The notes under the pieces are model-generated. The model worked only from the letters and a program-made list of their open reading frames with translations, did not search any database and was not told the DNA's origin. A stretch of 64,000 nt of DNA from Halovivax asiaticus JCM 14624 (GTDB lineage: Archaea; Halobacteriota; Halobacteria; Halobacteriales; Natrialbaceae), in NCBI RefSeq assembly GCF_000337515.1, contig NZ_AOIQ01000006.1, positions 316,265-380,264 on the forward strand. The letters run 5' to 3'. The translations under genes and the position numbers were made by a program. This document shows, in pieces, positions 1 to 64,000 of the stretch; within the stretch, counting starts at the first letter, position 1; every line of letters starts with the position of its first letter.

Positions 1-148
1 GGCCTTCAAGGCGTTTGCTCACCGCGCCAGTCGGAACGCACTTCGATGGATTCGGGTCGGCACAGAACGTACGTGGGATTCGCGTACGTAGATAACCTTC
101 GCGTACCTTCCCACCTGTGGACAGGCTACCGCTAAACCACTGCCTATG

Positions 149-165
149 TTTTAGGATTGCCAAAA
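149..165. promoter_or_regulatory. Imperfect inverted repeat upstream of ZIP gene
   Basis: The arms TTTTAGG and GCCAAAA are separated by ATT. Five of seven arm positions are symmetric. It lies 52-68 bp before the chosen start of the metal transporter, where an archaeal promoter or operator could sit. A metal-dependent repressor site is an inference. A DtxR-type gene lies at 11.4 kb. Confidence 0.3.
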
Positions 166-216
166 TCTGGTTTCCGAATTGGAAAGTGTTTTTGCACAGC
201 TGTCCATAGGGAGGGT

Positions 217-1137
217 ATGGTAGCGATCGAGAACCTCGTCCTCGTCTTCGTCGCCGGCCTCATCACCGCGCTCGCGACGGGGCTCGGTGCGATTCCGTTC
301 TTCTTCGTCGAGGATTTCAGCGATCGATGGAACGTCGGCCTGTGGGGAACCGCGTCGGGGATCATGGTCACGGTCTCGGTCTTCGGGCTCGCGGACGAGG
401 GACTCGCCTACGCCTCGGGTGGCATCCCGACGATGCTCATCCTCGGACTGCTGGCCGGCGTCGCCCTCGTCGAAATCGGCGACGTAGTACTCAACTGGGT
501 CGACATCGACGACGGCACCGAGAGCACACACGATCACCAGCACGAGCACGACGGCGACGTTCCGGAGACGGAGGACATCCAGACCGACGGTGCTGGCCAC
601 GGCCACGACGACCACGCCGTCGAAGCGAAGGCCATCGCCGAGGGCAACCCCAAGACGCTCCTGCTTATCCTCGGCATCCTCACGATCCACAGCTTCCCCG
701 AGGGTGTCGCCGTCGGCGTCTCGTTCGCCGAACTCGGGTTCGACGGCGGGCTCGCCGTCCTCGGCTTCTCGATCCCCCTGCTCGCCGTGTTCATGACCGT
801 CGCGATCTCCATCCACAACATCCCGGAGGGAACCGCCATCGCGATCCCGATGCGCGCGATGGGCCTCTCGAAGTGGCGGATGGTCGGCGCCGCCATCTTC
901 TCCAGCCTGCCCCAGCCCATCGGCGCGGTCATCGCCTACGGGTTCGTCTCCTGGGCGCGGGACTTCCTCCCGTTCGGCTTTGGCTTCGCCGCCGGCGCGA
1001 TGGTCTACCTCGTCGCGACGGAGTTCATCCCCGAAGCGTTAGCAACCGGTGAGGAGCTGCCGGGCAAGGGCTACAGGGAGCTCGTCGCCGGGTTCGGGAT
1101 CGGCGCCCTCGCGATGTTGCCGCTGATGGTGATCTAA
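217..1137 (+). CDS. ZIP family divalent metal transporter
   Basis: This is a membrane importer of the ZIP family, which moves Zn, Fe or Mn into the cytoplasm. The protein has 306 residues and several hydrophobic spans. The two family signatures are visible: HSFPEG near residue 158 and HNIPEG near residue 200. They supply the His and Glu metal ligands of the fourth and fifth helices. Between helices III and IV lies the usual histidine-rich loop (about residues 103-131, with HDHQHEHD and GHGHDDH). The frame is open upstream to 157, but ATG 217 is preferred because a purine-rich GGGAGGG lies just before it and a membrane helix follows at once. A frameshifted partial copy of codons about 173-230 lies at 9.3-9.5 kb. 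The exact metal cannot be read from the sequence. Confidence 0.93.
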   Translation: MVAIENLVLVFVAGLITALATGLGAIPFFFVEDFSDRWNVGLWGTASGIMVTVSVFGLADEGLAYASGGIPTMLILGLLAGVALVEIGDVVLNWVDIDDGTESTHDHQHEHDGDVPETEDIQTDGAGHGHDDHAVEAKAIAEGNPKTLLLILGILTIHSFPEGVAVGVSFAELGFDGGLAVLGFSIPLLAVFMTVAISIHNIPEGTAIAIPMRAMGLSKWRMVGAAIFSSLPQPIGAVIAYGFVSWARDFLPFGFGFAAGAMVYLVATEFIPEALATGEELPGKGYRELVAGFGIGALAMLPLMVI

Positions 1138-1352
1138 GAGATCCATCGGAACGAGCTTCGAGCAGCGGAATCAACCCGCTCGGTCAACACACGACCGATC
1201 GTGGGAAGAAAATAGACCCGCACACTAGGCACATAGGTTCGGGATTGACGAGGAACTCGTTCTCACACCAACACGTATGCGAAGACGACAGTCACCCGCA
1301 CGGGTGTATCGAGACTCACTGTGGCGACGTACCGATGCGACGACGGAGACAG

Positions 1353-3020
1353 ATGCCTGAGAAGCCGAACCGACGAACCGTACTGGAAACGCTGGGCTGG
1401 GTAACGGTCGCCGCCATCGGAACGGGCAGCGCAGCAGGGACTACGGGGTTGTCGATCGAGGCCGGACGCCCCGATTCCGACGAGTACCGCTGGCGCTTCG
1501 TCCCGCCAGCGGAGAAAAGGGGGCTGCAGACCATGGGGACGACTTCCCCCACGGTCGTCGACGGTACCGTTTATATGGGGACCGCCTGGCAGGACGACCG
1601 ACCGTCCGAGCCGGCTGACGGGTACCGAGGCGGTCTGTATGCGATCGATGTCGAGACCGGCGCCGCAGACTGGGAGTTCGAGACGAACGGAAGCGTACTC
1701 GGGGCACCCCACGTCGTCGACGGGACCGTCTACGTGATCGCAAGCGTGGGGCCGACGGAGAACAGCCAGGAACCGCCGTACTTCGACCTCTACGCTCTCG
1801 ACGCCGAATCGGCCGACGTGGAGTGGAAGTCAACCGTCGGCCACTGGGCGAACTCGACCTCGTCGTACCTGCGAGGCGGCAGCTCCTCGGGCGGTTGGGG
1901 ACCGTCGCCGACAGTGTACGACGGCACGTTGTACGTATCGTCGCTGGTCGATCCCGCCGATCCGGGAAAGTCGGCGAGCGGCGGCTTCGTCGGTGCTTTC
2001 GACACCGCCAACGGCTCGTTCGTCTGGAAGAAGCGACTCGACAACCGCATCCAGTCCGGCCGGAACGTGTTCTCTACGCGGATCAGACTCTCCAACCCGA
2101 CGGTGCAGAACGGCCTCGTGCACGTCGCCGAAAGCGGGGCGGCGGGCAACGCACTGTGGGCCATCGACGCCGAGACGGGAGCGAAACGGTGGCGGACCGA
2201 TCTGGTCGACGGGAGCGTGGACGTGGGAATCGGCCAACATACCGTCGCCGATGGGGTGGTGTACGTCGACGGCGGGGCCGCCGAGGGAGACCAGTACCGA
2301 AGCGGGTGGGCAATCGACGCGGAAACCGGAGACAAACTCGGGGAGATTAGCGGAGTCACCGAACAGTCACTCGGTCCGTACAATCTGACGGTGAGCGACA
2401 GCCTCGGAAGTGATCGTTCGTCGGTACACGACTTCGTCGCCCAGCAGACCGAGACGGGTCGATCCCTCCTCGCATCGAACGGAGTCACATGGACCACAGT
2501 CGCGGACGGCAAAGTGTACGTGTGCGTCACCGCACTCGAGGAAGCCTTCATCTTGGCGGTCGACGTGACCGGCGAATCTGGGACGAACGAGACGATCTGG
2601 TCGGTCTCGTTCGACGCATCGGCGACGCAATTTACGGGCGCACCGACGCTCGTGAACGGAACTCTCTACTGGAGTTGCCGCAGCGATGACGGAACCGCCC
2701 TCTGGGCAATCCCAGCCGGGACGCAGTCGTCCGCGACGGACTCTCGCACACTCCTCGGCACGCTCGGGCACACCGACACGTGGACCGGGACTGATCTCGA
2801 CTGGGACGCGGCACTCGAAATGCCGGACGGGGAGCTGTCGGGCACGGAGGGTGGATCGAACAACAGCGAATCGGCCGACGACGGTGGCGATGCAACCGGC
2901 GAGACGGACGACGAGGACGGATCGGCCGACGAGAGCCCAGGAATGGGCGCCCTCGCTGCGCTCGCCGGACTCGGCGGGGCGAGCTACCTGCGCGCTCGGG
3001 AGACTGGCGATGACGACTGA
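1353..3020 (+). CDS. Secreted PQQ-type beta-propeller protein with C-terminal sorting-like tail
   Basis: The product is an exported outer-surface protein of about 555 residues. The N-terminus has a twin-arginine motif (RRTVLETLGW) and a hydrophobic stretch. The body contains repeated blades of the PQQ/pyrrolo-quinoline type, with recurring phrases such as VVDGTVY, LYAIDVETG and WAIDAETG. The C-terminus is an acidic linker followed by SPGMGALAALAG and a basic RAR, which resembles a degenerate PGF-CTERM tripartite signal for archaeosortase anchoring. The frame is open from 1245 and ATG 1335 is a possible alternative. ATG 1353 was chosen because it gives a typical short n-region before RR. A ligand or enzymatic activity cannot be assigned, since many such propellers bind no PQQ. 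The next gene is another exported protein in the same direction. Confidence 0.85.
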   Translation: MPEKPNRRTVLETLGWVTVAAIGTGSAAGTTGLSIEAGRPDSDEYRWRFVPPAEKRGLQTMGTTSPTVVDGTVYMGTAWQDDRPSEPADGYRGGLYAIDVETGAADWEFETNGSVLGAPHVVDGTVYVIASVGPTENSQEPPYFDLYALDAESADVEWKSTVGHWANSTSSYLRGGSSSGGWGPSPTVYDGTLYVSSLVDPADPGKSASGGFVGAFDTANGSFVWKKRLDNRIQSGRNVFSTRIRLSNPTVQNGLVHVAESGAAGNALWAIDAETGAKRWRTDLVDGSVDVGIGQHTVADGVVYVDGGAAEGDQYRSGWAIDAETGDKLGEISGVTEQSLGPYNLTVSDSLGSDRSSVHDFVAQQTETGRSLLASNGVTWTTVADGKVYVCVTALEEAFILAVDVTGESGTNETIWSVSFDASATQFTGAPTLVNGTLYWSCRSDDGTALWAIPAGTQSSATDSRTLLGTLGHTDTWTGTDLDWDAALEMPDGELSGTEGGSNNSESADDGGDATGETDDEDGSADESPGMGALAALAGLGGASYLRARETGDDD

Positions 3021-3119
3021 GGGTCACCCGACTGCGAGAGCGAGGGACGCTGCCGTAGGTATCCACACGCCACCGGAACAGCGCGATCGAACAACAGTGA
3101 GACCACAGACCCGCTCATC

Positions 3120-3977
3120 ATGACATCGAAGAACAACCCGTGCGTAGACAGACGAACCGTTATTCGAACAGGAGTACTGGCCGGAACGACGGCCGCATTC
3201 GCCGGCTGCCTGAGCAGTGACGACAGCAACTCGGGCGACGAGGACGGGCCTGACGGTGGAGGCGGCGACGCCACCGTCGAGTTCGAGGACGACTTCGAGG
3301 ACGGAACCCTCAAAACCGAACCCGCCTGGGAGACCACGCCGGTACCCGGGAGTCCTCAGGAGATGTCCGCGCAGGCCGTCGAAAAGTCGTCGCCCGAAGG
3401 GGGAACGACGGGCGTCCAGCTCACTGACGTGACCGACGACCGCTACCAGAGCCCCTCGACGCTCAGTCTGGCCGACCCAATGGCGGGGATGGCAAGCCAG
3501 TGGACACTGTCGGGGCTGTTCACGCCGGTCGAAATTCCCGAGGAGGTGGACGAGCGCTTCGTCGGAGTCGGGTTCTACTGGCCGTTCGACGGCAACTTCT
3601 CGAATCGAGACTGGGTTCAATTTCGGTTCGATTGGGAGACGGCCGGGAACGACACCTCACGGCTACAGCTTCGAACCCAGCCATCGAAAAATCGCGAGTG
3701 GACATCGACCACCGATGCGACGCAGTCGCTGGAGCGTGACCGATGGTATCGGTGGGAGCTCGCCCACGATGGCGACGGCGGGTACGTCGCCAGCCGGTGG
3801 CCCGCTGATGGAACGCAATCCGACGGAACGTCGGTCGAAGCGACGTTTACCGCACCTGACGCCGAAGTGTCGTTCGACCTCTCGGTATCGACGTCGCTCT
3901 CACCAGGGGGCACGAATTCGGCCGGCAAAAACCCCTACACGGTCCATTTTGATCACATCGTCCGAACGAACGAGTGA
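3120..3977 (+). CDS. Tat-exported lipoprotein, unknown function
   Basis: The 285-residue product begins with a twin-arginine motif (RRTVIRTGVL) and a hydrophobic core ending in a lipobox, AFAGC. It should therefore be exported folded and lipid-anchored at the Cys near residue 29. An acidic linker follows. The remainder opens with DDFEDGTL and is rich in beta-type sequence with Trp residues (WVQFRFDWE, WYRWELAHDGDG), suggesting a laminin-G or concanavalin-A-like jelly roll. That fold is my inference. It follows the beta-propeller gene by about 100 bp in the same orientation, so the two may be co-expressed surface proteins. No catalytic motif is recognised. Confidence 0.82.
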   Translation: MTSKNNPCVDRRTVIRTGVLAGTTAAFAGCLSSDDSNSGDEDGPDGGGGDATVEFEDDFEDGTLKTEPAWETTPVPGSPQEMSAQAVEKSSPEGGTTGVQLTDVTDDRYQSPSTLSLADPMAGMASQWTLSGLFTPVEIPEEVDERFVGVGFYWPFDGNFSNRDWVQFRFDWETAGNDTSRLQLRTQPSKNREWTSTTDATQSLERDRWYRWELAHDGDGGYVASRWPADGTQSDGTSVEATFTAPDAEVSFDLSVSTSLSPGGTNSAGKNPYTVHFDHIVRTNE

Positions 3978-4278
3978 GACCGCGGCCCAACGACTGTTCA
4001 CGGCCGAGTACGTCGTCCCGAGTTTGCCGGACGACCGGCCGACGCACTGATCGCCGGGAGTGACCCGTTCGAGTCCGTGAGACCACGACCGGTCGGCAGG
4101 ACTCGAAAACCACAATTTTACGTCGTTGGACGAATTTTGAAGCGGCCCGACAAAACATAATAGCTTCCCCACTCGTGTTTGTATTACGGAATCTTTTTGT
4201 TCCGTCACTTTCAGTTATCGCGACGAGCAGGCGAATGGGAGGAACAGACGGCCGGATGACGGAGACGCGGGCGCGGAA
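3978..4278. other. Intergenic region with a perfect inverted repeat
   Basis: There is no gene here. An inverted repeat ACGGAA / TTCCGT with an 8-nt T-rich loop lies at 4186-4205, about 75-95 bp before the regulator gene. It could be a terminator hairpin for the lipoprotein gene or an operator of the downstream regulator. The sequence around 4120-4200 is AT-richer than the flanking genes. Confidence 0.45.
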
Positions 4279-6489
4279 GTGACAATGTTGACGAGAGTAT
4301 CGTCGATCGATGTCACGTTGCTGGCAATATCAGCTCTTATAACGGCCGTTCTCGGCCTTTACGCGTATCGGCACAGAGCGAAGCCAGGTGCTACGTCGTT
4401 CGCCGTGCTGATGGTGTCACTCTTCGTCTGGTCCGCTACATACGCCGTCGGCCTCCTGGTCACGGACACCGGTTGGCGGATGCTCGTCCTGCGTGTCATG
4501 TGGATCGGCCTCGCTACTCTCTACGTCTGGTGGTTTCTGTTCGCCCTCACGTATACGGGCCACGGCGATTTCGTCACCCGTCGATCCGTCGGGACGCTCC
4601 TGATAATCCCGACCATCGTCACGGTTGGAATCTGGACGAATCCCTGGCATCATCTGTTCTGGATAGACCAATCGGTCGTCATCGTCGACGGATTAGCAGT
4701 CATGGATCCCGTCTTCGGGCCGCTCTTCTGGGTCCAGGTCGTCTTCAGCTACGCGCTAATCGCGATCGGTGCGAGTCTCCTGCTGCGGTTGATCTACCGG
4801 TCGGAGTATCTCTACGCCGATCAGTCGGTACTGCTCCTGGTCGGTATCGCTGCACCGCTCGCGATGAACATGATCGACATTATGGGATTGTTGCCCCAAC
4901 CTGGCGTCGACTACACGCCCCACGCATTCACGGTGACCGGACTCGCGTTCGGGTATGCACTCTTCCGACACCAGTTGTTCGACCTCGTTCCGGCGACGAG
5001 ACAACTCGGCCGTAATGCGGCGATTAATCAACTCGACGACGGCGTCATCATCGTCGACACCGGGCACCGTATCGTTTACTGCAACGCGGCCGCCGGCGAC
5101 GTGATCGGAAGCGACCCCGCCGACGTGCTCGGCGTGGCGGTTCGGACCGTCGTCGACGATTCGCGGATCGACTTCGGCTCCGAAGACGGCCTCGCAGAGA
5201 TCGAACGCGACGACCGAACGTACGAAGTCCGAACCTCGCCGATCACCGACCGGCGAGATCGATTGATCGGTCACACGCTGGTCGTCCACGACGTGACCGC
5301 GCGTGCCGAGCGCGAACACGAGTTGGCCACCCAGCGCGACGAACTCGCCACCGTCAATGATCTGAATTCGGTTCTCCGCGGGGTCAACCAGGGGCTCGTC
5401 TCGGCGACGAGTCGCGAGGAGATCGAGCAGACAGTCTGCGAACGTGTGGTGGCGGCCGATCTCTATCGAACCGCCTGCGTCGGTGACGTCGCGACCTGGA
5501 CCGGCGACGCGGACCGCTGGCTCGTCGTCGGTACTGACTCGCACGCCTCAACCCCGCCCGCTATCGACGACGGTATCGATGGCGACCGCATCAGCGACGA
5601 GGGACCTGAAGACGGACCGAGAGCGGAACACGTCACGACGGACGACGGGATCTGGACGATCGTTCCGCTCGTCTACGGTCGAACAGTGTACGGCGCGCTC
5701 GGACTGTATACGGACCGATCGACGGTCAGCGACCGCGAACGAACCGTACTCGGTGAACTCGGGGAGACCGTCGGACACGCGATCAACGCCGTCGAAACAC
5801 GTCGGCTGCTGTCGGCCGAGGCGGTGATCGAACTCGAACTCCAGTGTACCGACGAATCCGATCCGCTCGTCGCGGCCTCGGCCGACGCCGCGTGTACGCT
5901 AGACGTTGCTGGGATCGTCCCGGGAAAAGAATCGATGACCGTCGCGTACGTCTGCGTCGAGGGAACGACAGCGGACGAAGCGGCCGAGCGGCTCCGAACC
6001 GCCGCGTCGGGCCGTATCCGCATCATTCGCGAGGACGCCGAGGGCGGCCTGCTCGAATGGCAGGTGAGCGGCGACGCCGTCCTTGGCTCACTCGAAGCTC
6101 ACGGTGCGCACGTTCGTGAGGTCCGTGCAGACATCGGGGAAACCCGGTACGAAATCGAGATCGCTTCAGAAGCAGACGTCCGAACGATGCTCGATCGCGT
6201 CACTCGACAATTTCCGGCGACGCGCGTCCTCTCGAAGCGCGAGCGCTCCGGACCTGTCGACCGACCGGACGCGATATCCGGCGACGTCCTCGGGGAGCTA
6301 ACGGACCGACAGCAAGAGGCCATCGAGGCCGCTTACCGCGCGGGGTACTTCAACTGGCCGCGGGACTCGAACGCCGAGGAGGTCGCGGAGACACTCGACA
6401 TCTCGTCGGCGACGCTGCACGGCCACCTGCGAAAGGCCCACCACTCCGTCCTGAGCCAAATATTCGACGACTCACCGAGAGAGCGGTGA
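4279..6489 (+). CDS. Bat-like membrane regulator: 7TM sensor, PAS, GAF, Bat domain, HTH-10
   Basis: This 736-residue one-component regulator joins a membrane sensor to a DNA-binding domain. Residues about 8-230 contain seven hydrophobic spans, as in the histidine-kinase N-terminal 7TM module. A PAS domain follows at about 240-350 (LDDGVIIVDTGHRIVYCNAAA). A GAF-like domain spans 360-510. A Bat-type domain spans about 520-660. The HTH-10 (bacterio-opsin activator) helix-turn-helix is at 680-730 (LTDRQQEAIEAAYRAGYF, ETLDISSATLHGHLRKA). There is no kinase domain, so the signal probably passes directly to DNA binding. GTG 4279 and ATG 4285 are both possible starts. The ligand and regulon are unknown. 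Confidence 0.9.
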   Translation: MTMLTRVSSIDVTLLAISALITAVLGLYAYRHRAKPGATSFAVLMVSLFVWSATYAVGLLVTDTGWRMLVLRVMWIGLATLYVWWFLFALTYTGHGDFVTRRSVGTLLIIPTIVTVGIWTNPWHHLFWIDQSVVIVDGLAVMDPVFGPLFWVQVVFSYALIAIGASLLLRLIYRSEYLYADQSVLLLVGIAAPLAMNMIDIMGLLPQPGVDYTPHAFTVTGLAFGYALFRHQLFDLVPATRQLGRNAAINQLDDGVIIVDTGHRIVYCNAAAGDVIGSDPADVLGVAVRTVVDDSRIDFGSEDGLAEIERDDRTYEVRTSPITDRRDRLIGHTLVVHDVTARAEREHELATQRDELATVNDLNSVLRGVNQGLVSATSREEIEQTVCERVVAADLYRTACVGDVATWTGDADRWLVVGTDSHASTPPAIDDGIDGDRISDEGPEDGPRAEHVTTDDGIWTIVPLVYGRTVYGALGLYTDRSTVSDRERTVLGELGETVGHAINAVETRRLLSAEAVIELELQCTDESDPLVAASADAACTLDVAGIVPGKESMTVAYVCVEGTTADEAAERLRTAASGRIRIIREDAEGGLLEWQVSGDAVLGSLEAHGAHVREVRADIGETRYEIEIASEADVRTMLDRVTRQFPATRVLSKRERSGPVDRPDAISGDVLGELTDRQQEAIEAAYRAGYFNWPRDSNAEEVAETLDISSATLHGHLRKAHHSVLSQIFDDSPRER

Positions 6490-6580
6490 TGCGAACGTCG
6501 CGATCGAGGGAACCGGGACTGACGGAGTTCACATCGGGTGAAGGCTCGTCATCGCTTCCGGTCCGGAAACGGTGTCGCGA

Positions 6581-7060
6581 CTACTCGGTGAGGAGGTTCC
6601 GTCCAGCGAGAATCGAGACCACGGCGCCAACGCCGGCGAGGGCGAGGTATTCGAGCGGCAGTCCGCCGTCGACGAGATACGAGATGTCGGGATCGTCGGG
6701 CTGGACGTAGGCCGTCACGGTCTCCCCTTCCGAGTAGTCTTCGAGGAATGCTTCCGCCGCATCAGGCGTGTTGCCCTCAGGGACGCAGCCCTCACCTGTC
6801 CCGGGGCAGAGATCTTCACTGGTGTACGTCTCGCCTTCGTACGCATACTCGTACTCGACCAGCGGGCGATATTCGTCGTCCGTCTTGTCGTTGGGGGCAT
6901 CGCCCGGCTCGGCATCGTAAACCTCGCTCGTGAGGACGGTGGCGTCGACCGGTTCCGCGCTGCCGGACGCACGTTGTTCGCTGACGAAGAGAGCGGCACC
7001 GGCGACAATCAACAGGAAGCCGAAGACCACTGGAACAACCGCGTTGAGCGTGTCACCCAT
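6581..7060 (-). CDS. DUF3592 family membrane protein
   Basis: This 159-residue protein has a hydrophobic helix at each end (residues about 6-24 and 135-152). Between them is an extracellular-type beta domain with the DUF3592 pattern: YRPLVEYEYAYEGETYTS, then an EGETVTAYVQPDDPD segment. Two Cys residues in the loop (CPGTGEGC) could form a disulfide. ATG 7060 was preferred over an upstream extension because it gives a membrane helix at once and overlaps the preceding gene's stop by 8 nt. It is the last gene of a probable three-gene operon with the GIDE-domain protein. Function is unknown for the family. Confidence 0.85.
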   Translation of the reverse strand: MGDTLNAVVPVVFGFLLIVAGAALFVSEQRASGSAEPVDATVLTSEVYDAEPGDAPNDKTDDEYRPLVEYEYAYEGETYTSEDLCPGTGEGCVPEGNTPDAAEAFLEDYSEGETVTAYVQPDDPDISYLVDGGLPLEYLALAGVGAVVSILAGRNLLTE

Positions 7061-7376
7061 CGCAAACCCCCGCGGCGTCGGCCGGGCCCGGACGATCACG
7101 CCGGTACGGCTTCTCGTGATCGACAACCGTAACGCCGCCGTCCGCGATCACCTCGTCGGACGCCGCGGGCGCGTGTTCGAACGCGTCGGCGACGGCGACG
7201 ACAACAGCGAGGTGGCGCTCCAGTTCGGCGGCGTTCAGCACCGTCCCGCGACAGCGAGTGGCGGCGCAGTCCGATTCGTGCGACAGCTCCCGCCCGATAC
7301 CGTCGAGATCCAGCCCGTTCCCCAGCAGTCCCCAACCGAGCTGTGCGAGTCCATAGAGGCGGTTCCTACCGATCAT
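7053..7376 (-). CDS. Small soluble protein of the GIDE operon
   Basis: This 107-residue frame starts at ATG 7376, 46 nt after the GIDE gene ends, and its stop overlaps the start of the DUF3592 gene (7053-7060). No membrane segment is convincing. The N-terminus is GRNRLYGLAQLGWGLLGNG, followed by a middle region with HES-x-CAATRC and a helical stretch (ELERHLAVVVAVADAFE). The tight spacing in an operon and protein-like composition support it being real. I do not recognise the family. The Cys pair could bind metal, but there is no direct evidence. Confidence 0.65.
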   Translation of the reverse strand: MIGRNRLYGLAQLGWGLLGNGLDLDGIGRELSHESDCAATRCRGTVLNAAELERHLAVVVAVADAFEHAPAASDEVIADGGVTVVDHEKPYRRDRPGPADAAGVCDG

Positions 7377-7422
7377 CGCGACGTCACCCGAATCCGACCG
7401 CTGAGAATTCCCCGCATTGCTC

Positions 7423-8220
7423 TCACCACACCACCGCGAGCGAACCGAAGACGAGCAACAGCGCGCCGACGAACCCGACGAGACACGCCATCCCGTAGGC
7501 GACGTACGCGCCGATTGTCCCGCCCCGTCGCGCCTGAGCGCGTCCCACGTCCGAGAGGATGAACAGTTCAGGCTCCTCCCCGCCTGCGATTGCGACATCG
7601 TCGCCGTCCCAGTCCGCGCGGTCGACCGCTTCACCGAGGACGTAAACGGATTCACCCGGACGGACCGACCCCTGTTCGTACCGCCGTTCGTAGTCGAGCC
7701 ACTGGTGGGTGTCCCCGATCGAGATCCGCTCCGCCGTCGCGGCGTCGGGATCGTCAGCGAGATCGGCCACGTCGGGGACGTTTCGCCCCCGCTCGATGAC
7801 CGTATTCTCGTCGAGTCTGTAGTCGGCTTCGTCTGGCGTGTCCACGAGCACCGACCCCGTGTCGTCCTCAACGCGGAACGGAACGGCGTGACTCGTCTCG
7901 TGGAGCACCTGTCGCTCCACGTTTTCGTCGTCGGGGCCGGCCGTGTCGACGTGGTCTTCTTTCGCGATCACCTTCGAGTGCGATGCGAGCGCCTCCTCGC
8001 CCGTCAGTTCGGTCGTCACCGTTCCCTCGCCCGCCTCGACACGGGCCGTCCCCTCCACGGCGACCGTTCCCGGCTCGATCGACCCGATATCGGAAACATC
8101 GGTGTTGGCGATACGCTCGGATTGCATGCGGTAGAACCGCCCCTTGTCGTAGAGGCCGTACGCCGCGCCCACCATGACGAGCCCGAACGCGGGCATCATG
8201 AGGGCGACGGGGTCGACCAT
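7423..8220 (-). CDS. GIDE-domain membrane protein (E3 ligase-like, without RING)
   Basis: The 265-residue product has an N-terminal membrane helix (about residues 5-22) and a C-terminal one (about 236-262). Between them is a domain resembling GIDE, the sensing module of mitochondrial MUL1/GIDE E3 ligases. The supporting pattern is EGTARVEAGEGTVTTELTG, then RVEDDTGSVLVDTP, then SVYVLGEAVDR. No RING finger or paired Cys is present, so ligase activity is not supported. Archaeal and bacterial proteins of this type are generally uncharacterised. It is the first gene of an operon with a small soluble protein and a DUF3592 membrane protein, which suggests a shared envelope role. Confidence 0.8.
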   Translation of the reverse strand: MVDPVALMMPAFGLVMVGAAYGLYDKGRFYRMQSERIANTDVSDIGSIEPGTVAVEGTARVEAGEGTVTTELTGEEALASHSKVIAKEDHVDTAGPDDENVERQVLHETSHAVPFRVEDDTGSVLVDTPDEADYRLDENTVIERGRNVPDVADLADDPDAATAERISIGDTHQWLDYERRYEQGSVRPGESVYVLGEAVDRADWDGDDVAIAGGEEPELFILSDVGRAQARRGGTIGAYVAYGMACLVGFVGALLLVFGSLAVVW

Positions 8221-8485
8221 CGCTACACACCTCCGCGCCTCGCCCGATCGGCATCGGCTCCCGGCGCCATCGGCAGCGCCGTTCGTGGGGTGGACGACGC
8301 GCCCCGTCGCGAGTGTGTCCCTCGTCCGCCCGGTCCGTTCGACTCGCCTCCTCTGCCACTGCGTGTAGACATGGCTCGCACACTCGACTGCTGGCGTAAA
8401 TGGTGCGAGCCTAGGTGGCTAGGGTGGGCCGGTTGCCGGGAGACCGATTCGGGCGAGCGGGGCGACCTGAACGGCCAAAGTCGGT

Positions 8486-9184
8486 CTATTCGCAGTAGAC
8501 GCCGTCGGCGAACATCCCGTCGCAGGTGAGCGACAGTTCGTATCGGGCGACGTTTTCGGCCATCGCACCGTTACCGCTCCACGTCTCGACGGCGCCGATT
8601 TCGCCGGCCGAAACGCCGTACTCCAGGGAACGGGTGCTCGCTCCCTCCGATATCACACTTCCCGACGCGTCGTACAGGGACAGTGAGTACGTGTATCCCA
8701 GCAGGTCGATCTCCTGCTCGCCGGTGTTCTCCACGGTGACGATCAGCGAGAACGCACCGTCGACGACGGTACTGTGGCCGTCGGCCTCGTACGGCTGGTG
8801 ATCGACGACTTCGAGACCGTCGACCGAGTTGCCGACGAGTTCCCCCTCGATGTCGACGTCACCCAGTCCGTCGGGGATGGTGATGTCCCCGGTTCCTCCG
8901 CCGCCGGTCCCGCTACCGCCACCGCTCTCGCTCCCGCCGTCGGTTCCGCCACCGCCGTCCGACCCGCTGCCGTCACCGGACCCGTCCCCAGAGCCACCGC
9001 CGGTACCGGACCCATTCTGCCCGTCCGAAGTGTCGTCTTCATCACTGGCATCGTCGCTCAAACAGCCGGCGAGTGCGAGCGAAACGGCCGACGTCCCGGC
9101 GCCGAGTGCTCGTCTGCGCGTGACCACTCCGGCAGCCCGTCGGGTCAGTTCCTCGCGTGTAGACTCCGCAGAGTTGTGCACCAT
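8486..9184 (-). CDS. Tat-exported lipoprotein with FxLYD-like domain
   Basis: The protein has 232 residues. Its N-terminus has an arginine-rich twin-arginine signal (VTRRRALGAG) and a lipobox ending LALAGC, so it should be lipid-anchored on the outer face. A long Gly/Ser/Asp-rich linker (about residues 45-100) spans the S-layer zone. The C-terminal domain of about 130 residues resembles FxLYD-type beta domains (VTVENTGEQEIDLLGYTYSL, then SLYDASGSVIS) and has a possible disulfide between Cys residues near the end (LTCDG and VYCE). ATG 9184 was chosen over the longer frame because it places RR in a normal n-region. The binding partner is unknown. Confidence 0.82.
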   Translation of the reverse strand: MVHNSAESTREELTRRAAGVVTRRRALGAGTSAVSLALAGCLSDDASDEDDTSDGQNGSGTGGGSGDGSGDGSGSDGGGGTDGGSESGGGSGTGGGGTGDITIPDGLGDVDIEGELVGNSVDGLEVVDHQPYEADGHSTVVDGAFSLIVTVENTGEQEIDLLGYTYSLSLYDASGSVISEGASTRSLEYGVSAGEIGAVETWSGNGAMAENVARYELSLTCDGMFADGVYCE

Positions 9185-9334
9185 GGTCCGACACGAGCGG
9201 CATGAGAGAAAGAAATAGACGCTAGACACGTAGTGAGCGGGCGAATGCGTCGAGATTCGCTACCAGGGGCCACAAAGACGGCTGGCGAGGATCGAACCCG
9301 GATCCCAATACGCGTCGTACGACGAACGCTGACT

Positions 9335-9497
9335 CGGCGGCGGACTCGCCGTCCTTGGGTTCTCGATCCCCCTGTCCGCCGTGTTCATGACCGTCGCGAT
9401 CTCGATCCACAACATCCCGAGGGGACCGCCATCGCCATCCCGATGCGCGCGATAGAGCTCTCGAAGTGGCTGGTGGTGGGCGCGGCCATCTTCTCCG
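9335..9497 (+). pseudogene. Frameshifted fragment of a ZIP transporter gene
   Basis: This stretch closely matches codons about 173-230 of the intact ZIP gene at 217-1137. Shared runs include TCGATCCCCCTG, GTGTTCATGACCGTCGCGAT and CCCGATGCGCGCGAT. Where the intact gene has CCCGGAGGGAACC, this copy has CCCGAGGGGACC, one base fewer, so the frame breaks at the HNIPEG motif. No start codon or rest of the gene is present. It is a decayed partial duplicate or the remnant of a second transporter. Confidence 0.85.
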
Positions 9498-9662
9498 GAT
9501 GCACTGTCGGCCACCCTCGAAGATGTCTGGCAAAGCGTCGTCGGACCCATCGAGATGAACGTGGTATCCGTCCACGACGGGACGATGCGTCTCGAACGCG
9601 ACGCGTGGGCCGCCGAGGATTCGGGCGGACTCTCGTCGTTGGTGCCGGGGTCCGGCAAGTGA
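9498..9662 (+). pseudogene. Orphan 3' coding remnant
   Basis: Directly after the ZIP fragment, a 54-codon open frame ends in TGA at 9660-9662. It has haloarchaeal acidic protein character (DALSATLEDVWQSVVGP, then VSVHDGTMRLERDAW), but it lacks a start codon of its own and is in a different frame from the ZIP fragment. It looks like the 3' end of some other gene joined at a breakpoint. I do not recognise the family. Confidence 0.4.
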
Positions 9663-9848
9663 CCGTCCTCGTCGAATCTGACGACACCGCGAATCGAAAC
9701 CGCGACGGCGACAGTCGTCGGAGTTTAGGAGGGAAAAGATCGGTTCGAACCGTCGGAACGGGTGGCCACCATCGAGTTCCCACACGTGATGTCTGGCGCC
9801 GATACGAACGAACGCGATTCTATCCCGCCGTTTACGGCGAGGCGGATG

Positions 9849-10283
9849 TCACCGTTGCTCAGCGAAGGTGATGGTGTCTTCCCACGCTTCCGCAGCATCG
9901 TCCGCTCCCTCGACGATCTCGTGGAGTGTCTCCAGATCGTCGTCGGCGGCGAATGTGTGTCGTCCATTTTCAGCGTGCAAGACCACTACCTGGTCGTCAG
10001 TCGGTTGACCTTCGCTGTCGGTAGGAACGTCGTCAGCGGCAGTGGTCGCTGCGTACTCCGTGAAGACATCGATGGTTCTGTCTCCATGAACAATCACCCA
10101 GACATCACAGTATGGAAACATTACATACGCACCGGGAAGTGGTGTGTCTTCGTGGAAGAGATCGTTGAGCGCCTCACTGCTGATCGTTTTTTGAAGCGGT
10201 GGAAGTTCCACGGGGTCTCTGCCAACTACCTCGGCGACAGTGACCACCACTCGAGTTGCCAAACTGGAATTGCTCTGAGCCAT
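9849..10283 (-). CDS. HalOD1 output-domain protein
   Basis: This 144-residue stand-alone protein resembles the halobacterial output domain HalOD1. The family pattern is visible as SLATRVVVTVAEVVGRDPVE, then LPPLQKTISSEALNDLF, and finally a beta strand with CDVWVIVHGDRTIDV (about residues 5-85). In haloarchaea this domain is often fused to response regulators or occurs alone. Its output is unknown. Here the C-terminal 50 residues are acidic and helical. ATG 10283 follows TATA-like AT-rich sequence at about 10310-10330. It lies in the rearranged zone beside tRNA-Gln. Confidence 0.8.
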   Translation of the reverse strand: MAQSNSSLATRVVVTVAEVVGRDPVELPPLQKTISSEALNDLFHEDTPLPGAYVMFPYCDVWVIVHGDRTIDVFTEYAATTAADDVPTDSEGQPTDDQVVVLHAENGRHTFAADDDLETLHEIVEGADDAAEAWEDTITFAEQR

Positions 10284-10518
10284 CGTCTGCAAACGCACGA
10301 CCCGAGAGGTGAAATAACCAACATTAAAACATCAGGGATTCGACCCCCCTCAGCTGACGGCAGGGTTAGGGGGAGAAGAGGCAGGGACCTTCCAAAGAAT
10401 TCCAGAAAAATTGAGACAGTTTTGACGCAACACCCCTACGTCCAAACGATTCAATACCGCCGTATGGGACTACAATAACTCACTCGCTCGCCCGTGTGAA
10501 CTATGTGAAAAGTCTGAG

Positions 10519-10542
10519 TAGTCCCGGGCAGGTTCGAACCGC
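10519..10542 (-). repeat. Partial copy of the tRNA-Gln 3' end
   Basis: These 24 bp match 10617-10640, the 3' end of the tRNA gene, with two mismatches, at a spacing of 98 bp and in the same orientation. Only the acceptor 3' strand and the T-loop (TTCGAAC) are kept. The T-stem no longer pairs fully. The rest of a tRNA is absent. Such partial tRNA ends commonly mark integration sites, but a simple duplication is equally possible. Confidence 0.6.
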
Positions 10543-10616
10543 GAGAACTCGCTTCGCTCGCTCTCTGGACTCGAATCACCGGGGAAATTGTCGCTCGCGA
10601 GTTGCTCGCGGCAGAA

Positions 10617-10689
10617 TAGTCCCGGGCGGATTCGAACCGCCGTCAGCGGCTCCAAAGGCCGCTATGATTGGCCACTACACCACGGGACT
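10617..10689 (-). tRNA. tRNA-Gln (anticodon TTG)
   Basis: A 73-nt cloverleaf folds on the minus strand. The acceptor stem AGTCCCG pairs with CGGGACT, and the discriminator base is A. The anticodon stem AGCGGC/GCCGCT closes the loop CTTTGGA, which presents TTG for glutamine codons. The T-stem GGCGG/CCGCC holds the loop TTCGAAT. No intron is present, and CCA is not encoded. It serves translation and is also the likely landmark for the degenerate 3' copy 98 bp away. Confidence 0.96.
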
Positions 10690-11415
10690 CCGTGCGCATC
10701 GAACGGATAACCGGCCACGGACTAATAGTGTTACTTTTCGGCCGGGAACTCACGGGCCTGCAGCAGCTACCGTCTTCGGCCACCGAAGAAATCCTCGCCA
10801 CAAAAGGTAGATCACGACCGAAAAATCTGGATCATATCCCAATCACTCGCCATTATCCGAAAGGCCACGCTAACACACCCAAACATCCAAAATCCGCCCC
10901 GCTACAGTTAGATATAAGTCGCTATCAGACGTATCCTAATCCGGAAGCTGTCGTCTCCATCGATCGTCGCCAGGGGACGTGCGCGAAAATGTCCCGGGTG
11001 TCGTCGCACCCGAGACGGTGGCTTCCAACCCGCGAAGGCCGAAGCCATGATTCGCTATCCACCCGCGAGACATAAACCTCTCGCACGAGCCCTCACGCGC
11101 TCGCTCTCGGTAGCCTCGCGTTTCGACGCCGTTCTCGACACTGGTGTTGACATCGCTAGCGGTGTCACCGCCGATCGGTGGTTTGTGGAGAGGCCACGCG
11201 ATCGACAGAGTTGTCGACCGTCGAGGGCGGCCATCCGGAGCGCGAGGCGACGCTGATCGGGGGAGTGTGGCTCGGCCAGACCGGACCTCGTGTGCGAACA
11301 CTTCCAGCCGTGTCGGCCACCGACCGCGGGAGCGGCCCGCGGTCGGGTTCCGTAATCCACGACGCGTCCGACAAAAGGGTTCACTGCGACCGGCCCGTCC
11401 ACGCGGCAAAGAGCC
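10690..11415. other. Gene-poor region without recognisable features
   Basis: In 726 bp between tRNA-Gln and the DtxR-type gene I find no frame with a protein-family signature. Open frames on both strands are Arg/Ser-rich, as expected of non-coding GC-rich DNA. The part from about 10,800 to 10,950 is relatively AT-rich. A short degraded gene cannot be excluded. Confidence 0.55.
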
Positions 11416-11838
11416 TCAGTCCAGACTCGGTTCCAGATACGAACAGCAGTCGGCCTCGGGGTCGAAACACTCCGGGCACTCCGCGGGGCGGTCGATAATC
11501 GTATCGAGCCGCTCGGCGACGGTGTCGTCGATGACGGCCTCCAACGCGCGGGCCTCGTCGCGGAACTCCTCGACCTCGAGGACGTTCGTGAGGAAGCGCT
11601 CGATGATGCAGTACGTCGTCAGCGCGTCGTGGGCGCGTTCGATTCCCTCGTCGGTCAGCGTCGCACCCTTGTACTTCTCGTGTTCGAGCAGGCCGCGATC
11701 CTCCAGCTTGCCGACCATCTCGTTGACGCTGGCGGGGCTGACCTCCAGCATGTCCGCGAGCGTGCCCGTCGCGGCGGGACCGTCTTCCATCCGCTGGGCG
11801 AGGTAGACCGCCTTCAGGTACTGGTCGGCCGTGTTCAT
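11416..11838 (-). CDS. DtxR/SirR-type metal-dependent transcriptional regulator
   Basis: The 140-residue protein has an N-terminal winged helix (about residues 1-60: LADMLEVSPASVNEMVGKL, then KGATLTDEGI) and a helical dimerisation and metal-binding domain (65-140), as in DtxR, IdeR, MntR and SirR. It should repress metal-uptake or related genes when loaded with Fe or Mn. By eye, the classical His of the E-x-x-H ligand pair is not present in EARALEAVID. A Cys-rich tail (CPECFDPEADCCSY) could supply an alternative site. It lies 46 bp downstream of a ferritin-like gene on the same strand and is probably co-transcribed. The ZIP transporter at 0.2 kb is a plausible target, by inference. Confidence 0.9.
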   Translation of the reverse strand: MNTADQYLKAVYLAQRMEDGPAATGTLADMLEVSPASVNEMVGKLEDRGLLEHEKYKGATLTDEGIERAHDALTTYCIIERFLTNVLEVEEFRDEARALEAVIDDTVAERLDTIIDRPAECPECFDPEADCCSYLEPSLD

Positions 11839-11884
11839 CGCTGCCCCTCCGTCCGTGCCGTCCGCGAACGTGATGTCGGTCCTG

Positions 11885-12379
11885 TCATGCTCGTCGCTCC
11901 ATGATCTCGGTCACGTCTTCGACCCCTTCGCGTTCTTCCTCACGAATGGCGCGCAAGGTTTCGAGAACCTCCTCGCGGTCGATCGCGTACTCGGCGTCGG
12001 ACGATTCGATGGCACCGATGAGATCGTCGTAGAATTTGTAGGCCGTCTCCTCGTTACACAACTGGTCGTAGAGCACGCCGTCGGTCCCCTCCGGCGGGCC
12101 GTAGCGCGCGTCGACGAGCGCGTTGATCTCCTCGTAGGGAACCGTCTCGGCCTCGAGGTCGTCGACCAGCGCCGCCAGTCGGTCGCGGTGCTCGGCGGAC
12201 TCGTCGGCCGCCTCGTCGAGCAGCGCCTCGACGTCGGGGTCGATCGCCTCCCGTTCCGCTTCCGGGAGACTTTCCAGGTGGTGGGCGGCGCGCGACTCGA
12301 CGACCTCCTCCAGCACGACCCCGATCTGGAGGAGCCGGGCGAGCTGGTGATCGGTCGCGACGCGCTGTCCCAGACTCAT
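11885..12379 (-). CDS. Ferritin-like (rubrerythrin-type) protein
   Basis: This 164-residue all-helical protein has a ferritin-like pattern of carboxylate and histidine residues: GVVLEEVVESRAAHHLESL (about residues 20-38), DESAEHRDRL (about 58-67) and a later helix YKFYDDLIGAIE. Such proteins bind a di-iron centre and act in iron handling or oxidative-stress defence. The metal stoichiometry here is inferred. ATG 12379 was chosen over an extension by two codons. The DtxR-type regulator follows on the same strand, which links the pair to iron or manganese control. Confidence 0.75.
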   Translation of the reverse strand: MSLGQRVATDHQLARLLQIGVVLEEVVESRAAHHLESLPEAEREAIDPDVEALLDEAADESAEHRDRLAALVDDLEAETVPYEEINALVDARYGPPEGTDGVLYDQLCNEETAYKFYDDLIGAIESSDAEYAIDREEVLETLRAIREEEREGVEDVTEIMERRA

Positions 12380-12475
12380 ACACAACGGTGAGCGGGGCTG
12401 GCACTTAACTTCCCGCTTTGGCAGCTGCGGCGCTTGTGGTTCCTATCGCGAAGGAGCGGATTCGATCGGGGACCA

Positions 12476-13480
12476 TCACTCGTCGAGCCGCCAGATGCGA
12501 CTGCCGTCACCACCCGACACGCACTCGACCTGCTTGAGCCCCTTCTTGAGACATCGCCACCAGCCACCCGGCGAACCGTAGCCCGCGGGATACTCGTCGT
12601 AGAGCGCGTCGACGAAGTCGCCCTTCTTCGCCGCGTCGGCGTCACGCAGGTGGGCGAGGGCGACGCCGATCAATGCCTGGCGTTGCTCGACGAGGTCGGG
12701 CGATCGACCGGGGACGTCGATCGACGCCAAGTCAGTGATGTCCTCACCGGGTCGCACGTCGTCGCTCGTCTCCGCGAGCGAGGTCGAAGAGTCGTACTCC
12801 AGCCCGGTTTCGACGTCACGGTCCAGTTGCTTTCGGGTCTTCGCGACCGCCCGTCGAGAGAGTTCGTCGAGGCGGTCGACCTCGACCGATCCGAGCACGC
12901 CCGCGTCGTCCGAGAGTTCGTCGTCCCGAATGCGTTCGACCCGTTCGGGACGGAGATTCATCGAATCGATGGCCGCGTCGGACGTGGTCGTGCCGGTCGA
13001 ATCCGACTCGTCGGACCGATCGCCGGTGTCGGTCTGATCTGGTTCGTCGGGGCTGGAGACGGTGGCCGTCGTCGCCGGTTCGGCGCCTGCCGGTTCCGTC
13101 GCGGTGTCTTCCGTCTCCGGTTCGTCGGGGCTGACCGTCGCGGTCGTGTCATCGGTTGCTGTCTCGGTCCACCCACCGTCGGACGACGCCGGCCGGCGTT
13201 GGGTCGTATCGGGAGATCCAACCGAACCTGACTCGGCGGTCCCCGCTCCCTCGGTACTCGACGTCCCCGACTCGATCGATTCGAGCCGCGACTCCAGGTT
13301 CGCGATCCGATCGCTGTAGGCGTCTAACACGTCACCCATCTCGGTCTCGTGTTCGATCGCCGCGCGGTGGGCGATGATCCAGCGAACGTAGGCGTCGCGA
13401 CTCTCGAAGCCGATGAGTGAGCGCTCCACTTCGAGCGCCTGGAGGGTCTCCTCGTCGAGTTCGACCGAGAGTGTCTGCAT
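12476..13480 (-). CDS. Ribbon-helix-helix and winged-helix DNA-binding protein, haloarchaeal
   Basis: The 334-residue protein starts with a ribbon-helix-helix-like strand (QTLSVELDEETLQALEVE) followed by a helix and a coiled segment (IANLESRLESIES). The middle (about residues 70-190) is acidic, Thr-rich and probably disordered. The C-terminal 90 residues resemble a winged helix (LVEQRQALIGVALAHLRD, then KKGDFVDALYDEYPAG, then a Trp-rich wing). It therefore probably binds DNA as a dimer. A perfect palindrome directly upstream at its TATA box suggests autoregulation. It precedes the suf operon's 3' end on the same strand, with a 150-bp gap. The exact family is not recognised. Confidence 0.72.
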   Translation of the reverse strand: MQTLSVELDEETLQALEVERSLIGFESRDAYVRWIIAHRAAIEHETEMGDVLDAYSDRIANLESRLESIESGTSSTEGAGTAESGSVGSPDTTQRRPASSDGGWTETATDDTTATVSPDEPETEDTATEPAGAEPATTATVSSPDEPDQTDTGDRSDESDSTGTTTSDAAIDSMNLRPERVERIRDDELSDDAGVLGSVEVDRLDELSRRAVAKTRKQLDRDVETGLEYDSSTSLAETSDDVRPGEDITDLASIDVPGRSPDLVEQRQALIGVALAHLRDADAAKKGDFVDALYDEYPAGYGSPGGWWRCLKKGLKQVECVSGGDGSRIWRLDE

Positions 13481-13502
13481 CGTTCACCACTTGGTCCCGT
13501 CC

Positions 13503-13527
13503 CTATTAAAATACCCGTCAGACGGGT
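13503..13527 (-). promoter_or_regulatory. TATA box and perfect palindrome upstream of the RHH gene
   Basis: On the minus strand TATTTTAATA lies about 24-33 bp before the start codon, as expected for a leaderless transcript. Immediately upstream is ACCCGT-CAG-ACGGGT (13513-13527), a perfect 6-bp inverted repeat with a 3-bp spacer, at the position of the TFB recognition element. A repressor bound there would block initiation. Confidence 0.6.
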
Positions 13528-13632
13528 CGTAACGATATGGGATCTGGGCAGTCCAGTTCGGTGACCTCTTCGACGATGAAATCGGAAAAACGAGCGAGCC
13601 AACGGAAAGCTGTTCGGCGATCGGATCGAACG

Positions 13633-14856
13633 CTACTCGTCGAGGCGGGCTTCGACGAGCGCTTCGAGGTCGTCGCGGAACTCGTCGATCTCGATCTCCT
13701 CGAAGACGGGGACGAAGAAGCCCTCGACGAGCATATCCGTCGCCTGATCCTCGGGAATGCCACGCGAGGTCATGTACAGCAGCTCCTCGGCGTCGACCTG
13801 GCCGACGGTCGCGGAGTGGCTGGCCTCGGTGTCGTGGTTGTTGATGATCAGCTTCGGGCTGGCGTCGGCCTCGGAGTCGTCCGAGAGCATCAGCGTGTTC
13901 TCGCGCTGGTAGGAACTCGTGTCCCAGGCCTCGGTGCCGACGTCCTGGACACCCTCGTAGACCGAGCGGGCCTCGTCGTCGAGGACACCGCGGGTGACGA
14001 GGTCGGCCGTCGTGTGCTCGTTCTTGTGCCAGACGCGGGCGTTGACGTCGAAGTGCTGTTCGTCGTGGCCGAAGAACGCACCGACGATCTGGCTCTCGGC
14101 ACCGCTACCGTCGAGCGTCGTCTCCACGGCGGACTTCGTCAGGCGGGAGCCGATGTTACCCTCGATCCAGTTGATCGTGGCGTACGTGTCGGCCGAGCCG
14201 CGCTTGAGCGAGTAGTTGTACGTGTCTTCGTCGAGGTTCTGCAGCCAGCCGTACTGGACGTGGCTGTTCTCGTTGGCGACGACCTCGACGACGGCGCTGT
14301 AGTAGCGATCCTCGCTCGCAGCGGTGTCCTCACCGGTGTACTGTCTCTCCAAGATCGTCGCCGACGAGGAGTCCTCGGCGACGACGAGCGTGTAGTTGAA
14401 CAGCGACCGGGAGTTCATCTCGGTCCGGATCGTGACGTCCTCGGCGTTGACGCCCTCGGGGACGTAGACGAACGTGCCCGACGTGAACAGCGCGGTCGAG
14501 AGCGCAGTGAGGTAGTTCTCCTGCGGGTCGATGACGCTCCCGAAGTGTTCGCGAACGACATCCGCGTACTCGTCGTCACCAGCGGCTTCCGCGAGCGTCG
14601 TCACGACGACGTCACCCTCACCGACGAGATCTTTCTCCTCGGCTGCGTTCAGCGGGTCGACGAGCGAGTCGAAGTCGAGCGCGTCGAGGTTCGTCCAGTC
14701 GCGGCCGGGCGTGCGGATGACCGGCGGCATGTCGAGCTCCGAGAGGTTCGAGAGCGCGTCGAGACGCGTCTCCATGAGCCACTCGGGCTCGTCATTTGCG
14801 TCGCTGATCTCCCGAACCGTCTCCTCCGAGATCGTTGCGTGTACCTGCGTGCTCAT
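13633..14856 (-). CDS. sufD: Fe-S cluster assembly protein SufD
   Basis: This is the 407-residue SufD subunit of the SufBCD scaffold that builds iron-sulfur clusters in the cytoplasm. The N-terminus (EPEWLMETRLDALS) and the beta-helix core (TSGTFVYVPEGVNAED, then VAEDSSSATILERQYTG) follow the SufB/SufD family. The C-terminal helical domain contains the family phrase TVGQVDAEELLYMTSRGIPE, which contacts SufC. It starts 2 bp after sufB ends, so the two are translationally linked. It is the last gene of sufCBD. Confidence 0.95.
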   Translation of the reverse strand: MSTQVHATISEETVREISDANDEPEWLMETRLDALSNLSELDMPPVIRTPGRDWTNLDALDFDSLVDPLNAAEEKDLVGEGDVVVTTLAEAAGDDEYADVVREHFGSVIDPQENYLTALSTALFTSGTFVYVPEGVNAEDVTIRTEMNSRSLFNYTLVVAEDSSSATILERQYTGEDTAASEDRYYSAVVEVVANENSHVQYGWLQNLDEDTYNYSLKRGSADTYATINWIEGNIGSRLTKSAVETTLDGSGAESQIVGAFFGHDEQHFDVNARVWHKNEHTTADLVTRGVLDDEARSVYEGVQDVGTEAWDTSSYQRENTLMLSDDSEADASPKLIINNHDTEASHSATVGQVDAEELLYMTSRGIPEDQATDMLVEGFFVPVFEEIEIDEFRDDLEALVEARLDE

Positions 14857-14858
14857 GG

Positions 14859-16289
14859 TTACCCGAGGCTCCCCTCCATCTCGAGCTCGATGAGTCGGTT
14901 GAGCTCGACGGCGTACTCGATCGGCAGTTCCTCCGTGATCGGCTCGATGAAGCCGGCGACGATCATCTTCTTGGCGTCGTCGTCGTCCAGTCCGCGCGAC
15001 TGGAGGTAGAAGATGTCCTCGTCGCCGATCTTGCCGACGGTCGCCTCGTGAGCGACGTCGACCTTCGACTCCTCGATCTCCATGTACGGCATAGTGTCCG
15101 AGGTGGACTCGTTGTCGAACATCAGCGCGTCACACTCGACCGCGGTGCTCGAGTTCTCGGCGCCGTCGGCGATATGGACGAGACCGCGGTAGTTGGTGCG
15201 GCCGCCGTCCTTGGAGATCGACTTCGACTCGATGGTCGACTTGGTGTCCGGCGCGTTGTGGTAGACCTTCGCGCCGGTGTCGATGTCCTGACCCTCGCCA
15301 GCGAAGGCGATCGTGATGTGGGTGTCCGTCGCGCCGCGACCCTTGAGGATCGTACACGGGTAGAGCATCGTGGCCTTCGAGCCCATCGAGCCCGAGACCC
15401 ACTCCATCGTGCCGTTTTCCTCGACGATGGCGCGCTTGGTGTTCAGGTTGTAGGTGTTACGCGACCAGTTCTGCACCGTGGAGTACTGTACGTGAGCGTC
15501 TTCGCCGACGAAGACCTCGACGCCGCCGGAGTGCAGGTTGAACGCGGAGTACTTCGGGGCGGAACAGCCCTCGATGTAGTGAACTTCGGCGCCCTCCTCG
15601 GCGACGATGAGCGTGTGCTCGAACTGGCCCATGCCTTCCGTGTTCATGCGGAAGTACGCCTGCACTGGCATCTCAACCTCGACACCTTCCGGAACGTAGA
15701 CGAACGAGCCGCCGGACCAGACCGCACCGTGCAACGCGGCGAACTTGTTGTCGCTCGGCGGCACACAGGAGGTCATGAAGTGCTCCTTGACGATTTCGGG
15801 GTGTTCCTGGACCGCGCGGTCCATGTTCATGAAGATGACACCCTTGTCTTCCCACTGGTCGCGCATGTTCTGGTAAACGACCTCCGACTCGTACTGGGCG
15901 CCGACGCCCGACAGCGACTCGCGTTCGGCGTCTGGAATCCCGAGCTGGTCGAAGGTGTCTTTGATCTCGTCCGGGAGGTTCTCCCAGTCGTCGGTCCCCT
16001 CACGGATCTCGACGTCCGGTCGAATGTACGGCACGATCTTGTCGATGTCGACCTCCGAGAGGTCCGGCTGTCCGGGCCAATCGGTCGGCATCGGCATCTC
16101 CTGAAATAGCTTGAGCGCGCGCAGCCGGCGCTCGAGCATCCACTCCGGTTCGTCCTTGTCTTCCGACATGAGCCTGATCGTCTCTTCGTTCAGGCCCTGT
16201 TCGGAGACGAGGGCCGCCTCGTGTTCGTTCTTGAACGCGAAGCGATCCTCGGTGTTCGTCGTCTGTAGGTGGTCTTGATCTGAACTCAT
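14859..16289 (-). CDS. sufB: Fe-S cluster assembly protein SufB
   Basis: SufB (476 residues) is the main scaffold subunit that forms a complex with SufC and SufD for [Fe-S] assembly. Recognisable parts are the N-terminal KDEPEWMLERRLRALK, the long beta-helix with GGSFVYVPEGVEVEMPVQAY, the conserved Cys in YIEGCSAPKYS, and the C-terminal EATVGKIGDEDIFYLQSRGL. The length is typical. It follows sufC by 57 bp and abuts sufD. No intein is present. Confidence 0.97.
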   Translation of the reverse strand: MSSDQDHLQTTNTEDRFAFKNEHEAALVSEQGLNEETIRLMSEDKDEPEWMLERRLRALKLFQEMPMPTDWPGQPDLSEVDIDKIVPYIRPDVEIREGTDDWENLPDEIKDTFDQLGIPDAERESLSGVGAQYESEVVYQNMRDQWEDKGVIFMNMDRAVQEHPEIVKEHFMTSCVPPSDNKFAALHGAVWSGGSFVYVPEGVEVEMPVQAYFRMNTEGMGQFEHTLIVAEEGAEVHYIEGCSAPKYSAFNLHSGGVEVFVGEDAHVQYSTVQNWSRNTYNLNTKRAIVEENGTMEWVSGSMGSKATMLYPCTILKGRGATDTHITIAFAGEGQDIDTGAKVYHNAPDTKSTIESKSISKDGGRTNYRGLVHIADGAENSSTAVECDALMFDNESTSDTMPYMEIEESKVDVAHEATVGKIGDEDIFYLQSRGLDDDDAKKMIVAGFIEPITEELPIEYAVELNRLIELEMEGSLG

Positions 16290-16346
16290 GTTGTTGGGTA
16301 GTGATTGTGTCTGTAGCGGTAAGACCCTTCGTCTAGTCGAGATCGG

Positions 16347-17258
16347 TTACGCCGTCTCGTAGACGTCCTCGCGAACCCAGTCGTAGCCCTCGTCCTCGAG
16401 TTTCTCAGCGAGTTCCGGGCCGCCACTCTTCGCGATCTGGCCGTCGAGCATCACGTGGACGTGATCGGGTTCGACGTAGTCGAGGATGCGCTGGTAGTGG
16501 GTGATCTGGAGGATACCTGTTCCCTGCTCGTCCCGAAGTGCGTTGATCCCGTTGGCGACGTCCTGGAGGCGATCGATGTCGAGTCCGGAGTCGATCTCGT
16601 CGAGGACGGCGACCGACGGCTCGAGGATCGCTGCCTGCAGGACTTCGTTCTGCTTCTTCTCACCGCCGGAGAAGCCGGCGTTGAGGTAGCGGTGGGCGAA
16701 CGACTCGTCCATGTCCAGCTGGTCCATCTTTGCCGAGAGGATCTCCTGGAACTCTGCGACACCGATATCGCCCTCGTCTGCAGGCCCTTCCATCGGCGAG
16801 GTCTCGTAGCCGGTGTCGTCATCTTCGTCAGCGTCGGCATCCTCCTCGTCCGCAAAGAGTTCCTCTCGTTCCTCGATTTTCGCATTGAGCGCGGTGCGAA
16901 GGAAGTTCGTCATCGTCACGCCCTCGATCTCGGCGGGGTACTGGAAGCCGAGGAAAATACCGAGTGCGGCGCGCTCGTTAGGTTCGAGTTCGAGGAGGTT
17001 CCAGGAACGCTGGTCCTCGTCGATGTCGACCGCGTCACCGAACTCGTCTTCGGAGAGGTGGATCAGCACCTCACCGTCGGTGACCTCGTAGGCGGGGTGG
17101 CCGGCGATGACCTTCGCCGTCGTCGACTTTCCGCTGCCGTTCGGACCCATCAGGGCGTGGATCTCGCCCGACTCGACCTCGAGATCGACACCCTCGAGGA
17201 TTGTCTCACCGCCCTCTGCTACCTCTGCGTGCAAGTTACGTAGTTCGAGACGTGCCAT
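16347..17258 (-). CDS. sufC: Fe-S cluster assembly ATPase SufC
   Basis: SufC is the ABC-type ATPase that drives the SufBCD complex. Motifs are the Walker [10 protein letters not shown] (about residues 35-43), the signature [11 protein letters not shown] and the Walker [13 protein letters not shown], followed by the D-loop. At 304 residues it is longer than bacterial SufC (about 250). Part of the excess is an acidic insert at about residues 131-160 ([14 protein letters not shown] and onward). ATG 17258 was chosen because it gives the conserved start [13 protein letters not shown], and the long open extension upstream lacks family similarity. It is the first gene of the operon. Confidence 0.96.
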
Positions 17259-17909
17259 AGGACTCTGTCGGCTAATCGAAGGGTCGACGCACCCATAACG
17301 GTTTCGTCTTTCGGTGGATCGACTCCCAACAGGAGAATATAGGATAGGACATAGGAAAGAATATTTTGGGAAGAGGGATTCCTGAACCCAGTTATCGGAA
17401 TACTGGTTGTCAAGGCGATGGTTCGGGAGGGATGGTACGCCGAACGAATGGGACGACGGTCTACCGGTATGGCCGCAGCAAGTTTCGGCGTATAACGTCA
17501 ACATCTACCCGTATTACAGCACGGTTGCGGGCGAGTTCGCTCTCTCACATTGGGTACATCATTAGCTCATTTGTAATGTCGCCGGCGTAACCCTACGCGC
17601 TGTTCAGCGCCAACGCTCAATGGAAACTCACGGATAAGATATCTACATATTCGGCGTTCAACCTGTTGGATAAATACTAGTCATTATACTGTCCGCCGTC
17701 CCCCTCACGACACTGACTACATATATTACACTACTACCGGCTGGTCAATTTTGAGAAGGTAGCAGCCCCCGCAGCGGTGGACCAAGAGACGAGAGATTCA
17801 TAGATTAGCTCTTAGAACACCACATGGGTTGTAGGAAGACAAACAACCAAATTTCATCCTCCGTCAAAAATGGTTGATTGGTCTTTTCTACTCCCAAACC
17901 ACATACAAA
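17259..17909. other. AT-rich intergenic region with probable sufC promoter
   Basis: No gene is supported in these 651 bp. A TATA-like TTATGG on the minus strand at 17294-17299 lies 36-41 bp before sufC, with CGAAA just upstream as a possible TFB element. From about 17,330 the base composition becomes AT-rich, with short stop-riddled frames on both strands. Confidence 0.5.
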
Positions 17910-18272
17910 TTATGTTGTTACATTAATTTCACCATCGGTCCGGAACTCCTCTACCGTAACACCATCTCCTTCGTAATTTATCACAAGGCTCGTTCCGGAC
18001 TCAACGAGACACTGATAATGGACATTATCATCCGAATAGTCCCGGATAAAGTCGCCCCAGACTATATCGCCATCCTGCGTATCAACGTCAATGCTGCCCG
18101 TGTTGTCAAAGATCAATTCGAAGTAGTATGGACCATCCGGTGAGCTAGAGGCATCAACGTATGCTGTCTTTTCAGAAGCGGCGGCGACGTTTCCGGCGGT
18201 CCCGAGTGCGCCGATCGTTGCCGTCGCTGCGATGCCTTTCTTGATGAACTCTCGCCGTTTGTCATCGGACAT
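17910..18272 (-). CDS. Small Tat-exported protein, unknown
   Basis: The 120-residue product starts with a twin-arginine-like signal (DDKRREFIKKGIAATATIG, then a small-residue h-region ending NVAAAS). The mature part of about 85 residues is beta-rich and acidic (AYVDASSSPDGPYYFELIF, then DNVHYQCLVESGTSLVINYE). It has one Cys and no lipobox, so it is probably secreted free. The gene sits alone inside an AT-rich island and uses more A/T at third positions than its neighbours, which suggests recent acquisition. I do not recognise the family. Confidence 0.75.
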   Translation of the reverse strand: MSDDKRREFIKKGIAATATIGALGTAGNVAAASEKTAYVDASSSPDGPYYFELIFDNTGSIDVDTQDGDIVWGDFIRDYSDDNVHYQCLVESGTSLVINYEGDGVTVEEFRTDGEINVTT

Positions 18273-18645
18273 TGCAATTGCTACTTTGTTCCAACATGTA
18301 TTGTTTCTTTCTTACCCATTCAATAGATAATATATTAAGAAAGTCTTAACAGGGTGATTTTGGGCTCGGAGATCGTCCCCTCTTGCATTATCACTGTTCG
18401 CGGGTTCTCACTATTCAGACCAAAAAATCCTAATCAGGTATTTAACTCCATCTGAGAGTCGGCGTGATGATTAAACCTTGACACTGACACCCAATGTTCA
18501 GTACAAAACACAACTTGTCAGCTAGATGGTTAAAGAGACCCCACACCGGAAGGAGTGATCACACATATTACAACCACACAATATTTTCATCCCAAATAAC
18601 ATTACAAACCGAACACTAAGGTCGTTTTTTAGTTATGATCCTAGG
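18273..18645. other. AT-rich intergenic region
   Basis: There is no gene in these 373 bp. The sequence is strikingly AT-rich for this genome, with several runs such as AATATATTAAGAAAG near 18,330-18,345. Together with the flank at 17.3-17.9 kb and the small Tat gene it forms a compositional island of about 1.3 kb between sufC and polB. Confidence 0.55.
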
Positions 18646-21366
18646 TCACACGAAGCTATCGAGCCCCGTCTGTTCCTGGCCGGCCTTGACCTCCTCCCAG
18701 GAGATATCCAGCGCCTCTAGAATGCGTTCGATCGGCCCCTTGAGCGTCTTGTCGAGCATCTTCTCGTAGTCGACTTCGAACTCCGCCGGAATCTGGTCGT
18801 CGTACTCGAAGCAGATGACGTCCTGATTACGCTTGAACTCCTCGTAGACGGCGTCTTCGGCCGGGTCGAGACCGTTTTCGGATTCGATTCGCTGGAAGAA
18901 GTCGTCGTGGACGCGATCCAAGTACACGCGTTTGGGCTTACTTCCCCGCTGGAAGTTGGTCCCGAGCAGGAGGTTCGCGTACTTGGCACCGCGGACGTGG
19001 GCGGTGTCGGTCTCGTACTCGGTGAGGCGCTTTCCGATCCCGCCGGGGATCGAGATGTCGTCGAGCGAGACGTTGCCGGCAAGGAAGTTCTCGATGATCT
19101 CGTTGACGTAGGTCTTGACCGCCTCAACGTCACCGTCACGGACGATCATCTCGATGACCTGGTGTTGGACCTCCTTGGTGATCGGGGCGATATCCGAGCG
19201 CTGGTACTCGAAACCGGTGATGTCGATGTTGTCGACGTCCTTCCCCTCCTTCCAGACGATGTGGCCCGCGTAGCGCTTCTTCTTGCCCGCCTGGAAGAAG
19301 CGGCGGTAGAGTTTCTCGAACTCGATCTGGAAGCGATGCTCGTCGGCGTTCAGTTCCTCGGCGGCGAAGTCGTCGTAGCGACCGTTGATGTACTCCTCGA
19401 TCTCGAAGGACTGTTCGAGCGCCTCCTCGTCGCCGACGTCGGGACCCAGTTCCAGCATGACCGAGTCCGTATCGCCGTAGGCGACGGTGTAGTCGAGTTC
19501 GGTCGCGGCCGTCTCGGTGAACTCGATGACCTCCCGGCCGGTCGCCGTGATCGCCGAGGCGGCGTCCTTGTCGTAGAGGCGGAACTGTTCCCACCCGGAG
19601 ACGCCGTACAGCGAGTTCATGATGACCTTGACGGCGCCCTGCTGGCGGTCGTACTGCTCGTACGCCCGCGTTCCGGGGTCGTGATCGTTCCGCAGCGATT
19701 TCTTCTCCTCGCGCTCGGCGAGCAGTTCGGTGATCATCTCACGCATGACGCCGTCCGGCTCGGTCCTGAAGTGTGTGCCCGAGGGGGCGACGTACGTGTC
19801 CCCGTCGTACTCGTCGGGATCGACCCGCGTCTCGGGGGAGGCGTTGATCGTCACCATGCACATCGGGTACAGACTCTTCAGGTCAAGGACCGTCACGTTC
19901 TCGCGCACGCCCGTGATGGGATCGAAGACGGCGCCACCCTCGTACTCGTCGCCCGCTTCCTGCTGGCCCTTGGAGGGGAGCGCCCAGCGGTCGTTGGCCT
20001 TGTGCAGAACGTACATGTCGACGGCGTCGCCGGGTGTCGGCGCGTCTTCGAGTTTACACCCGACGAACGTGGCCATCTCCCGCCAGAACGCGATGAGTTG
20101 CTGCTGACGGTCCAGTTCGACACAGATCTCCACGTCGCGAAGGTTGTACTCGAGCAGCCGTGTCGGATCGTCCTCCCAGAGGTCACCGATCTTCCCCGGA
20201 TACCGCTCCTTCCCGACACCGAGTTCACTCTCACCGACGGCGTCCAGCCGGTAGGAGTCAAGTTCCGTGAAGATACGGCGCTGATAGCCATAGAGCAGGT
20301 CGAAGACGACACGACCCTTGACGTCTGGACCACCCCAGTTACTCCGCCAGACCTCGCCCAGCCGGGAGAGCCGGTCAGGGTCGAGATCGAAGTCGTGGTG
20401 TGGACCGTTGCGATCCTCCAGTCGATCGAGGAGGTACGGCGCGTCGAAGTCGTCGAAGTTCCAGCCCGTCAGGACGTCGGGGTCGGTCTCGTCGATATAC
20501 GCGAGGAACGCCTCGAGCATCGCCTCCTCGGAGTCGAACGCGCGGACGTCGTGATCGATCTCACCCTCGATGGGATCGTACTCCGCCAGGGTGGACGGCG
20601 GGGTGCCATCGCCCTCGTCGGCCTCCCAGATCCAGAGGACGTACTCGTCGCGGTAGGAATCGTGGCTCGCCAGACAGATGATCGGCTCTTCGCCGTCTTC
20701 CGGGAAGCCCGACCTGTCGTCGACCTCGATGTCGAACGTCTGAACGCGGGGGGTCGCGTCGGCGTCGACCGGTTCGACCTCGTCGTGGGGCACGACGAGG
20801 CTCCCGTCGTCGGTTCGCCGTTCGGGGACGCGAATACCACTGCGAACGTCCTTGTCGATCAGGAACCGGTTCGGGAAGAGGATGTCTGCCTCGTAGTGGT
20901 CGAACTCGTCACGAATCTGCCCGACGTCCCGTGGCGTCTGACCGAAGATCTTCACCAGTCGCTCGCCACGGATGCTCTCGTAGGGCTCGTCGTCCTCGTC
21001 GAATTCCTCCCAGCCGGTGAGACGGCCGTAGCTGGCGAGGCGTTCCTCGTCGACACTGTCGACCGGCGCGTAGAAGTACGGCCGGAAGCCGACGATTTGG
21101 ACGTGTTCGAGCGTCGATTCGGCGGTCCGGCCGAACACGTGAACGATCGGCTGTTCGTCGTCACCGGCGCCGACGATCGTGTAATCGACCTGCATGACGG
21201 CGATGTCGAGTTTTCCTTGCGGTTCGGGAAGCGTCTCTCGCCGGGGATCGAGGATCGTCGTCTCGCCCGATCCGTTCGTGCCAGCGACGTGAGCCGCTTC
21301 CGCATCCGGCCGCGTCTCCTCAGTCTCGGAGAACGCACCGAGGACCTGCTGGGCCTCGTCACTCAT
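18646..21366 (-). CDS. polB: Family B replicative DNA polymerase
   Basis: This 906-residue polymerase has both proofreading and synthesis domains. Exonuclease motifs are FDIEVDD (Exo I), GWNFDDFDAPYLL (Exo II) and YNLRDVEIC (Exo III). Polymerase motifs are LDLKSLYPM (A), KVIMNSLYG (B) and YGDTDSV (C), with AGKKKRYAG (KxY region) following. The conserved polymerase motifs are uninterrupted, so there is no intein at the sites where other archaeal polB genes often carry them. It replicates or repairs chromosomal DNA. A TATA box 25-32 bp upstream implies a leaderless mRNA. A small conserved gene diverges from it. Confidence 0.96.
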   Translation of the reverse strand: MSDEAQQVLGAFSETEETRPDAEAAHVAGTNGSGETTILDPRRETLPEPQGKLDIAVMQVDYTIVGAGDDEQPIVHVFGRTAESTLEHVQIVGFRPYFYAPVDSVDEERLASYGRLTGWEEFDEDDEPYESIRGERLVKIFGQTPRDVGQIRDEFDHYEADILFPNRFLIDKDVRSGIRVPERRTDDGSLVVPHDEVEPVDADATPRVQTFDIEVDDRSGFPEDGEEPIICLASHDSYRDEYVLWIWEADEGDGTPPSTLAEYDPIEGEIDHDVRAFDSEEAMLEAFLAYIDETDPDVLTGWNFDDFDAPYLLDRLEDRNGPHHDFDLDPDRLSRLGEVWRSNWGGPDVKGRVVFDLLYGYQRRIFTELDSYRLDAVGESELGVGKERYPGKIGDLWEDDPTRLLEYNLRDVEICVELDRQQQLIAFWREMATFVGCKLEDAPTPGDAVDMYVLHKANDRWALPSKGQQEAGDEYEGGAVFDPITGVRENVTVLDLKSLYPMCMVTINASPETRVDPDEYDGDTYVAPSGTHFRTEPDGVMREMITELLAEREEKKSLRNDHDPGTRAYEQYDRQQGAVKVIMNSLYGVSGWEQFRLYDKDAASAITATGREVIEFTETAATELDYTVAYGDTDSVMLELGPDVGDEEALEQSFEIEEYINGRYDDFAAEELNADEHRFQIEFEKLYRRFFQAGKKKRYAGHIVWKEGKDVDNIDITGFEYQRSDIAPITKEVQHQVIEMIVRDGDVEAVKTYVNEIIENFLAGNVSLDDISIPGGIGKRLTEYETDTAHVRGAKYANLLLGTNFQRGSKPKRVYLDRVHDDFFQRIESENGLDPAEDAVYEEFKRNQDVICFEYDDQIPAEFEVDYEKMLDKTLKGPIERILEALDISWEEVKAGQEQTGLDSFV

Positions 21367-21390
21367 TGCCGGCGCTTTGCGTGCCTGCGG

Positions 21391-21398
21391 TATAAACC
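21391..21398 (-). promoter_or_regulatory. TATA box of polB
   Basis: GGTTTATA on the minus strand lies 25-32 bp before the polB start codon, which fits a leaderless transcript. Confidence 0.65.
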
Positions 21399-21492
21399 CA
21401 GTTACTCGAAGAACGTGCCCCGACGAGACGGACAGTGACTGGCAACAAGAGCTTTACCGTGATAACACATAGCATAGGGAGAGGAATCAACT

Positions 21493-21669
21493 GTGTCCAC
21501 CCGTGTGAACGACGACGCGACGGACGACGAGACGTCGCTCGAACTGCGATCGACCGCGCCAAGCATCGAGTCCTACCAGACCGAAGACGGAATCGTCTTC
21601 TACGACGCGGAGAATCCCCTCGCCTGGGTAGAGACGGACCGGACACTGTGCCTCGACGAGCTCGTCTAA
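21493..21669 (+). CDS. Small conserved haloarchaeal protein (58 aa)
   Basis: The GTG-initiated frame encodes 58 residues: STRVNDDATDDETSLELRS, then a compact C-terminal part with SYQTEDGIVFYDAENPLAWV and TDRTLCLDELV. The sequence is strongly acidic, ends shortly before the next promoter and looks like the small DUF-type proteins (DUF7331-like, from memory) that lie beside polB in haloarchaea. It diverges from polB. No function is known. Confidence 0.75.
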   Translation: MSTRVNDDATDDETSLELRSTAPSIESYQTEDGIVFYDAENPLAWVETDRTLCLDELV

Positions 21670-21769
21670 GAAAACCGGCGTCCGTCTTCGGTCACGTCGA
21701 CACACGATTGCAAGATGAGGCGGCTACCGCACCGATACCCTTTTTCGCGCGTCGCGTCGACTAGCGCCC

Positions 21770-22273
21770 GTGGGTCTGGACGACTTCAACTTCGAACCGA
21801 GTTCGGCCGAACCCGAGGAGTGGGATCCGGAGGCCGACCTCTACGACCCTGACGCCGACGGGATCACCATCCCTCAGGTCTCGACCGATCCGTCCGAGGT
21901 CGATCCCGAAATCTCTCGGGCGTTCTGGACCATCGTCCTCGTCGTCAACGCCGCACTCCTGTTCGTCTCGCTCGGCCCGATGCTGTGGTTCTTCCTGGGC
22001 TGGGCGCAAGAAGGCATCACGCTCATCGTCGGCGGGCTGGCACTCTTCGGACTCGCCTACTATCGCTACCGTCGGTTCATGGCGAACGCACCGGACCAGG
22101 ACGATGACACGGACGATGACGGCAAAGCGCCGGGGCAATCGACCGAATCGAATTCCAACACCGAGCCGTCGACAGGGGAACACGGCACTGCAATGGCAAG
22201 CACCGACGAGACAAGCGACGAACGGGCAACCGACGAGACAACCGTGTCCGACACACCCTCCGAACAAGAATGA
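21770..22273 (+). CDS. Two-helix membrane protein, haloarchaeal
   Basis: The 167-residue product has an acidic cytoplasmic-type N-terminus (FEPSSAEPEEWDPEADLYDP), two adjacent membrane helices (about residues 51-71 and 80-100) ending in the basic YYRYRRF, and a long disordered Asp/Ser/Thr-rich C-terminus. It uses a GTG start. Its stop overlaps the ATG of the next gene (ATGA, 22270-22273), so the pair is translationally coupled. I know of no function. Confidence 0.82.
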   Translation: MGLDDFNFEPSSAEPEEWDPEADLYDPDADGITIPQVSTDPSEVDPEISRAFWTIVLVVNAALLFVSLGPMLWFFLGWAQEGITLIVGGLALFGLAYYRYRRFMANAPDQDDDTDDDGKAPGQSTESNSNTEPSTGEHGTAMASTDETSDERATDETTVSDTPSEQE

Positions 22274-22719
22274 GACCCGTTCGAGCCGACGACGGCACCC
22301 ACTATCTGCTCGTGAAACGCTCCGACGAGGCGAGTCTCGTTCGTGATCCCGTCACTGGCAACGAGTGTTACGTCAGAAACGATCGGCTGGAGGCGGCCGA
22401 CGAGACGAGTGCGCTCGAAACAGCCGCCCGCGCAGTTCCGGCGCCCGTCCGGCGGCTCGTCCGGGCAGTGCACGACGACCGGTCACTCGGACTGGTTGTT
22501 ACCCTCGCCGATCGCGGCCCACTCACCGTCCGGACCCTCGTCGACGAGACGACGTACTGTGAGAGCGACCTCGCCGGTGTACTGGCGTCGCTCACGGCAG
22601 CCGACGTCATCACCGACACCGATGTCGCTGGCGAACCCGCATACGACGTCCCGACCGAAACGGCGGACGCCCTCTCGACGCTTCGAACGGCAGTCGATCC
22701 TGAGACTGACAGCCGATAG
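22270..22719 (+). CDS. Winged-helix-like protein, haloarchaeal
   Basis: The 149-residue product begins with a small beta domain (THYLLVKRSDEASLVRDPVT, then NECYVRNDRLE) and continues with a winged-helix-like segment (about residues 75-130: LVVTLADRGPLTVRTLVDE, then DLAGVLASLTAADVITD). It is coupled by a 4-nt overlap to the membrane protein gene upstream, which suggests they act together, perhaps as membrane sensor and regulator. That role is inference. Thirty bp of this gene (22501-22530) are repeated at 22853-22882. Confidence 0.8.
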   Translation: MRPVRADDGTHYLLVKRSDEASLVRDPVTGNECYVRNDRLEAADETSALETAARAVPAPVRRLVRAVHDDRSLGLVVTLADRGPLTVRTLVDETTYCESDLAGVLASLTAADVITDTDVAGEPAYDVPTETADALSTLRTAVDPETDSR

Positions 22720-22769
22720 TCCAGAGTCCGACGGCCAACAGCCTAGAGTCCGACGATCGATAGTCCAGA
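22714..22769. repeat. Degenerate short repeats after the wHTH gene
   Basis: Three imperfect units follow the stop codon: CGATAGTCCAGAGTCCGACG at 22714, CTAGAGTCCGACGATCG at 22743 and CGATAGTCCAGAC at 22757. They share AGAGTCCGACG and CGATAGTCCAGA. They lie between convergent genes and have no obvious hairpin. Confidence 0.6.
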
Positions 22770-22852
22770 CACCGATTACTGACGGCCGTCGGAAAGTGAG
22801 CCCCAGACGGCTTCCTCCTTGACCTGAACGGAATTACACCAACAGTACGCTC

Positions 22853-22882
22853 ACCCTCGCCGATCGCGACCCACTCACCGTC
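22853..22882 (+). repeat. 30-bp partial duplicate of the upstream wHTH gene
   Basis: This segment repeats 22501-22530 with a single mismatch (G to A) in direct orientation, 352 bp downstream. The parent copy encodes part of the winged-helix segment (LADRGPLTV). The copy lies just beyond the rad50 stop codon and codes for nothing obvious. Confidence 0.85.
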
Positions 22883-22887
22883 GAGGG

Positions 22888-25560
22888 TCAATCCGCACCC
22901 ATCGGTAGCTGATCGAGGTGGGCGCGCTTCGACAGTGACGACCGATTCGTCGTCGGGTCCGTCTCGACGTGGACGAGTTCGTCGGCCGCGCCGACGAGTT
23001 CTTCGTCGTGGCTGACGAGGAGGATCTGTTCGACACCGAGATCCCGCATCGTCTCGACGAGCGTGATGAGCTGGCCGACGTGCCCGGCGTCTAGGAAGAC
23101 GGTCGGTTCGTCGAGGATAAGTGGCGGCAGCGGGCCAGCTCCCTCGACGCCTTCCGCGAGGAGCCGATAGATCGCACATCGCAGACTGAGGTTGAAGAGG
23201 GCTCGTTCGCCACCGGAGAGTTGCTCGGGATCGAGCGCGGCACCGTCTTTCTGATAGACGGTCAACTGGTAGGAGCCGTCGAGATCGATTCCCGCGTACG
23301 TATCGTTCTGGTAGACGAGATCGAACGTCTCGTTCAGGAGCCGGTCGAGCGTCTCGACGTTGCGCTGGCGCAACTCGCTCCGCAGCGTCGCGTAGGTCTC
23401 CTGGAGGGTTTCGGCCTCGTCGTACACTGCCTCCAGCGATTCGAGCCGCCGCTCGACGGCTTCCCGGCGGTCGACGAGAGATTCGAGTTCCGCGAGTTCG
23501 TTCTCGACCGCCCCGATCGCACTCTGCAGTTCGGAGCGGCGTTCGCGTAGCGTCTCGAGTTTCTCGTCGACCTGCTCGATGTACTCCTCGGCCCGTTCTA
23601 CGTCCTCGGTCGCCGTCTCCAGTCGCTCCTCGTCGAGGGCCGCCTCGAGTTCCGCGCGACGATCGCGTGCGGTCGACAGCTGCTCGCGACGCTCGTCGTT
23701 CATCGTCTCCCAGTCAGTGCGTCGTTCCCGGAGCCGCTCGATCGTCTCCTCGCAGTCCTCGATCTGCGCCGATAATTCCTGTGCCGTCTCGAGCGACTCG
23801 CGCTCGGAGCGGAGGTCGGATCGCTTCGCGTTGATCTCGCCGAGTCGACTTCGGTGTTCCTCGACGTCGGCCGCTCGTTTGGTCGCCTGTTCGCGATGGT
23901 TCTCGGCCTCGCGTTCGGCCTCCTCGGCGTCCGCCCGAAGTTGCTCACACTGATCGACTTTCTCCGCGACCGACTCGCGTTTCTCGGACAGGAGCTGTTC
24001 CGTCGTCTCGCGGTTGTCCCGAAGACGTTCGACCGCCTGCTCCGACTCGCGTAACGATTCTGCACGCTCGATCCGTTCCTCGAGATCGGACTGCTCCTCG
24101 CGCAACTCGGCGAGTTCCGACTCCAGTGACTCCAGTTTCGCCCGTCGATCCGAGAGATCTGAGACGTGTGGCGCGCCCTCGACAGGCTGGCCGCACTCGG
24201 GACACTTGCCCGCTTCGAGGAGCGCCTCGGCGTCTTCGATAGCGCTTTCGAGCGCCGTTCGCTCGGCGACGAGGTCTGCGATTGCCGCAGCGAGTTCGTC
24301 CGCACGTTCTCGAAGCTCCTCCCGGTGTGCCGCCGCATCGCCGAACTCGATCGGGACGTCCTCGAACGCGGCCCGTTCCTCCTCGATCTCGTCGTCCAGA
24401 TCCGCAAGTGCCGACTGACGTTCCTCGATCGTCTCCCGTGCCGCCTCGATGTCCGCCTCCAGTTCAGCGGCCTGCTCGCGAGCCTCGGTCGCGTCGTCAG
24501 CGAGTGTCTCCGCTTTCTCCTCGTGCTGGTCGACCGCACCGCTCGTCTCGGAGATGGAGACGCGAACGTCCGCCAGTTCGTCGCCGAGGTCATCGTCCCG
24601 TTCGTCGAGTTCGTCCAGGCGGTCCTCGATCGCCGTCACGTCCTCGATCGACAGATCGGAGAGGATCGAGGCGCGACGTGTTTCGAGGTCCGATCGAGTC
24701 GAGTCGAGCTCGGCGATTCGTTCCGAGGCGTCCGTCCGGTCGGATTCGGTCGCCTCGATCTTCGCCTGTAGCGATTCGATCTCCTCGTCGAGTGACTCGA
24801 TCTCCGCTCGGCGTTCCTCGTGCGTTTCGAGGACCTCACGTGCGTCGTCTCTGGTCTCGACGGCGCGCTCGCGCTGGGCCTCGAAGTGCTCGATGTCTTC
24901 TTCGACGTCACCTCGCTCCGTCTCGAGTTCGTTGAGGCGGTCGTGGAGGCCCGCATCGCGCTTGTCCTCGATCTGCTCGTCGAGCGTCGCTGCCTCGCCG
25001 CGGACCTCGTCCAGAACGTCCGAGACGCCGAGTCGAGCGTCGTTCGCCCGTTCGCGATAGGCTTCGAGCGCACCGAGCTGGAGGAGGTCGTCGATCATGT
25101 CCTGGCGCTCGGCCGGCGAGGCGTGGATGAGCTTGTTCACCTCACCCTGGCGGACGTACGCGCAGTTGACGAACGCCGTCGCGTCCATCCGGAGGAGCGA
25201 CGTGACGTAGGCTCGAACGTCACGAGCACCGTCGACCGTTCCGTCGGGCCCGTCGAGGACACACTTCGTGGTGCTCGTCCGTTCGTCGCGGCGTTTGAGC
25301 CGGCGTTCGATTCGATACGCCTCACCCTCGTGGGTGAATCCGAGTTCGACCACGGTCGTCTCGGCACCGGTCGTCACCACGTCGTCCAGCGTCCGGTCGT
25401 CGAGGGCCTTCGACCCGTAGAGGGCGAAGAAGATGGCTTCCAGCAACGTCGACTTGCCGCTGCCGTTGACGCCGTGGACGACGGTGATGCCGGACGAGAG
25501 GTCCAGATCGGTCTCCTCGTAACACTTGAAGTTCTCGAGCCGAACGTCGGTCACTCTCAT
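22888..25560 (-). CDS. rad50: DNA double-strand break repair ATPase Rad50
   Basis: Rad50 (890 residues) is the SMC-like ATPase partner of Mre11 in double-strand break processing. The N-terminal Walker A is GVNGSGKSTLLE (about residue 30). Two long coiled-coil arms flank the zinc hook CPECGQPV (about residues 447-455). The C-terminal lobe has the signature LSGGERALFNLSLRCA and the Walker B PPLILDEPTVFLD. The start overlaps the mre11 stop by 4 nt, so the two are translationally coupled. It converges with the wHTH gene. Confidence 0.97.
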   Translation of the reverse strand: MRVTDVRLENFKCYEETDLDLSSGITVVHGVNGSGKSTLLEAIFFALYGSKALDDRTLDDVVTTGAETTVVELGFTHEGEAYRIERRLKRRDERTSTTKCVLDGPDGTVDGARDVRAYVTSLLRMDATAFVNCAYVRQGEVNKLIHASPAERQDMIDDLLQLGALEAYRERANDARLGVSDVLDEVRGEAATLDEQIEDKRDAGLHDRLNELETERGDVEEDIEHFEAQRERAVETRDDAREVLETHEERRAEIESLDEEIESLQAKIEATESDRTDASERIAELDSTRSDLETRRASILSDLSIEDVTAIEDRLDELDERDDDLGDELADVRVSISETSGAVDQHEEKAETLADDATEAREQAAELEADIEAARETIEERQSALADLDDEIEEERAAFEDVPIEFGDAAAHREELRERADELAAAIADLVAERTALESAIEDAEALLEAGKCPECGQPVEGAPHVSDLSDRRAKLESLESELAELREEQSDLEERIERAESLRESEQAVERLRDNRETTEQLLSEKRESVAEKVDQCEQLRADAEEAEREAENHREQATKRAADVEEHRSRLGEINAKRSDLRSERESLETAQELSAQIEDCEETIERLRERRTDWETMNDERREQLSTARDRRAELEAALDEERLETATEDVERAEEYIEQVDEKLETLRERRSELQSAIGAVENELAELESLVDRREAVERRLESLEAVYDEAETLQETYATLRSELRQRNVETLDRLLNETFDLVYQNDTYAGIDLDGSYQLTVYQKDGAALDPEQLSGGERALFNLSLRCAIYRLLAEGVEGAGPLPPLILDEPTVFLDAGHVGQLITLVETMRDLGVEQILLVSHDEELVGAADELVHVETDPTTNRSSLSKRAHLDQLPMGAD

Positions 25561-27050
25561 GCGAAATCACCGATCGAGACCTGGCTGTCATCACCGGAGC
25601 CATCGTCGTCGCTATCCACCTCTTCCTCGGGAGCGGCGTCACTATCCTCGGAGTTGCCACCGGCAGGTTCGATGTCGCTGCTCACAGCAGTCTCGTCGGC
25701 CCTCTCGCCATCCACGTCATCATCTGCGGCGTCTATCCCATCATCGCTCTCGGCAGCCGCCGGGGTCTCGACCGACGTCGACGAGTTATCCCCGTCGTGG
25801 GCAGGTTCGTTCGGTGAGTCAGCGTGCTCGGACGTCGAAGCTGGCGTCGATTCTTGCGGTGAATAGTCTTCGGTGTCGTTGCCCTCCGGCGGGGAGGAAC
25901 TGTCGTCGACGTCGGCGTCACCGATCGACGGGTGTCCGGTGAAGTCGAGGCCGTCTGCGTGCAAGGCGTCCCGAACGCGTCGTTCGACGGTCTCCCGAAC
26001 GGTGGAGTCGGCGACGGTGTCGTCGCGGACGGTCGCGTCGATCGTGAGTGCGCCCGGAGAGAGGTCGAGATCCCGGAGGCGGTCGGTGACGGCGGCGTCC
26101 GGATCGGCGAACGACACCTGGAGTTCGTCCGCCTCGTCCGGCAGGTCACGACGATCGTTCGCTCTGGCCACGAGCGCTCCCCGGTCGAGGGCGTACTCCT
26201 CGATCGGTGCCGGCGAGATCGGTTCGCCGTCGCCCTCGATCGTCACGATGACGACGGCGCCGTCGACGTCGTGCTGGGAGAGGCGTTCGCGGACGCGGTC
26301 GGCCCCCTCGTCGGCGGCCAGTTCGACGTCGACGAAGACGAACTCACGGGTGCCGGAGATCGCTCGGCGACGGATGGAGACGTCGTCCTCGAACGAGACG
26401 AGGTTGTAGCCACGGGCGTCTCGCTCGGCGGCGCTCGCCCGTTCGGTCGAGCCGCAGTAGGTCACCCAGGTGTCCGTGACCGTCTCGGTTCCGGGGGCGT
26501 GATTGTCGCCGAGCAAGACCGCGTCGAAGTCGACGGACGACTCCTCGAGGACGGCTTCGGTGTCCCACGTCGCGTGCGCGAACGGTTCGAAGAGGCCGTG
26601 TGCGACGAGAGCGGTCGAAGACGCTTCGTCCGGAACGGGCGAGAAATCGTACGTGAGGGCGTCTCGGCGGGATTCCGGGACGTAATCGAGTCCGTAGAAC
26701 GCGACGTCATCGACGACGACCGGGTCCCGTCCGAGTCGCGTCGCCAGGCCGAGATCGGCGAAGAGGTCGAGCCACTGGGCGTCACGCTTGGTCTCGTGAT
26801 TGCCGACGATAGCGAGAAACGGAATCCCCGACTGGTCGAGCGACCTGAGCACGTCGATGGTTCCCTGCAGATCGACGAGGCCGGGACGGCGGTCGTGAAA
26901 GAGATCGCCAGCGTGAATCACGGCGTCGACGTCGTCGATCGCGTCCTCGGTGACGGCCCTGAACGCGGAGAGAAAGTCCGTTCGGCGCTCGGGCGAATTG
27001 TACTGTTGATACCCGATGTGGGTGTCGCCCGTGTGAATCACCCGTGTCAT
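25557..27050 (-). CDS. mre11: DNA double-strand break repair nuclease Mre11
   Basis: Mre11 is a Mn-dependent exo/endonuclease acting with Rad50. Phosphoesterase motifs are present in order: HTGDTHIGYQQYN (I), HAGDLFHDRRP (II), VGNHETK (III) and LLGDNHAPG near residues 175-185. The catalytic and capping domains occupy about residues 1-370. The remaining 130 residues are an acidic, Ser/Asp-rich low-complexity tail. ATG 27050 gives the conserved start TRVIHTGDTH. The longer open frame upstream does not match the family. It is the first gene of the mre11-rad50 operon. Confidence 0.96.
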   Translation of the reverse strand: MTRVIHTGDTHIGYQQYNSPERRTDFLSAFRAVTEDAIDDVDAVIHAGDLFHDRRPGLVDLQGTIDVLRSLDQSGIPFLAIVGNHETKRDAQWLDLFADLGLATRLGRDPVVVDDVAFYGLDYVPESRRDALTYDFSPVPDEASSTALVAHGLFEPFAHATWDTEAVLEESSVDFDAVLLGDNHAPGTETVTDTWVTYCGSTERASAAERDARGYNLVSFEDDVSIRRRAISGTREFVFVDVELAADEGADRVRERLSQHDVDGAVVIVTIEGDGEPISPAPIEEYALDRGALVARANDRRDLPDEADELQVSFADPDAAVTDRLRDLDLSPGALTIDATVRDDTVADSTVRETVERRVRDALHADGLDFTGHPSIGDADVDDSSSPPEGNDTEDYSPQESTPASTSEHADSPNEPAHDGDNSSTSVETPAAAESDDGIDAADDDVDGERADETAVSSDIEPAGGNSEDSDAAPEEEVDSDDDGSGDDSQVSIGDFA

Positions 27051-27140
27051 TGCCGGGGCTTCGGGAAGTGGCCCTAAAGACGTTGCGCGACCGAGGTGAA
27101 AGTGACTCGCCGCGGCAAACGACCGGTCGAACGCCCTCAC

Positions 27141-27410
27141 TCAGGCGTCGATAGCCAGCGTGTAGAGACGCTTTCGGGCGTCGGTGAACGAGAACCGCGA
27201 GTCGACCACGTTCGCCTCCTCGAGTCGACTGATTGCGTATCGAACGGTCCGTGCGGGCAGGAGCGTTTCCTCCGCGAGTTGTTGCTGGGACATCGTGTCG
27301 TTGTACTCGAGCACCTTCGCGACGAGCTTCGCGCTCGGTGGTAACTCCCGAACGTCGTCCCAGCTTCCATGCGGGTCAGTGTCGGCCTGGACAGCTTCAG
27401 ATGCACTCAT
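27141..27410 (-). CDS. Small winged-helix transcriptional regulator
   Basis: This 89-residue protein is almost entirely a winged helix. ELPPSAKLVAKVLEYND leads into the helix-turn-helix MSQQQLAEETLLPARTVRYA and the wing SRFSFTDARKRLYTL. It resembles MarR/TrmB-type regulators with no effector domain. GTG 27413 immediately precedes ATG 27410. It lies between mre11 and the divergent PAN gene on the mre11 strand, 90 bp upstream of mre11. The target genes are unknown. Confidence 0.85.
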   Translation of the reverse strand: MSASEAVQADTDPHGSWDDVRELPPSAKLVAKVLEYNDTMSQQQLAEETLLPARTVRYAISRLEEANVVDSRFSFTDARKRLYTLAIDA

Positions 27411-27626
27411 CACCTACCGCTTGTGGATTCTGCTTAATAATATTTTCTGTTTGGATATATTCCCCATAGTAATCTTCCGTGGCAGTGAGTCGAGAACGGG
27501 CCACCGGTTCGCATCGGTACTGAGCACGGGAAGTCAGGCAACGGGGAACACGAGAGCGGACATCCGATTCTGCAGGAGAGAAGAACTGAAAGAGAACGCA
27601 ACTTCGGTAGCACCCACCCGAAACCT

Positions 27627-27632
27627 CTTAAG
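27627..27632 (+). promoter_or_regulatory. TATA-like box of the PAN gene
   Basis: CTTAAG, with a CGAAAC element 8 bp upstream, lies 24-29 bp before the PAN ATG at 27656. The spacing fits a leaderless transcript. Confidence 0.5.
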
Positions 27633-27655
27633 AAGGAATACCCTACGCAGGTGTG

Positions 27656-28870
27656 ATGACCGACACGGTGGACGACGTCGATCTTCCATACGAAGACGAG
27701 ACGTCCAAACAAGAGAAGATACAAACACTCGAGGAACGCCTGGAGATTCTCGAATCCCAGAACGAGGAGATGCGGGACAAACTCCTCGACGCGAACGCAG
27801 AGAACAACAAGTACCAGCAGAAACTGGAGCGACTCAGCCACGAGAACAAGAAGCTCAAACAGTCGCCGCTGTTCGTCGCGACCGTCCAGGAGATCACCGA
27901 CGAAGGCGTCGTCATCAAACAGCACGGCAACAATCAAGAGGCGCTCACAGAAGTCACGGAAGAGATGCATGAGGAACTCACGCCGGACGATCGGGTCGCG
28001 GTCAACAACTCGCTCTCGATCGTCAAATCGCTCTCGAGCGAGACCGATGTCCGCGCCCGCGTGATGGAAGTGACCGAGAGTCCGGAGGTCGGCTACGAGG
28101 ACATCGGCGGCCTCGAAGACCAGCTCCAGGAGGTCCGCGAGACGGTTGAAATGCCCCTCGACCGACCAGAGATGTTCGACGACGTCGGCATCCAGCCACC
28201 GTCAGGCGTACTGCTGTACGGCCCGCCGGGTACCGGCAAGACGATGCTCGCCAAAGCCGTCGCGAACAAGACCGACGCGACGTTCATCAAGATGGCCGGC
28301 TCCGAACTCGTCCACAAGTTCATCGGCGAAGGAGCCAAACTCGTCCGCGATCTCTTCGAAGTGGCCCGCGAACACGAACCCGCCGTCCTCTTCATCGACG
28401 AGATCGACGCCATCGCCGCCAAACGAACGGAGTCGAAGACCTCGGGCGACGCCGAGGTCCAGCGGACGATGATGCAACTGCTCTCGGAGATGGACGGCTT
28501 CGAAGATCGTGGCGACATCCGCATCATCGCTGCGACGAATCGCTTCGACATGCTCGATCGTGCGATCCTTCGCCCCGGCCGCTTCGACCGCCTCATCGAG
28601 GTGCCAAAGCCCGACGCCGAGGGACGCGAACTGATCTTCGAGATCCACACGCGCGACATGAACGTCGCCGACGACGTCGACTTCGCGGAGCTGGCCACAC
28701 TCGCCGAGGAAGCCTCCGGGGCCGACGTTAAGGCCATCTGTACCGAGGCCGGGATGTTCGCCATCCGAGACGACCGCACCGAGATTCGGATGGAAGACTT
28801 CCGCAGCGCCTGGGAGAAGGTCAACGCAGAATCCGACGGCGTGGCCGACGTCTCGAAGACCTTCGCCTGA
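27656..28870 (+). CDS. pan: Proteasome-activating nucleotidase (PAN) AAA+ ATPase
   Basis: PAN unfolds substrates and feeds them into the archaeal 20S proteasome. The protein has 404 residues. The order is an N-terminal coiled coil (about 20-70: LEERLEILESQNEEMRDKL), an OB domain (75-135), then the AAA+ module with Walker A GPPGTGKTML, Walker B VLFIDEIDA, the pore loop MAGSELVHKFIG and the arginine-finger region ILRPGRFDR. The C-terminus ends SKTFA. The penultimate aromatic resembles the proteasome-docking HbYX motif, but with Phe and a polar residue before it. GTG 27653 directly precedes ATG 27656. Confidence 0.95.
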   Translation: MTDTVDDVDLPYEDETSKQEKIQTLEERLEILESQNEEMRDKLLDANAENNKYQQKLERLSHENKKLKQSPLFVATVQEITDEGVVIKQHGNNQEALTEVTEEMHEELTPDDRVAVNNSLSIVKSLSSETDVRARVMEVTESPEVGYEDIGGLEDQLQEVRETVEMPLDRPEMFDDVGIQPPSGVLLYGPPGTGKTMLAKAVANKTDATFIKMAGSELVHKFIGEGAKLVRDLFEVAREHEPAVLFIDEIDAIAAKRTESKTSGDAEVQRTMMQLLSEMDGFEDRGDIRIIAATNRFDMLDRAILRPGRFDRLIEVPKPDAEGRELIFEIHTRDMNVADDVDFAELATLAEEASGADVKAICTEAGMFAIRDDRTEIRMEDFRSAWEKVNAESDGVADVSKTFA

Positions 28871-28940
28871 GGAATCGGGTTATCGCACCTGACCGGACTC
28901 GTCCACCACGTCTTTCCTATTCGACCGCCGTTTCGGACCG

Positions 28941-28948
28941 TTTTTACC
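28941..28948 (+). promoter_or_regulatory. TATA-like box of guaAA
   Basis: TTTTTACC lies 24-31 bp before the ATG of the GMP synthase glutaminase subunit, which is leaderless-type spacing. Confidence 0.5.
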
Positions 28949-28971
28949 TTCCGCGTCGCTACCGGACGTCA

Positions 28972-29526
28972 ATGACGAAGATCGTGGTCGTCGACAACCA
29001 CGGGCAGTTCACCCACCTCGAACAGCGCGCTCTGCGCGATCTCGGCGTCGAATCCGAGTTGATCGACAACGACACCCCACCGAACGAGATCGACGCCGAC
29101 GGCGTCGTCCTCTCCGGCGGACCCGACATGGGTCGCATCGGACAGAGTCCGGCCTATCTCGAGGAGGACGTTCCGGTTCTGGGCATCTGCCTCGGGATGC
29201 AGCTCATGGCCACCGAACTCGGCGGTACCGTCGGCAGTGGCGAGTACGGCGGCTACGCCGACGTCACGGTCGACATCGTCGACGACGAGGATCCGCTCGT
29301 CGGCTCGCTCGCCCCGGAAACCCGCGTCTGGGCGAGCCACGCCGACGAGGTGACGGGCCTCCCGGACGGCTTCGTCCGAACGGCGACCAGCGACGTGTGC
29401 GCCATCGAGGCGATGAGCGATCCCGATCGGGAACTCTTTGGCGTCCAGTGGCACCCCGAAGTCGCCCACACCGAAGCGGGGGACGTCGTCTTCGAGAACT
29501 TCGTCGACGTCTGCGAATCGCAGTAA
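28972..29526 (+). CDS. guaAA: GMP synthase subunit A (glutaminase)
   Basis: This 184-residue class I glutamine amidotransferase supplies ammonia to the separate ATP-pyrophosphatase subunit that converts XMP to GMP. The nucleophile Cys lies in VLGICLGMQLMA (about residue 80), and the His-Glu pair of the triad lies in QWHPEVAHTE (about residues 161-167). The oxyanion segment is VLSGGPDMG. In most archaea, as here, the two GMP synthase activities are encoded separately. No subunit B gene is in the window. Confidence 0.95.
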   Translation: MTKIVVVDNHGQFTHLEQRALRDLGVESELIDNDTPPNEIDADGVVLSGGPDMGRIGQSPAYLEEDVPVLGICLGMQLMATELGGTVGSGEYGGYADVTVDIVDDEDPLVGSLAPETRVWASHADEVTGLPDGFVRTATSDVCAIEAMSDPDRELFGVQWHPEVAHTEAGDVVFENFVDVCESQ

Positions 29527-29656
29527 CGAAACCCGATTCGAGAGTATTCTACCGATCGTAGTCGGTTTTCCAGGAAACCGGTAACAGGTACGGATCGAGA
29601 TGCCCAGCAGTCGATCGGTAACGAATCTAGGGGACTGTCCGTTACTGCCCGATCAG

Positions 29657-29794
29657 TCACACTGCCAGAAAGACGAGGTACGGCAGGCCGAACATGACGA
29701 TGGTCATGAGCGCGAGGATGATGCCGTAGCCGACGACGGTTCCGAGGCCGGTCAGCCAGGCAGGATGGTCGAACTGGGAAAGCGCGTCGGTCAT
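29657..29794 (-). CDS. Small single-span membrane protein (45 aa)
   Basis: This short frame, ATG 29794 to TGA 29657, encodes TDALSQFDHPAWLTGLGTV, then a hydrophobic stretch with GYGIILALMTIVMFGLPYL and a short end. The composition is a polar, acidic N-terminus and one or two membrane spans. It lies 53 bp downstream of the DUF3194 gene on the same strand and may be in that operon. It resembles short conserved haloarchaeal membrane proteins. No function is known. Confidence 0.7.
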   Translation of the reverse strand: MTDALSQFDHPAWLTGLGTVVGYGIILALMTIVMFGLPYLVFLAV

Positions 29795-29847
29795 ACCTGT
29801 ACGTTCGTCGATTGGCAGATAAACGTACCGGAGGGCAGTCGGACTGT

Positions 29848-30120
29848 CTACGACGCGTCCGCGAACAGATCGTCGACGGCCGACTGCGCCGTGCGTGCCG
29901 CCTCGTCGGCGACGACGTCCGGATCGGCTTCGTCGTCGGGTGCATTCAGATAGACGTCAACCCCGAGGACGCCCTCCTCGAAGGTGACCGTCACGTCCAT
30001 ATCCCGGACCGAAGACTGCTTGTACCGGTCGAAGATGATCCCCTCTGCGGCGTCGGCTGCCGTCTCGACGACGGTTTCGTCGGTCGGCTCGTCGGCCGCA
30101 TCCGAATCTGCGGTGGGCAT
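29848..30120 (-). CDS. DUF3194 family protein
   Basis: This 90-residue protein matches the archaeal DUF3194 pattern: ETAADAAEGIIFDRYKQSSV, then a strand DMDVTVTFEEGVLGVDVYLN and a C-terminal helix of Ala-rich sequence. In archaea the family sits beside prefoldin beta, as here, with its start directly abutting the pfdB stop. That implies joint translation and possibly a chaperone-linked role. The biochemical function is unknown. Confidence 0.88.
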   Translation of the reverse strand: MPTADSDAADEPTDETVVETAADAAEGIIFDRYKQSSVRDMDVTVTFEEGVLGVDVYLNAPDDEADPDVVADEAARTAQSAVDDLFADAS

Positions 30121-30516
30121 TTACGCGCCGCCAGCACCCGGGCCGCCCGGACCGGCCGGGCCGCCGCCCATGCCGCCACCGAGCAGGCCTTCGAGTTCCT
30201 CCTGCAGGCTCTCGAACTGCTGCTGGACGCGGTCTTCCTGTTTCTCGAGCGTCTCCAGTCGAATCTCGAGGTTCGAAACCTTCTCCTCGAGTTCGGACTC
30301 GGCCTCGTCGAACTCGGTCTCGACGAAGAGGTCACCGATCTGGCGATACATCGTCGTGTCCTCGTCGATCTCGTCGAGTTCGTCGAGGGCAGTCTCGGCC
30401 TCCTGCAGGCCCGACTCGGCTTCCTGCTTCTGGACGGCGACGGTCTGGGCCGTCTCCTGCAGGCCCTGCAGCTCTTCGATTTTCTCCTGTGCTTCCGGCG
30501 GCAAGTTACCCTGCAT
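30121..30516 (-). CDS. pfdB: Prefoldin subunit beta
   Basis: Prefoldin beta is the four-per-hexamer subunit of the jellyfish-shaped chaperone that passes unfolded proteins to the thermosome. The 131-residue protein starts [19 protein letters not shown]. It has two long helices forming the tentacle coiled coil (residues about 10-55 and 75-112) and a short beta turn with [17 protein letters not shown] between them. A Gly/Pro/Ala tail ([13 protein letters not shown]) follows. It precedes the DUF3194 gene without a gap. Confidence 0.96.
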
Positions 30517-30620
30517 ACTCGCCGTGACGCCACCCGGACTGATAAACCCAAGCTTTGCCGCCGATCAGAACTGGCGGCTGGAGCGGCGAGCAGTACGGAA
30601 GCAAAACGCTGAGCGGCCCA

Positions 30621-30881
30621 TCAGTCGGCCGCTGCGATCGACTGGGTCCGTTCGGCGACGTCGACGAGCGTGAGCCAGGTGTTCGCGGCCGCGCGGAGGG
30701 CCGTGAGATCCGCCGCGTCGATCGTGAGTTCGACCGTAGATCCGTCCCTGGTGAGCCGTGTTTCTGAACGGTCGTCGTCGATAGCACCGACTTCCTGGTC
30801 GACACTCCGGGCGACGAGTCGAGCGCGACTCGCCGACGAATAGGAAAACGAGAGCGTCGTCTCGTGAACGCGCTCGGTCAC
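30621..30881 (-). CDS. pcc1: KEOPS complex subunit Pcc1
   Basis: Pcc1 is the small dimerising subunit of KEOPS, which makes the universal t6A tRNA modification. The 86-residue protein has the family layout: strand [20 protein letters not shown], then [20 protein letters not shown] and a C-terminal helix. It starts at GTG 30881, overlapping the rpoP stop by 4 nt (GTGA), which indicates translational coupling. The location directly after eL43 and rpoP is the usual archaeal context. Confidence 0.9.
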
Positions 30882-31012
30882 TCGACGGAGACTTCTTTGA
30901 CGTCGCGGCTGCGCTCCTTCAGCAGTACGCGGTGACCGCAGTACGGACAGCGGACGCCGCCGTACTCGTCGAGCGTGACGTCGCGCTTGCAGCGTGAGCA
31001 CTTGTACGCCAT
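30878..31012 (-). CDS. rpoP: DNA-directed RNA polymerase subunit P
   Basis: RpoP (44 residues) is the archaeal counterpart of eukaryotic Rpb12. It carries a zinc ribbon: CSRC near the start and CPYC near the middle, followed by the basic LLKERSRD. It starts 4 nt after eL43 ends and overlaps pcc1. Confidence 0.96.
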
Positions 31013-31016
31013 CGTG

Positions 31017-31295
31017 TTACTCCTCGTCGTCGCCGTCGGTTGCGAGCGCCGCGCGGATCGATCGGGTGACGGTCTTGCCGGCCGGTGTCTCCGGGCGGTA
31101 GGCACCACCGGTGAACGTCTCGCCTGTCTCTTCGTTCTTCCAGATGCCGGTCCCGACGCGCGTGACGTCGTCGCCGTCGACCGTCGCGTGCTCCATGTCC
31201 GACTCGATGTCTGCGATGCGTCGGCGGGCAACGCGGCCGTATCGAGCGCCGAAGCGGCCAGCACTGCCGACAGTCCCTCTGGTGTTCTCGGCCAT
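31017..31295 (-). CDS. rpl37ae: Ribosomal protein eL43 (L37Ae), zinc-finger cysteines absent
   Basis: The 92-residue protein has the L37Ae core: [20 protein letters not shown], then [18 protein letters not shown] and a C-terminal helix TRSIRAALA. In the family a C-x2-C...C-x2-C zinc finger brackets the GTGIW strand. Here the segment reads [19 protein letters not shown] and contains no Cys at all, so zinc is not bound. ATG 31295 gives the normal ribosomal start [12 protein letters not shown]. It heads the eL43-rpoP-pcc1 operon. Confidence 0.93.
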
Positions 31296-31445
31296 AGTGG
31301 CTGCCTCTAGCCCTAGCCCACCAATAAACCTGTTGAGTCCGAACCGTCCTCCGCTCCGCCTCACAGTCGTCCAATCGGGCACTGCATCGTTGCATCCAAC
31401 AACTAGATAGAGACGTAAGAAACTCCCAGCGACGATTGACGGACT

Positions 31446-32171
31446 TCAGCCGTCGTCGTCGTATCCCTCTTCGACCAGCACGTCGTTCAGATCGTCACGA
31501 ACGCGTTCGCCCGTCTCGCGATCCCAGGCGGTCGTCACCACCCGGTTCTCCTGGACGCTCGACCCATCGCGCAGGAGCAGGCGAACGTTGCCGTCGTCGC
31601 CGGCGCGGGTGACCTTCGCCCGGAGACCCGATCGAGACCCCGTCCCGCCGGCGTCGATCGGTCCCGGAATGAGTTTCTTGACGTGCGGATGGCGGGCGAC
31701 GGTCTGGATCACCGCTCGTCCCGTTCGACCGCCGATGAGCGTCGAGTGACTGCCGCCGAGTTTCTCGGACGGCGGCGTCTCCACGACCGCGAGCGTCTGC
31801 TCGCCGCGGTGGGTTCTGACGTACTCGACCGGCTCCGGATCGTCGATCCGGTAGAAGTCGTGGTGGAGGTGACTCCGGACCGACCGGATCACGGTTCGAT
31901 CACCCGTCGCGTAGACGGCTTCCGGGCGTTTGCGCCGGATCTCGTCCGCCAGGCGGCCGGCGTAGTTTCGCAGTTCGGCACGCTCGCGCTCGCCGTCCTC
32001 GGGCGTCGTCGTGACGGTCGTCTCGCCGATGACGGTCTCCCCACGGAGGAGCGTCAGCGTCGCCCGATCGCGGTCGCACTCGAGGACCACCGCGTCGGTG
32101 TTCTCCTCGCGACAGACCAGACAGTAGTCGCCAGGTTTCTCGAGCGCCGAGCCACACTGACGGCACTGCAT
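31446..32171 (-). CDS. DUF2103 family zinc-finger protein
   Basis: The 241-residue product opens with a zinc-ribbon-like C-x2-C pair (QCRQCGSALEKPGDYCLVC). It then has an acidic beta segment and a C-terminal domain matching DUF2103 (SHSTLIGGRTGRAVIQTVAR, then HVKKLIPGPIDAGG). The latter is a conserved archaeal metal-binding family. A role in RNA or nucleotide handling has been guessed but not shown. It lies in a run of translation-related genes on the same strand. Confidence 0.85.
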   Translation of the reverse strand: MQCRQCGSALEKPGDYCLVCREENTDAVVLECDRDRATLTLLRGETVIGETTVTTTPEDGERERAELRNYAGRLADEIRRKRPEAVYATGDRTVIRSVRSHLHHDFYRIDDPEPVEYVRTHRGEQTLAVVETPPSEKLGGSHSTLIGGRTGRAVIQTVARHPHVKKLIPGPIDAGGTGSRSGLRAKVTRAGDDGNVRLLLRDGSSVQENRVVTTAWDRETGERVRDDLNDVLVEEGYDDDG

Positions 32172-32293
32172 ACCTCGGCTACCAACTCGGCGCCCAAAAC
32201 GCCCGCGCTTCCGGTCGCGGGATGTGAGGACCCTTCACCGCAGCTCGGTCACCACGCCTGGTCAAGTCACCCATCGCCGTTCGATCACCGCCC

Positions 32294-33664
32294 TCAGCCG
32301 AGCGAGACCGGATCGCTCTTCAGAAATTCCCGGAGGACGACGGTGGCGTACGCCCCGCTGGGGAGGCCGAAGGAGAGCGTGAGCGGCTCCGATCGGATCG
32401 AGAGGTCGGTCCGGACGAGGATCGCTCGACGCGTCCCCGACGACCGGTACGGATCGGGCAGGTCGAAATCGTCGTGTTCCAGTGACAGGTCCTGGAGGAC
32501 GGTGCGTTCGATCTCACCCTGTTCCCCGTCGGCCAGGTCGGTGTCTGTCCCGACGAGCGGCGCCGTGATGAACGCGCGGCCCCGATCGCAGTGTCTGGTC
32601 ACCGAGTCGACCCGGCGATCGGTCACGCGCTGTGTCCGATCGGGATCGGGGACGACGAGTCCATCCGGTGCGTCGGTATCGATGAAACAGACGACGTCGC
32701 CCGCCACGGGTCGGTCGAACGGCAGTCCTCGATCCAGTCGTTCGCTGAGCATCAGGTTGAACGCGTAGGACTGGGCCGCGTGGACGAACAGTCGCTGGAG
32801 GTTCGACGGGAATCGACCGAGTGCCTCGCGGAACGTCGTCTCGTCCGGGTCACTGTCCGACTCGGCGAGGACGTGCAGCAGCGAGCGTTCGTATCGGAGG
32901 TGGCCGGGGTACCGATCGAGCGCTTCGTCCCAGTCGCGCGTCTCGAGCAGGAACTCGCGCGCCTCGCGCGTCGACGCCGGTTCCGCCTCGTGTGGATTGC
33001 CGAGGTAGGCCATCACGGCGCCCTCCCAGTCGTCACGGAGGATCGCGAGCCCGACTTCGTGCGTGATCGGGCGATAGCTCCCGAATCGTTGCTGGCCGAA
33101 GAAGTTCGGAACGCCGACAGTCGTCGAGTCGGACGGCACGGAATCGGCGTCCGCCGGCGCCGACTGGGCGCCACCGAAGTCGGCGAGCGCGTCTCGAACG
33201 GAGCCCGCGGCGGTGGGATCGTCCGGGTCGGAGACGACGATCTCGAACTCGTTTCCCGCCAGATCGCCGAACGTCAGCGACCGGCCAGCCCGCCCGACGA
33301 CCTCGATGTCGGCGTTCGAGAGGGTCGGGAGGTCGGCCGGCTCGACGTCACGGATCGAGAACAGTTGCGTCGTGACGGCCCGTTTGTCCTTCGTCCCAGC
33401 CCACGAGACTCGCTCCCGACTAATCCCCACGGCATCCGAGAGGGCGGCGGCGAAGTCGTTCGTGTCCCAGCCGGTGAGCGTGGCCCGAACGACGAGTTCC
33501 GGGTACGCGTCCGGCGAGGAATCGACCGGTTCCGTCGAGAACTGTTCGCGCTCACGCACGCGGAAGTGGTCGTCCTGTGCGCGGAGCCGACCGCCGGTGC
33601 CGTCGCCGTCGCTCACGTAGTACTCGATGCCGACGGATCGTTCGGTCGGGTGGGCGGGACGCAT
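32294..33664 (-). CDS. truD: tRNA pseudouridine(13) synthase TruD
   Basis: TruD converts uridine 13 of tRNA to pseudouridine. The 456-residue protein has the conserved catalytic Asp in [14 protein letters not shown] (about residue 89). The inserted TRUD domain is recognised by [19 protein letters not shown] and later [19 protein letters not shown] 33664 gives the N-terminus [15 protein letters not shown]. It lies downstream of an esterase and pth2 genes on the same strand, all potentially co-transcribed. Confidence 0.95.
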
Positions 33665-33758
33665 TGACGTCTTCCGGTTCACTGTGGAGGTGCTAAACCC
33701 GTTCGACTCGGGACGGACGTCGTCCCAGGCCGGCGGTCAGTCACCAAAGGAAGATTTG

Positions 33759-34412
33759 TCAGTCAGAGGCGTCGGAGACGACGTCATCGACGAGGTCACG
33801 GACCGCGTCCATCTCGTCTTCGATGACGCCGTGGCCCATCCCCTCGTAGATGCGTTCGTCCACGGTCGCGCCGAGGTCTTCGTACGCAGCGGTGGTGTCG
33901 TGAACCCGTTCGACGGGAATGTGTGGATCCTGATCGCCGCACCCGAAGAACGCGCGTGTGCCGGACAGATCGCCATCGTACTCGAACGTGGCTCCTTCCG
34001 GTCCGATCAGCCCACCGCTCAGCGCCACGACGCCGCCGTAGGACCGGGCGGTCCGCGCGCCGAACTCCGTCGCCAGACAGGCACCCTGGGAGAACCCGAG
34101 CAGAATCGTCCGTTCGGCGTCGATTCCGGCGTCCTCGATGGTCGATCGGACGGTGTCGAGCTTGTCGAGCGCCGAGGTCAGGTGCGGTTCGTTCGCGTCG
34201 ATCGGCGCCATGAACGACTGGGGATACCAGGTGCCACGCGCCGCCTGTGGCGCCAGGTACGCCACACCCTCCTGGTCGATTTCGGACGCGAAGTCGAGCA
34301 TGCCACGTGCGCGCGCTCCCCGCCCGTGGACGAGCAGGACTGCCGCCGACGCACCCGAAAGTGGTGGCCCTCGTCGCTCGACGGCCGTCTCTGCGTGCGG
34401 ATCCTCGGTCAT
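33759..34412 (-). CDS. Alpha/beta hydrolase (carboxylesterase/phospholipase type)
   Basis: The 217-residue protein has the alpha/beta-hydrolase fold of the carboxylesterase/acyl-protein thioesterase family. The oxyanion segment is VLLVHGRGARARGM. The nucleophile Ser is in LGFSQGACLA. The Asp is in FGCGDQDPHIP and the His in YEGMGHGV. The substrate cannot be read from the sequence. It lies between truD and pth2 on the same strand. ATG 34412 is preferred over upstream codons because family similarity begins shortly afterwards. Confidence 0.88.
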   Translation of the reverse strand: MTEDPHAETAVERRGPPLSGASAAVLLVHGRGARARGMLDFASEIDQEGVAYLAPQAARGTWYPQSFMAPIDANEPHLTSALDKLDTVRSTIEDAGIDAERTILLGFSQGACLATEFGARTARSYGGVVALSGGLIGPEGATFEYDGDLSGTRAFFGCGDQDPHIPVERVHDTTAAYEDLGATVDERIYEGMGHGVIEDEMDAVRDLVDDVVSDASD

Positions 34413-34528
34413 GGAGGAAGCCACGGGTGCCCGCCTCAAATTCCTTCGCGTGGCGGCGATCCCGTAGATCGATGCCAGCGAGCGGGACGTTCCAGGCTGT
34501 CAGCCCCCGGCGAGACGGACAGATCAAC

Positions 34529-34867
34529 TCAAAAGAGCGACAACTCTCCCGTCACCCGATCGACCGCATCGTCCGCAGCGGGGCCGACAGCCAGCGTCGT
34601 GACGGTTCCGGGCTCCAGTTGCGTGTGGCCGGCGTCGCGGACGATGGCGTTGGGGAGTCCCTCGCGATCGGCGATCTCGGACAGCTCGTGGAGTTCGCGT
34701 TCGCTCGTGGCCTTCAGAACGACCTTCTTCTGGCCGCCCGACTTCCACTCGCGGCGTCGGCTCGAGCCGGCCTTCTCGTAGGCCGAGAGCGAGGCGTGGG
34801 CCACCTGTGCAGCCAGCTTTCCGGTCCCCATTCCGATGTCCGTCCGAGCGACGATCGCCTGCTTCAT
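34529..34867 (-). CDS. pth2: Peptidyl-tRNA hydrolase Pth2
   Basis: Pth2 frees tRNA from prematurely released peptidyl-tRNA in archaea and eukaryotes. The 112-residue protein has the full family signature: [20 protein letters not shown], then [26 protein letters not shown] and [18 protein letters not shown]. The length is typical (about 115). It is the first gene of a minus-strand group with the esterase and truD. Confidence 0.96.
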
Positions 34868-34979
34868 AGCTCAGTCTCGCTGCCCGCCAGTATAGGCGCC
34901 ACGATCCGTAGACGGGGGCAACACGACCGCCCCTGCCGGCCACGCCAGTTTGGCTCCCACGGCCACGTCTATCCGCCGT

Positions 34980-35043
34980 GTCGACCCATACACAGCGTCG
35001 ATCCGCGCTCCGCGTCGATCCATACGCACCGTCGATCCGCACC
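34980..35043. repeat. Imperfect tandem repeat upstream of dcd
   Basis: Two units of 30-34 bp are visible, 34980-35012 and 35014-35043. Each has the form GTCGAYCCATACRCA followed by CGTCGATCCGC. The short core CGTCGATCC occurs three times. They end just before the dcd TATA box, so they could affect transcription. Confidence 0.65.
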
Positions 35044-35044
35044 A

Positions 35045-35050
35045 TTTAAC
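35045..35050 (+). promoter_or_regulatory. TATA-like box of dcd
   Basis: TTTAAC lies 24-29 bp before the dcd ATG, consistent with a leaderless transcript. Confidence 0.55.
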
Positions 35051-35073
35051 AGCGCCCGCGTCAGTCTCCGACC

Positions 35074-35673
35074 ATGATCCTCTCGGATACGGACATTCTC
35101 GACCGGCTCGAAGCGGGCGACCTTGTCATCGAGCCGCTCGACGACCTCGAGTTGCAAATTCAGCCGGCCAGCGTCGACCTCCGGCTCGGCAACGAGTTCC
35201 TCGAGTTTCGCCGGACGAACATCCCCTGTATCCACCCCAACTCCGAGCAGGAGGTCGGCGAGTACGTGACCGAGACGGTCGTCGACGAAGGCGACGACTT
35301 CATCCTCCATCCCGGCGACTTCGTCCTCGGGACGACTCACGAGCGCGTCGAGATTCCCGCGGACCTGATCGCTCACGTCGAGGGACGGTCCTCGCTCGGT
35401 CGGCTCGCCGTCGTCGTCCACGCCACGGCAGGCCTGTGCGACCCGGGCTATCGCGGCCAGATTACGCTCGAACTCTCGAACCTCGGAAGCGCCCCAGTCT
35501 CGCTGACGCCGGGGATGCGCGTCTCGCAGTTGACGTTCACCGAACTATCCTCGCCCGCCGACCGGCCGTACGGCGCAGATCGTGGTTCGAAGTATCAGGA
35601 TCAGTCTGGTCCGCAGGCCTCGAAGATCGGCGGCGACCACGAATTCGGCGGCGACCAGCGCCCCGAGAACTGA
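35074..35673 (+). CDS. dcd: dCTP deaminase
   Basis: Dcd converts dCTP to dUTP (and in bifunctional archaeal forms onward to dUMP) for thymidylate synthesis. The 199-residue protein has [12 protein letters not shown], the phosphate-binding [18 protein letters not shown] (about residues 110-127) with the catalytic Glu in [11 protein letters not shown], and a flexible C-terminal lid ([13 protein letters not shown]). A thiamine regulator follows 48 bp downstream. Mono- versus bifunctional activity cannot be decided by eye. Confidence 0.95.
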
Positions 35674-35721
35674 GCGACGTAAACCCCAGAGTTATTTCCC
35701 GGGGCCGTCTACTGACTCGGG

Positions 35722-36630
35722 ATGAAATTCGTCGAGGAACTCGTCGTCGAAGAGTTTCTGCCGACCGTCAGATCGATGCTCGCCGCCGAGTTGCGCGAGC
35801 GTGGGTTCACCCAGCGCGAGGTCGCGTCGGTCCTCGGCATCAGTCAAAGCGCTGTCTCGAAGTACGCCCACGGAGAGGTGACGATCAACGACGAGATCGC
35901 CGACGACGAGCGCGTCCGCGAGCACGTCGACGAACTCGCGACCGGCCTCGCCGATGGCACCGTGACGTCCGTTCAGGCGCTGGTGGATCTCGAAGTACTC
36001 ATCCGTGAACTCGAAGCTGGCGGCGACGTCCTCGCACGACTCCACGAGCGCGCAGAACCAGAACTCGCCGATCACCCGTCGTTCCGCGTACACGATCCGA
36101 CGAGTGAACTGCGAACCGCCGAACGGGTTCGGTCCTCGCTCAGACGTGGACTGCGCATCATCGAGAACACGAGCGGGTTCGCCTCGCTCATTCCCGCGGT
36201 CGGCACGAACCTCGTCGCCTGCACCCCCGACGCGAGTACGATCGACGACGTCGCGGGCGTTCCAGGTCGGATCGTCGACGTCAAGGGACGAGCGACGATT
36301 CCGGCCGACCCGGCATTCGGCGCCTCCGAACACGTCGCATCGATCCTGCTCGCCGCCAGAAAGAGTGGGAGTGACGCTAGCGCAGCACTGAACGTCAGGT
36401 ACGACTCCGACGTTCTGGACGCATTGACGGCCGACGGGCACACGGCCGTCGAATTCGACGAAAGTGAGGAACTGGACGAGAGCGTCGGTGCCGCCCTCAC
36501 GCGTTCGCCGGAGGCGACCGTCCTCTACCAGACCGGCAGCGACGGGATCGAGCCTGTCACGTACGTCCTCGGTCCGGACGCAGAGACTGTCGCGAACGAT
36601 GTCCGACAGGTCGTCTCGACTGGGCTGTGA
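35722..36630 (+). CDS. thiR: Thiamine-responsive regulator ThiR (HTH-ThiN)
   Basis: The 302-residue protein has an N-terminal helix-turn-helix (about residues 25-52: GFTQREVASVLGISQSAVSK). The second half is a ThiN domain (about 125-300: RIIENTSGFASLIPAVGTNL, then GRIVDVKGRATIPADPAFGA, then DALTADGHTAVEFDES). ThiN alone is a thiamine-phosphate synthase. Fused to an HTH it is the archaeal thiamine repressor ThiR, which senses thiamine phosphate. It probably controls thi4 at 49.2 kb, by inference. It follows dcd on the same strand. Confidence 0.9.
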   Translation: MKFVEELVVEEFLPTVRSMLAAELRERGFTQREVASVLGISQSAVSKYAHGEVTINDEIADDERVREHVDELATGLADGTVTSVQALVDLEVLIRELEAGGDVLARLHERAEPELADHPSFRVHDPTSELRTAERVRSSLRRGLRIIENTSGFASLIPAVGTNLVACTPDASTIDDVAGVPGRIVDVKGRATIPADPAFGASEHVASILLAARKSGSDASAALNVRYDSDVLDALTADGHTAVEFDESEELDESVGAALTRSPEATVLYQTGSDGIEPVTYVLGPDAETVANDVRQVVSTGL

Positions 36631-36679
36631 GTTGAACCGGCTCGGACTGGGCATTTCAAGGAGCCAGCCAGTGTAGGGG

Positions 36680-37459
36680 GTGTCGATGGTCCGGTCCGGT
36701 TCCGAGAGTAGCGACAGACAAACCGCACGTGTTCCAGCGGTAGATTCATCCGCGCCAAGCCGACCGACCACCACAGAACCACACGCCGCGACGAAATTTT
36801 ACGGTCGGTGGGCCCGCTTGTACGACCTGCTCGCGACCTGGCTGCCCGGCGTTCGAGACGTCCGGCGCTCTGTCGCCGCGGCCTGCGGCCTCTCGGCGGG
36901 CGATACCGTCGTGGAACTCGGCTGTGGAACCGGGTCGAACCTCGGCTACCTCAGCGAGCGTGTCGGCGACGAGGGCAGGGTGATCGGCGTGGACATCACG
37001 CCCGAGGTACTCGCGCTGGCCGCGGACCGAACGAAAGATCTGGAAAACGTCTCCGTCGTACGCGGGGATGCGACGCGACCGCCCCTCGATACGACGGAGC
37101 CAGACATCGACGCAGTGGTCGCGACGTTTCTCGTCGGTATGCTTCCGGACCCCGCCGCTGCCGTCTCGACGTGGTGTGACCTCGTCGGGCCGGGGGGACG
37201 CATCGTGCTGGCAAACGCGACGACGACCGATCACTGGAGCGCACCCCTCCTCAACCGCGCCTTTCGAGCGTTCGTCGTCTGCTCCACGCCACCGACGACG
37301 CAGGTCAGGTACGATGGGAATCTCGTTGCCCAGCTCGAAACACGCGTCTCGACCGCACACGAACGGCTCCACGACGAATCACGGGCCACGGTCGATTCGA
37401 GACACGCGATGGGGCTCGTCCGCCTGACGGGCGGGATCGTCGGCGAGCCCGGTGGGTGA
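36680..37459 (+). CDS. Class I SAM-dependent methyltransferase
   Basis: The 259-residue protein has a Rossmann-type methyltransferase fold. After a disordered N-terminus (about 35 residues) it has YGRWARLYDLLATWLPG, then motif I VVELGCGTGSNLGYL, the acidic residue in VIGVDITPEVL, VVRGDATRPPL (motif II/III area) and VVATFLVGMLPDP. It resembles UbiE/MenG-like and phospholipid N-methyltransferases, but the substrate is not determined. Starts GTG 36680 and ATG 36686 are equally possible. It lies between thiR and aspS. Confidence 0.87.
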   Translation: MSMVRSGSESSDRQTARVPAVDSSAPSRPTTTEPHAATKFYGRWARLYDLLATWLPGVRDVRRSVAAACGLSAGDTVVELGCGTGSNLGYLSERVGDEGRVIGVDITPEVLALAADRTKDLENVSVVRGDATRPPLDTTEPDIDAVVATFLVGMLPDPAAAVSTWCDLVGPGGRIVLANATTTDHWSAPLLNRAFRAFVVCSTPPTTQVRYDGNLVAQLETRVSTAHERLHDESRATVDSRHAMGLVRLTGGIVGEPGG

Positions 37460-37521
37460 AACGCCTCGAAAGCAAGCGGACAGTGTCACTGCGGGAGCGG
37501 CGGCCGGTGCAAATAACGGCG

Positions 37522-37527
37522 TTTAAG
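37522..37527 (+). promoter_or_regulatory. TATA-like box of aspS
   Basis: TTTAAG lies 25-30 bp before the aspS ATG, with leaderless spacing. Confidence 0.55.
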
Positions 37528-37551
37528 TCGCCGCTTGGGTAATCGGCTGGT

Positions 37552-38856
37552 ATGCAGGACCGAACGTACACGGCAGACGCCGAGCCCGGCGAGTCGGCGA
37601 CCGTCGCCGGCTGGGTGCACGAGATTCGTGACCTCGGCGGTATCGCCTTCATCATCCTCCGAGACGTCTCGGGGAAGATTCAGATCAAGTTCGAGAAGGA
37701 CGAGATGGACGACGACCTCGTCGAGACCGGCCTCGGCGTGTCGCGCGAGAGCGTCATCTCAGTCACTGGCGACGTCGAAGAGGAGCCACGCGCTCCCACG
37801 GGCGTCGAAGTGACACCCGAGTCGGTCGAGGTCATCTCCGACGCCGATCCGGAACTCCCGCTCGATCCGTCCGGAAAGGTCGACGCCGAGCTCTCGACGC
37901 GACTCGACAACCGGACGCTCGACCTCCGGAAACCCGAGGTACAGGCGGTCTTCACAATCCGCTCGGAGATTCTCCGAGCAGTTCGTGAGCGCTTCCGCGA
38001 CCTGCGCGCCACCGAGATCACGACGCCGAAGATCGTCGCCACCGGCACCGAGGGCGGCACGGAACTGTTCCCGATCACCTACTTCGGCGAGGAGGCGTTC
38101 ATGAACCAGTCGCCCCAGCTGTTCAAGCAGCTGATCGCGGGTTCGAACGTCGAACGCGTCTTCGAGATCGGGCCGATCTTCCGCGCGGAAGAGCACAACA
38201 CGCCCCGGCACCTGAACGAGGCGACCTCGATCGACTTCGAGGGCGCCTTCTGCGACCAGTCCGACGCGATGGACGTCGCCGAAGAGGTCGTCGTCGCCGC
38301 CTACGAAGCCGCCGCCGAGAACTGCGCCGACGAACTCGAGACGCTCGGCCTCGCCGAGGAATTCGAGGTGCCCAACGACGGGTTCCCACGACTGTCCTAC
38401 GAGGAAGCCATCGAGCGCATCAACGCCACGGGCGAACTCGACGAGCAACTCGTCTGGGGCGACGACCTCCCCACCGAGGGCGAGAAGGCCCTCGGCGACG
38501 ACGTCGGCGGCCACTACTTCATCACCGACTGGCCCAGCGAGATCAAGCCGTTCTACATCATGGACCACGACGAGGACGAACAGCTCTCGACCGGCTTCGA
38601 CCTCATGCACCCGCGCATGGAACTCGTCTCCGGTGGCCAGCGCGAACACCGCCACGACGAACTCGTCGCCGGCTTCGAACAGCAGGGACTCGACCCCGAC
38701 CAGTTCGAGTACTACACCAAGATGTTCAAGTACGGCATGCCACCCCACGCCGGCTTCGGCCTCGGCGGTGAGCGCCTCATCATGACGCTGCTCGGCCTCG
38801 ACAACATTCGCGAAGCTGTTCTCTTCCCGCGAGACCGGCAGCGACTCAGTCCGTAG
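37552..38856 (+). CDS. aspS: Aspartate--tRNA ligase (archaeal type)
   Basis: AspRS (434 residues) charges tRNA-Asp, and in many archaea also tRNA-Asn as a non-discriminating enzyme. The N-terminal OB anticodon-binding domain (about 1-105) begins with [20 protein letters not shown]. The class II catalytic core follows with motif 2 [21 protein letters not shown]-type sequence (about residues 208-227) and motif 3 [14 protein letters not shown] near the C-terminus. The protein ends [12 protein letters not shown] diverged second copy of this 3' end lies 86 bp downstream. Whether it misacylates tRNA-Asn cannot be seen here. Confidence 0.95.
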
Positions 38857-38888
38857 GACTGGTCGCGGCCCGTCGAGGGGGAGCTCGC

Positions 38889-38996
38889 GTGATCAAAGAT
38901 CCCGCGTTGTTCCCGCGAGATCGCCAGCGACTCAGTCCGAAGGACGCGAGGTCGCATTGCGACCTCGATATGCAAACGGTGATGGACGAGCCGTGA
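38889..38996 (+). pseudogene. Second copy of the aspS 3' end
   Basis: Positions 38910-38945 match 38824-38859 (the last codons of aspS) in 33 of 36 bases. Two of the three mismatches are synonymous codon changes. The third turns the TAG stop into AAG, so the frame runs on to TGA at 38994-38996. The encoded piece reads [17 protein letters not shown] and onward. It looks like the remaining tail of a diverged aspS allele or duplicate rather than a working gene. Confidence 0.75.
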
Positions 38997-39145
38997 GCAC
39001 GAAGTCGCTGGGAACTCGCAAGGCCGTCACCATCCAATTCCGTGACGGAGGCGGTAAGAGTTAGCGTGGACAGACGTGCGGCGAGGCGCTCGTCGGCGGG
39101 GACGACTGGTCACCGGAAGGATGACCGAGAGGGACTCGCTGACGG

Positions 39146-39817
39146 TCAGGCGCCGGTCTGCTGGAAGACGAGCACGTAGGAGTGATCGTAGCCGTACCCG
39201 TAGGTGCCGTTGTGGTCGGTCCTATCGTCGCTCTGCCAGGTGATGACGTCCTCACCCACGAAGTGAAAGACGTTCGAGACGCGATCGGCGACGTCCCAGG
39301 CGAGCGGCGTCACTCGTCCTTCGTACGTCATGTTCACGATGTCGATGAGGACGTGTCCACCGGAGCCCACGACCGCACCCAGTCGATCGAACGCAGCTTC
39401 GATATCGTCGAGATAGTCCGCATAGGTGCTCTCTCCCGCGTAATTCTGAAACGGGTTTCGGGTGTCAGATTGCTCCATAAACGGCGGTGACGTAAAGCAG
39501 CACTCACACGCTGGGAACCACGACGCATCCAGTTCGAGGACGTCACCCTGACGGACGTGGTCCGGCGTATCGAGGTGTTCGCGAATGTAGGCGACGCGGT
39601 CGGATTCGAGCTCCACCCCGAACGGAACCCGATCTAGCCGTTCGGCGACGCATAACGTCGTTCCGTATCCAGCAAAGATGTCGAGAACGGTATCGCCCGG
39701 ATCGGAGTACGTCGTCAGGTACTCTTCGACGAGCGCCGCAGGCGTTCGAACCTCGTTCGTGTGGCCAGGTGGTAACTCATCGTTGTGAGTATACTCGAAC
39801 GACCGGTACGTTGGCAT
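39146..39817 (-). CDS. Solitary DNA methyltransferase
   Basis: The 223-residue protein is a DNA (adenine-N6 or cytosine-N4) methyltransferase. The AdoMet motif is DTVLDIFAGYGTTLCVAERL, followed by the acidic FGVELESDRVAYIREHL. The catalytic motif is FTSPPF, typical of the N4-cytosine type. EVRTPAALVEEYL precedes motif I. No restriction endonuclease or specificity gene is adjacent, so it is likely an orphan used for signalling or protection. ATG 39817 was chosen over an extension of 33 codons because conserved sequence begins PTYRSFEYTHNDELPPG. The recognition site is unknown. Confidence 0.88.
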   Translation of the reverse strand: MPTYRSFEYTHNDELPPGHTNEVRTPAALVEEYLTTYSDPGDTVLDIFAGYGTTLCVAERLDRVPFGVELESDRVAYIREHLDTPDHVRQGDVLELDASWFPACECCFTSPPFMEQSDTRNPFQNYAGESTYADYLDDIEAAFDRLGAVVGSGGHVLIDIVNMTYEGRVTPLAWDVADRVSNVFHFVGEDVITWQSDDRTDHNGTYGYGYDHSYVLVFQQTGA

Positions 39818-39927
39818 ACCCCCTATCTTCGCGTGTCGAATCTGAATTACCTTGGGTATCGGTGAGCGCACCGATCGGTGATAATCGGCCGCGACAACGA
39901 GAATCCGGGTGGACAACCCCGAGCGGA

Positions 39928-42213
39928 TCAGTCGTCTGCGTCGACCTGTTGCGGGGTGGCGGTGTCCCCAGGCGTGTCGAACTCGTCGAGGCGTTCCTGG
40001 AGCGCGCCGGAGCGCTGTGCGAGGTCGGACGCGCTCTCGGTCACTTCGGAGAGGGCCGTCGTCTGTTCCTCTGCGGCCGCAGCGACCGTGCTCGCCTCGG
40101 CACTGACCCGTTCGCTCTCCGCCTCGGCTTCGGCGACCAGTGAGACGACGTCCTGGATCGAACTGGCCTGTTGCTGGCTGGCATCACTGATCTCCTCGGT
40201 CCCGTCGTGGGTCTCCGCTGCGTACTCGGCAATGTCGTCAAGCGCTTCCACGGCTTCGGAAACTGCGTCGGCGTTGCGAGCGACCGCTTCCCGCGTCTCT
40301 CGAACTTCCGATGCAGTTCGCGAGCCTTGCGTCTGGATCTTCTGTACGAGACCGTCGATCTCCTCGGCGGATTCCTGGACGTCGAGCGCCAGGTCCTTGA
40401 CCTCCTCGGCAACAGCAGAGAACCCTTCGTCGGTCTCGTCACCGCTCCGCGAGGCTTCGATGTTCGCGTTCAGCGCAAGCATGTTGGTCTGTTTGGCCAC
40501 TTCCTGGATGGAGTCGGTGATCGCTTCGATCTCGTCGATCTGGTCCTGGAGTTGTTCGATTTCTGCGACCGCGTTCGCGGCGTCCTCGTCGATATCGTCG
40601 ATCGCGTCGATCGCGGATTCGGCTGCGGACTGGCCGTGGTCGCCAGCCTCGGCCGTCCGCTCGGCGATTCGACTCACGTCGTCGGAGAGAGACGCAATCT
40701 CCTCGGTCGTCGCCGCAAGGTCGTCCATCTCGGTGGCGACGGTCTGGAACGTCTCGTACTGCTCGTCCGTGCTGGTCGAGATCTCCTGGACGGAGTCGGT
40801 CACCTTGCCGCTGGCCGTCTGGACCTCCTGGGCACTCGCCGTGACCTGCTGGCTGTGGGCGGCCACTTCTTCGGCGAAGTGTTTGAGTTCGTCCGTCGTC
40901 GCGGCGATCTCGTCCATCATCTGGTTGTACTCGCTGGCGATGGCCTCCATCGCTTCGTGCTGACTATCCGTGTCCATCCGGGCCGTCATGTCGCCGTCGG
41001 CAGCGTCTTCCATGACGTCGTGGAACGACTCGGCCTTCGTCTGGAGGTGCGTCGCCATTTCCGCGAGTTCCTCACCGCGCTCCTCGGCTCGCTCGCGTGC
41101 CGACTCGGCCTGCTCGATCGAGTCGGCGAGCGAGTGGCGCATGCTGTCGAACGCGTCGTAGAGCTGACCGATTTCGTCGATCCGACTGGACTCGAGTTCC
41201 GTCTCCAGATTGCCCGATTCGAGCTCCTCAGCTTTCGATGCGAGCGTTCGAAGCGACCCGCTCGTATTGCGACCGACGACGAGGCCGATCAGTCCGAGGC
41301 CGAGGAAGACAACTGCGATAAGCCCCGCAAGCGACTGCGTGATATCAGACCGGAGCGCGAAGGCCTGCGATTTGGGCTCGTGTGTCATGACGACCCAGTC
41401 CGTGCCCGGAATGACCGAGTAGCCGATCGCCATGGTCCCCTCCGTCTGCTCGAACTCGACGATGTCGCCTGTCGCGTCCGACGAATCGATGTCGTCCAGA
41501 GTAAGTTCCGCGTACCCGGAGCCGCCGTCGAACGAGAGGTCATCGAATCGTGGGTCGATCTTGCCGAGAGTTGCTTCGGTGTCGCTGATGACGATCTTGT
41601 TCTCGGTATCCGTGATGACGAGCGTCGACGAATCGGTATCGCTACCCGTCGAGATATCGGCCGAGATCGCCGCCATGTCGAAGAGGACGGCGACGCGGTG
41701 GGATTCGTCGACGTCCATCACGATGACGCCGGTGTGGGCGTTCGTGTACGGGTCTTCGTAGGGGCCCGCCAGCACCGGTTCGCCCTCGCCCTGACCGGCC
41801 TGGATCCACGAGAACTGGTCAGCAGGGCCGATCGCCTCGTCGATCGTGCTAGCTTCGATGGACCCAGCACTCGCATCAACGTAGTGGATGCCCAGGACCG
41901 CGTCGTCCATCGTGCGAATTTGTCCATCGATGAACTCCTGGACCCGGGCCTGTTCACCGTTCTGCAGGACCGCAGTCTGTGATAGCATCACCGTCTGGCG
42001 CTGGTTCGCCGCGAGGCGCTCTTCGATCGACGACGCCTGTAATTCGGAAACGTGTTCCAGGTCAGCCTCGGTGTCGTCCTGTAGCGTCGTGCCAGTCTGG
42101 TCGTAAATCAAATACCCGAATCCACCAACGAGGACTGCCACCACCAACAGCAATAATACCAATTTCACCGCGTATCGTCGTCGAACCCCTGTTATCGGAT
42201 TGAATCCCACCAT
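39928..42213 (-). CDS. Methyl-accepting chemotaxis transducer (Htr type)
   Basis: This 761-residue haloarchaeal transducer has a first membrane helix at about residues 14-36 (AVKLVLLLLVVAVLVGGFGY). A Cache-like extracellular sensing domain spans about 37-295 and a second membrane helix about 300-320. HAMP and long coiled-coil signalling helices follow, with the conserved hairpin tip QEVAKQTNMLALNANIEASR near residue 570 to 590. Ala/Glu-rich helices provide adaptation sites. It should signal through CheA/CheW to the archaellum. The ligand is unknown. No other chemotaxis gene is adjacent. Confidence 0.94.
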   Translation of the reverse strand: MVGFNPITGVRRRYAVKLVLLLLVVAVLVGGFGYLIYDQTGTTLQDDTEADLEHVSELQASSIEERLAANQRQTVMLSQTAVLQNGEQARVQEFIDGQIRTMDDAVLGIHYVDASAGSIEASTIDEAIGPADQFSWIQAGQGEGEPVLAGPYEDPYTNAHTGVIVMDVDESHRVAVLFDMAAISADISTGSDTDSSTLVITDTENKIVISDTEATLGKIDPRFDDLSFDGGSGYAELTLDDIDSSDATGDIVEFEQTEGTMAIGYSVIPGTDWVVMTHEPKSQAFALRSDITQSLAGLIAVVFLGLGLIGLVVGRNTSGSLRTLASKAEELESGNLETELESSRIDEIGQLYDAFDSMRHSLADSIEQAESARERAEERGEELAEMATHLQTKAESFHDVMEDAADGDMTARMDTDSQHEAMEAIASEYNQMMDEIAATTDELKHFAEEVAAHSQQVTASAQEVQTASGKVTDSVQEISTSTDEQYETFQTVATEMDDLAATTEEIASLSDDVSRIAERTAEAGDHGQSAAESAIDAIDDIDEDAANAVAEIEQLQDQIDEIEAITDSIQEVAKQTNMLALNANIEASRSGDETDEGFSAVAEEVKDLALDVQESAEEIDGLVQKIQTQGSRTASEVRETREAVARNADAVSEAVEALDDIAEYAAETHDGTEEISDASQQQASSIQDVVSLVAEAEAESERVSAEASTVAAAAEEQTTALSEVTESASDLAQRSGALQERLDEFDTPGDTATPQQVDADD

Positions 42214-42528
42214 ACCGTTACTATCCTGTTATTCATCGCATCACGGATATAGTAATCGGAATTACAGCCACCAGCCTGACCAGCAGTGATTTCCGCCCCC
42301 ATTGGAATGGTCAGTATTGCGAGGGTTGTGGTACCGGGAAGCGTCGATATCGATAGTTGACTGCCGAGGAACGATAGGCTCCTTCGACAAGAAGACAGAA
42401 CCGGCGGGGCCGAGGTGGAAGAGTGGCCAAAGCGCACCAAGCGCGCCAGTTTGGAGACAGCACAAACCGTCTACCGGGTTCAGAACGAGAACCTTCACCC
42501 TTATCCCCGTTCACGCGAAGAGTCCGCC
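42214..42528. other. Divergent intergenic region (transducer / pantoate kinase)
   Basis: This 315-bp gap separates two divergent genes and should carry both promoters. It has one AT-rich block next to the transducer start (42220-42260). No RNA gene or strong inverted repeat is convincing. The pok frame is open back to 42415, but without family similarity. Confidence 0.5.
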
Positions 42529-43356
42529 ATGGGTGAAGCGGTATCCGCGTTCGTTCCGGGACACATTACGGGATTTTTCACGACACAACCGGATCCCGAC
42601 CCGACGAAAGCCGGGTCTCGGGGCGCCGGGCTTACGCTGTCGGACGGCGTTTCGGTAACAGTCCAGCCGGACGATGCGACCACGATCGTACTCAACGGTG
42701 AGGCGGTCGAAATGGCACCCGTCGAACGAGTGCTCGATGCACTCGAAGTCACCGCCCAGGTCGAAGCGACCGCGGCAGTCCCACTCGGAGCCGGGTTCGG
42801 CGTCTCCGGCGGGCTCTCACTCGGTGCCGCGCTCGCTGCGAACCGAGTCTTCGAACGAGGACTCTCGACGAACGAACTCGTGACGATCGCACACGGAGCC
42901 GAAGTACAGTCCGGGACCGGCCTCGGGGACGTCGTCGCACAGGCCCGCGGTGGGATCCCGATTCGACTCGAACCGGGCAGCCCACCGCACGGCACCCTCG
43001 ATGGGATTCCCGATCGTGCCCGAGTGGAATACGTCTCGTTCGGCGAACTGTCGACGGCAGACGTGCTCACCGGGGAGACGGACCACATCACGCAGGCCGG
43101 CCAGACCGCCCTGTCACGCGTCGTCTCGGAGCCGACGCTCGGGTCGTTCATCTACGCGTCCCGGGAATTTGCCCGGGAGACCGACCTGTTGACACCGACG
43201 GTGACCGAGGCGATCAGGGCAGTCAGCGAAGCGGGTGGGCAGGCGTCGATGGCGATGCTCGGCGAGACGGTCTTCGCCCTTGGTACTGGGCTCAGCGACG
43301 CGGGATACGATCCGGAGTGGTGCGTTACCCACCCAGCCGGCGCGACGCTCGAGTGA
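42529..43356 (+). CDS. pok: Pantoate kinase (GHMP family)
   Basis: Pantoate kinase phosphorylates pantoate to 4-phosphopantoate in the archaeal CoA route. The 275-residue protein shows the GHMP-kinase pattern: FVPGHITGFF at the N-terminus, the ATP-binding glycine loop PLGAGFGVSGGLSLGAALA (about residues 85-103) and a C-terminal SMAMLGETVFALGTG. ATG 42529 gives the conserved start GEAVSAFVPGHITGF. Its pathway partner, 4-phosphopantoate--beta-alanine ligase, lies at 46.5 kb and is separated by a single large gene. Confidence 0.92.
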   Translation: MGEAVSAFVPGHITGFFTTQPDPDPTKAGSRGAGLTLSDGVSVTVQPDDATTIVLNGEAVEMAPVERVLDALEVTAQVEATAAVPLGAGFGVSGGLSLGAALAANRVFERGLSTNELVTIAHGAEVQSGTGLGDVVAQARGGIPIRLEPGSPPHGTLDGIPDRARVEYVSFGELSTADVLTGETDHITQAGQTALSRVVSEPTLGSFIYASREFARETDLLTPTVTEAIRAVSEAGGQASMAMLGETVFALGTGLSDAGYDPEWCVTHPAGATLE

Positions 43357-43637
43357 TCAGCCTGCTCCAATCGAGAACAATAATAAACCAGACAAATCCA
43401 TCACGGACTGTGGGACCGCCACCGACCAGCACAGCAGACAGTTGGTGTCGGGTCGGCGATACGCGATTTAGCGAAGTCGATTAGATCGACGAGTATTCTC
43501 AGATTATTGGACAGGACGGGCCGAATAGCACGGATAGCTTTGCTTGAAGGGGTGTCAACCACCGGAACGTTCTGTCCGGAATTCTACACCTAGCCGATGC
43601 TTTATTATGCTCCGTTTGAGTTATCCGTTCGAATCCC

Positions 43638-46436
43638 ATGTCTTCGATACGGAATTTCAGCGATAAATTACTTCGATTGTACGAACATTACGTGGGGGAA
43701 CCGGAATCAGTAAAAGACGCGTACGGCTACTGGCTATTCGTCGCGGGCTTTATTCTGGGTGGCATTGCCGTTATCCTCTACATCGTGAACTTCGGGGCAA
43801 CCGAACCGCACTCGGACGCGGAGTTTCTGATCAACAGGGTCGTTGGGATCGTCGGGTCGATCGGAGCGATTCTGGGCCTGTTCGGCCTCGTTCTCATGTT
43901 GCCGGTTCGAAAACGGGCGGTGCAGGCGAGCGCGGTTGGGGTGGTCATTGCGCTGATCGGTACCGCGACGTTCGGCATCGCGTACCCCGACCACTGGCGG
44001 AAACTCGGCGACGGACCGGACTACACCATTCAGGTGCTCGGTCTGTACGCCGTCGGGCTGGGTATCATCGCCGGCGTGACCGCACTCGTCCCCGTCATCA
44101 CTGGCCGAAAGGGGAAGTACGTTTCTGAGGAGGGAGCGACGGACGACCCACCGGTACTGACGGGCGATGCGATGGAGGGCGCACAGTTCGCCGTCTTCCG
44201 CGACGAGAACGACGACTGGTCCTGGCACGTCCTCCACTTGGAGGCGCTCGCCGCGAGCCAGGAGAGTGCACTGACACGACCTGATGCGCAAGCGGACATC
44301 GAGGAGGTCAAGTCCCAGATCGGGTCCGCGGGTCTGATGGAACTGACGACCTCGGCGTTCAGGCTCTACGAGACGCGTGATGGACAGTGGGAGTGGACGC
44401 TCGTGCGCGACGACGGGAGCGTGGTCGCCCGCTGTGGTGACCCATTCGAGACACGCGACGGTGCGGAGGAATCGGTCAGCTTCCTCAAGGACCGCGGCCC
44501 GGTCGCCGGCGTCATCGAAATCGACGACGCCGCGTTCAACTACTACGAGAGCCGGGATCGCTGGCACTGGCAACTGCTCGACGGAGACCGAGAACCGCTG
44601 GCCGTCTCCCCGACGGGTTACACGAGCAAGGCCGACGCGAAGGCCGGATCGTCGGCGTTCGTCGACCACTTCGAGGACGCGCGCCTGCTCGCGATGGAGC
44701 ACGTCGCCATCGAACTCATCGACGAGTCCGGGGGCTGGTACTGGCGCTTCGTCGGTACCGACGACGAAGAGATCGGCCGGTCGGAGCGCGCCTACGAGAC
44801 GCGACGCGACGCCGAGGAGGCCATCGAGGCCCTCCTCGAATCGTTCGACGAGATGGCCGTCACGGTCTCCGGCGAACCGACCTACGAGCTCTACAGCTCC
44901 GGTGAGGAGTGGCGCTGGCGGCTGGTCGGGTACGACGAGCAGATCGTCGCCCGGAATCCGAACAGCGCGGAGCGCTACGACGAGATGGAGCGCACGACCG
45001 ACCTGTTCGCGAACAACGTCGAGGATGCGGACGTCTTCGAGATCGACGGCGCGCTCTACGAACGCTACAAGACCGACGGGCACTGGCGCTGGCGGCTGGT
45101 CGACGAGGACCGAAACGTCGTCGCCGCGAGCACCGAGCCCCACGACAGCGCGGAGGACGCCGCCGACGCGATCGAGCGGATGCAGAATCAGGCGAGCGAA
45201 GCGGAGCTCATCGAGTTCGAGAACTCCGCGTTCCAGGTCTACGAAGCCGACACGGGAGAATGGCGCTGGCGACTCATCGACGAGGACGGCAACGTTCTCG
45301 CCGACAGCGGCGCCGAACACGGCTCGAAGAGCGAGGCAGCCGAAGCGATGATGACGCTCAAAGAGCAGGCCCCCGACGCGGAGCTGCTCGAGATCGAGAC
45401 GGCAGCGTTCGAGCTGTTCGTCGACGACGGCGAGTGGGGCTGGCGGCTCATCGACGACGGTGGGAAACTCATCGCCGAGGACCCGAACTCTCACCCCAAC
45501 CGCCAGGCGGCGAAGCAGGCGATGGACCAGCTCGTCGAGAACATCGACACGGAAAGCCAGACGATGGAACACGCCGCGTTCCAGACCTACGTCGACGAGG
45601 ACGAGTGGTTCTGGCGCTTCGTCATGCCGGACGGGACCGTGGTGGCCGAGAGCGAAGAGTCGGCCCCGACACAGGACGAGATCGTCGAAGGGATCGATCG
45701 GATTCGCGACGTCGCCTCGACCGCCGACCGCTCCCAAATCGATGAACTGTTCGTCCAGCTCGCCGGTTCGGGCTCCTGGCACTGGCGCCTCCTCGATCGG
45801 GATCGGGAGATCATCGCGACCTCACAGGTCACCTACGACTCGCGACAGGCAGTCGAAACGGCGATCGACGAACTGGTCGCGAAAGCCCCCGACGCGCCGA
45901 TCTTCCACGTCGAAACCGCGCTCATCAGACTCACCAACGGCGACGGCTGGACGTGGGACCTCGTCGACCAGGATCGAGACGTGCTCGCAACCGCCGGTAC
46001 GACGGTCGACGACGAGTCAGAAGCGATGGACGTAGTCGACGAAATCCGCAGACTCGCACCGGCCGCAGGCCAGGTCGACTTCGACGTCGCCTCCTACGAA
46101 TTCATCTCCGACGAGGAGGGCTGGAGCTGGCGACTCATCGACGAGGACGGCCAGGTCGTCGCGAAGTGCATCGAGTCCTTCGAGACGATGGACGGGGCCG
46201 AGACCTCGGTGGAGCAGATCCGGGACGTTATCCCCAAAGCGAGTATCCTGGAGATCGACGGCGTGTCGTTCGAGCTCCACTACGACGACGACGGCTGGAT
46301 CTGGCAACTGGTCGACGAGCACGGCGAACCGATGTCCGAGAGCACGAAGACCTACGAGAGCCGGACCGAAGCCCGGGATGCGATGACCAACGTCAAGGTC
46401 CACGCTCCCGACGGCTGGATCGAGTTCACCGAGTGA
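43638..46436 (+). CDS. Membrane protein with 13 DUF1508-like repeats
   Basis: The 932-residue protein has four membrane helices in the first about 165 residues (WLFVAGFILGGIAVILYIV, then VGIVGSIGAILGLFGLVLML, AVGVVIALIGTATFGIAY, VLGLYAVGLGIIAGVTAL). The rest is a string of 13 repeats of about 58 residues. Each has the form F-x-hydrophobic-Y, W-x-W-x-L/F-hydrophobic, D-x-D/G, hydrophobic-A, then a helix. Examples are YETRDGQWEWTLVRDDG, YKTDGHWRWRLVDEDR and YEADTGEWRWRLIDEDG. Such W-x-W units match the DUF1508 (YegP) fold, in which single or double repeats are usual. Thirteen is exceptional. The membrane anchoring suggests a large cytoplasmic or surface array. Its function is unknown. It lies between pok and pps. 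Confidence 0.88.
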   Translation: MSSIRNFSDKLLRLYEHYVGEPESVKDAYGYWLFVAGFILGGIAVILYIVNFGATEPHSDAEFLINRVVGIVGSIGAILGLFGLVLMLPVRKRAVQASAVGVVIALIGTATFGIAYPDHWRKLGDGPDYTIQVLGLYAVGLGIIAGVTALVPVITGRKGKYVSEEGATDDPPVLTGDAMEGAQFAVFRDENDDWSWHVLHLEALAASQESALTRPDAQADIEEVKSQIGSAGLMELTTSAFRLYETRDGQWEWTLVRDDGSVVARCGDPFETRDGAEESVSFLKDRGPVAGVIEIDDAAFNYYESRDRWHWQLLDGDREPLAVSPTGYTSKADAKAGSSAFVDHFEDARLLAMEHVAIELIDESGGWYWRFVGTDDEEIGRSERAYETRRDAEEAIEALLESFDEMAVTVSGEPTYELYSSGEEWRWRLVGYDEQIVARNPNSAERYDEMERTTDLFANNVEDADVFEIDGALYERYKTDGHWRWRLVDEDRNVVAASTEPHDSAEDAADAIERMQNQASEAELIEFENSAFQVYEADTGEWRWRLIDEDGNVLADSGAEHGSKSEAAEAMMTLKEQAPDAELLEIETAAFELFVDDGEWGWRLIDDGGKLIAEDPNSHPNRQAAKQAMDQLVENIDTESQTMEHAAFQTYVDEDEWFWRFVMPDGTVVAESEESAPTQDEIVEGIDRIRDVASTADRSQIDELFVQLAGSGSWHWRLLDRDREIIATSQVTYDSRQAVETAIDELVAKAPDAPIFHVETALIRLTNGDGWTWDLVDQDRDVLATAGTTVDDESEAMDVVDEIRRLAPAAGQVDFDVASYEFISDEEGWSWRLIDEDGQVVAKCIESFETMDGAETSVEQIRDVIPKASILEIDGVSFELHYDDDGWIWQLVDEHGEPMSESTKTYESRTEARDAMTNVKVHAPDGWIEFTE

Positions 46437-46527
46437 GGGCACACCGCACCGCTCGGCCCATCAACGCGACGAGAACCGGTAACTGACAAACGGGGCGTTT
46501 TTTGCTGTCCGGTCGCTCAGTGTAGCC

Positions 46528-47316
46528 GTGACCGAGTACGAGAGCGTCCCGTCAGCCGTCGACGACGAGACCGAGATACCGACGGACCACCCCCGGTATC
46601 AGGACCTACTCACCCGCCATCGGATCGAAGCGGGCGTCGAGAAGGGCATCACGCACCTGCAGGGAATGCACGCCGAGGGTCGTGGCAGCGCGTTCGATTA
46701 CCTCCTCGGTGAAGAGACGATTCCGAGCGCCGACGACGCCGAACGAGCCGCGGCGGCACAGTTACTGCTGGCCGACCACCCCGTCGTCTCCGTCAACGGG
46801 AACGTCGCCGCGCTCGTCCCTGACGAGGTCGTCGAGCTGGCGTCGACCGTGGACGCGGCGATCGAGATCAACCTGTTCAATCGGACACCCGAGCGGATGG
46901 AACGGATCGCCGCTCACCTCCGCGACCACGGCGCCGAGGACGTCCTGGGACTGGAAGCCAACGCCCGAATTCCGAACCTCGATCACGAGCGGAGTAAGGT
47001 CGACGCCGCCGGGATCTACGAGGCAGACGCCGTCGTCGTCCCGCTCGAAGACGGCGATCGCGCGGAAGCGCTCTCGGAGATGGGGAAAACGGAGATCGTC
47101 GTCGACCTCAACCCGCTGTCTCGCTCCCCACAGGTGGCGGCGATCCCGATCGTGGACAACATCATTCGCGCGATTCCGAACATGACCGAACACGGCCGGA
47201 CCCTCGCCGACACGGACGACGCGACGTTGCGAGCAATTGTCGACTCGTTCGATCGCGAGGAGTCGCTCACAGCGGCTGAAGACCGGATCCGATCGGGCGA
47301 CCTCGCCGGCGAGTGA
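46528..47316 (+). CDS. pps: 4-phosphopantoate--beta-alanine ligase
   Basis: The enzyme joins 4-phosphopantoate and beta-alanine to give 4-phosphopantothenate, the step after pantoate kinase in archaeal CoA synthesis. The 262-residue protein follows the family from start to end: HPRYQDLLTRHRIEAGVEKG, then GRGSAFDYLLGEETIP, HPVVSVNGNVAALVPDEVV, IEINLFNRTPERM, VDLNPLSRSPQVAAIPIVDN and AIPNMTEHGRTLAD. GTG is used as the start. It is the downstream partner of pok. Confidence 0.94.
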   Translation: MTEYESVPSAVDDETEIPTDHPRYQDLLTRHRIEAGVEKGITHLQGMHAEGRGSAFDYLLGEETIPSADDAERAAAAQLLLADHPVVSVNGNVAALVPDEVVELASTVDAAIEINLFNRTPERMERIAAHLRDHGAEDVLGLEANARIPNLDHERSKVDAAGIYEADAVVVPLEDGDRAEALSEMGKTEIVVDLNPLSRSPQVAAIPIVDNIIRAIPNMTEHGRTLADTDDATLRAIVDSFDREESLTAAEDRIRSGDLAGE

Positions 47317-47664
47317 ACCGATCACGTGAGCCGATCAGAATCGGCCGATCCCCGCACCCGTGACCCGAATCCTTTTATCACTGGTACCCGACAGCTTTGA
47401 GAGAGGACGATGGAGACCTCACTTCTCCCCTGACTTGGGATCGACGCCGCCGATCGCCCCGGACGTCGATATCGTGACGCTCGCGTTCGCTAGCCGATAG
47501 TCTACGCAGCGAGGCCGATAGTCGACGCCAGCGCCGATGGGTGACGAGGCTCGATTCTCTCACTGAACCCCCGAGCCGCAGCACTCGCTCGCGGCCCGTA
47601 CCGCACGACGAACGACGAACTCCACAGACACATGCAACGGAAATCAGATCGACGGACGACATCG
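47317..47664. other. Intergenic region upstream of hflX
   Basis: The gap of about 350 bp has a TATA-like CCTTTTATC at 47371, about 290 bp before hflX. The leader could therefore be long, or hold a small RNA. Direct repeats of GCCGATAGTCTACGC type (47493-47507 and 47514-47528) lie inside. The hflX frame itself is open from 47632. No other gene is supported. Confidence 0.45.
47493..47528. repeat. 15-bp direct repeat pair
   Basis: GCCGATAGTCTACGC and GCCGATAGTCGACGC are spaced 21 bp apart with one mismatch. The core CGATAGTC also recurs at 22714-22769. Confidence 0.55.
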
Positions 47665-49062
47665 ATGAGCGAGGAACCCACGACGGACACCGAGACGGAC
47701 GAAGCGACCGGGGCGGACAGTCCGTCGAGAGACGAAGCGACGGATAGAGATGGTTCACAGCGGACTGCGGAGAAGGGGTCAGCGATCGTAGCCGCCAGGG
47801 CCGAACAGGCACCGGTCGAGACGGCCGAAATCCGGCAGTTGACCGAAGCGGCCGGATACGCGGTCGTCGACGAGTTCACGCAGGTCCGGCCACGCGACCC
47901 TGGGACGAACCTCGGTGATGGGAAGGTTGCCGAGATCGCACGTTGTGCAGCGGCAACTGAGGCCGTGGCCCTCGTCGTCGACGGCGAGTTGACGCCCACA
48001 CAGACGACTACACTGGCAGCACGCATGCCGGACGAAACCCGCGTGTTCGACAGGTACCGATTGATCCTCGCCATCTTCGCCGAACAGGCCGGGCACCGTC
48101 GGGCGCAGCTGCAGGTCGAACTGGCCCGGCTGCGTTACGACCTGCCGCGGATAAAGGAGGCGGCCGATGAGGGGCTCCTCAATCGACGAACCGAGCGGGG
48201 AACGCCGTACTACGACGTCCGAGATCGAATCGATCGGCTCGACCGAAAACTCGACGAGTTACCCACCCCGGCCGAGCAGTTCCGTGAGCGTCGCCAGCAG
48301 GAGGGATTCGACCTCGTGACGCTCGCCGGCTATACGAACGCGGGAAAGTCGACGTTGCTGCACCGACTGGCGGACGATCTGTCGGTGACGAACGCATCGC
48401 CGGCGCACCCGGACGAGACCGGCGTCGCCGAGATCGAGGATCGGCTGTTCAAGACGCTCGAAACGACGACGCGGCGGGCGACGGTCGAGGGGAGACCAGT
48501 GCTGGTCACCGATACGGTCGGGTTCGTCCAGGACCTGCCACACTGGCTCGTCCAGTCGTTCAGCGAGACGCTCTCCGAGGCGGCGAGCGCCGACGTCGTC
48601 GTGCTCGTCGCAGATGGAACCGATCCAGTCGACGAGTTCGAAACGAAACTCGACGTCTCGCTATCGGTCCTCGACGAACAGGACGTGACCCGTGACGACG
48701 TCGTGGTGGCCGTGAACAAGATCGACTGCGAATCGGCGGCCGAGGTGGAGCGCCGTCGCCGAATCGCCGCCGAACGCGTCGATTCGGTCGTCACGATCAG
48801 CGCCAGTGAGGGGGCGAATCTCGATCGACTGGTGGACGCGATAATTACTCGACTTCCGTCACAGCGGGAGACCTTCACGCTCTCGAACAGGGACGAAACG
48901 ATGAGCCTGCTGTCGTGGCTATACGACCACGTGACGGTCGACTCCGTCGAGTACGCGGGTGAAATGGTCGTGATCGAGGTCGACGGGAGACCATCAGTGA
49001 TCGCGAAAGCGCGCGCCCGTGCCGAAGCGATATCGTCAGAAGGGGAGTCGGACGTTCGGTGA
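47665..49062 (+). CDS. hflX: GTPase HflX
   Basis: HflX is a ribosome-associated GTPase. The N-terminal HflX domain (about residues 40-210) has VDEFTQVRPRDPGTNLGDGK and a helical linker RAQLQVELARLRYDLPRI. The G domain contains G1 GYTNAGKSTLL, G3 TDTVGFVQDLPHWL and G4 NKID. A short C-terminal domain with SWLYDHVTVDSVEYAGEM follows. ATG 47665 was chosen over 47632 because the acidic tail is typical and the extension is basic. The protein has 465 residues and helps rescue stalled ribosomes in the bacterial family. In archaea the role is less clear. Confidence 0.93.
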   Translation: MSEEPTTDTETDEATGADSPSRDEATDRDGSQRTAEKGSAIVAARAEQAPVETAEIRQLTEAAGYAVVDEFTQVRPRDPGTNLGDGKVAEIARCAAATEAVALVVDGELTPTQTTTLAARMPDETRVFDRYRLILAIFAEQAGHRRAQLQVELARLRYDLPRIKEAADEGLLNRRTERGTPYYDVRDRIDRLDRKLDELPTPAEQFRERRQQEGFDLVTLAGYTNAGKSTLLHRLADDLSVTNASPAHPDETGVAEIEDRLFKTLETTTRRATVEGRPVLVTDTVGFVQDLPHWLVQSFSETLSEAASADVVVLVADGTDPVDEFETKLDVSLSVLDEQDVTRDDVVVAVNKIDCESAAEVERRRRIAAERVDSVVTISASEGANLDRLVDAIITRLPSQRETFTLSNRDETMSLLSWLYDHVTVDSVEYAGEMVVIEVDGRPSVIAKARARAEAISSEGESDVR

Positions 49063-49166
49063 GGATCAGGTGGACTCGCCGGGACGATCACCGCTAGGTC
49101 CCGTGTACCGGCGCCTTGTGTGCCGGCCAGGCCCGAGCAACGGAGAATCCCCGTCACGACACCTTT

Positions 49167-49181
49167 TTCACCACTAGTGAA
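49167..49181. promoter_or_regulatory. Palindrome in the thi4 core promoter
   Basis: TTCACCACTAGTGAA has perfect 5-bp arms (TTCAC / GTGAA) and an inner perfect palindrome CACTAGTG (49172-49179). It ends 14 bp before the thi4 start, so it covers the expected TATA-to-start region of a leaderless transcript. A repressor such as ThiR binding here is an inference. Confidence 0.4.
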
Positions 49182-49195
49182 TAACACCGAGTTGT

Positions 49196-50125
49196 ATGAG
49201 CGACTTCGAACAGTTCAGCGACGTTGGCGAGGCGGACGTAACACGCGCGATCGGTCAGGAGTGGACCGAGGAGTTCATGGACTTCTCGGACTCGGACGTG
49301 ATCATCATCGGCGGCGGCCCGTCCGGGTTGATGGCCGCGAAGGAGCTGTCTGAACGCGGCGTGAAGACGATGGTCGTCGAGAAGAACAACTACCTCGGCG
49401 GTGGCTTCTGGCTCGGTGGCTTCCTCATGAACAAGGTCACCGTCCGTGACCCCGCCCAGCGAATTCTCACCGAGTTAGACGTCGACCACAAGGAGTCCCA
49501 GGATAGCAAGGACCTCTACGTCGCCAACGGGCCAGAGGCGTGTTCCGGTCTCATCAAGGCCGCCTGTGACGCGGGCGCGAAGATGCAGAACATGACGGAG
49601 TTCACCGACATCGTCATCCGCGAGGACCACCGCGTCGGCGGGATCGTCATGAACTGGACGCCCGTTCACGCACTGCCTCGTGAGATTACCTGCGTCGACC
49701 CGATCGCCGTCGAGGCCGACCTCGTCATCGACGCGACCGGTCACGACGCGATGGCCATCACGAAACTCGACGAACGCGGCGTCCTCGACGCCCCCGGCGT
49801 GCAAGATGCACGAGACCGCGGGCAGGTGATGGACCAGACCGATTCCGACACCTACGGTGCCCCCGGTCACGACTCGCCCGGACACGACTCGATGTGGGTC
49901 GGGAAAAGCGAGGACGCCGTCGTCGAACACACCGGCCTCGTCCACGACGGCCTGATCGCCACCGGGATGGCCGTCGCGACGACCTATGGCCTTCCGCGAA
50001 TGGGCCCGACGTTCGGTGCCATGCTCGTCTCGGGCAAACGCGCCGCCCAGGAAGCGCTCGACGAACTCGGCGTCGACGCCGACCCCGTCGACATCACCAG
50101 CCGCGCGACCCCCGCCGACGACTGA
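49196..50125 (+). CDS. thi4: Thiazole biosynthesis enzyme Thi4, Cys type
   Basis: Thi4 makes the thiazole of thiamine from NAD and glycine. The 309-residue protein has a Rossmann FAD/NAD-binding motif [17 protein letters not shown] (about residues 35-51) and [17 protein letters not shown]. Cys166 lies in EITCVDPIA, the place of the yeast Thi4 Cys that donates sulfur once and is destroyed. Archaeal homologues of the sulfide-dependent type have His there. This therefore looks like the Cys (suicide) form described in yeast and Haloferax. It stands alone with its own promoter. It is likely repressed by thiamine through ThiR. Confidence 0.93.
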
Positions 50126-50255
50126 CGGAGCGACGCGCAAACGACCGGTTTTTCGAGAGCTATCGAAACGAAGCGACGAGCATCGCCGTCGTCCCACGTC
50201 CTGATCGGCCGAACCGAGTGTCAGCGAGCGGGTTCTCACCCCGGCGTCGATTGGA

Positions 50256-52100
50256 TCACTCGACGACGATCGTGACGTCGTTGACTTCGCCGTACTCGCC
50301 GGTCGCCGTCGGTCCGTCGAAGCCGTTGAAACTCAGGCGGATTCGGGCGAGCGTCGAACCAGTCGGTGCGTCGTCGGGAACGGGCACCGTCGCCGTGACG
50401 GCGCTACTGTCGTCGTCGGCGTTCTCGAAGATGACCGTCTCTTGGGCACTCGAGAAGTCCTGGTTCTGCTCCCAGTCAACGTAGACGTTGGCGTAGTGGC
50501 CGTCGTACCCGTTGTCGTTCCACGCCAGGCTGAGGTCGAACGAGCCGCCCGACTGGACGGTCACCACGTCCGGGCAGGTGAAGTCGTAGTAGCCCTCCGT
50601 GTCGGAGGATTCGACGACCTGGCCGTCGACGTCGATCTGCTCGATGTATTCGTAGCCGCTGTAGCCGCTGCCGGCCGGCCAGTTCGAGGCGTCGACACAC
50701 TCACCGCCACCAGCATCGCCGACGGTGACCGGTTGGGTGGTCGAGTCCGTACTGCCACCGTCGTCGGTGACCGTAAGTTCGACCGAATACTCGCCCGCGG
50801 TGTCGTAGCTGTGCTCGACCGTTTGGCCGGAGGTCGTCGTCCCGTCGCCGAGATCCCACTCGTATCCGGTGATCGACCCGTCCGGATCGGTGGACGCGCT
50901 GGCGTCGAACGAGACGGTTTCGCCGGGGGCGGGGGACGAGGGGGAGACGTCGAAAGCAGCACTCGGCGATTCGTTTCCACCGCCGTTCGCCGGATCGGGG
51001 AACGTGTACAGGCGGCCGTTCCCGCCGGAGACGGCTTCGTCGGTACCGATGAAGAACTCGCCGGGAACAGCGACCTCCGCGGTCCAGAAGGAAGCACCGT
51101 CACCGCGCCAGGAGTAGACCTCCTCCGGCGACGCTGGGTCGCCGATGTCGTGGACGAAGACACCCGCGTCGTAGAACGACGTGTACATGTGCCCGTTCTG
51201 GATGTCGAGGTTGTGCGACGTTCGCTCGTTTCCGACCGATGGCGGTTCGATCTCCGCCAGGAACTGCGTGTCGGTCTTGTCGGAGACGTCCCAGAGTTCG
51301 ACACCGAGCGGGTTGTAGTTCAGCTGTTCTTTGCCGATGGCGAGAACCGTTCCCTCGTCGTTGAGCGTGACGTAGTGGTCGTTGTTCGGTGACCGGGAGC
51401 TGCCGTCACGTACCTTCCCGATCATCGACGGGTTCGATGGAGTCGAGACGTCTAGCATCACCGTCCCGTCGTCCCAGTACGACATGTAGAGAATGTCGTC
51501 CTGGTACCAGATGTCGTGGAGGATCGACGCCTGAATGCCCCAGCTGGTGATCTCCGACGGATTATCCGTCGAGACGTCGATGAGGTGGATATCTGCCGTG
51601 CCGTTGTTGATGAGGAAGGCGATATCCTCGGTCAGGAAGGAGTTGTGGATCGTATAGCTGGTCTCGTACCACTCGATCAGTTCGGGGTTCGCGGGATCAG
51701 ACACGTCGTAGTAGCCCATCCCGCTCGGACTGCCCACGTTGCCGGGTCCGACGGCGATGAGGCGGTCACCCGCCTCCTTGACGTCGAGAATCTCGCTCAT
51801 ACCGGTATCTGTCCGGCGTGCGATCTCCGTGGGGTTTTGCGGATCCGAGATGTCCACGCTGACGAACCCCCGATCGATAGCGACGTACGCAACGTCGCCG
51901 CTGGTGCCGACGACACCTTCGGCAACTGTCCCGGGGATGTCGACGTACCCGATCGGATTGGCCGCCGCTTTCGTGTCGGCGTCGGTTGCGCCACCACGAT
52001 CGGCGAGAGCGCCCGTCGATCCGATCACACCGGCGCCAGCCAGGCTGCCTGCGGTTCGTAGCACGGTTCGTCTGTTCGGGGCTAGGTCTTCATCAGACAT
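50256..52100 (-). CDS. Secreted LVIVD-repeat protein with PKD and GEVED domains
   Basis: The 614-residue exported protein has a twin-arginine signal (NRRTVLRTAGSLAGAGVIG). An LVIVD-type beta-propeller spans about residues 50-370, with repeats such as YVAIDRGFVSVDISDPQNP and YYDVSDPANPELIEWYE. A PKD domain follows at about 380-465 (FDASASTDPDGSITGYEWDL, then YSVELTVTDDGGST). The C-terminal GEVED-like domain ends ATGEYGEVNDVTIVVE. All are extracellular interaction modules, so a surface adhesion or binding role is likely. No catalytic site is seen. ATG 52100 puts RR in a normal position. Confidence 0.87.
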   Translation of the reverse strand: MSDEDLAPNRRTVLRTAGSLAGAGVIGSTGALADRGGATDADTKAAANPIGYVDIPGTVAEGVVGTSGDVAYVAIDRGFVSVDISDPQNPTEIARRTDTGMSEILDVKEAGDRLIAVGPGNVGSPSGMGYYDVSDPANPELIEWYETSYTIHNSFLTEDIAFLINNGTADIHLIDVSTDNPSEITSWGIQASILHDIWYQDDILYMSYWDDGTVMLDVSTPSNPSMIGKVRDGSSRSPNNDHYVTLNDEGTVLAIGKEQLNYNPLGVELWDVSDKTDTQFLAEIEPPSVGNERTSHNLDIQNGHMYTSFYDAGVFVHDIGDPASPEEVYSWRGDGASFWTAEVAVPGEFFIGTDEAVSGGNGRLYTFPDPANGGGNESPSAAFDVSPSSPAPGETVSFDASASTDPDGSITGYEWDLGDGTTTSGQTVEHSYDTAGEYSVELTVTDDGGSTDSTTQPVTVGDAGGGECVDASNWPAGSGYSGYEYIEQIDVDGQVVESSDTEGYYDFTCPDVVTVQSGGSFDLSLAWNDNGYDGHYANVYVDWEQNQDFSSAQETVIFENADDDSSAVTATVPVPDDAPTGSTLARIRLSFNGFDGPTATGEYGEVNDVTIVVE

Positions 52101-52383
52101 GCACCCCACGTTATTTCATAGACCGATATTAATCTATTTTAGTTATAAATATACAAACGTAGTAACCAATAGAGAGAATCGGTAACGATAGTCGAACCGA
52201 AGAGAGAGAGAATCCGATCTGGGGAAATGATTGCGATGAACCGGAAGACTCGGACAGGGACGAGACGCTGAGGTGAGGTCACGAGGAGGGCTGCTGGAAG
52301 AGATAGCGACTGACTCCTGACGCCACCGGCAGTTTCTGTCGGCGAACCGCAACGGTTTCTATGACAGTTGGCGTAGTGACCGT

Positions 52384-53166
52384 ATGATCGAACGCGTCCG
52401 ACTCTACCGGGCTCCGTCGACCGTCGCTGCCGTCGACGAGATCGCCGACTGGGTCACGGACCGACTCGCGAACGATGGCGACGACCGGACACCGGATGTC
52501 ACCGTCGAATCGCGATTTCTCGAGACCCACCGAACGCCAGCTCTCGCCGAGCAATTCGCCGCTGCGCGCGTCCGTTCCCCGTACGACCGAGAGACGGGCA
52601 ATACGATGGTGGGGACCGTCAGATACGAGGAGCGGGCGCTCGAGGACCCCGAACGCGAAGGCGGCGTTCTGTACGACGGCGAGAAGATCCAGCGAGCACT
52701 GAACGCCGCACTCCCCAGCGAGGAGACCGACCTCTCGACAGCGCACGTAATCGTGCTCGATCGCGCGCTGGGGACGTGGGGACGCCACGACGGTCGCTGG
52801 CACAAACGCGTGAACGTGCTCGGCCAGCCCACCCTGATTTCGGTGCCGGGACTGTACGAAGCGCCGGCCAAGCCCGAAGCCTACTACAAGGCGAAGCAGA
52901 AACACGCCATGCTCGCCGGCGACGCGCCGCCCCGGGAGGTCCTCGAAAATCAGGTTGAGGGGGACTTTCTGGTCGAAAACGACCCGCGGACGACGGACGC
53001 CCTCAAGGGATACGTCCTGCAAGCGCTCCACTACCTCGAAACTGGATCGGCGTTCTGTGACGACGATAGCTGTCGACTCTACAACGCCCACCATCACGAA
53101 GAACTCGTCACCGCGCAGCTACAGGGAACGCAATTCTGTTCGAAACACGCTGCGCGCTATCGATGA
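52384..53166 (+). CDS. Conserved haloarchaeal protein (DUF6775/metallopeptidase-like)
   Basis: The 260-residue protein begins ERVRLYRAPSTVAAVDEIAD. The middle holds MVGTVRYEERALEDPEREGG and HVIVLDRALGTWGRHDGRW. The C-terminus has a Cys/His motif FCDDDSCRLYNAHHHEELV, then QLQGTQFCSKHAARY. Four Cys with nearby His look like a zinc site, similar to the end of archaemetzincin proteins. It appears to match a haloarchaeal family annotated as a putative metallopeptidase (DUF6775), but I see no clear HExxH motif, so activity is unproven. Confidence 0.72.
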   Translation: MIERVRLYRAPSTVAAVDEIADWVTDRLANDGDDRTPDVTVESRFLETHRTPALAEQFAAARVRSPYDRETGNTMVGTVRYEERALEDPEREGGVLYDGEKIQRALNAALPSEETDLSTAHVIVLDRALGTWGRHDGRWHKRVNVLGQPTLISVPGLYEAPAKPEAYYKAKQKHAMLAGDAPPREVLENQVEGDFLVENDPRTTDALKGYVLQALHYLETGSAFCDDDSCRLYNAHHHEELVTAQLQGTQFCSKHAARYR

Positions 53167-53212
53167 GCGACGGCGAACACGCCCACGGATCGGCCAGCGG
53201 CTGGCCGAGGGC

Positions 53213-54265
53213 TCAGAAGAGGTTCGCCTGCTGGTGGACGGAGATGCCGGCGTTCGTGATCTCGTAGGGCTTTTTCTCCCGTGAGTGATTGGCGTCACGG
53301 ATCTTCTGAATCTCGACGGCCAGCCGCGTCTCTCTGAAGTCGTCCGGACGGACGTACTGGAGGACGAAGACCGCGTCGGTGAGGTACTCGACGATGCCGT
53401 GTCGGGAGGCGTACGCCGTATTCTGTGCCGCTTCACTGGTGAGCAACGCCGTCACGCCTGCGTCTTTGAGGCTGGCGGTGAACTCGTAGATTTCGTTGCG
53501 GCGCTTGGCCTTTTCGTCGTACATCATTTCGAGCAACGAGACCGAGTCGAGTACGAGCCGACTCGCGCCAAAGTCCTCGATCAGCGACGGGAGTTCGTCC
53601 TGAATCGCTTCGAGATGGGTCGCCATCTCGATCGGGTCGACGTCGACGACGGCGAGGTCGCCGCGATCGGCAAACTCGTCGAATCGCCAGCCCTTCTCGG
53701 TCGCGCTGTTTATGACGCGCTCACGGGTCTCTTCGAGCGTGATATAGACGGCACGTTCGCCGTTTTCGAGCCCGTGATTCAGGAACTGTAACCCGAGCGT
53801 CGTTTTCCCCGTCCCGGCGCTACCGATCGCCACCATCAGCGACCGCTCGGGAATCCCGCCCTGAATCATCCGATCGAGACCGTCGATTCCGAGTTCGAGC
53901 CGTGGGAGCGCCGAGTCGACCTCCTCGTCGAAATCCGGCTCCTCCGGACCGAGGTCGAAATCGACGTCAGCGAAACCGGCGGGGCCGCCGTCGCCGGCCC
54001 CGACGTCGGGAGTGGGAACATCTTCGAGCGCGTCCCCGAACCCCTGATCGAAGAGCGAGTCGGACGCGGATCCATCGGAGTCGGACTGAGAGACCGCGGA
54101 GTCGGCCGATTCACCGACGTCGCCCTCCGCTTTCGCCTCGTCAACTGCTGGGTCGGTGCCCGCCGACTCGTCACTCGGTGCGTTTGCAGGGTCCGACGCT
54201 GCCGACGCGTCCCGCTCTTCGAGCGCGCGTTCGAACCAGTCGTCGTCGAGTTCCTCCTCGGTCAT
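53213..54265 (-). CDS. KaiC-like RecA-superfamily ATPase
   Basis: The 350-residue protein has a long acidic disordered N-terminus (about 1-115). A single KaiC/RadA-like domain follows: LPRLELGIDGLDRMIQGGIP, Walker A GSAGTGKTTLGLQFL, then the catalytic Glu pair in ITLEETRERV, Walker B RLVLDSVSLLEMM and LLTSEAAQ. The fold is that of the KaiC/GvpD/Rad55 group found in many copies in haloarchaea. They act in signalling and regulation, but this copy has no assigned partner. It is convergent with the DUF gene before it and divergent from NAD kinase. Confidence 0.87.
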   Translation of the reverse strand: MTEEELDDDWFERALEERDASAASDPANAPSDESAGTDPAVDEAKAEGDVGESADSAVSQSDSDGSASDSLFDQGFGDALEDVPTPDVGAGDGGPAGFADVDFDLGPEEPDFDEEVDSALPRLELGIDGLDRMIQGGIPERSLMVAIGSAGTGKTTLGLQFLNHGLENGERAVYITLEETRERVINSATEKGWRFDEFADRGDLAVVDVDPIEMATHLEAIQDELPSLIEDFGASRLVLDSVSLLEMMYDEKAKRRNEIYEFTASLKDAGVTALLTSEAAQNTAYASRHGIVEYLTDAVFVLQYVRPDDFRETRLAVEIQKIRDANHSREKKPYEITNAGISVHQQANLF

Positions 54266-54430
54266 CGTGCTAGCAGGGCGATCGGCAGTACGTCACCGGC
54301 GCTCGAACGAATCGAGGCCAGGAGCGATCGGGGGTCGTTCACGCCATCCGAAGGGGCCGACGAAGTTATACGTTGTTGCCGCGGGCTCGAGGCACCCGGC
54401 TTTTTGGCCGTTCCGGGAGAGTCGACGGGT

Positions 54431-55261
54431 ATGACACCGCCGGTCGCCGTCGGCATCGTCGCCAGACCTGATTCGGAGCGTGCCCACGCCCTCGCGGTCG
54501 AACTCGCGAGCGACATCGACGGGGAGGCGGTCGTCTCGTTCGACGAGCGGACGGCGACGGCGATCGATCGACCGGGTCGACCGATCGAGCAACTCGACGA
54601 GTGCGACCTCGTGGTTTGCCTCGGCGGTGACGGCACGGTCCTCCACGTCGTCGGCGCCGTGGGCTCGACGCCCGTCGTCGGCGTCGACTTCGGAGCCGTC
54701 GGTCACCTCGCAGCCGTCGAACCGACCGACGCGCGAGCGACGATTCAGCATCTGGTTCGCCAGTGTCGACGCGGCACACTCGAACCGACGACCCGACATC
54801 GACTCGTCGCCAGGGGCGACGGCTGGACGCTCGGCCCGGCACTGAACGAAGTTCTCCTGCAGGGTCCGCGACGCGGCCCAGCAGGAGGGGTCGAACTAGC
54901 CGTCGACGTCGACGGGGCCACGTGTACGGAGACGACCGCCGAGGGAGTCATCGTCGCGACGCCGACCGGATCGACGGCCTACAACCTGAGCGACGGCGGG
55001 CCGATCGTCGACCCGGTCGTCGATGCGATCTGTCTCACACCGATAAGCGACCGACGCCGTACCCCGGCCATCGTCGTCAGGGACGAAGCCACGATCACCG
55101 CCAGCGTAGACGGCCCCGAGACGGCACTCGTGATCGCGGATGGAACCGATCGGCAAGAACTCGACCTGCCGACGACTGTCACGCTCGAGCGAGCGGGCGA
55201 GCCGGCACGGCTCGTCGATACGCGAGCCCCGCTCGCCGACGCCGTGGAGACACTCCGCTAG
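54431..55261 (+). CDS. nadK: NAD kinase family protein
   Basis: The 276-residue protein phosphorylates NAD to NADP. Motifs are VCLGGDGTVLHVVG (about residues 66-79), GVDFGAVGHLAAVEPTDA, the catalytic-region ALNEVLLQG and TPTGSTAYNLSDGGPIVDP. The N-terminus VAVGIVARPDSERAHALAVE matches the family. ATG 54431 is preferred over 54404 because family similarity starts at TPPVAVGIV. It diverges from the KaiC-like gene. Confidence 0.87.
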   Translation: MTPPVAVGIVARPDSERAHALAVELASDIDGEAVVSFDERTATAIDRPGRPIEQLDECDLVVCLGGDGTVLHVVGAVGSTPVVGVDFGAVGHLAAVEPTDARATIQHLVRQCRRGTLEPTTRHRLVARGDGWTLGPALNEVLLQGPRRGPAGGVELAVDVDGATCTETTAEGVIVATPTGSTAYNLSDGGPIVDPVVDAICLTPISDRRRTPAIVVRDEATITASVDGPETALVIADGTDRQELDLPTTVTLERAGEPARLVDTRAPLADAVETLR

Positions 55262-55411
55262 TGCGACCGAGGGCGCCAACTCCGTCTCCGCGGACACGTT
55301 CGTATGCACACGGACACACCACATACAGCCAAAAACAGACAGACCGCCCGATAGACACACCCGAAGAAGCCAACAGGTTTTTCACCGGCCGGACCCCCTC
55401 ACCGCACAATC

Positions 55412-55828
55412 GTGCGAATCGATCCGCGACACGCGACGCGACGGCCCTGGGTCGCGCTGGGCGGCGCAGCGATCTGCTTTTACGCAGGCAGCCTCGTCTC
55501 GACAGACCCAGCGGCACTCGGCCACCTCGTCGGTGGGACGGGGCTGGCCGTGCTTGGCGGAGGCCTCACCGGACTGTGGGCACGGCGCGTCGGGCGTCGG
55601 ACCCACGCCAGGACCGGACTCGGGCTGTGGGGCCTCGTCCTCGTCGTCGCAGGACTCGTGTTCGCCCCCGCGGGCGCAGACGTGGCTCGATTCGTTGGCG
55701 GCGAACGGACCGTTCTGTGGACGGTCTCACTGCTCGCTGCGGTGACGTCGCTGTATCTCGGATTCCGGGAGTACGGAGCCGCCCGTCACACGCTCGGGAC
55801 GGAGTCTGTCTTCGAGGGAGACCTGTAG
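55412..55828 (+). CDS. Small multi-span membrane protein
   Basis: The 138-residue GTG-initiated product has about four hydrophobic spans (WVALGGAAICFYAGSL, GTGLAVLGGGLTGLW, GLWGLVLVVAGLVFAPAG, TVLWTVSLLAAVTSLYLGF) linked by short basic loops. I do not recognise the family. It lies 150 bp after nadK in the same direction and ends 10 bp before the convergent thioredoxin-like gene. Confidence 0.7.
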   Translation: MRIDPRHATRRPWVALGGAAICFYAGSLVSTDPAALGHLVGGTGLAVLGGGLTGLWARRVGRRTHARTGLGLWGLVLVVAGLVFAPAGADVARFVGGERTVLWTVSLLAAVTSLYLGFREYGAARHTLGTESVFEGDL

Positions 55829-55838
55829 ACGGCCGGTG

Positions 55839-56405
55839 TCAGGACTCGTCTTTCCACTTGATCGAACACCCGCGAGAGGGACGCCACTCGAGATCGACCG
55901 GTTCGTCGGCGAGAATCGCTTCGATAGCCTCGCGGCTGTGGTACCGCTCCGGCGTCGCGTCGGGGTCGAGGGCGTCGTCGAGTCGACCCTGATACACCAG
56001 CCGCCACTCGTCGTCGCGACGCGCGAACAGGAACGGATCGGGCGTACAGACCGCACCGAACGACGCCGCCACCGACTGGCGCTCGTCTCTAAGGTACGCG
56101 TCCCAGTCGATCGTCCCCGCCTCGACGAGTTCGACCATGCGTTCGTGGGAGTCGTCCGGATAGGCAGCTGCGTCGTTCGGATTGATACCGACGATCGCCG
56201 CGTCGTCGTACGTCGCCGAGAGCTCGTTCAACAGCTCGAACTTCGCTTTCGCGTACGGGCAGTGGTTACACGTGAAGACGACGAGAAGTGCTCGTGCATC
56301 CGCGAACGAATCCGGCGTGTACGTCTCGCCGTCCGTTCCGGGCAGTTCGAACCAGGGGGTCGTATCGCCAGCCTCGAGTTCGGGCGACGATTCCATCTCG
56401 ACCAT
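55839..56405 (-). CDS. Thioredoxin-like (redoxin/TlpA type) protein
   Basis: The 188-residue protein has a thioredoxin fold. The active-site segment is VVFTCNHCPYAKAKF (C-x-x-C at about residues 46-49). It is preceded by WFELPGTDGETYTPDSF, as in AhpC/TSA- and ResA/TlpA-like proteins, and followed by GAVCTPDPFLFARRDDEW. It reduces or senses disulfides, with an uncertain substrate. No signal peptide is visible. ATG 56396 is an alternative start. Convergent with the small membrane gene. Confidence 0.87.
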   Translation of the reverse strand: MVEMESSPELEAGDTTPWFELPGTDGETYTPDSFADARALLVVFTCNHCPYAKAKFELLNELSATYDDAAIVGINPNDAAAYPDDSHERMVELVEAGTIDWDAYLRDERQSVAASFGAVCTPDPFLFARRDDEWRLVYQGRLDDALDPDATPERYHSREAIEAILADEPVDLEWRPSRGCSIKWKDES

Positions 56406-56557
56406 GTCTCACTATTCGCCTCACAATCTATAGAACCGACGGTCGGAGAGCCACCAACTACGAACACACACAATTTGCCCACAAACCGCTCCGAATCGCT
56501 CGCGTCGGGCCATCGCTGAATCGAACTATTATGTATCTCCCGTGTCTTCGGTCGGCT

Positions 56558-57097
56558 ATGCACACGATCGAGGTGACGGACAGTCAGTATGCCTACATCG
56601 AACAACTCCGGTCGGAGTTACAGGAACAGGTGGTCGGGCGCTACGGGACCTGTCGAGACTGTGATGCAGTACAGTTTCTCATCGACAACATCGACGACGA
56701 TCTCGATCTCTCGGATACGTTCGACACCGACGCACTCCCCGGCGGTGACGAACTACATTACGACGAGGACCTGGCTGACGAAACCGACACGGACGATGTC
56801 GAGTCGGCCTCCGACGACGCGGATTCGGACGACGCTGCAACAGACGAGACGGACGACGACAGCGACGACGAGGGTGACAGCAACGACAGTGAATCGGACG
56901 ACAGCGGTGGAACCGACGCGGCCGACGATGACGACATGCTAAACGAGATGATGAATCTGCTCGATACCCACGACGACAAGTGGGGCGAATCCTCCTCGGG
57001 TGATCACCGATACGAGGTCGACCTCCCGGACGGCGGGACGAAGAGTGCACAGACGAAAGACGACGTCCGGGCGATTCTCTTCAAGCAGTATCGGTAA
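56558..57097 (+). CDS. Acidic protein with RHH-like N-terminus
   Basis: The 179-residue protein has a folded N-terminal part of about 50 residues (HTIEVTDSQYAYIEQLRSEL, then YGTCRDCDAVQFLIDNIDDD). It resembles a CopG/ribbon-helix-helix unit with an extra C-x-x-C. Residues about 60-135 are almost pure Asp/Glu/Ser/Thr, low complexity. The C-terminus (YEVDLPDGGTKSAQTKDD, then RAILFKQYR) looks folded again. It may bind DNA or a zinc ion, but nothing identifies the function. ATG 56558 was chosen because the sequence before it is not protein-like. Confidence 0.7.
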   Translation: MHTIEVTDSQYAYIEQLRSELQEQVVGRYGTCRDCDAVQFLIDNIDDDLDLSDTFDTDALPGGDELHYDEDLADETDTDDVESASDDADSDDAATDETDDDSDDEGDSNDSESDDSGGTDAADDDDMLNEMMNLLDTHDDKWGESSSGDHRYEVDLPDGGTKSAQTKDDVRAILFKQYR

Positions 57098-57385
57098 GCG
57101 AGTTCTCGGTTGCGACGACGCTTCGGACGGTGGGTCTGGGCACCGCGAGAGAGCCATCCACTACAGACCCGCAACTGTTGTTCTCGAGTGTAAGTGGAGG
57201 TGCACCGAAGCACACATGTGATGGCGGTAGAATATCGCTCGTATGACGACACGGCACAGGGGAAGCGAACGGCGATCCGTCGATGAACTCGATGGACCGA
57301 AACGGGGCAGGCCATCGGCGGACAGGCGCTGGTCGCATCACGTAGACCAGAGAAATTCGACCCGGACGGGCAGGAGCACTCGTCG

Positions 57386-58591
57386 ATGACTGATCGAATC
57401 GCCGCCCGCGTGGACCAGCTCGATCCATCGGGCATCCGACAGTTTTTCGACGTCGCGGCCGCGCACGACGACGTGATCTCCCTCGGCGTCGGCGAACCAG
57501 ACTTCGCGCCGCCAGCCGCCGCACGAACGGCAGTGATCGAGTCGGTAGAGCGCGGGGACACCGATTACACGTCGAACCGTGGAATGAAGGGGCTCCGCTC
57601 GGAACTGGCGTCGTTCGTCGGTCGTTACGGACTCGCACCCTCGCCTGATTCGATTCTGGTGACCACCGGTGCGAGCGAGGCGATCGATCTGGCTATGCGA
57701 ACGCTCGTCGATCCCGAAGATACCGTCGCAATTCCACACCCGAGCTACGTCTCCTACGGGCCAGCAGTGACACTCGCGGGCGGGACGGTCTGTCCGGTTC
57801 GAACGAAACCGGAACGGGACTTTCGGCTCACCGTCGACGCCCTCTCGGACGCAGGCGCCGAATCGGCCGACGTGTTACTCCTCTGTTATCCGAACAACCC
57901 CACCGGCGCGACGATGCCGGAAAGCGCCCTCCAGCCGATTGCGACGTTCGCCCGCGAACACGATCTCGTCGTCATTTCGGACGAGATTTACGCCGAGTTG
58001 ACCTACGACCACGATCACGTCTCGATCGCCTCGTTCGACGGAATGGCCGACCGGACCGTCGTCGTCAGCGGTTTCTCGAAGGCGTTCGCCATGACCGGCT
58101 TTAGGCTCGGGTACGCGATCGGCCCGGCAGCAATTATCGATGCGATGACGCGCGTTCACCAGTACACGATGCTCTCGGCACCGACGCAAGCCCAGTTCGC
58201 CGCGAAGGCCGCCCTCGACTCCTGTCTAAACGACGTCGACGAAATGATTGCAAGCTACGAGCGCCGACGCGACCTCGTCAGGACTCGCCTCGACGAGATC
58301 GGCCTCGACTGTGCCGATCTTGGCGGTGCGTTCTACGCATTCCCGACCGTCCCCGACGGCTGGAGCGCGACGAAATTCGCCGAACGGCTCCTCGACGAGT
58401 ATGGCGTCGCCGTCGTCCCCGGAACGGCGTTCGGTGACACGTATGACGATCACGTCAGGCTCTCGTATGCAACCGACGAGGAGTCCCTGCAGACGGCGTT
58501 CGATCGCATCGAGGCCTTCCTCGCGGACCACCGAGCGAACGGCGATCGGTCGCGAGCGGATCGACCCGACCCATCGCCAAGCGAAACGTGA
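57386..58591 (+). CDS. Class I/II aminotransferase (PLP-dependent)
   Basis: The 401-residue enzyme resembles aspartate/aromatic aminotransferases of fold type I. LGVGEPDFAPPAAART, then SYVSYGPAVTLAGG, YPNNPTGATMPES, SDEIYAELTYD and the PLP Lys in SGFSKAFAMTGFRLGYA (about residue 233) are all present, as is the C-terminal Arg region VRLSYATDEESL. The amino-acid substrate cannot be told from the sequence. The tail of about 20 residues is disordered. It stands alone between an acidic protein and a sensor gene. Confidence 0.92.
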   Translation: MTDRIAARVDQLDPSGIRQFFDVAAAHDDVISLGVGEPDFAPPAAARTAVIESVERGDTDYTSNRGMKGLRSELASFVGRYGLAPSPDSILVTTGASEAIDLAMRTLVDPEDTVAIPHPSYVSYGPAVTLAGGTVCPVRTKPERDFRLTVDALSDAGAESADVLLLCYPNNPTGATMPESALQPIATFAREHDLVVISDEIYAELTYDHDHVSIASFDGMADRTVVVSGFSKAFAMTGFRLGYAIGPAAIIDAMTRVHQYTMLSAPTQAQFAAKAALDSCLNDVDEMIASYERRRDLVRTRLDEIGLDCADLGGAFYAFPTVPDGWSATKFAERLLDEYGVAVVPGTAFGDTYDDHVRLSYATDEESLQTAFDRIEAFLADHRANGDRSRADRPDPSPSET

Positions 58592-58679
58592 CGGTCCGAC
58601 CGACTCCCCGTCGACTCGCACCGGGCCGACTGGCCACGACACTCAAATAGCTCCGGGCGAATATCACGATACCGAGCCG

Positions 58680-58757
58680 ATGAGCCAGAGTTTCCGTCGT
58701 GGGACGTGGGGCCCGATCCGGCGTCGAAACCGAGCGGAGGGGGCTGACAGTGGGTGA
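58680..58757 (+). CDS. Possible 25-codon leader ORF overlapping the kinase-like gene
   Basis: ATG 58680 opens a frame for SQSFRRGTWGPIRRRNRAEG and four more residues, ending in TGA at 58755-58757. The stop overlaps the GTG start proposed for the kinase-like gene (GTGGGTGA). A TATA-like CAAATAG lies 30-36 bp upstream. It could couple translation, or be the original start separated by a frameshift. The basic sequence has no known family. Confidence 0.35.
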   Translation: MSQSFRRGTWGPIRRRNRAEGADSG

Positions 58758-60618
58758 CCGAACCGGCCCGATCCTGGATCGAGTAACTGACCTCTTCTTC
58801 GCCGTCGACAGCGACTGGTGTCTGACCTATCTCAACCGATCGACCGAGTGGCTGTTCGAGGGATCTCGGGACGAACTCGTCGGCAGAGTGTGCTGGGACG
58901 TTTTCCCCCAGTCGGTCGACGAGTCCGTCGCTGAAACGCTGTACGAAGCCCGGCAAACGGAGAGCCGGGCGGTCTCCGAGTGGTACCACGACGGGAGCGA
59001 CGTCTGGTTCGAGACACGCGCGTACCCGACGCCGGATGGGCTCTCAGTTTACATGCTCGACGTGACGGCAAGGAAGCGCCGAACGGGCGAACTCGCCCAG
59101 AAGGCTGCCGCCGTCGAGGCGATGGACGACGGCGTCGTCTTACTCGACGAGAACTACCGTGCGGTCTCCGTCAACGACGCGGTGACGAACACGCTCGACG
59201 TCGACACCGAGGTCATCGTCGACAAACATCTCGAACGACTGACTGACCTGGCGTCGATTCCCGACGAGCACGTCGTCCGGATCGGACGCGCGATCGACGA
59301 AGTTTCGACCGGCATCGCCGGTCAGCGAACGCTCGAGATCCCGTATCGATCGGGAGCCGGTCTCGATCGCCGCTGCGAGGCCAGGATCGCGACCGTCGAC
59401 ACGGCAGCTGCGAGCCTCGCGCTCGTCTTTCGCGACGTCACGGATCAGCACGACTACGAACAACTCGTCCACTCGCTGCACGAGCTCACTCGATGGCTGT
59501 TAGAGGCGACCGATCCGGAAGAGATCTGTGCGATCGCCGTCCACGCAGGGAGCGACCTGCTCGACTTGCCGATCAGCGGCGTCTGGTTGCTCGACGACGA
59601 GCAGGGGTATCTGGACCCGATCGCGGGCACGGCTGGCGCACACGAGCAGTTTGGCGGATTGCCGACGTTCTACCCCGGCGAGGGACTCGTCTGGGACATC
59701 TTCGAATCGGGTGAACCGGCCCTCTTCGACGATCTACAACAGGAATCGGGCCTCTACAACCCGGACACGCCGATCGAAAGCGAGATCATCGCGCCGATCG
59801 GGACCCACGGCGTGTTGATGACGGGCTCGCTCGAGGCGAATCGGTTCGACGAAACCGACCTCCAGTTGCTCTCGACGCTCACCGAGAACACGAGCGCCGC
59901 ACTCGACCGCTCCGATCGCGAACGGACGCTCCGCGAGCGAACCGAGCGCCTCGAGCGACAGTCAGAGCGGCTCGAAGCCGTCGCCACGGTGCTCTCGGAG
60001 GACCTGAAAGAGCAACTCACCGCCGTGGGGGACGCACTGGACTCGGGGAGCGCTACCCAGTCGGACTGGGAGTTTCCCTTCGCCGAGGACGACGTCGCGA
60101 TCACGCTCGATCGAACCGAACGCCTCGTCGACGACATCCGCGAGTACGCCCGAAACACGACGTCCGTGGGCCGGCGCGCCCCGGTCGACCTGGAATCGGC
60201 GATCGAGGACGCCGTCGAGCAGTCACGACTCGAGAGCGCGGCGATCGTCATCGACGACGGTGCGACGCTCCGTGCGGATCCGGATCGGTTCAGGTACCTG
60301 CTGGAAACGGTGTTCGACGACGCCGCCGGCCGGTCGAGCGGGGACGTCACGATACAGATCGGAACGGTCGGCGTCGAGACGCGAGCCGACGGCCCCCGCG
60401 GGTTCTACATTCTCGACGACGCCTCGAAAAATCCGCCGACGGCCACCGACGGACTCCCGGACTTCTCGATCGACGGGGACGAGACGAGCGACGGACTCGG
60501 GCTGGCGGTTGCACAGGCCATCGCCGAGGCCCACGACTGGTCGGTCTCGATCGGCGTCGGCGAGAACGGCGGCACCCGGTTCGAGGTCCGCGACGTGACG
60601 ACGCTCGATCCGGCCTAA
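58750..60618 (+). CDS. PAS-PAS-GAF histidine-kinase-like protein lacking the phospho-His
   Basis: The product of about 622 residues has two PAS domains (about 5-115 and 120-235: DRVTDLFFAVDSDWCLTYLN, then EAMDDGVVLLDENYRAVSVN), a GAF domain (about 245-400: LTRWLLEATDPEEICAIAV) and a kinase-like C-terminus. The usual H-box (LSHDLRNPL type) reads VLSEDLKEQLTAVGDAL, with Glu417 where His should be. The N-box and G1 box (FYILDDASKNPP) are degenerate, and only GLGLAVAQAIAEAH resembles G2. It probably cannot autophosphorylate. GTG 58699 is an alternative start. A HalX response regulator is convergent with it, 140 bp away. Confidence 0.82.
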   Translation: MGDRTGPILDRVTDLFFAVDSDWCLTYLNRSTEWLFEGSRDELVGRVCWDVFPQSVDESVAETLYEARQTESRAVSEWYHDGSDVWFETRAYPTPDGLSVYMLDVTARKRRTGELAQKAAAVEAMDDGVVLLDENYRAVSVNDAVTNTLDVDTEVIVDKHLERLTDLASIPDEHVVRIGRAIDEVSTGIAGQRTLEIPYRSGAGLDRRCEARIATVDTAAASLALVFRDVTDQHDYEQLVHSLHELTRWLLEATDPEEICAIAVHAGSDLLDLPISGVWLLDDEQGYLDPIAGTAGAHEQFGGLPTFYPGEGLVWDIFESGEPALFDDLQQESGLYNPDTPIESEIIAPIGTHGVLMTGSLEANRFDETDLQLLSTLTENTSAALDRSDRERTLRERTERLERQSERLEAVATVLSEDLKEQLTAVGDALDSGSATQSDWEFPFAEDDVAITLDRTERLVDDIREYARNTTSVGRRAPVDLESAIEDAVEQSRLESAAIVIDDGATLRADPDRFRYLLETVFDDAAGRSSGDVTIQIGTVGVETRADGPRGFYILDDASKNPPTATDGLPDFSIDGDETSDGLGLAVAQAIAEAHDWSVSIGVGENGGTRFEVRDVTTLDPA

Positions 60619-60758
60619 CCACAGTGACCGGGTTCCGGACACCGACCGCTCGACGCGAAGTTCGAGAGACGGCAGGAAAGGACACGGACGGAGCCCGAAT
60701 AGACTGATACCAGCAACCGGGTATGAGAAGAAAGCCGACGGCGGTGGTCAGGAGCGAC

Positions 60759-61334
60759 TCAGGTCGCGTTTCGTGAAATATCCTGGCAGAGGCGGTGGTA
60801 GACGTCCTGATCGAACAGCGCTTCCATCGTATCGTCGACTTTCGTCCGCACGACCGCGAGTTCGTCGGTCAACTGGTCGTACTCCTGACTCGCCGACCGT
60901 TCCGCCTCGGTCTTTTGGGCGTCGAGTAACGCTTTCTTCGCCGCGAGCGCGAAGTACTCCTGTAACTGGTCGTCGTAGGTCGAGCGAAGCAAGAGCTGGT
61001 CGACGACCGACGTCAGATCGTCGCTGGAGACTGGTTTGACGAGGTAATCGTCGAACCCCATCTCGATGATGTCGAAGTCGGGTTCGACGGCGGTGACCAT
61101 CGCAACCCGGCAATCGAGCGAGCGCTCTCTGATCGTGTCGAGAACCGTATCACCCGAGAGCCCTGGCATCCGTCGGTCGAGCAGGACGACGTCGACCGAT
61201 TCGTCGATCGCCTCGAGTCCGTCGGCGCCGTCGTAAACCGTCTCGACGGAGTAGTCGTCGTCGAGCCAAGCACCGTACAAATTTGCGAGATCCGGCTCGT
61301 CTTCGACGACCAGTACGTGCGGATTACGTGGCAT
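60759..61334 (-). CDS. HalX-domain response regulator
   Basis: The 191-residue protein has a receiver domain (about 5-120: HVLVVEDEPDLANLYGAWL, the phospho-Asp in VVLLDRRMPGLSG, the Lys in FDDYLVKPVSSDDL). A HalX domain follows (about 125-185: YFALAAKKALLDAQKTEAER). HalX domains occur almost only in haloarchaeal regulators and their output is not known. ATG 61334 gives PRNPHVLVVEDEP. It is convergent with the kinase-like gene, which lacks the His to phosphorylate it. Confidence 0.92.
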   Translation of the reverse strand: MPRNPHVLVVEDEPDLANLYGAWLDDDYSVETVYDGADGLEAIDESVDVVLLDRRMPGLSGDTVLDTIRERSLDCRVAMVTAVEPDFDIIEMGFDDYLVKPVSSDDLTSVVDQLLLRSTYDDQLQEYFALAAKKALLDAQKTEAERSASQEYDQLTDELAVVRTKVDDTMEALFDQDVYHRLCQDISRNAT

Positions 61335-61486
61335 GTCCGTGTTCCCCACAGATAGCAGGGACGTCACGTCGAACCACCAAGAAGATATCGGGCAACAGCG
61401 GGTGTGGGGCGTTCGATCGTGACACGCCGTAACAGACGGAGCGGGCCTCGGGACGTCTGTTTGCCCAGTAGGAATTGGCGCGAGCG

Positions 61487-63706
61487 CTACTCGAGTGCGT
61501 CGATAATCGTGGACCGAAGCGAGCGAATCTCGGCCATCGTGTACTCGAACGACGCGTCGTCGGCCGTGATCGAAAGGATTCCGTCGTCGGTCGGGTGTCC
61601 GAGCGACCGGACGCGACCGGCGTTACCGACGATCTCGCGAACTGCGGTCGGGTCCGTCGACTGCACCAGAACGCGACCAGGCCCCTCGGCGAACAGGACG
61701 CCGGCGGCCCCCGCGTCCGTCGTTGGCTCCGGCAGCGAGACTGACAGCCCCACATCGGGCGTACACAGCTCCGCGAGCGCCACCGCCAGGCCACCCTGAC
61801 TGATATCGTGAACGGCACGCGTGGTCGGCTCTCGGGCGACCGCCGTAATGGCGTCGAGGCGCGCGCTCGGATCCGTGGGCAGATCCGGGCCGGGAGCCGT
61901 TCCACCGAACTGCGCCAGGTATTCGGAGCCACCGAGTGACTCCGCTGGCCCGGCGTCGTCCGCATCGATCAACAGGAGTTCGCCCTCGGCGTCGACCGAC
62001 GCCGTCGGCACGTCGACGCCCGGGCGTGAGCCGATCATCGCGAGCGTCGGCGTCGGCGGGATCGGCCCACTCACCGAATCGTTGTACAGGGAGACGTTCC
62101 CCCCGACGACCGGCACCGAGAGCGTCTCACACATCGAGGCCAGCCCGTCGACGATGCCGGAGAAGCCGCCGTAGACGTCGGGTTTCTCCGGGTTTCCACC
62201 GTTCAGGCAGTCGACTGCTGCGATCGGACTGGCTCCCTTGGCTGCGAGGTTCGTCGCGTTCTCCAGGGCGACAGCTTTCGCGCCGGCCACCGGATCCGAC
62301 GCCGTCCAGTGTGGCGCGGCACCGGCGGAGATGGCGAGGCCCACCGGTTCGTCAGGGGCGTCGCCCGCCGCGTCCGCGTCGGGCGGACTGACCTCGGGGA
62401 GCGCGAGGACCGCCGAGTCGTCGCCGGGACCCAGACTCGTTCGAACGCCGACCTCGTGATCGTACTGCCGATAGATCCACCGTTTCGACGCGGTGTTGGG
62501 GCTCGCGACGACGGCCTCGAACGCCTCTGTGAGGTCCGGAGCGGGATCCGGCAACGAAGTGGGTGGCGTCTCCGGCGCCACTGACTCGAGGTCGTTCATC
62601 GGGGCGCCTTCGCCGAGGAACTCCGCGTCGACGTCCACGACGGTCTCTCGCTCGCCTGCGTCGTCGGTGTACGTACAGACGTAGTTCCCCTCGGTCACCT
62701 CGCCGATGACCGAACAGCCCAGATCGAACCGGTCAGCGACCTCGGCTACCCGGTCGACGTGTTCGGGGCGGATCTCGTAGCACATGCGTTCCTGGGATTC
62801 GGCCAGCAGGATCTCGAGCGGCGACATGTTGGGTTCGCGCTGATGGACGCGATCCAGGTCGATCGCTGCACCGAGTCCCCCCTTCGCGACGAGTTCGCTG
62901 GAGGCGCCGCCGAGACCCGCCGCACCCAGGTCGCGGGCGGATTCGACGAGGTCCTCGTCGACGAGGACCTCGTTCGCCTCGATGAGGAGCTTCTCGGCGT
63001 AGGGGTCGCCGACCTGGACGGCCGGGCGATCTTCGGTCTCTGCGTCCTCGTCCAGATCTTCGCTCGCGAAACTGGCGCCCCCGAGTCCGTCGCGCCCGGT
63101 CGCGTTACCGACGAGCACGAGCTTGTTACCGGGTCTCTGTGCCACGGCCGTGATCAGGTTTTCCGGCGGGAGGCGGCCGACGCAGGCGACGTTGACCAGC
63201 GGGTTACCCTCGTAGTCGGGGTGAAAGTCGGCGCTGCCGGTGACCGTCGGGACGCCGATGCAGTTGCCGTAGTGACTGATACCCTCGACGACGCCGTCCA
63301 TGAGGTACTTCGAGTGTTCGTCCTCGAACGAGCCGAAGTAGAGGCTGTCGGCGAGTGCGATGGGATAGGCGCCCATCGAGAGCGTGTCCCGAACGATGCC
63401 GCCGACCCCGGTCGCCGCACCGTCGAACGGGTCGACGTACGAGGGGTGATTGTGACTCTCGACCCCCAGCGTGAGATACAGATCGTCACTCTCGTCGGCC
63501 GTCGGCACCTCGACGACCGCCGCGTCGTCTCCCGGGCCGACCACGACCGATTCGCCTTCGCTCTCGAACGCCGACAACAGTGGCCGGGACGAGCGGTACG
63601 CACAGTGTTCGCTCCAGAGGTTTTCGAACAGCGCGGACTCCGCCGCCGTGGGCTCGCGCCCAAGCGCGTCGACGATGAGTTCGCGATCGGACTCGGGAAG
63701 ACTCAT
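61487..63706 (-). CDS. purL: Phosphoribosylformylglycinamidine synthase subunit PurL
   Basis: PurL (739 residues) is the ATP-dependent synthetase subunit of FGAM synthase in purine synthesis. It works with separate PurS and PurQ subunits. Recognisable parts are [68 protein letters not shown]-like region and [20 protein letters not shown] with [12 protein letters not shown] near the middle. The length fits the small (non-fused) type. purS and purQ are not in the window. Confidence 0.96.
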
Positions 63707-63730
63707 TACCCGAGTGGTGCGAGTGACGGA

Positions 63731-63737
63731 GTAAAGG
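63731..63737 (-). promoter_or_regulatory. TATA-like box of purL
   Basis: CCTTTAC on the minus strand lies 25-31 bp before the purL start codon, consistent with leaderless transcription. Confidence 0.45.
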
Positions 63738-63742
63738 GGTTT

Positions 63743-64000
63743 CTAAACGCCGGTCGGCCATCCCACCACCGCGGCGCTCGAAGCTGGCATCGTTCTCAGA
63801 TCACCGGCGTACTGTCGACCCGTTCTCAGATAACGGACGTACGGGCACCCTTCTCGAGAGACCACGCTCGAGATACCACAGGCGTCCTGGGAGTCACGAA
63901 CTGCGGCCCCGAGCGCCCGAAATTCGGCGATAACTGCCTGCACGGTGGTGTCTCCGTCGCCGACGGCGTGGCGGGCGGATCGGGGTACTTTTCTTCGCCC
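63743..64000 (-). other. Possible partial coding frame at the window edge
   Basis: A minus-strand frame is open from the window edge to a TAG stop at 63743. It begins RSARHAVGDGDTTVQAVIAE and continues FRALGAAVRDSQDACG, which looks protein-like. The last 40 residues contain the tandem repeat and look less so. Without the upstream part I cannot say whether it is the 3' end of a gene or a decayed one. Confidence 0.3.
63791..63850. repeat. 30-bp tandem repeat, two units
   Basis: Units 63791-63820 and 63821-63850 both start CGTTCTCAGAT and align over 30 bp at 23 positions. They lie upstream of purL near the window edge. A minus-strand frame runs through them to the edge at 64000, encoding a repeated YLRTG / DLRTM pattern. 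That frame may be the end of a truncated gene or not coding at all. Confidence 0.65.

Follow-up and report, generated by a model that had tools for sequence, protein, structure and literature searches.

Halobacteria of five families encode a membrane array protein in which a four-helix DUF7139 domain precedes exactly 13 DUF1508 (YegP) units, a number that holds in every intact full-length array that we read. The example described here lies in the window, by which we mean the whole stretch of 64,000 nucleotides of Halovivax asiaticus JCM 14624 that was analyzed. We tentatively favor the reading that the protein would act as a scaffold of fixed length that is tethered to the membrane, faces the cytoplasm and bears a central docking unit. 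The features of the gene are as follows.

43638..46436, + strand: DUF7139 + 13 x DUF1508 (YegP) membrane array protein, 932 aa
43665..44111, + strand: DUF7139 four-helix membrane domain, residues 10-158 (Pfam PF23600; helices in AlphaFold2 model)
44154..46433, + strand: 13 YegP-fold units, residues 173-932, predicted to be cytoplasmic by the positive-inside rule
45066..45083, + strand: hairpin loop of unit 6, about residues 477-482 (from alignment)
45198..45374, + strand: unit 7, residues 521-579, at the exact center, near-invariant, with the canonical ADSG motif

Domain Organization and Unit Count

The DUF7139 domain was matched by PF23600 at residues 10-158 with an E-value of 5.7e-37 and 127 bits (gathering score 30), and its four membrane helices are present in the AlphaFold2 model described below, so that the four-helix membrane anchor proposed in the initial annotation holds. 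The remainder of the protein belongs to DUF1508 (PF07411; 278 bits against a gathering score of 22, E-value 1.4e-84), which Pfam resolved into 11 stretches and the NCBIfam HVO_2922 model into 12. Unit 1, the most divergent, is evident from its WxW motif at residue 194, and a unit HMM finds it in relatives. In total there are WxW motifs at residues 194, 251, 309, 367, 425, 483, 542, 600, 657, 714, 771, 829, and 887, a spacing of 57-59 aa, which, together with the 13 units of the structural model, confirms the count of 13 given in the initial annotation. In 51 orthologs an aromatic-x-aromatic signature is kept at practically every one of the 13 positions (98-100 percent), which excludes a chance origin of the pattern.

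The 13 units are mutually diverged (26-29 percent identity within the same protein), and the protein is highly acidic (24 percent D+E). Length varies mainly at the unit 6 hairpin, where relatives carry up to about 50 acidic/Gly residues. Weak matches on the array to a transposase and to other Pfam and NCBIfam models fell below cut-off and were judged to be due to chance.

Distribution and Constancy of the Array

We searched 391 Halobacteria genomes with an ortholog profile, and 101 of them proved to have a full-length array (a hand count of the profile-search listing), namely 77 of the 101 genomes of the family of Halovivax, Natrialbaceae, and 24 genomes of four other families. No array was found among about 164 genomes sampled across the rest of the phylum. 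Since 24 of the 101 own-family genomes lack the array gene, it is dispensable in the class.

Across the five families every intact full-length array that was read has 13 units; the paralog L170 scores 14 only because an insertion splits its unit 6. With 13 positional profiles, the units of families f1, f3, f4, f7, and f10 fell, a few exceptions aside, into the order U01 to U13, and so did those of second-copy arrays without DUF7139. When the units of nine divergent species were placed in one tree, 12 of the 13 unit positions were monophyletic. The shared order and the monophyly of unit positions indicate that the array was complete before these families split and that intact copies have neither gained nor lost a unit since. 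Recent expansion or insertion is ruled out by the conserved unit order and synteny.

Several own-family genomes have second 13-unit arrays without DUF7139 elsewhere (L114-L121, L169, and L170), some of them near an ORF that by eye resembles a sugar nucleotidyltransferase or Cdc6. Arrays split by a frame change were seen in Natrinema thermotolerans (L165) and in genome G025 (L250), the latter being one of the 101 full-length arrays. Genome G160 has a decayed 3-unit remnant of an array as well as a 4-unit DUF7139 ORF (L210 and L307). Genome G005 is without a full array and has on the minus strand of L255 (about 4787-5434) an ORF whose product, 228 aa long, combines a diverged DUF7139 with just one unit at its end; the 10-kb stretch around L255 holds no pok or pps match. 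Genome G244 is the sole array carrier among the sampled genomes of its large family, an isolated presence that suggests horizontal transfer.

Predicted Fold and the Central Unit

The AlphaFold2 model of the full protein, which was built on 46 related sequences (mean pLDDT 87.5, pTM 0.58), has four long N-terminal helices followed by 13 beta-beta-beta-alpha-beta units that conform to the YegP-like beta(3)-alpha-beta unit fold. The model aligned with the two-unit structures of Escherichia coli YegP (2k8e; Z 14.7, rmsd 2.9 Å, 112 aligned) and Shewanella oneidensis SO3888 (2k49; Z 14.6, rmsd 2.1 Å, 109 aligned), and the single-unit Haloferax volcanii HVO_2922 (6q2z) gave Z 8.0. The predicted fold thus agrees with the DUF1508 resemblance first read from the sequence.

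In the YegP-like fold (SCOP) units pair through strand swapping. However, both 2k8e and 2k49 align well with the array only if about 60-70 or more model residues are skipped, the two-unit YegP fit spanning 467..646 in the full model and 67..243 in the 4-unit model, whereas contiguous two-unit alignments of YegP with the models gave an rmsd of 13.5-13.7 Å. A separate model of units 5-8 again gave the non-consecutive fit. The models therefore suggest that neighboring units may not be paired in the ordinary YegP manner. As the pTM is only 0.58, the model does not fix the overall shape of the array (straight rod, coil, or compact). The long rod or multivalent platform envisaged in the initial annotation is a fair structural reading, albeit a putative one.

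Unit 7 stands apart from the others. Its mean identity to the window protein in the family orthologs is 88 percent, compared with 45-77 percent for the other units, and 36 of its 59 positions are at least 95 percent conserved. It alone keeps the canonical family motif ADSG and it is the unit closest to the free-standing HVO_2922. Unit 7 is therefore a likely candidate for a docking or ligand site.

From these properties we infer a rod or scaffold role for the array. The four DUF7139 helices would tether the protein to the cell membrane with both ends inside, and the 13 YegP-fold units would project from the inner membrane face as a semi-rigid chain. Each unit would have a particular position in the folded array, which would be why unit number and order are fixed. 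Docking or ligand binding would fall to the central unit 7, and the units that flank it may act as spacers and provide secondary contacts.

Five-Unit Relatives and Free YegP Proteins

DUF7139 is near-universal in Halobacteria (376 of 391 genomes), and in many of them DUF7139 proteins have a second fixed size of 5 DUF1508 units, nearly all of which are unit-7-like. Their layout is a coiled-coil-like spacer followed by unit 1, units 2-3, and units 4-5. We counted 57 five-unit ORFs, duplicates of some genomes included; among the rarer DUF7139-DUF1508 forms are proteins with 1 or 3 units and a single 4-unit one. The five-unit loci are L205-L209, L222-L224, L258-L260, L263-L265, L272, L276-L304, L310-L311, L313-L319, and L321-L324; the spacer is frequent in their proteins and some have a long N-terminal extension (up to 1376 aa). 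Two numerical rules were considered and rejected. A four-unit quantum (5 = 1+4, 13 = 1+12) finds no period of four in the unit similarity matrix, and a strict odd-unit rule fits the prevailing 1, 3, 5, and 13 but not the 4-unit DUF7139 ORF of G160.

The Halovivax genome itself encodes two other DUF7139 members, both without DUF1508, and a free single-unit YegP protein. One DUF7139 paralog (L001; G000:C21:79379-79828, minus strand) has a short Cys-rich domain, DUF7140, at its end.

In genomes G017, G219, G195, G061, and G097 the five-unit relative is split 3 + 2 over adjacent genes, the first of which encodes DUF7139 with 3 units and the second the other 2. The cut lies at the unit 3/4 junction (L256, L305, L306, and L309, stop in frame; L308, frame change), and the two-unit gene apparently has its own start. 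By the Rosetta-stone argument, these split genes link free two-unit YegP proteins to anchored ones, and this link speaks for an alternative in which soluble YegP proteins of one or two units would be recruited to the membrane, possibly in response to stress, by strand exchange with units of the array. The strand-swapped pairing of the fold, the two chains in the solved entry of single-unit HVO_2922, and the free single-unit protein of the same genome are also consistent with such recruitment. A stress context has been described both for yegP, a stress-induced hub gene (PMC9501238), and for HVO_2922, discussed in relation to perchlorate (PMC12175516). Nevertheless, the units of the one protein are mutually diverged, and in the AlphaFold2 models YegP fits two units of a single chain, and so we consider recruitment of soluble YegP rather unlikely. 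A related proposal, a "counted docking rail" in which the units would exchange strands with free one- or two-unit YegP proteins and gather a defined number of them at the inner membrane, is a long shot; nucleation would start at unit 7, and the five-unit class would be a shorter version.

The pok-pps Neighborhood

As the initial annotation stated, the array gene lies between two genes for consecutive steps of CoA synthesis.

42529..43356, + strand: pantoate kinase (pok), upstream neighbor of the array
43601..43607, + strand: TATA-like box, about 31-37 nt 5' of the array start codon (direct sequence reading)
46528..47316, + strand: 4-phosphopantoate--beta-alanine ligase (pps), downstream neighbor of the array

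The pps assignment is based on NCBIfam NF041123 and NF010324, both above cut-off, and that of pok on a GHMP kinase Pfam match above cut-off along with NCBIfam panto_kin_Meth (E 8e-54, under its own cut-off). Upstream of pok, on the minus strand (window 39928-42213), is a gene for a methyl-accepting chemotaxis protein with HAMP and signaling domains.

Same-strand pok and/or pps flank the array in 42/42 own-family loci examined, and three more families include genomes in which pok adjoins it (G324 and G031, f7; G135 and G260, f10; G167 and G058, f3). The neighborhood, found in four families, is old, and the earlier suggestion that the array may have been inserted there is not supported. Its persistence is the evidence for a second alternative, that the array is a partner in CoA synthesis which holds PoK and PPS at the membrane or regulates them. 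However, array-less genomes retain pok-pps, so the array does not accompany archaeal pok-pps wherever these are present, and the two genes are only 48-141 bp apart in most of the array-less own-family genomes examined (L225-L227, L230, L231, L233, L235, and L237). Conversely, the array is sited away from pok-pps in G244, G227, G088, and G274, in the first three of which pok and pps are adjacent; array loci outside the pok-pps setting have no consistent shared neighbors. Neither the array nor pok-pps needs the other, and these arrangements make an obligate CoA role unlikely. The gap upstream of the array is usually long (median 317 bp), which suggests a promoter of its own, and the TATA-like box suggests that this promoter would be nearly leaderless. 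A CoA-specific role, as raised in the initial annotation, is possible if weakly supported, and we regard a partnership with PoK and PPS as distinctly unlikely.

Membrane Topology and Remaining Alternatives

Charge counts across 88 orthologs placed a mean of 2.7 K/R in the TM2-TM3 loop, compared with 0.02 in loop 1 and 0.9 in loop 3. As the conserved K/R residues are in the TM2-TM3 loop and the tails of the DUF7139 domain, with almost none in loop 1, the positive-inside rule predicts an N-in/C-in anchor and 13 units that face the cytoplasm. An outward-facing stalk or adhesin on the cell surface would suit the acidic chain, given the salt outside; however, acidic proteins are normal in the haloarchaeal cytoplasm too, N-glycosylation sequons are not above chance (mean 1.2 vs 1.4 expected), and the charge distribution predicts that the C-terminus is inside, making a surface stalk very improbable. 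Recent runaway tandem duplication, with length not under selection, draws on the ability of tandem arrays to grow and shrink and can be dismissed, being already refuted by the same ordered 13 units in all array families and paralogs.

The length of tandem arrays is usually variable. That exactly 13 ordered units have been kept in five Halobacteria families, and that a second size of 5 exists, implies a length-dependent function. YegP/DUF1508 is a widespread family of which structures have been solved but which is not known to have a particular role. The array offers a way to approach it, and the anchored forms and the split 3 + 2 genes point to a membrane-linked function of YegP.

Comparison With Known Systems

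None of the DUF1508 or DUF7139 proteins had a ligand, a partner, or a phenotype described in the literature searched, and a search on DUF7139 itself returned nothing. PADLOC gave no match to a defense system. DUF1508-like units occur in PHROGs phage families of unknown function, and viral structures yielded single phage YegP-like proteins but no long array.

The units of the array share their fold and sequence family with DUF1508/YegP/UPF0339 proteins (2k8e, 2k49, and 6q2z), although those of solved structure consist of just one or two units and are not anchored in a membrane, in contrast to 13 units on an anchor. The five-unit DUF7139 proteins have in common with the array the anchor, the unit family, and a fixed unit number; they differ in that nearly all their units are unit-7-like and in the coiled-coil-like spacer before unit 1.

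Among solved structures just one further YegP-like chain with several units was found, namely All3315 (Cis12) of Anabaena (PDB 7b5h chain AD), in which residues 960-1160 match DUF1508 above the Pfam cut-off. Its authors, whose text does not contain the word YegP, describe an extension of amino acids 610-1,100 and report that the wide connector which reaches the thylakoid membrane is formed by an extra Cis12 domain (PMC8894136). The YegP-like units of Cis12 are in a region that its authors associate with membrane attachment, comparable to the membrane-anchored array. Cis12, however, belongs to a contractile injection baseplate and its units are far diverged; the direct neighbors of the array gene are pok and pps. 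Cis12 is an independent parallel to the array and the nearest solved one, by a resemblance of use rather than a sign of shared function.
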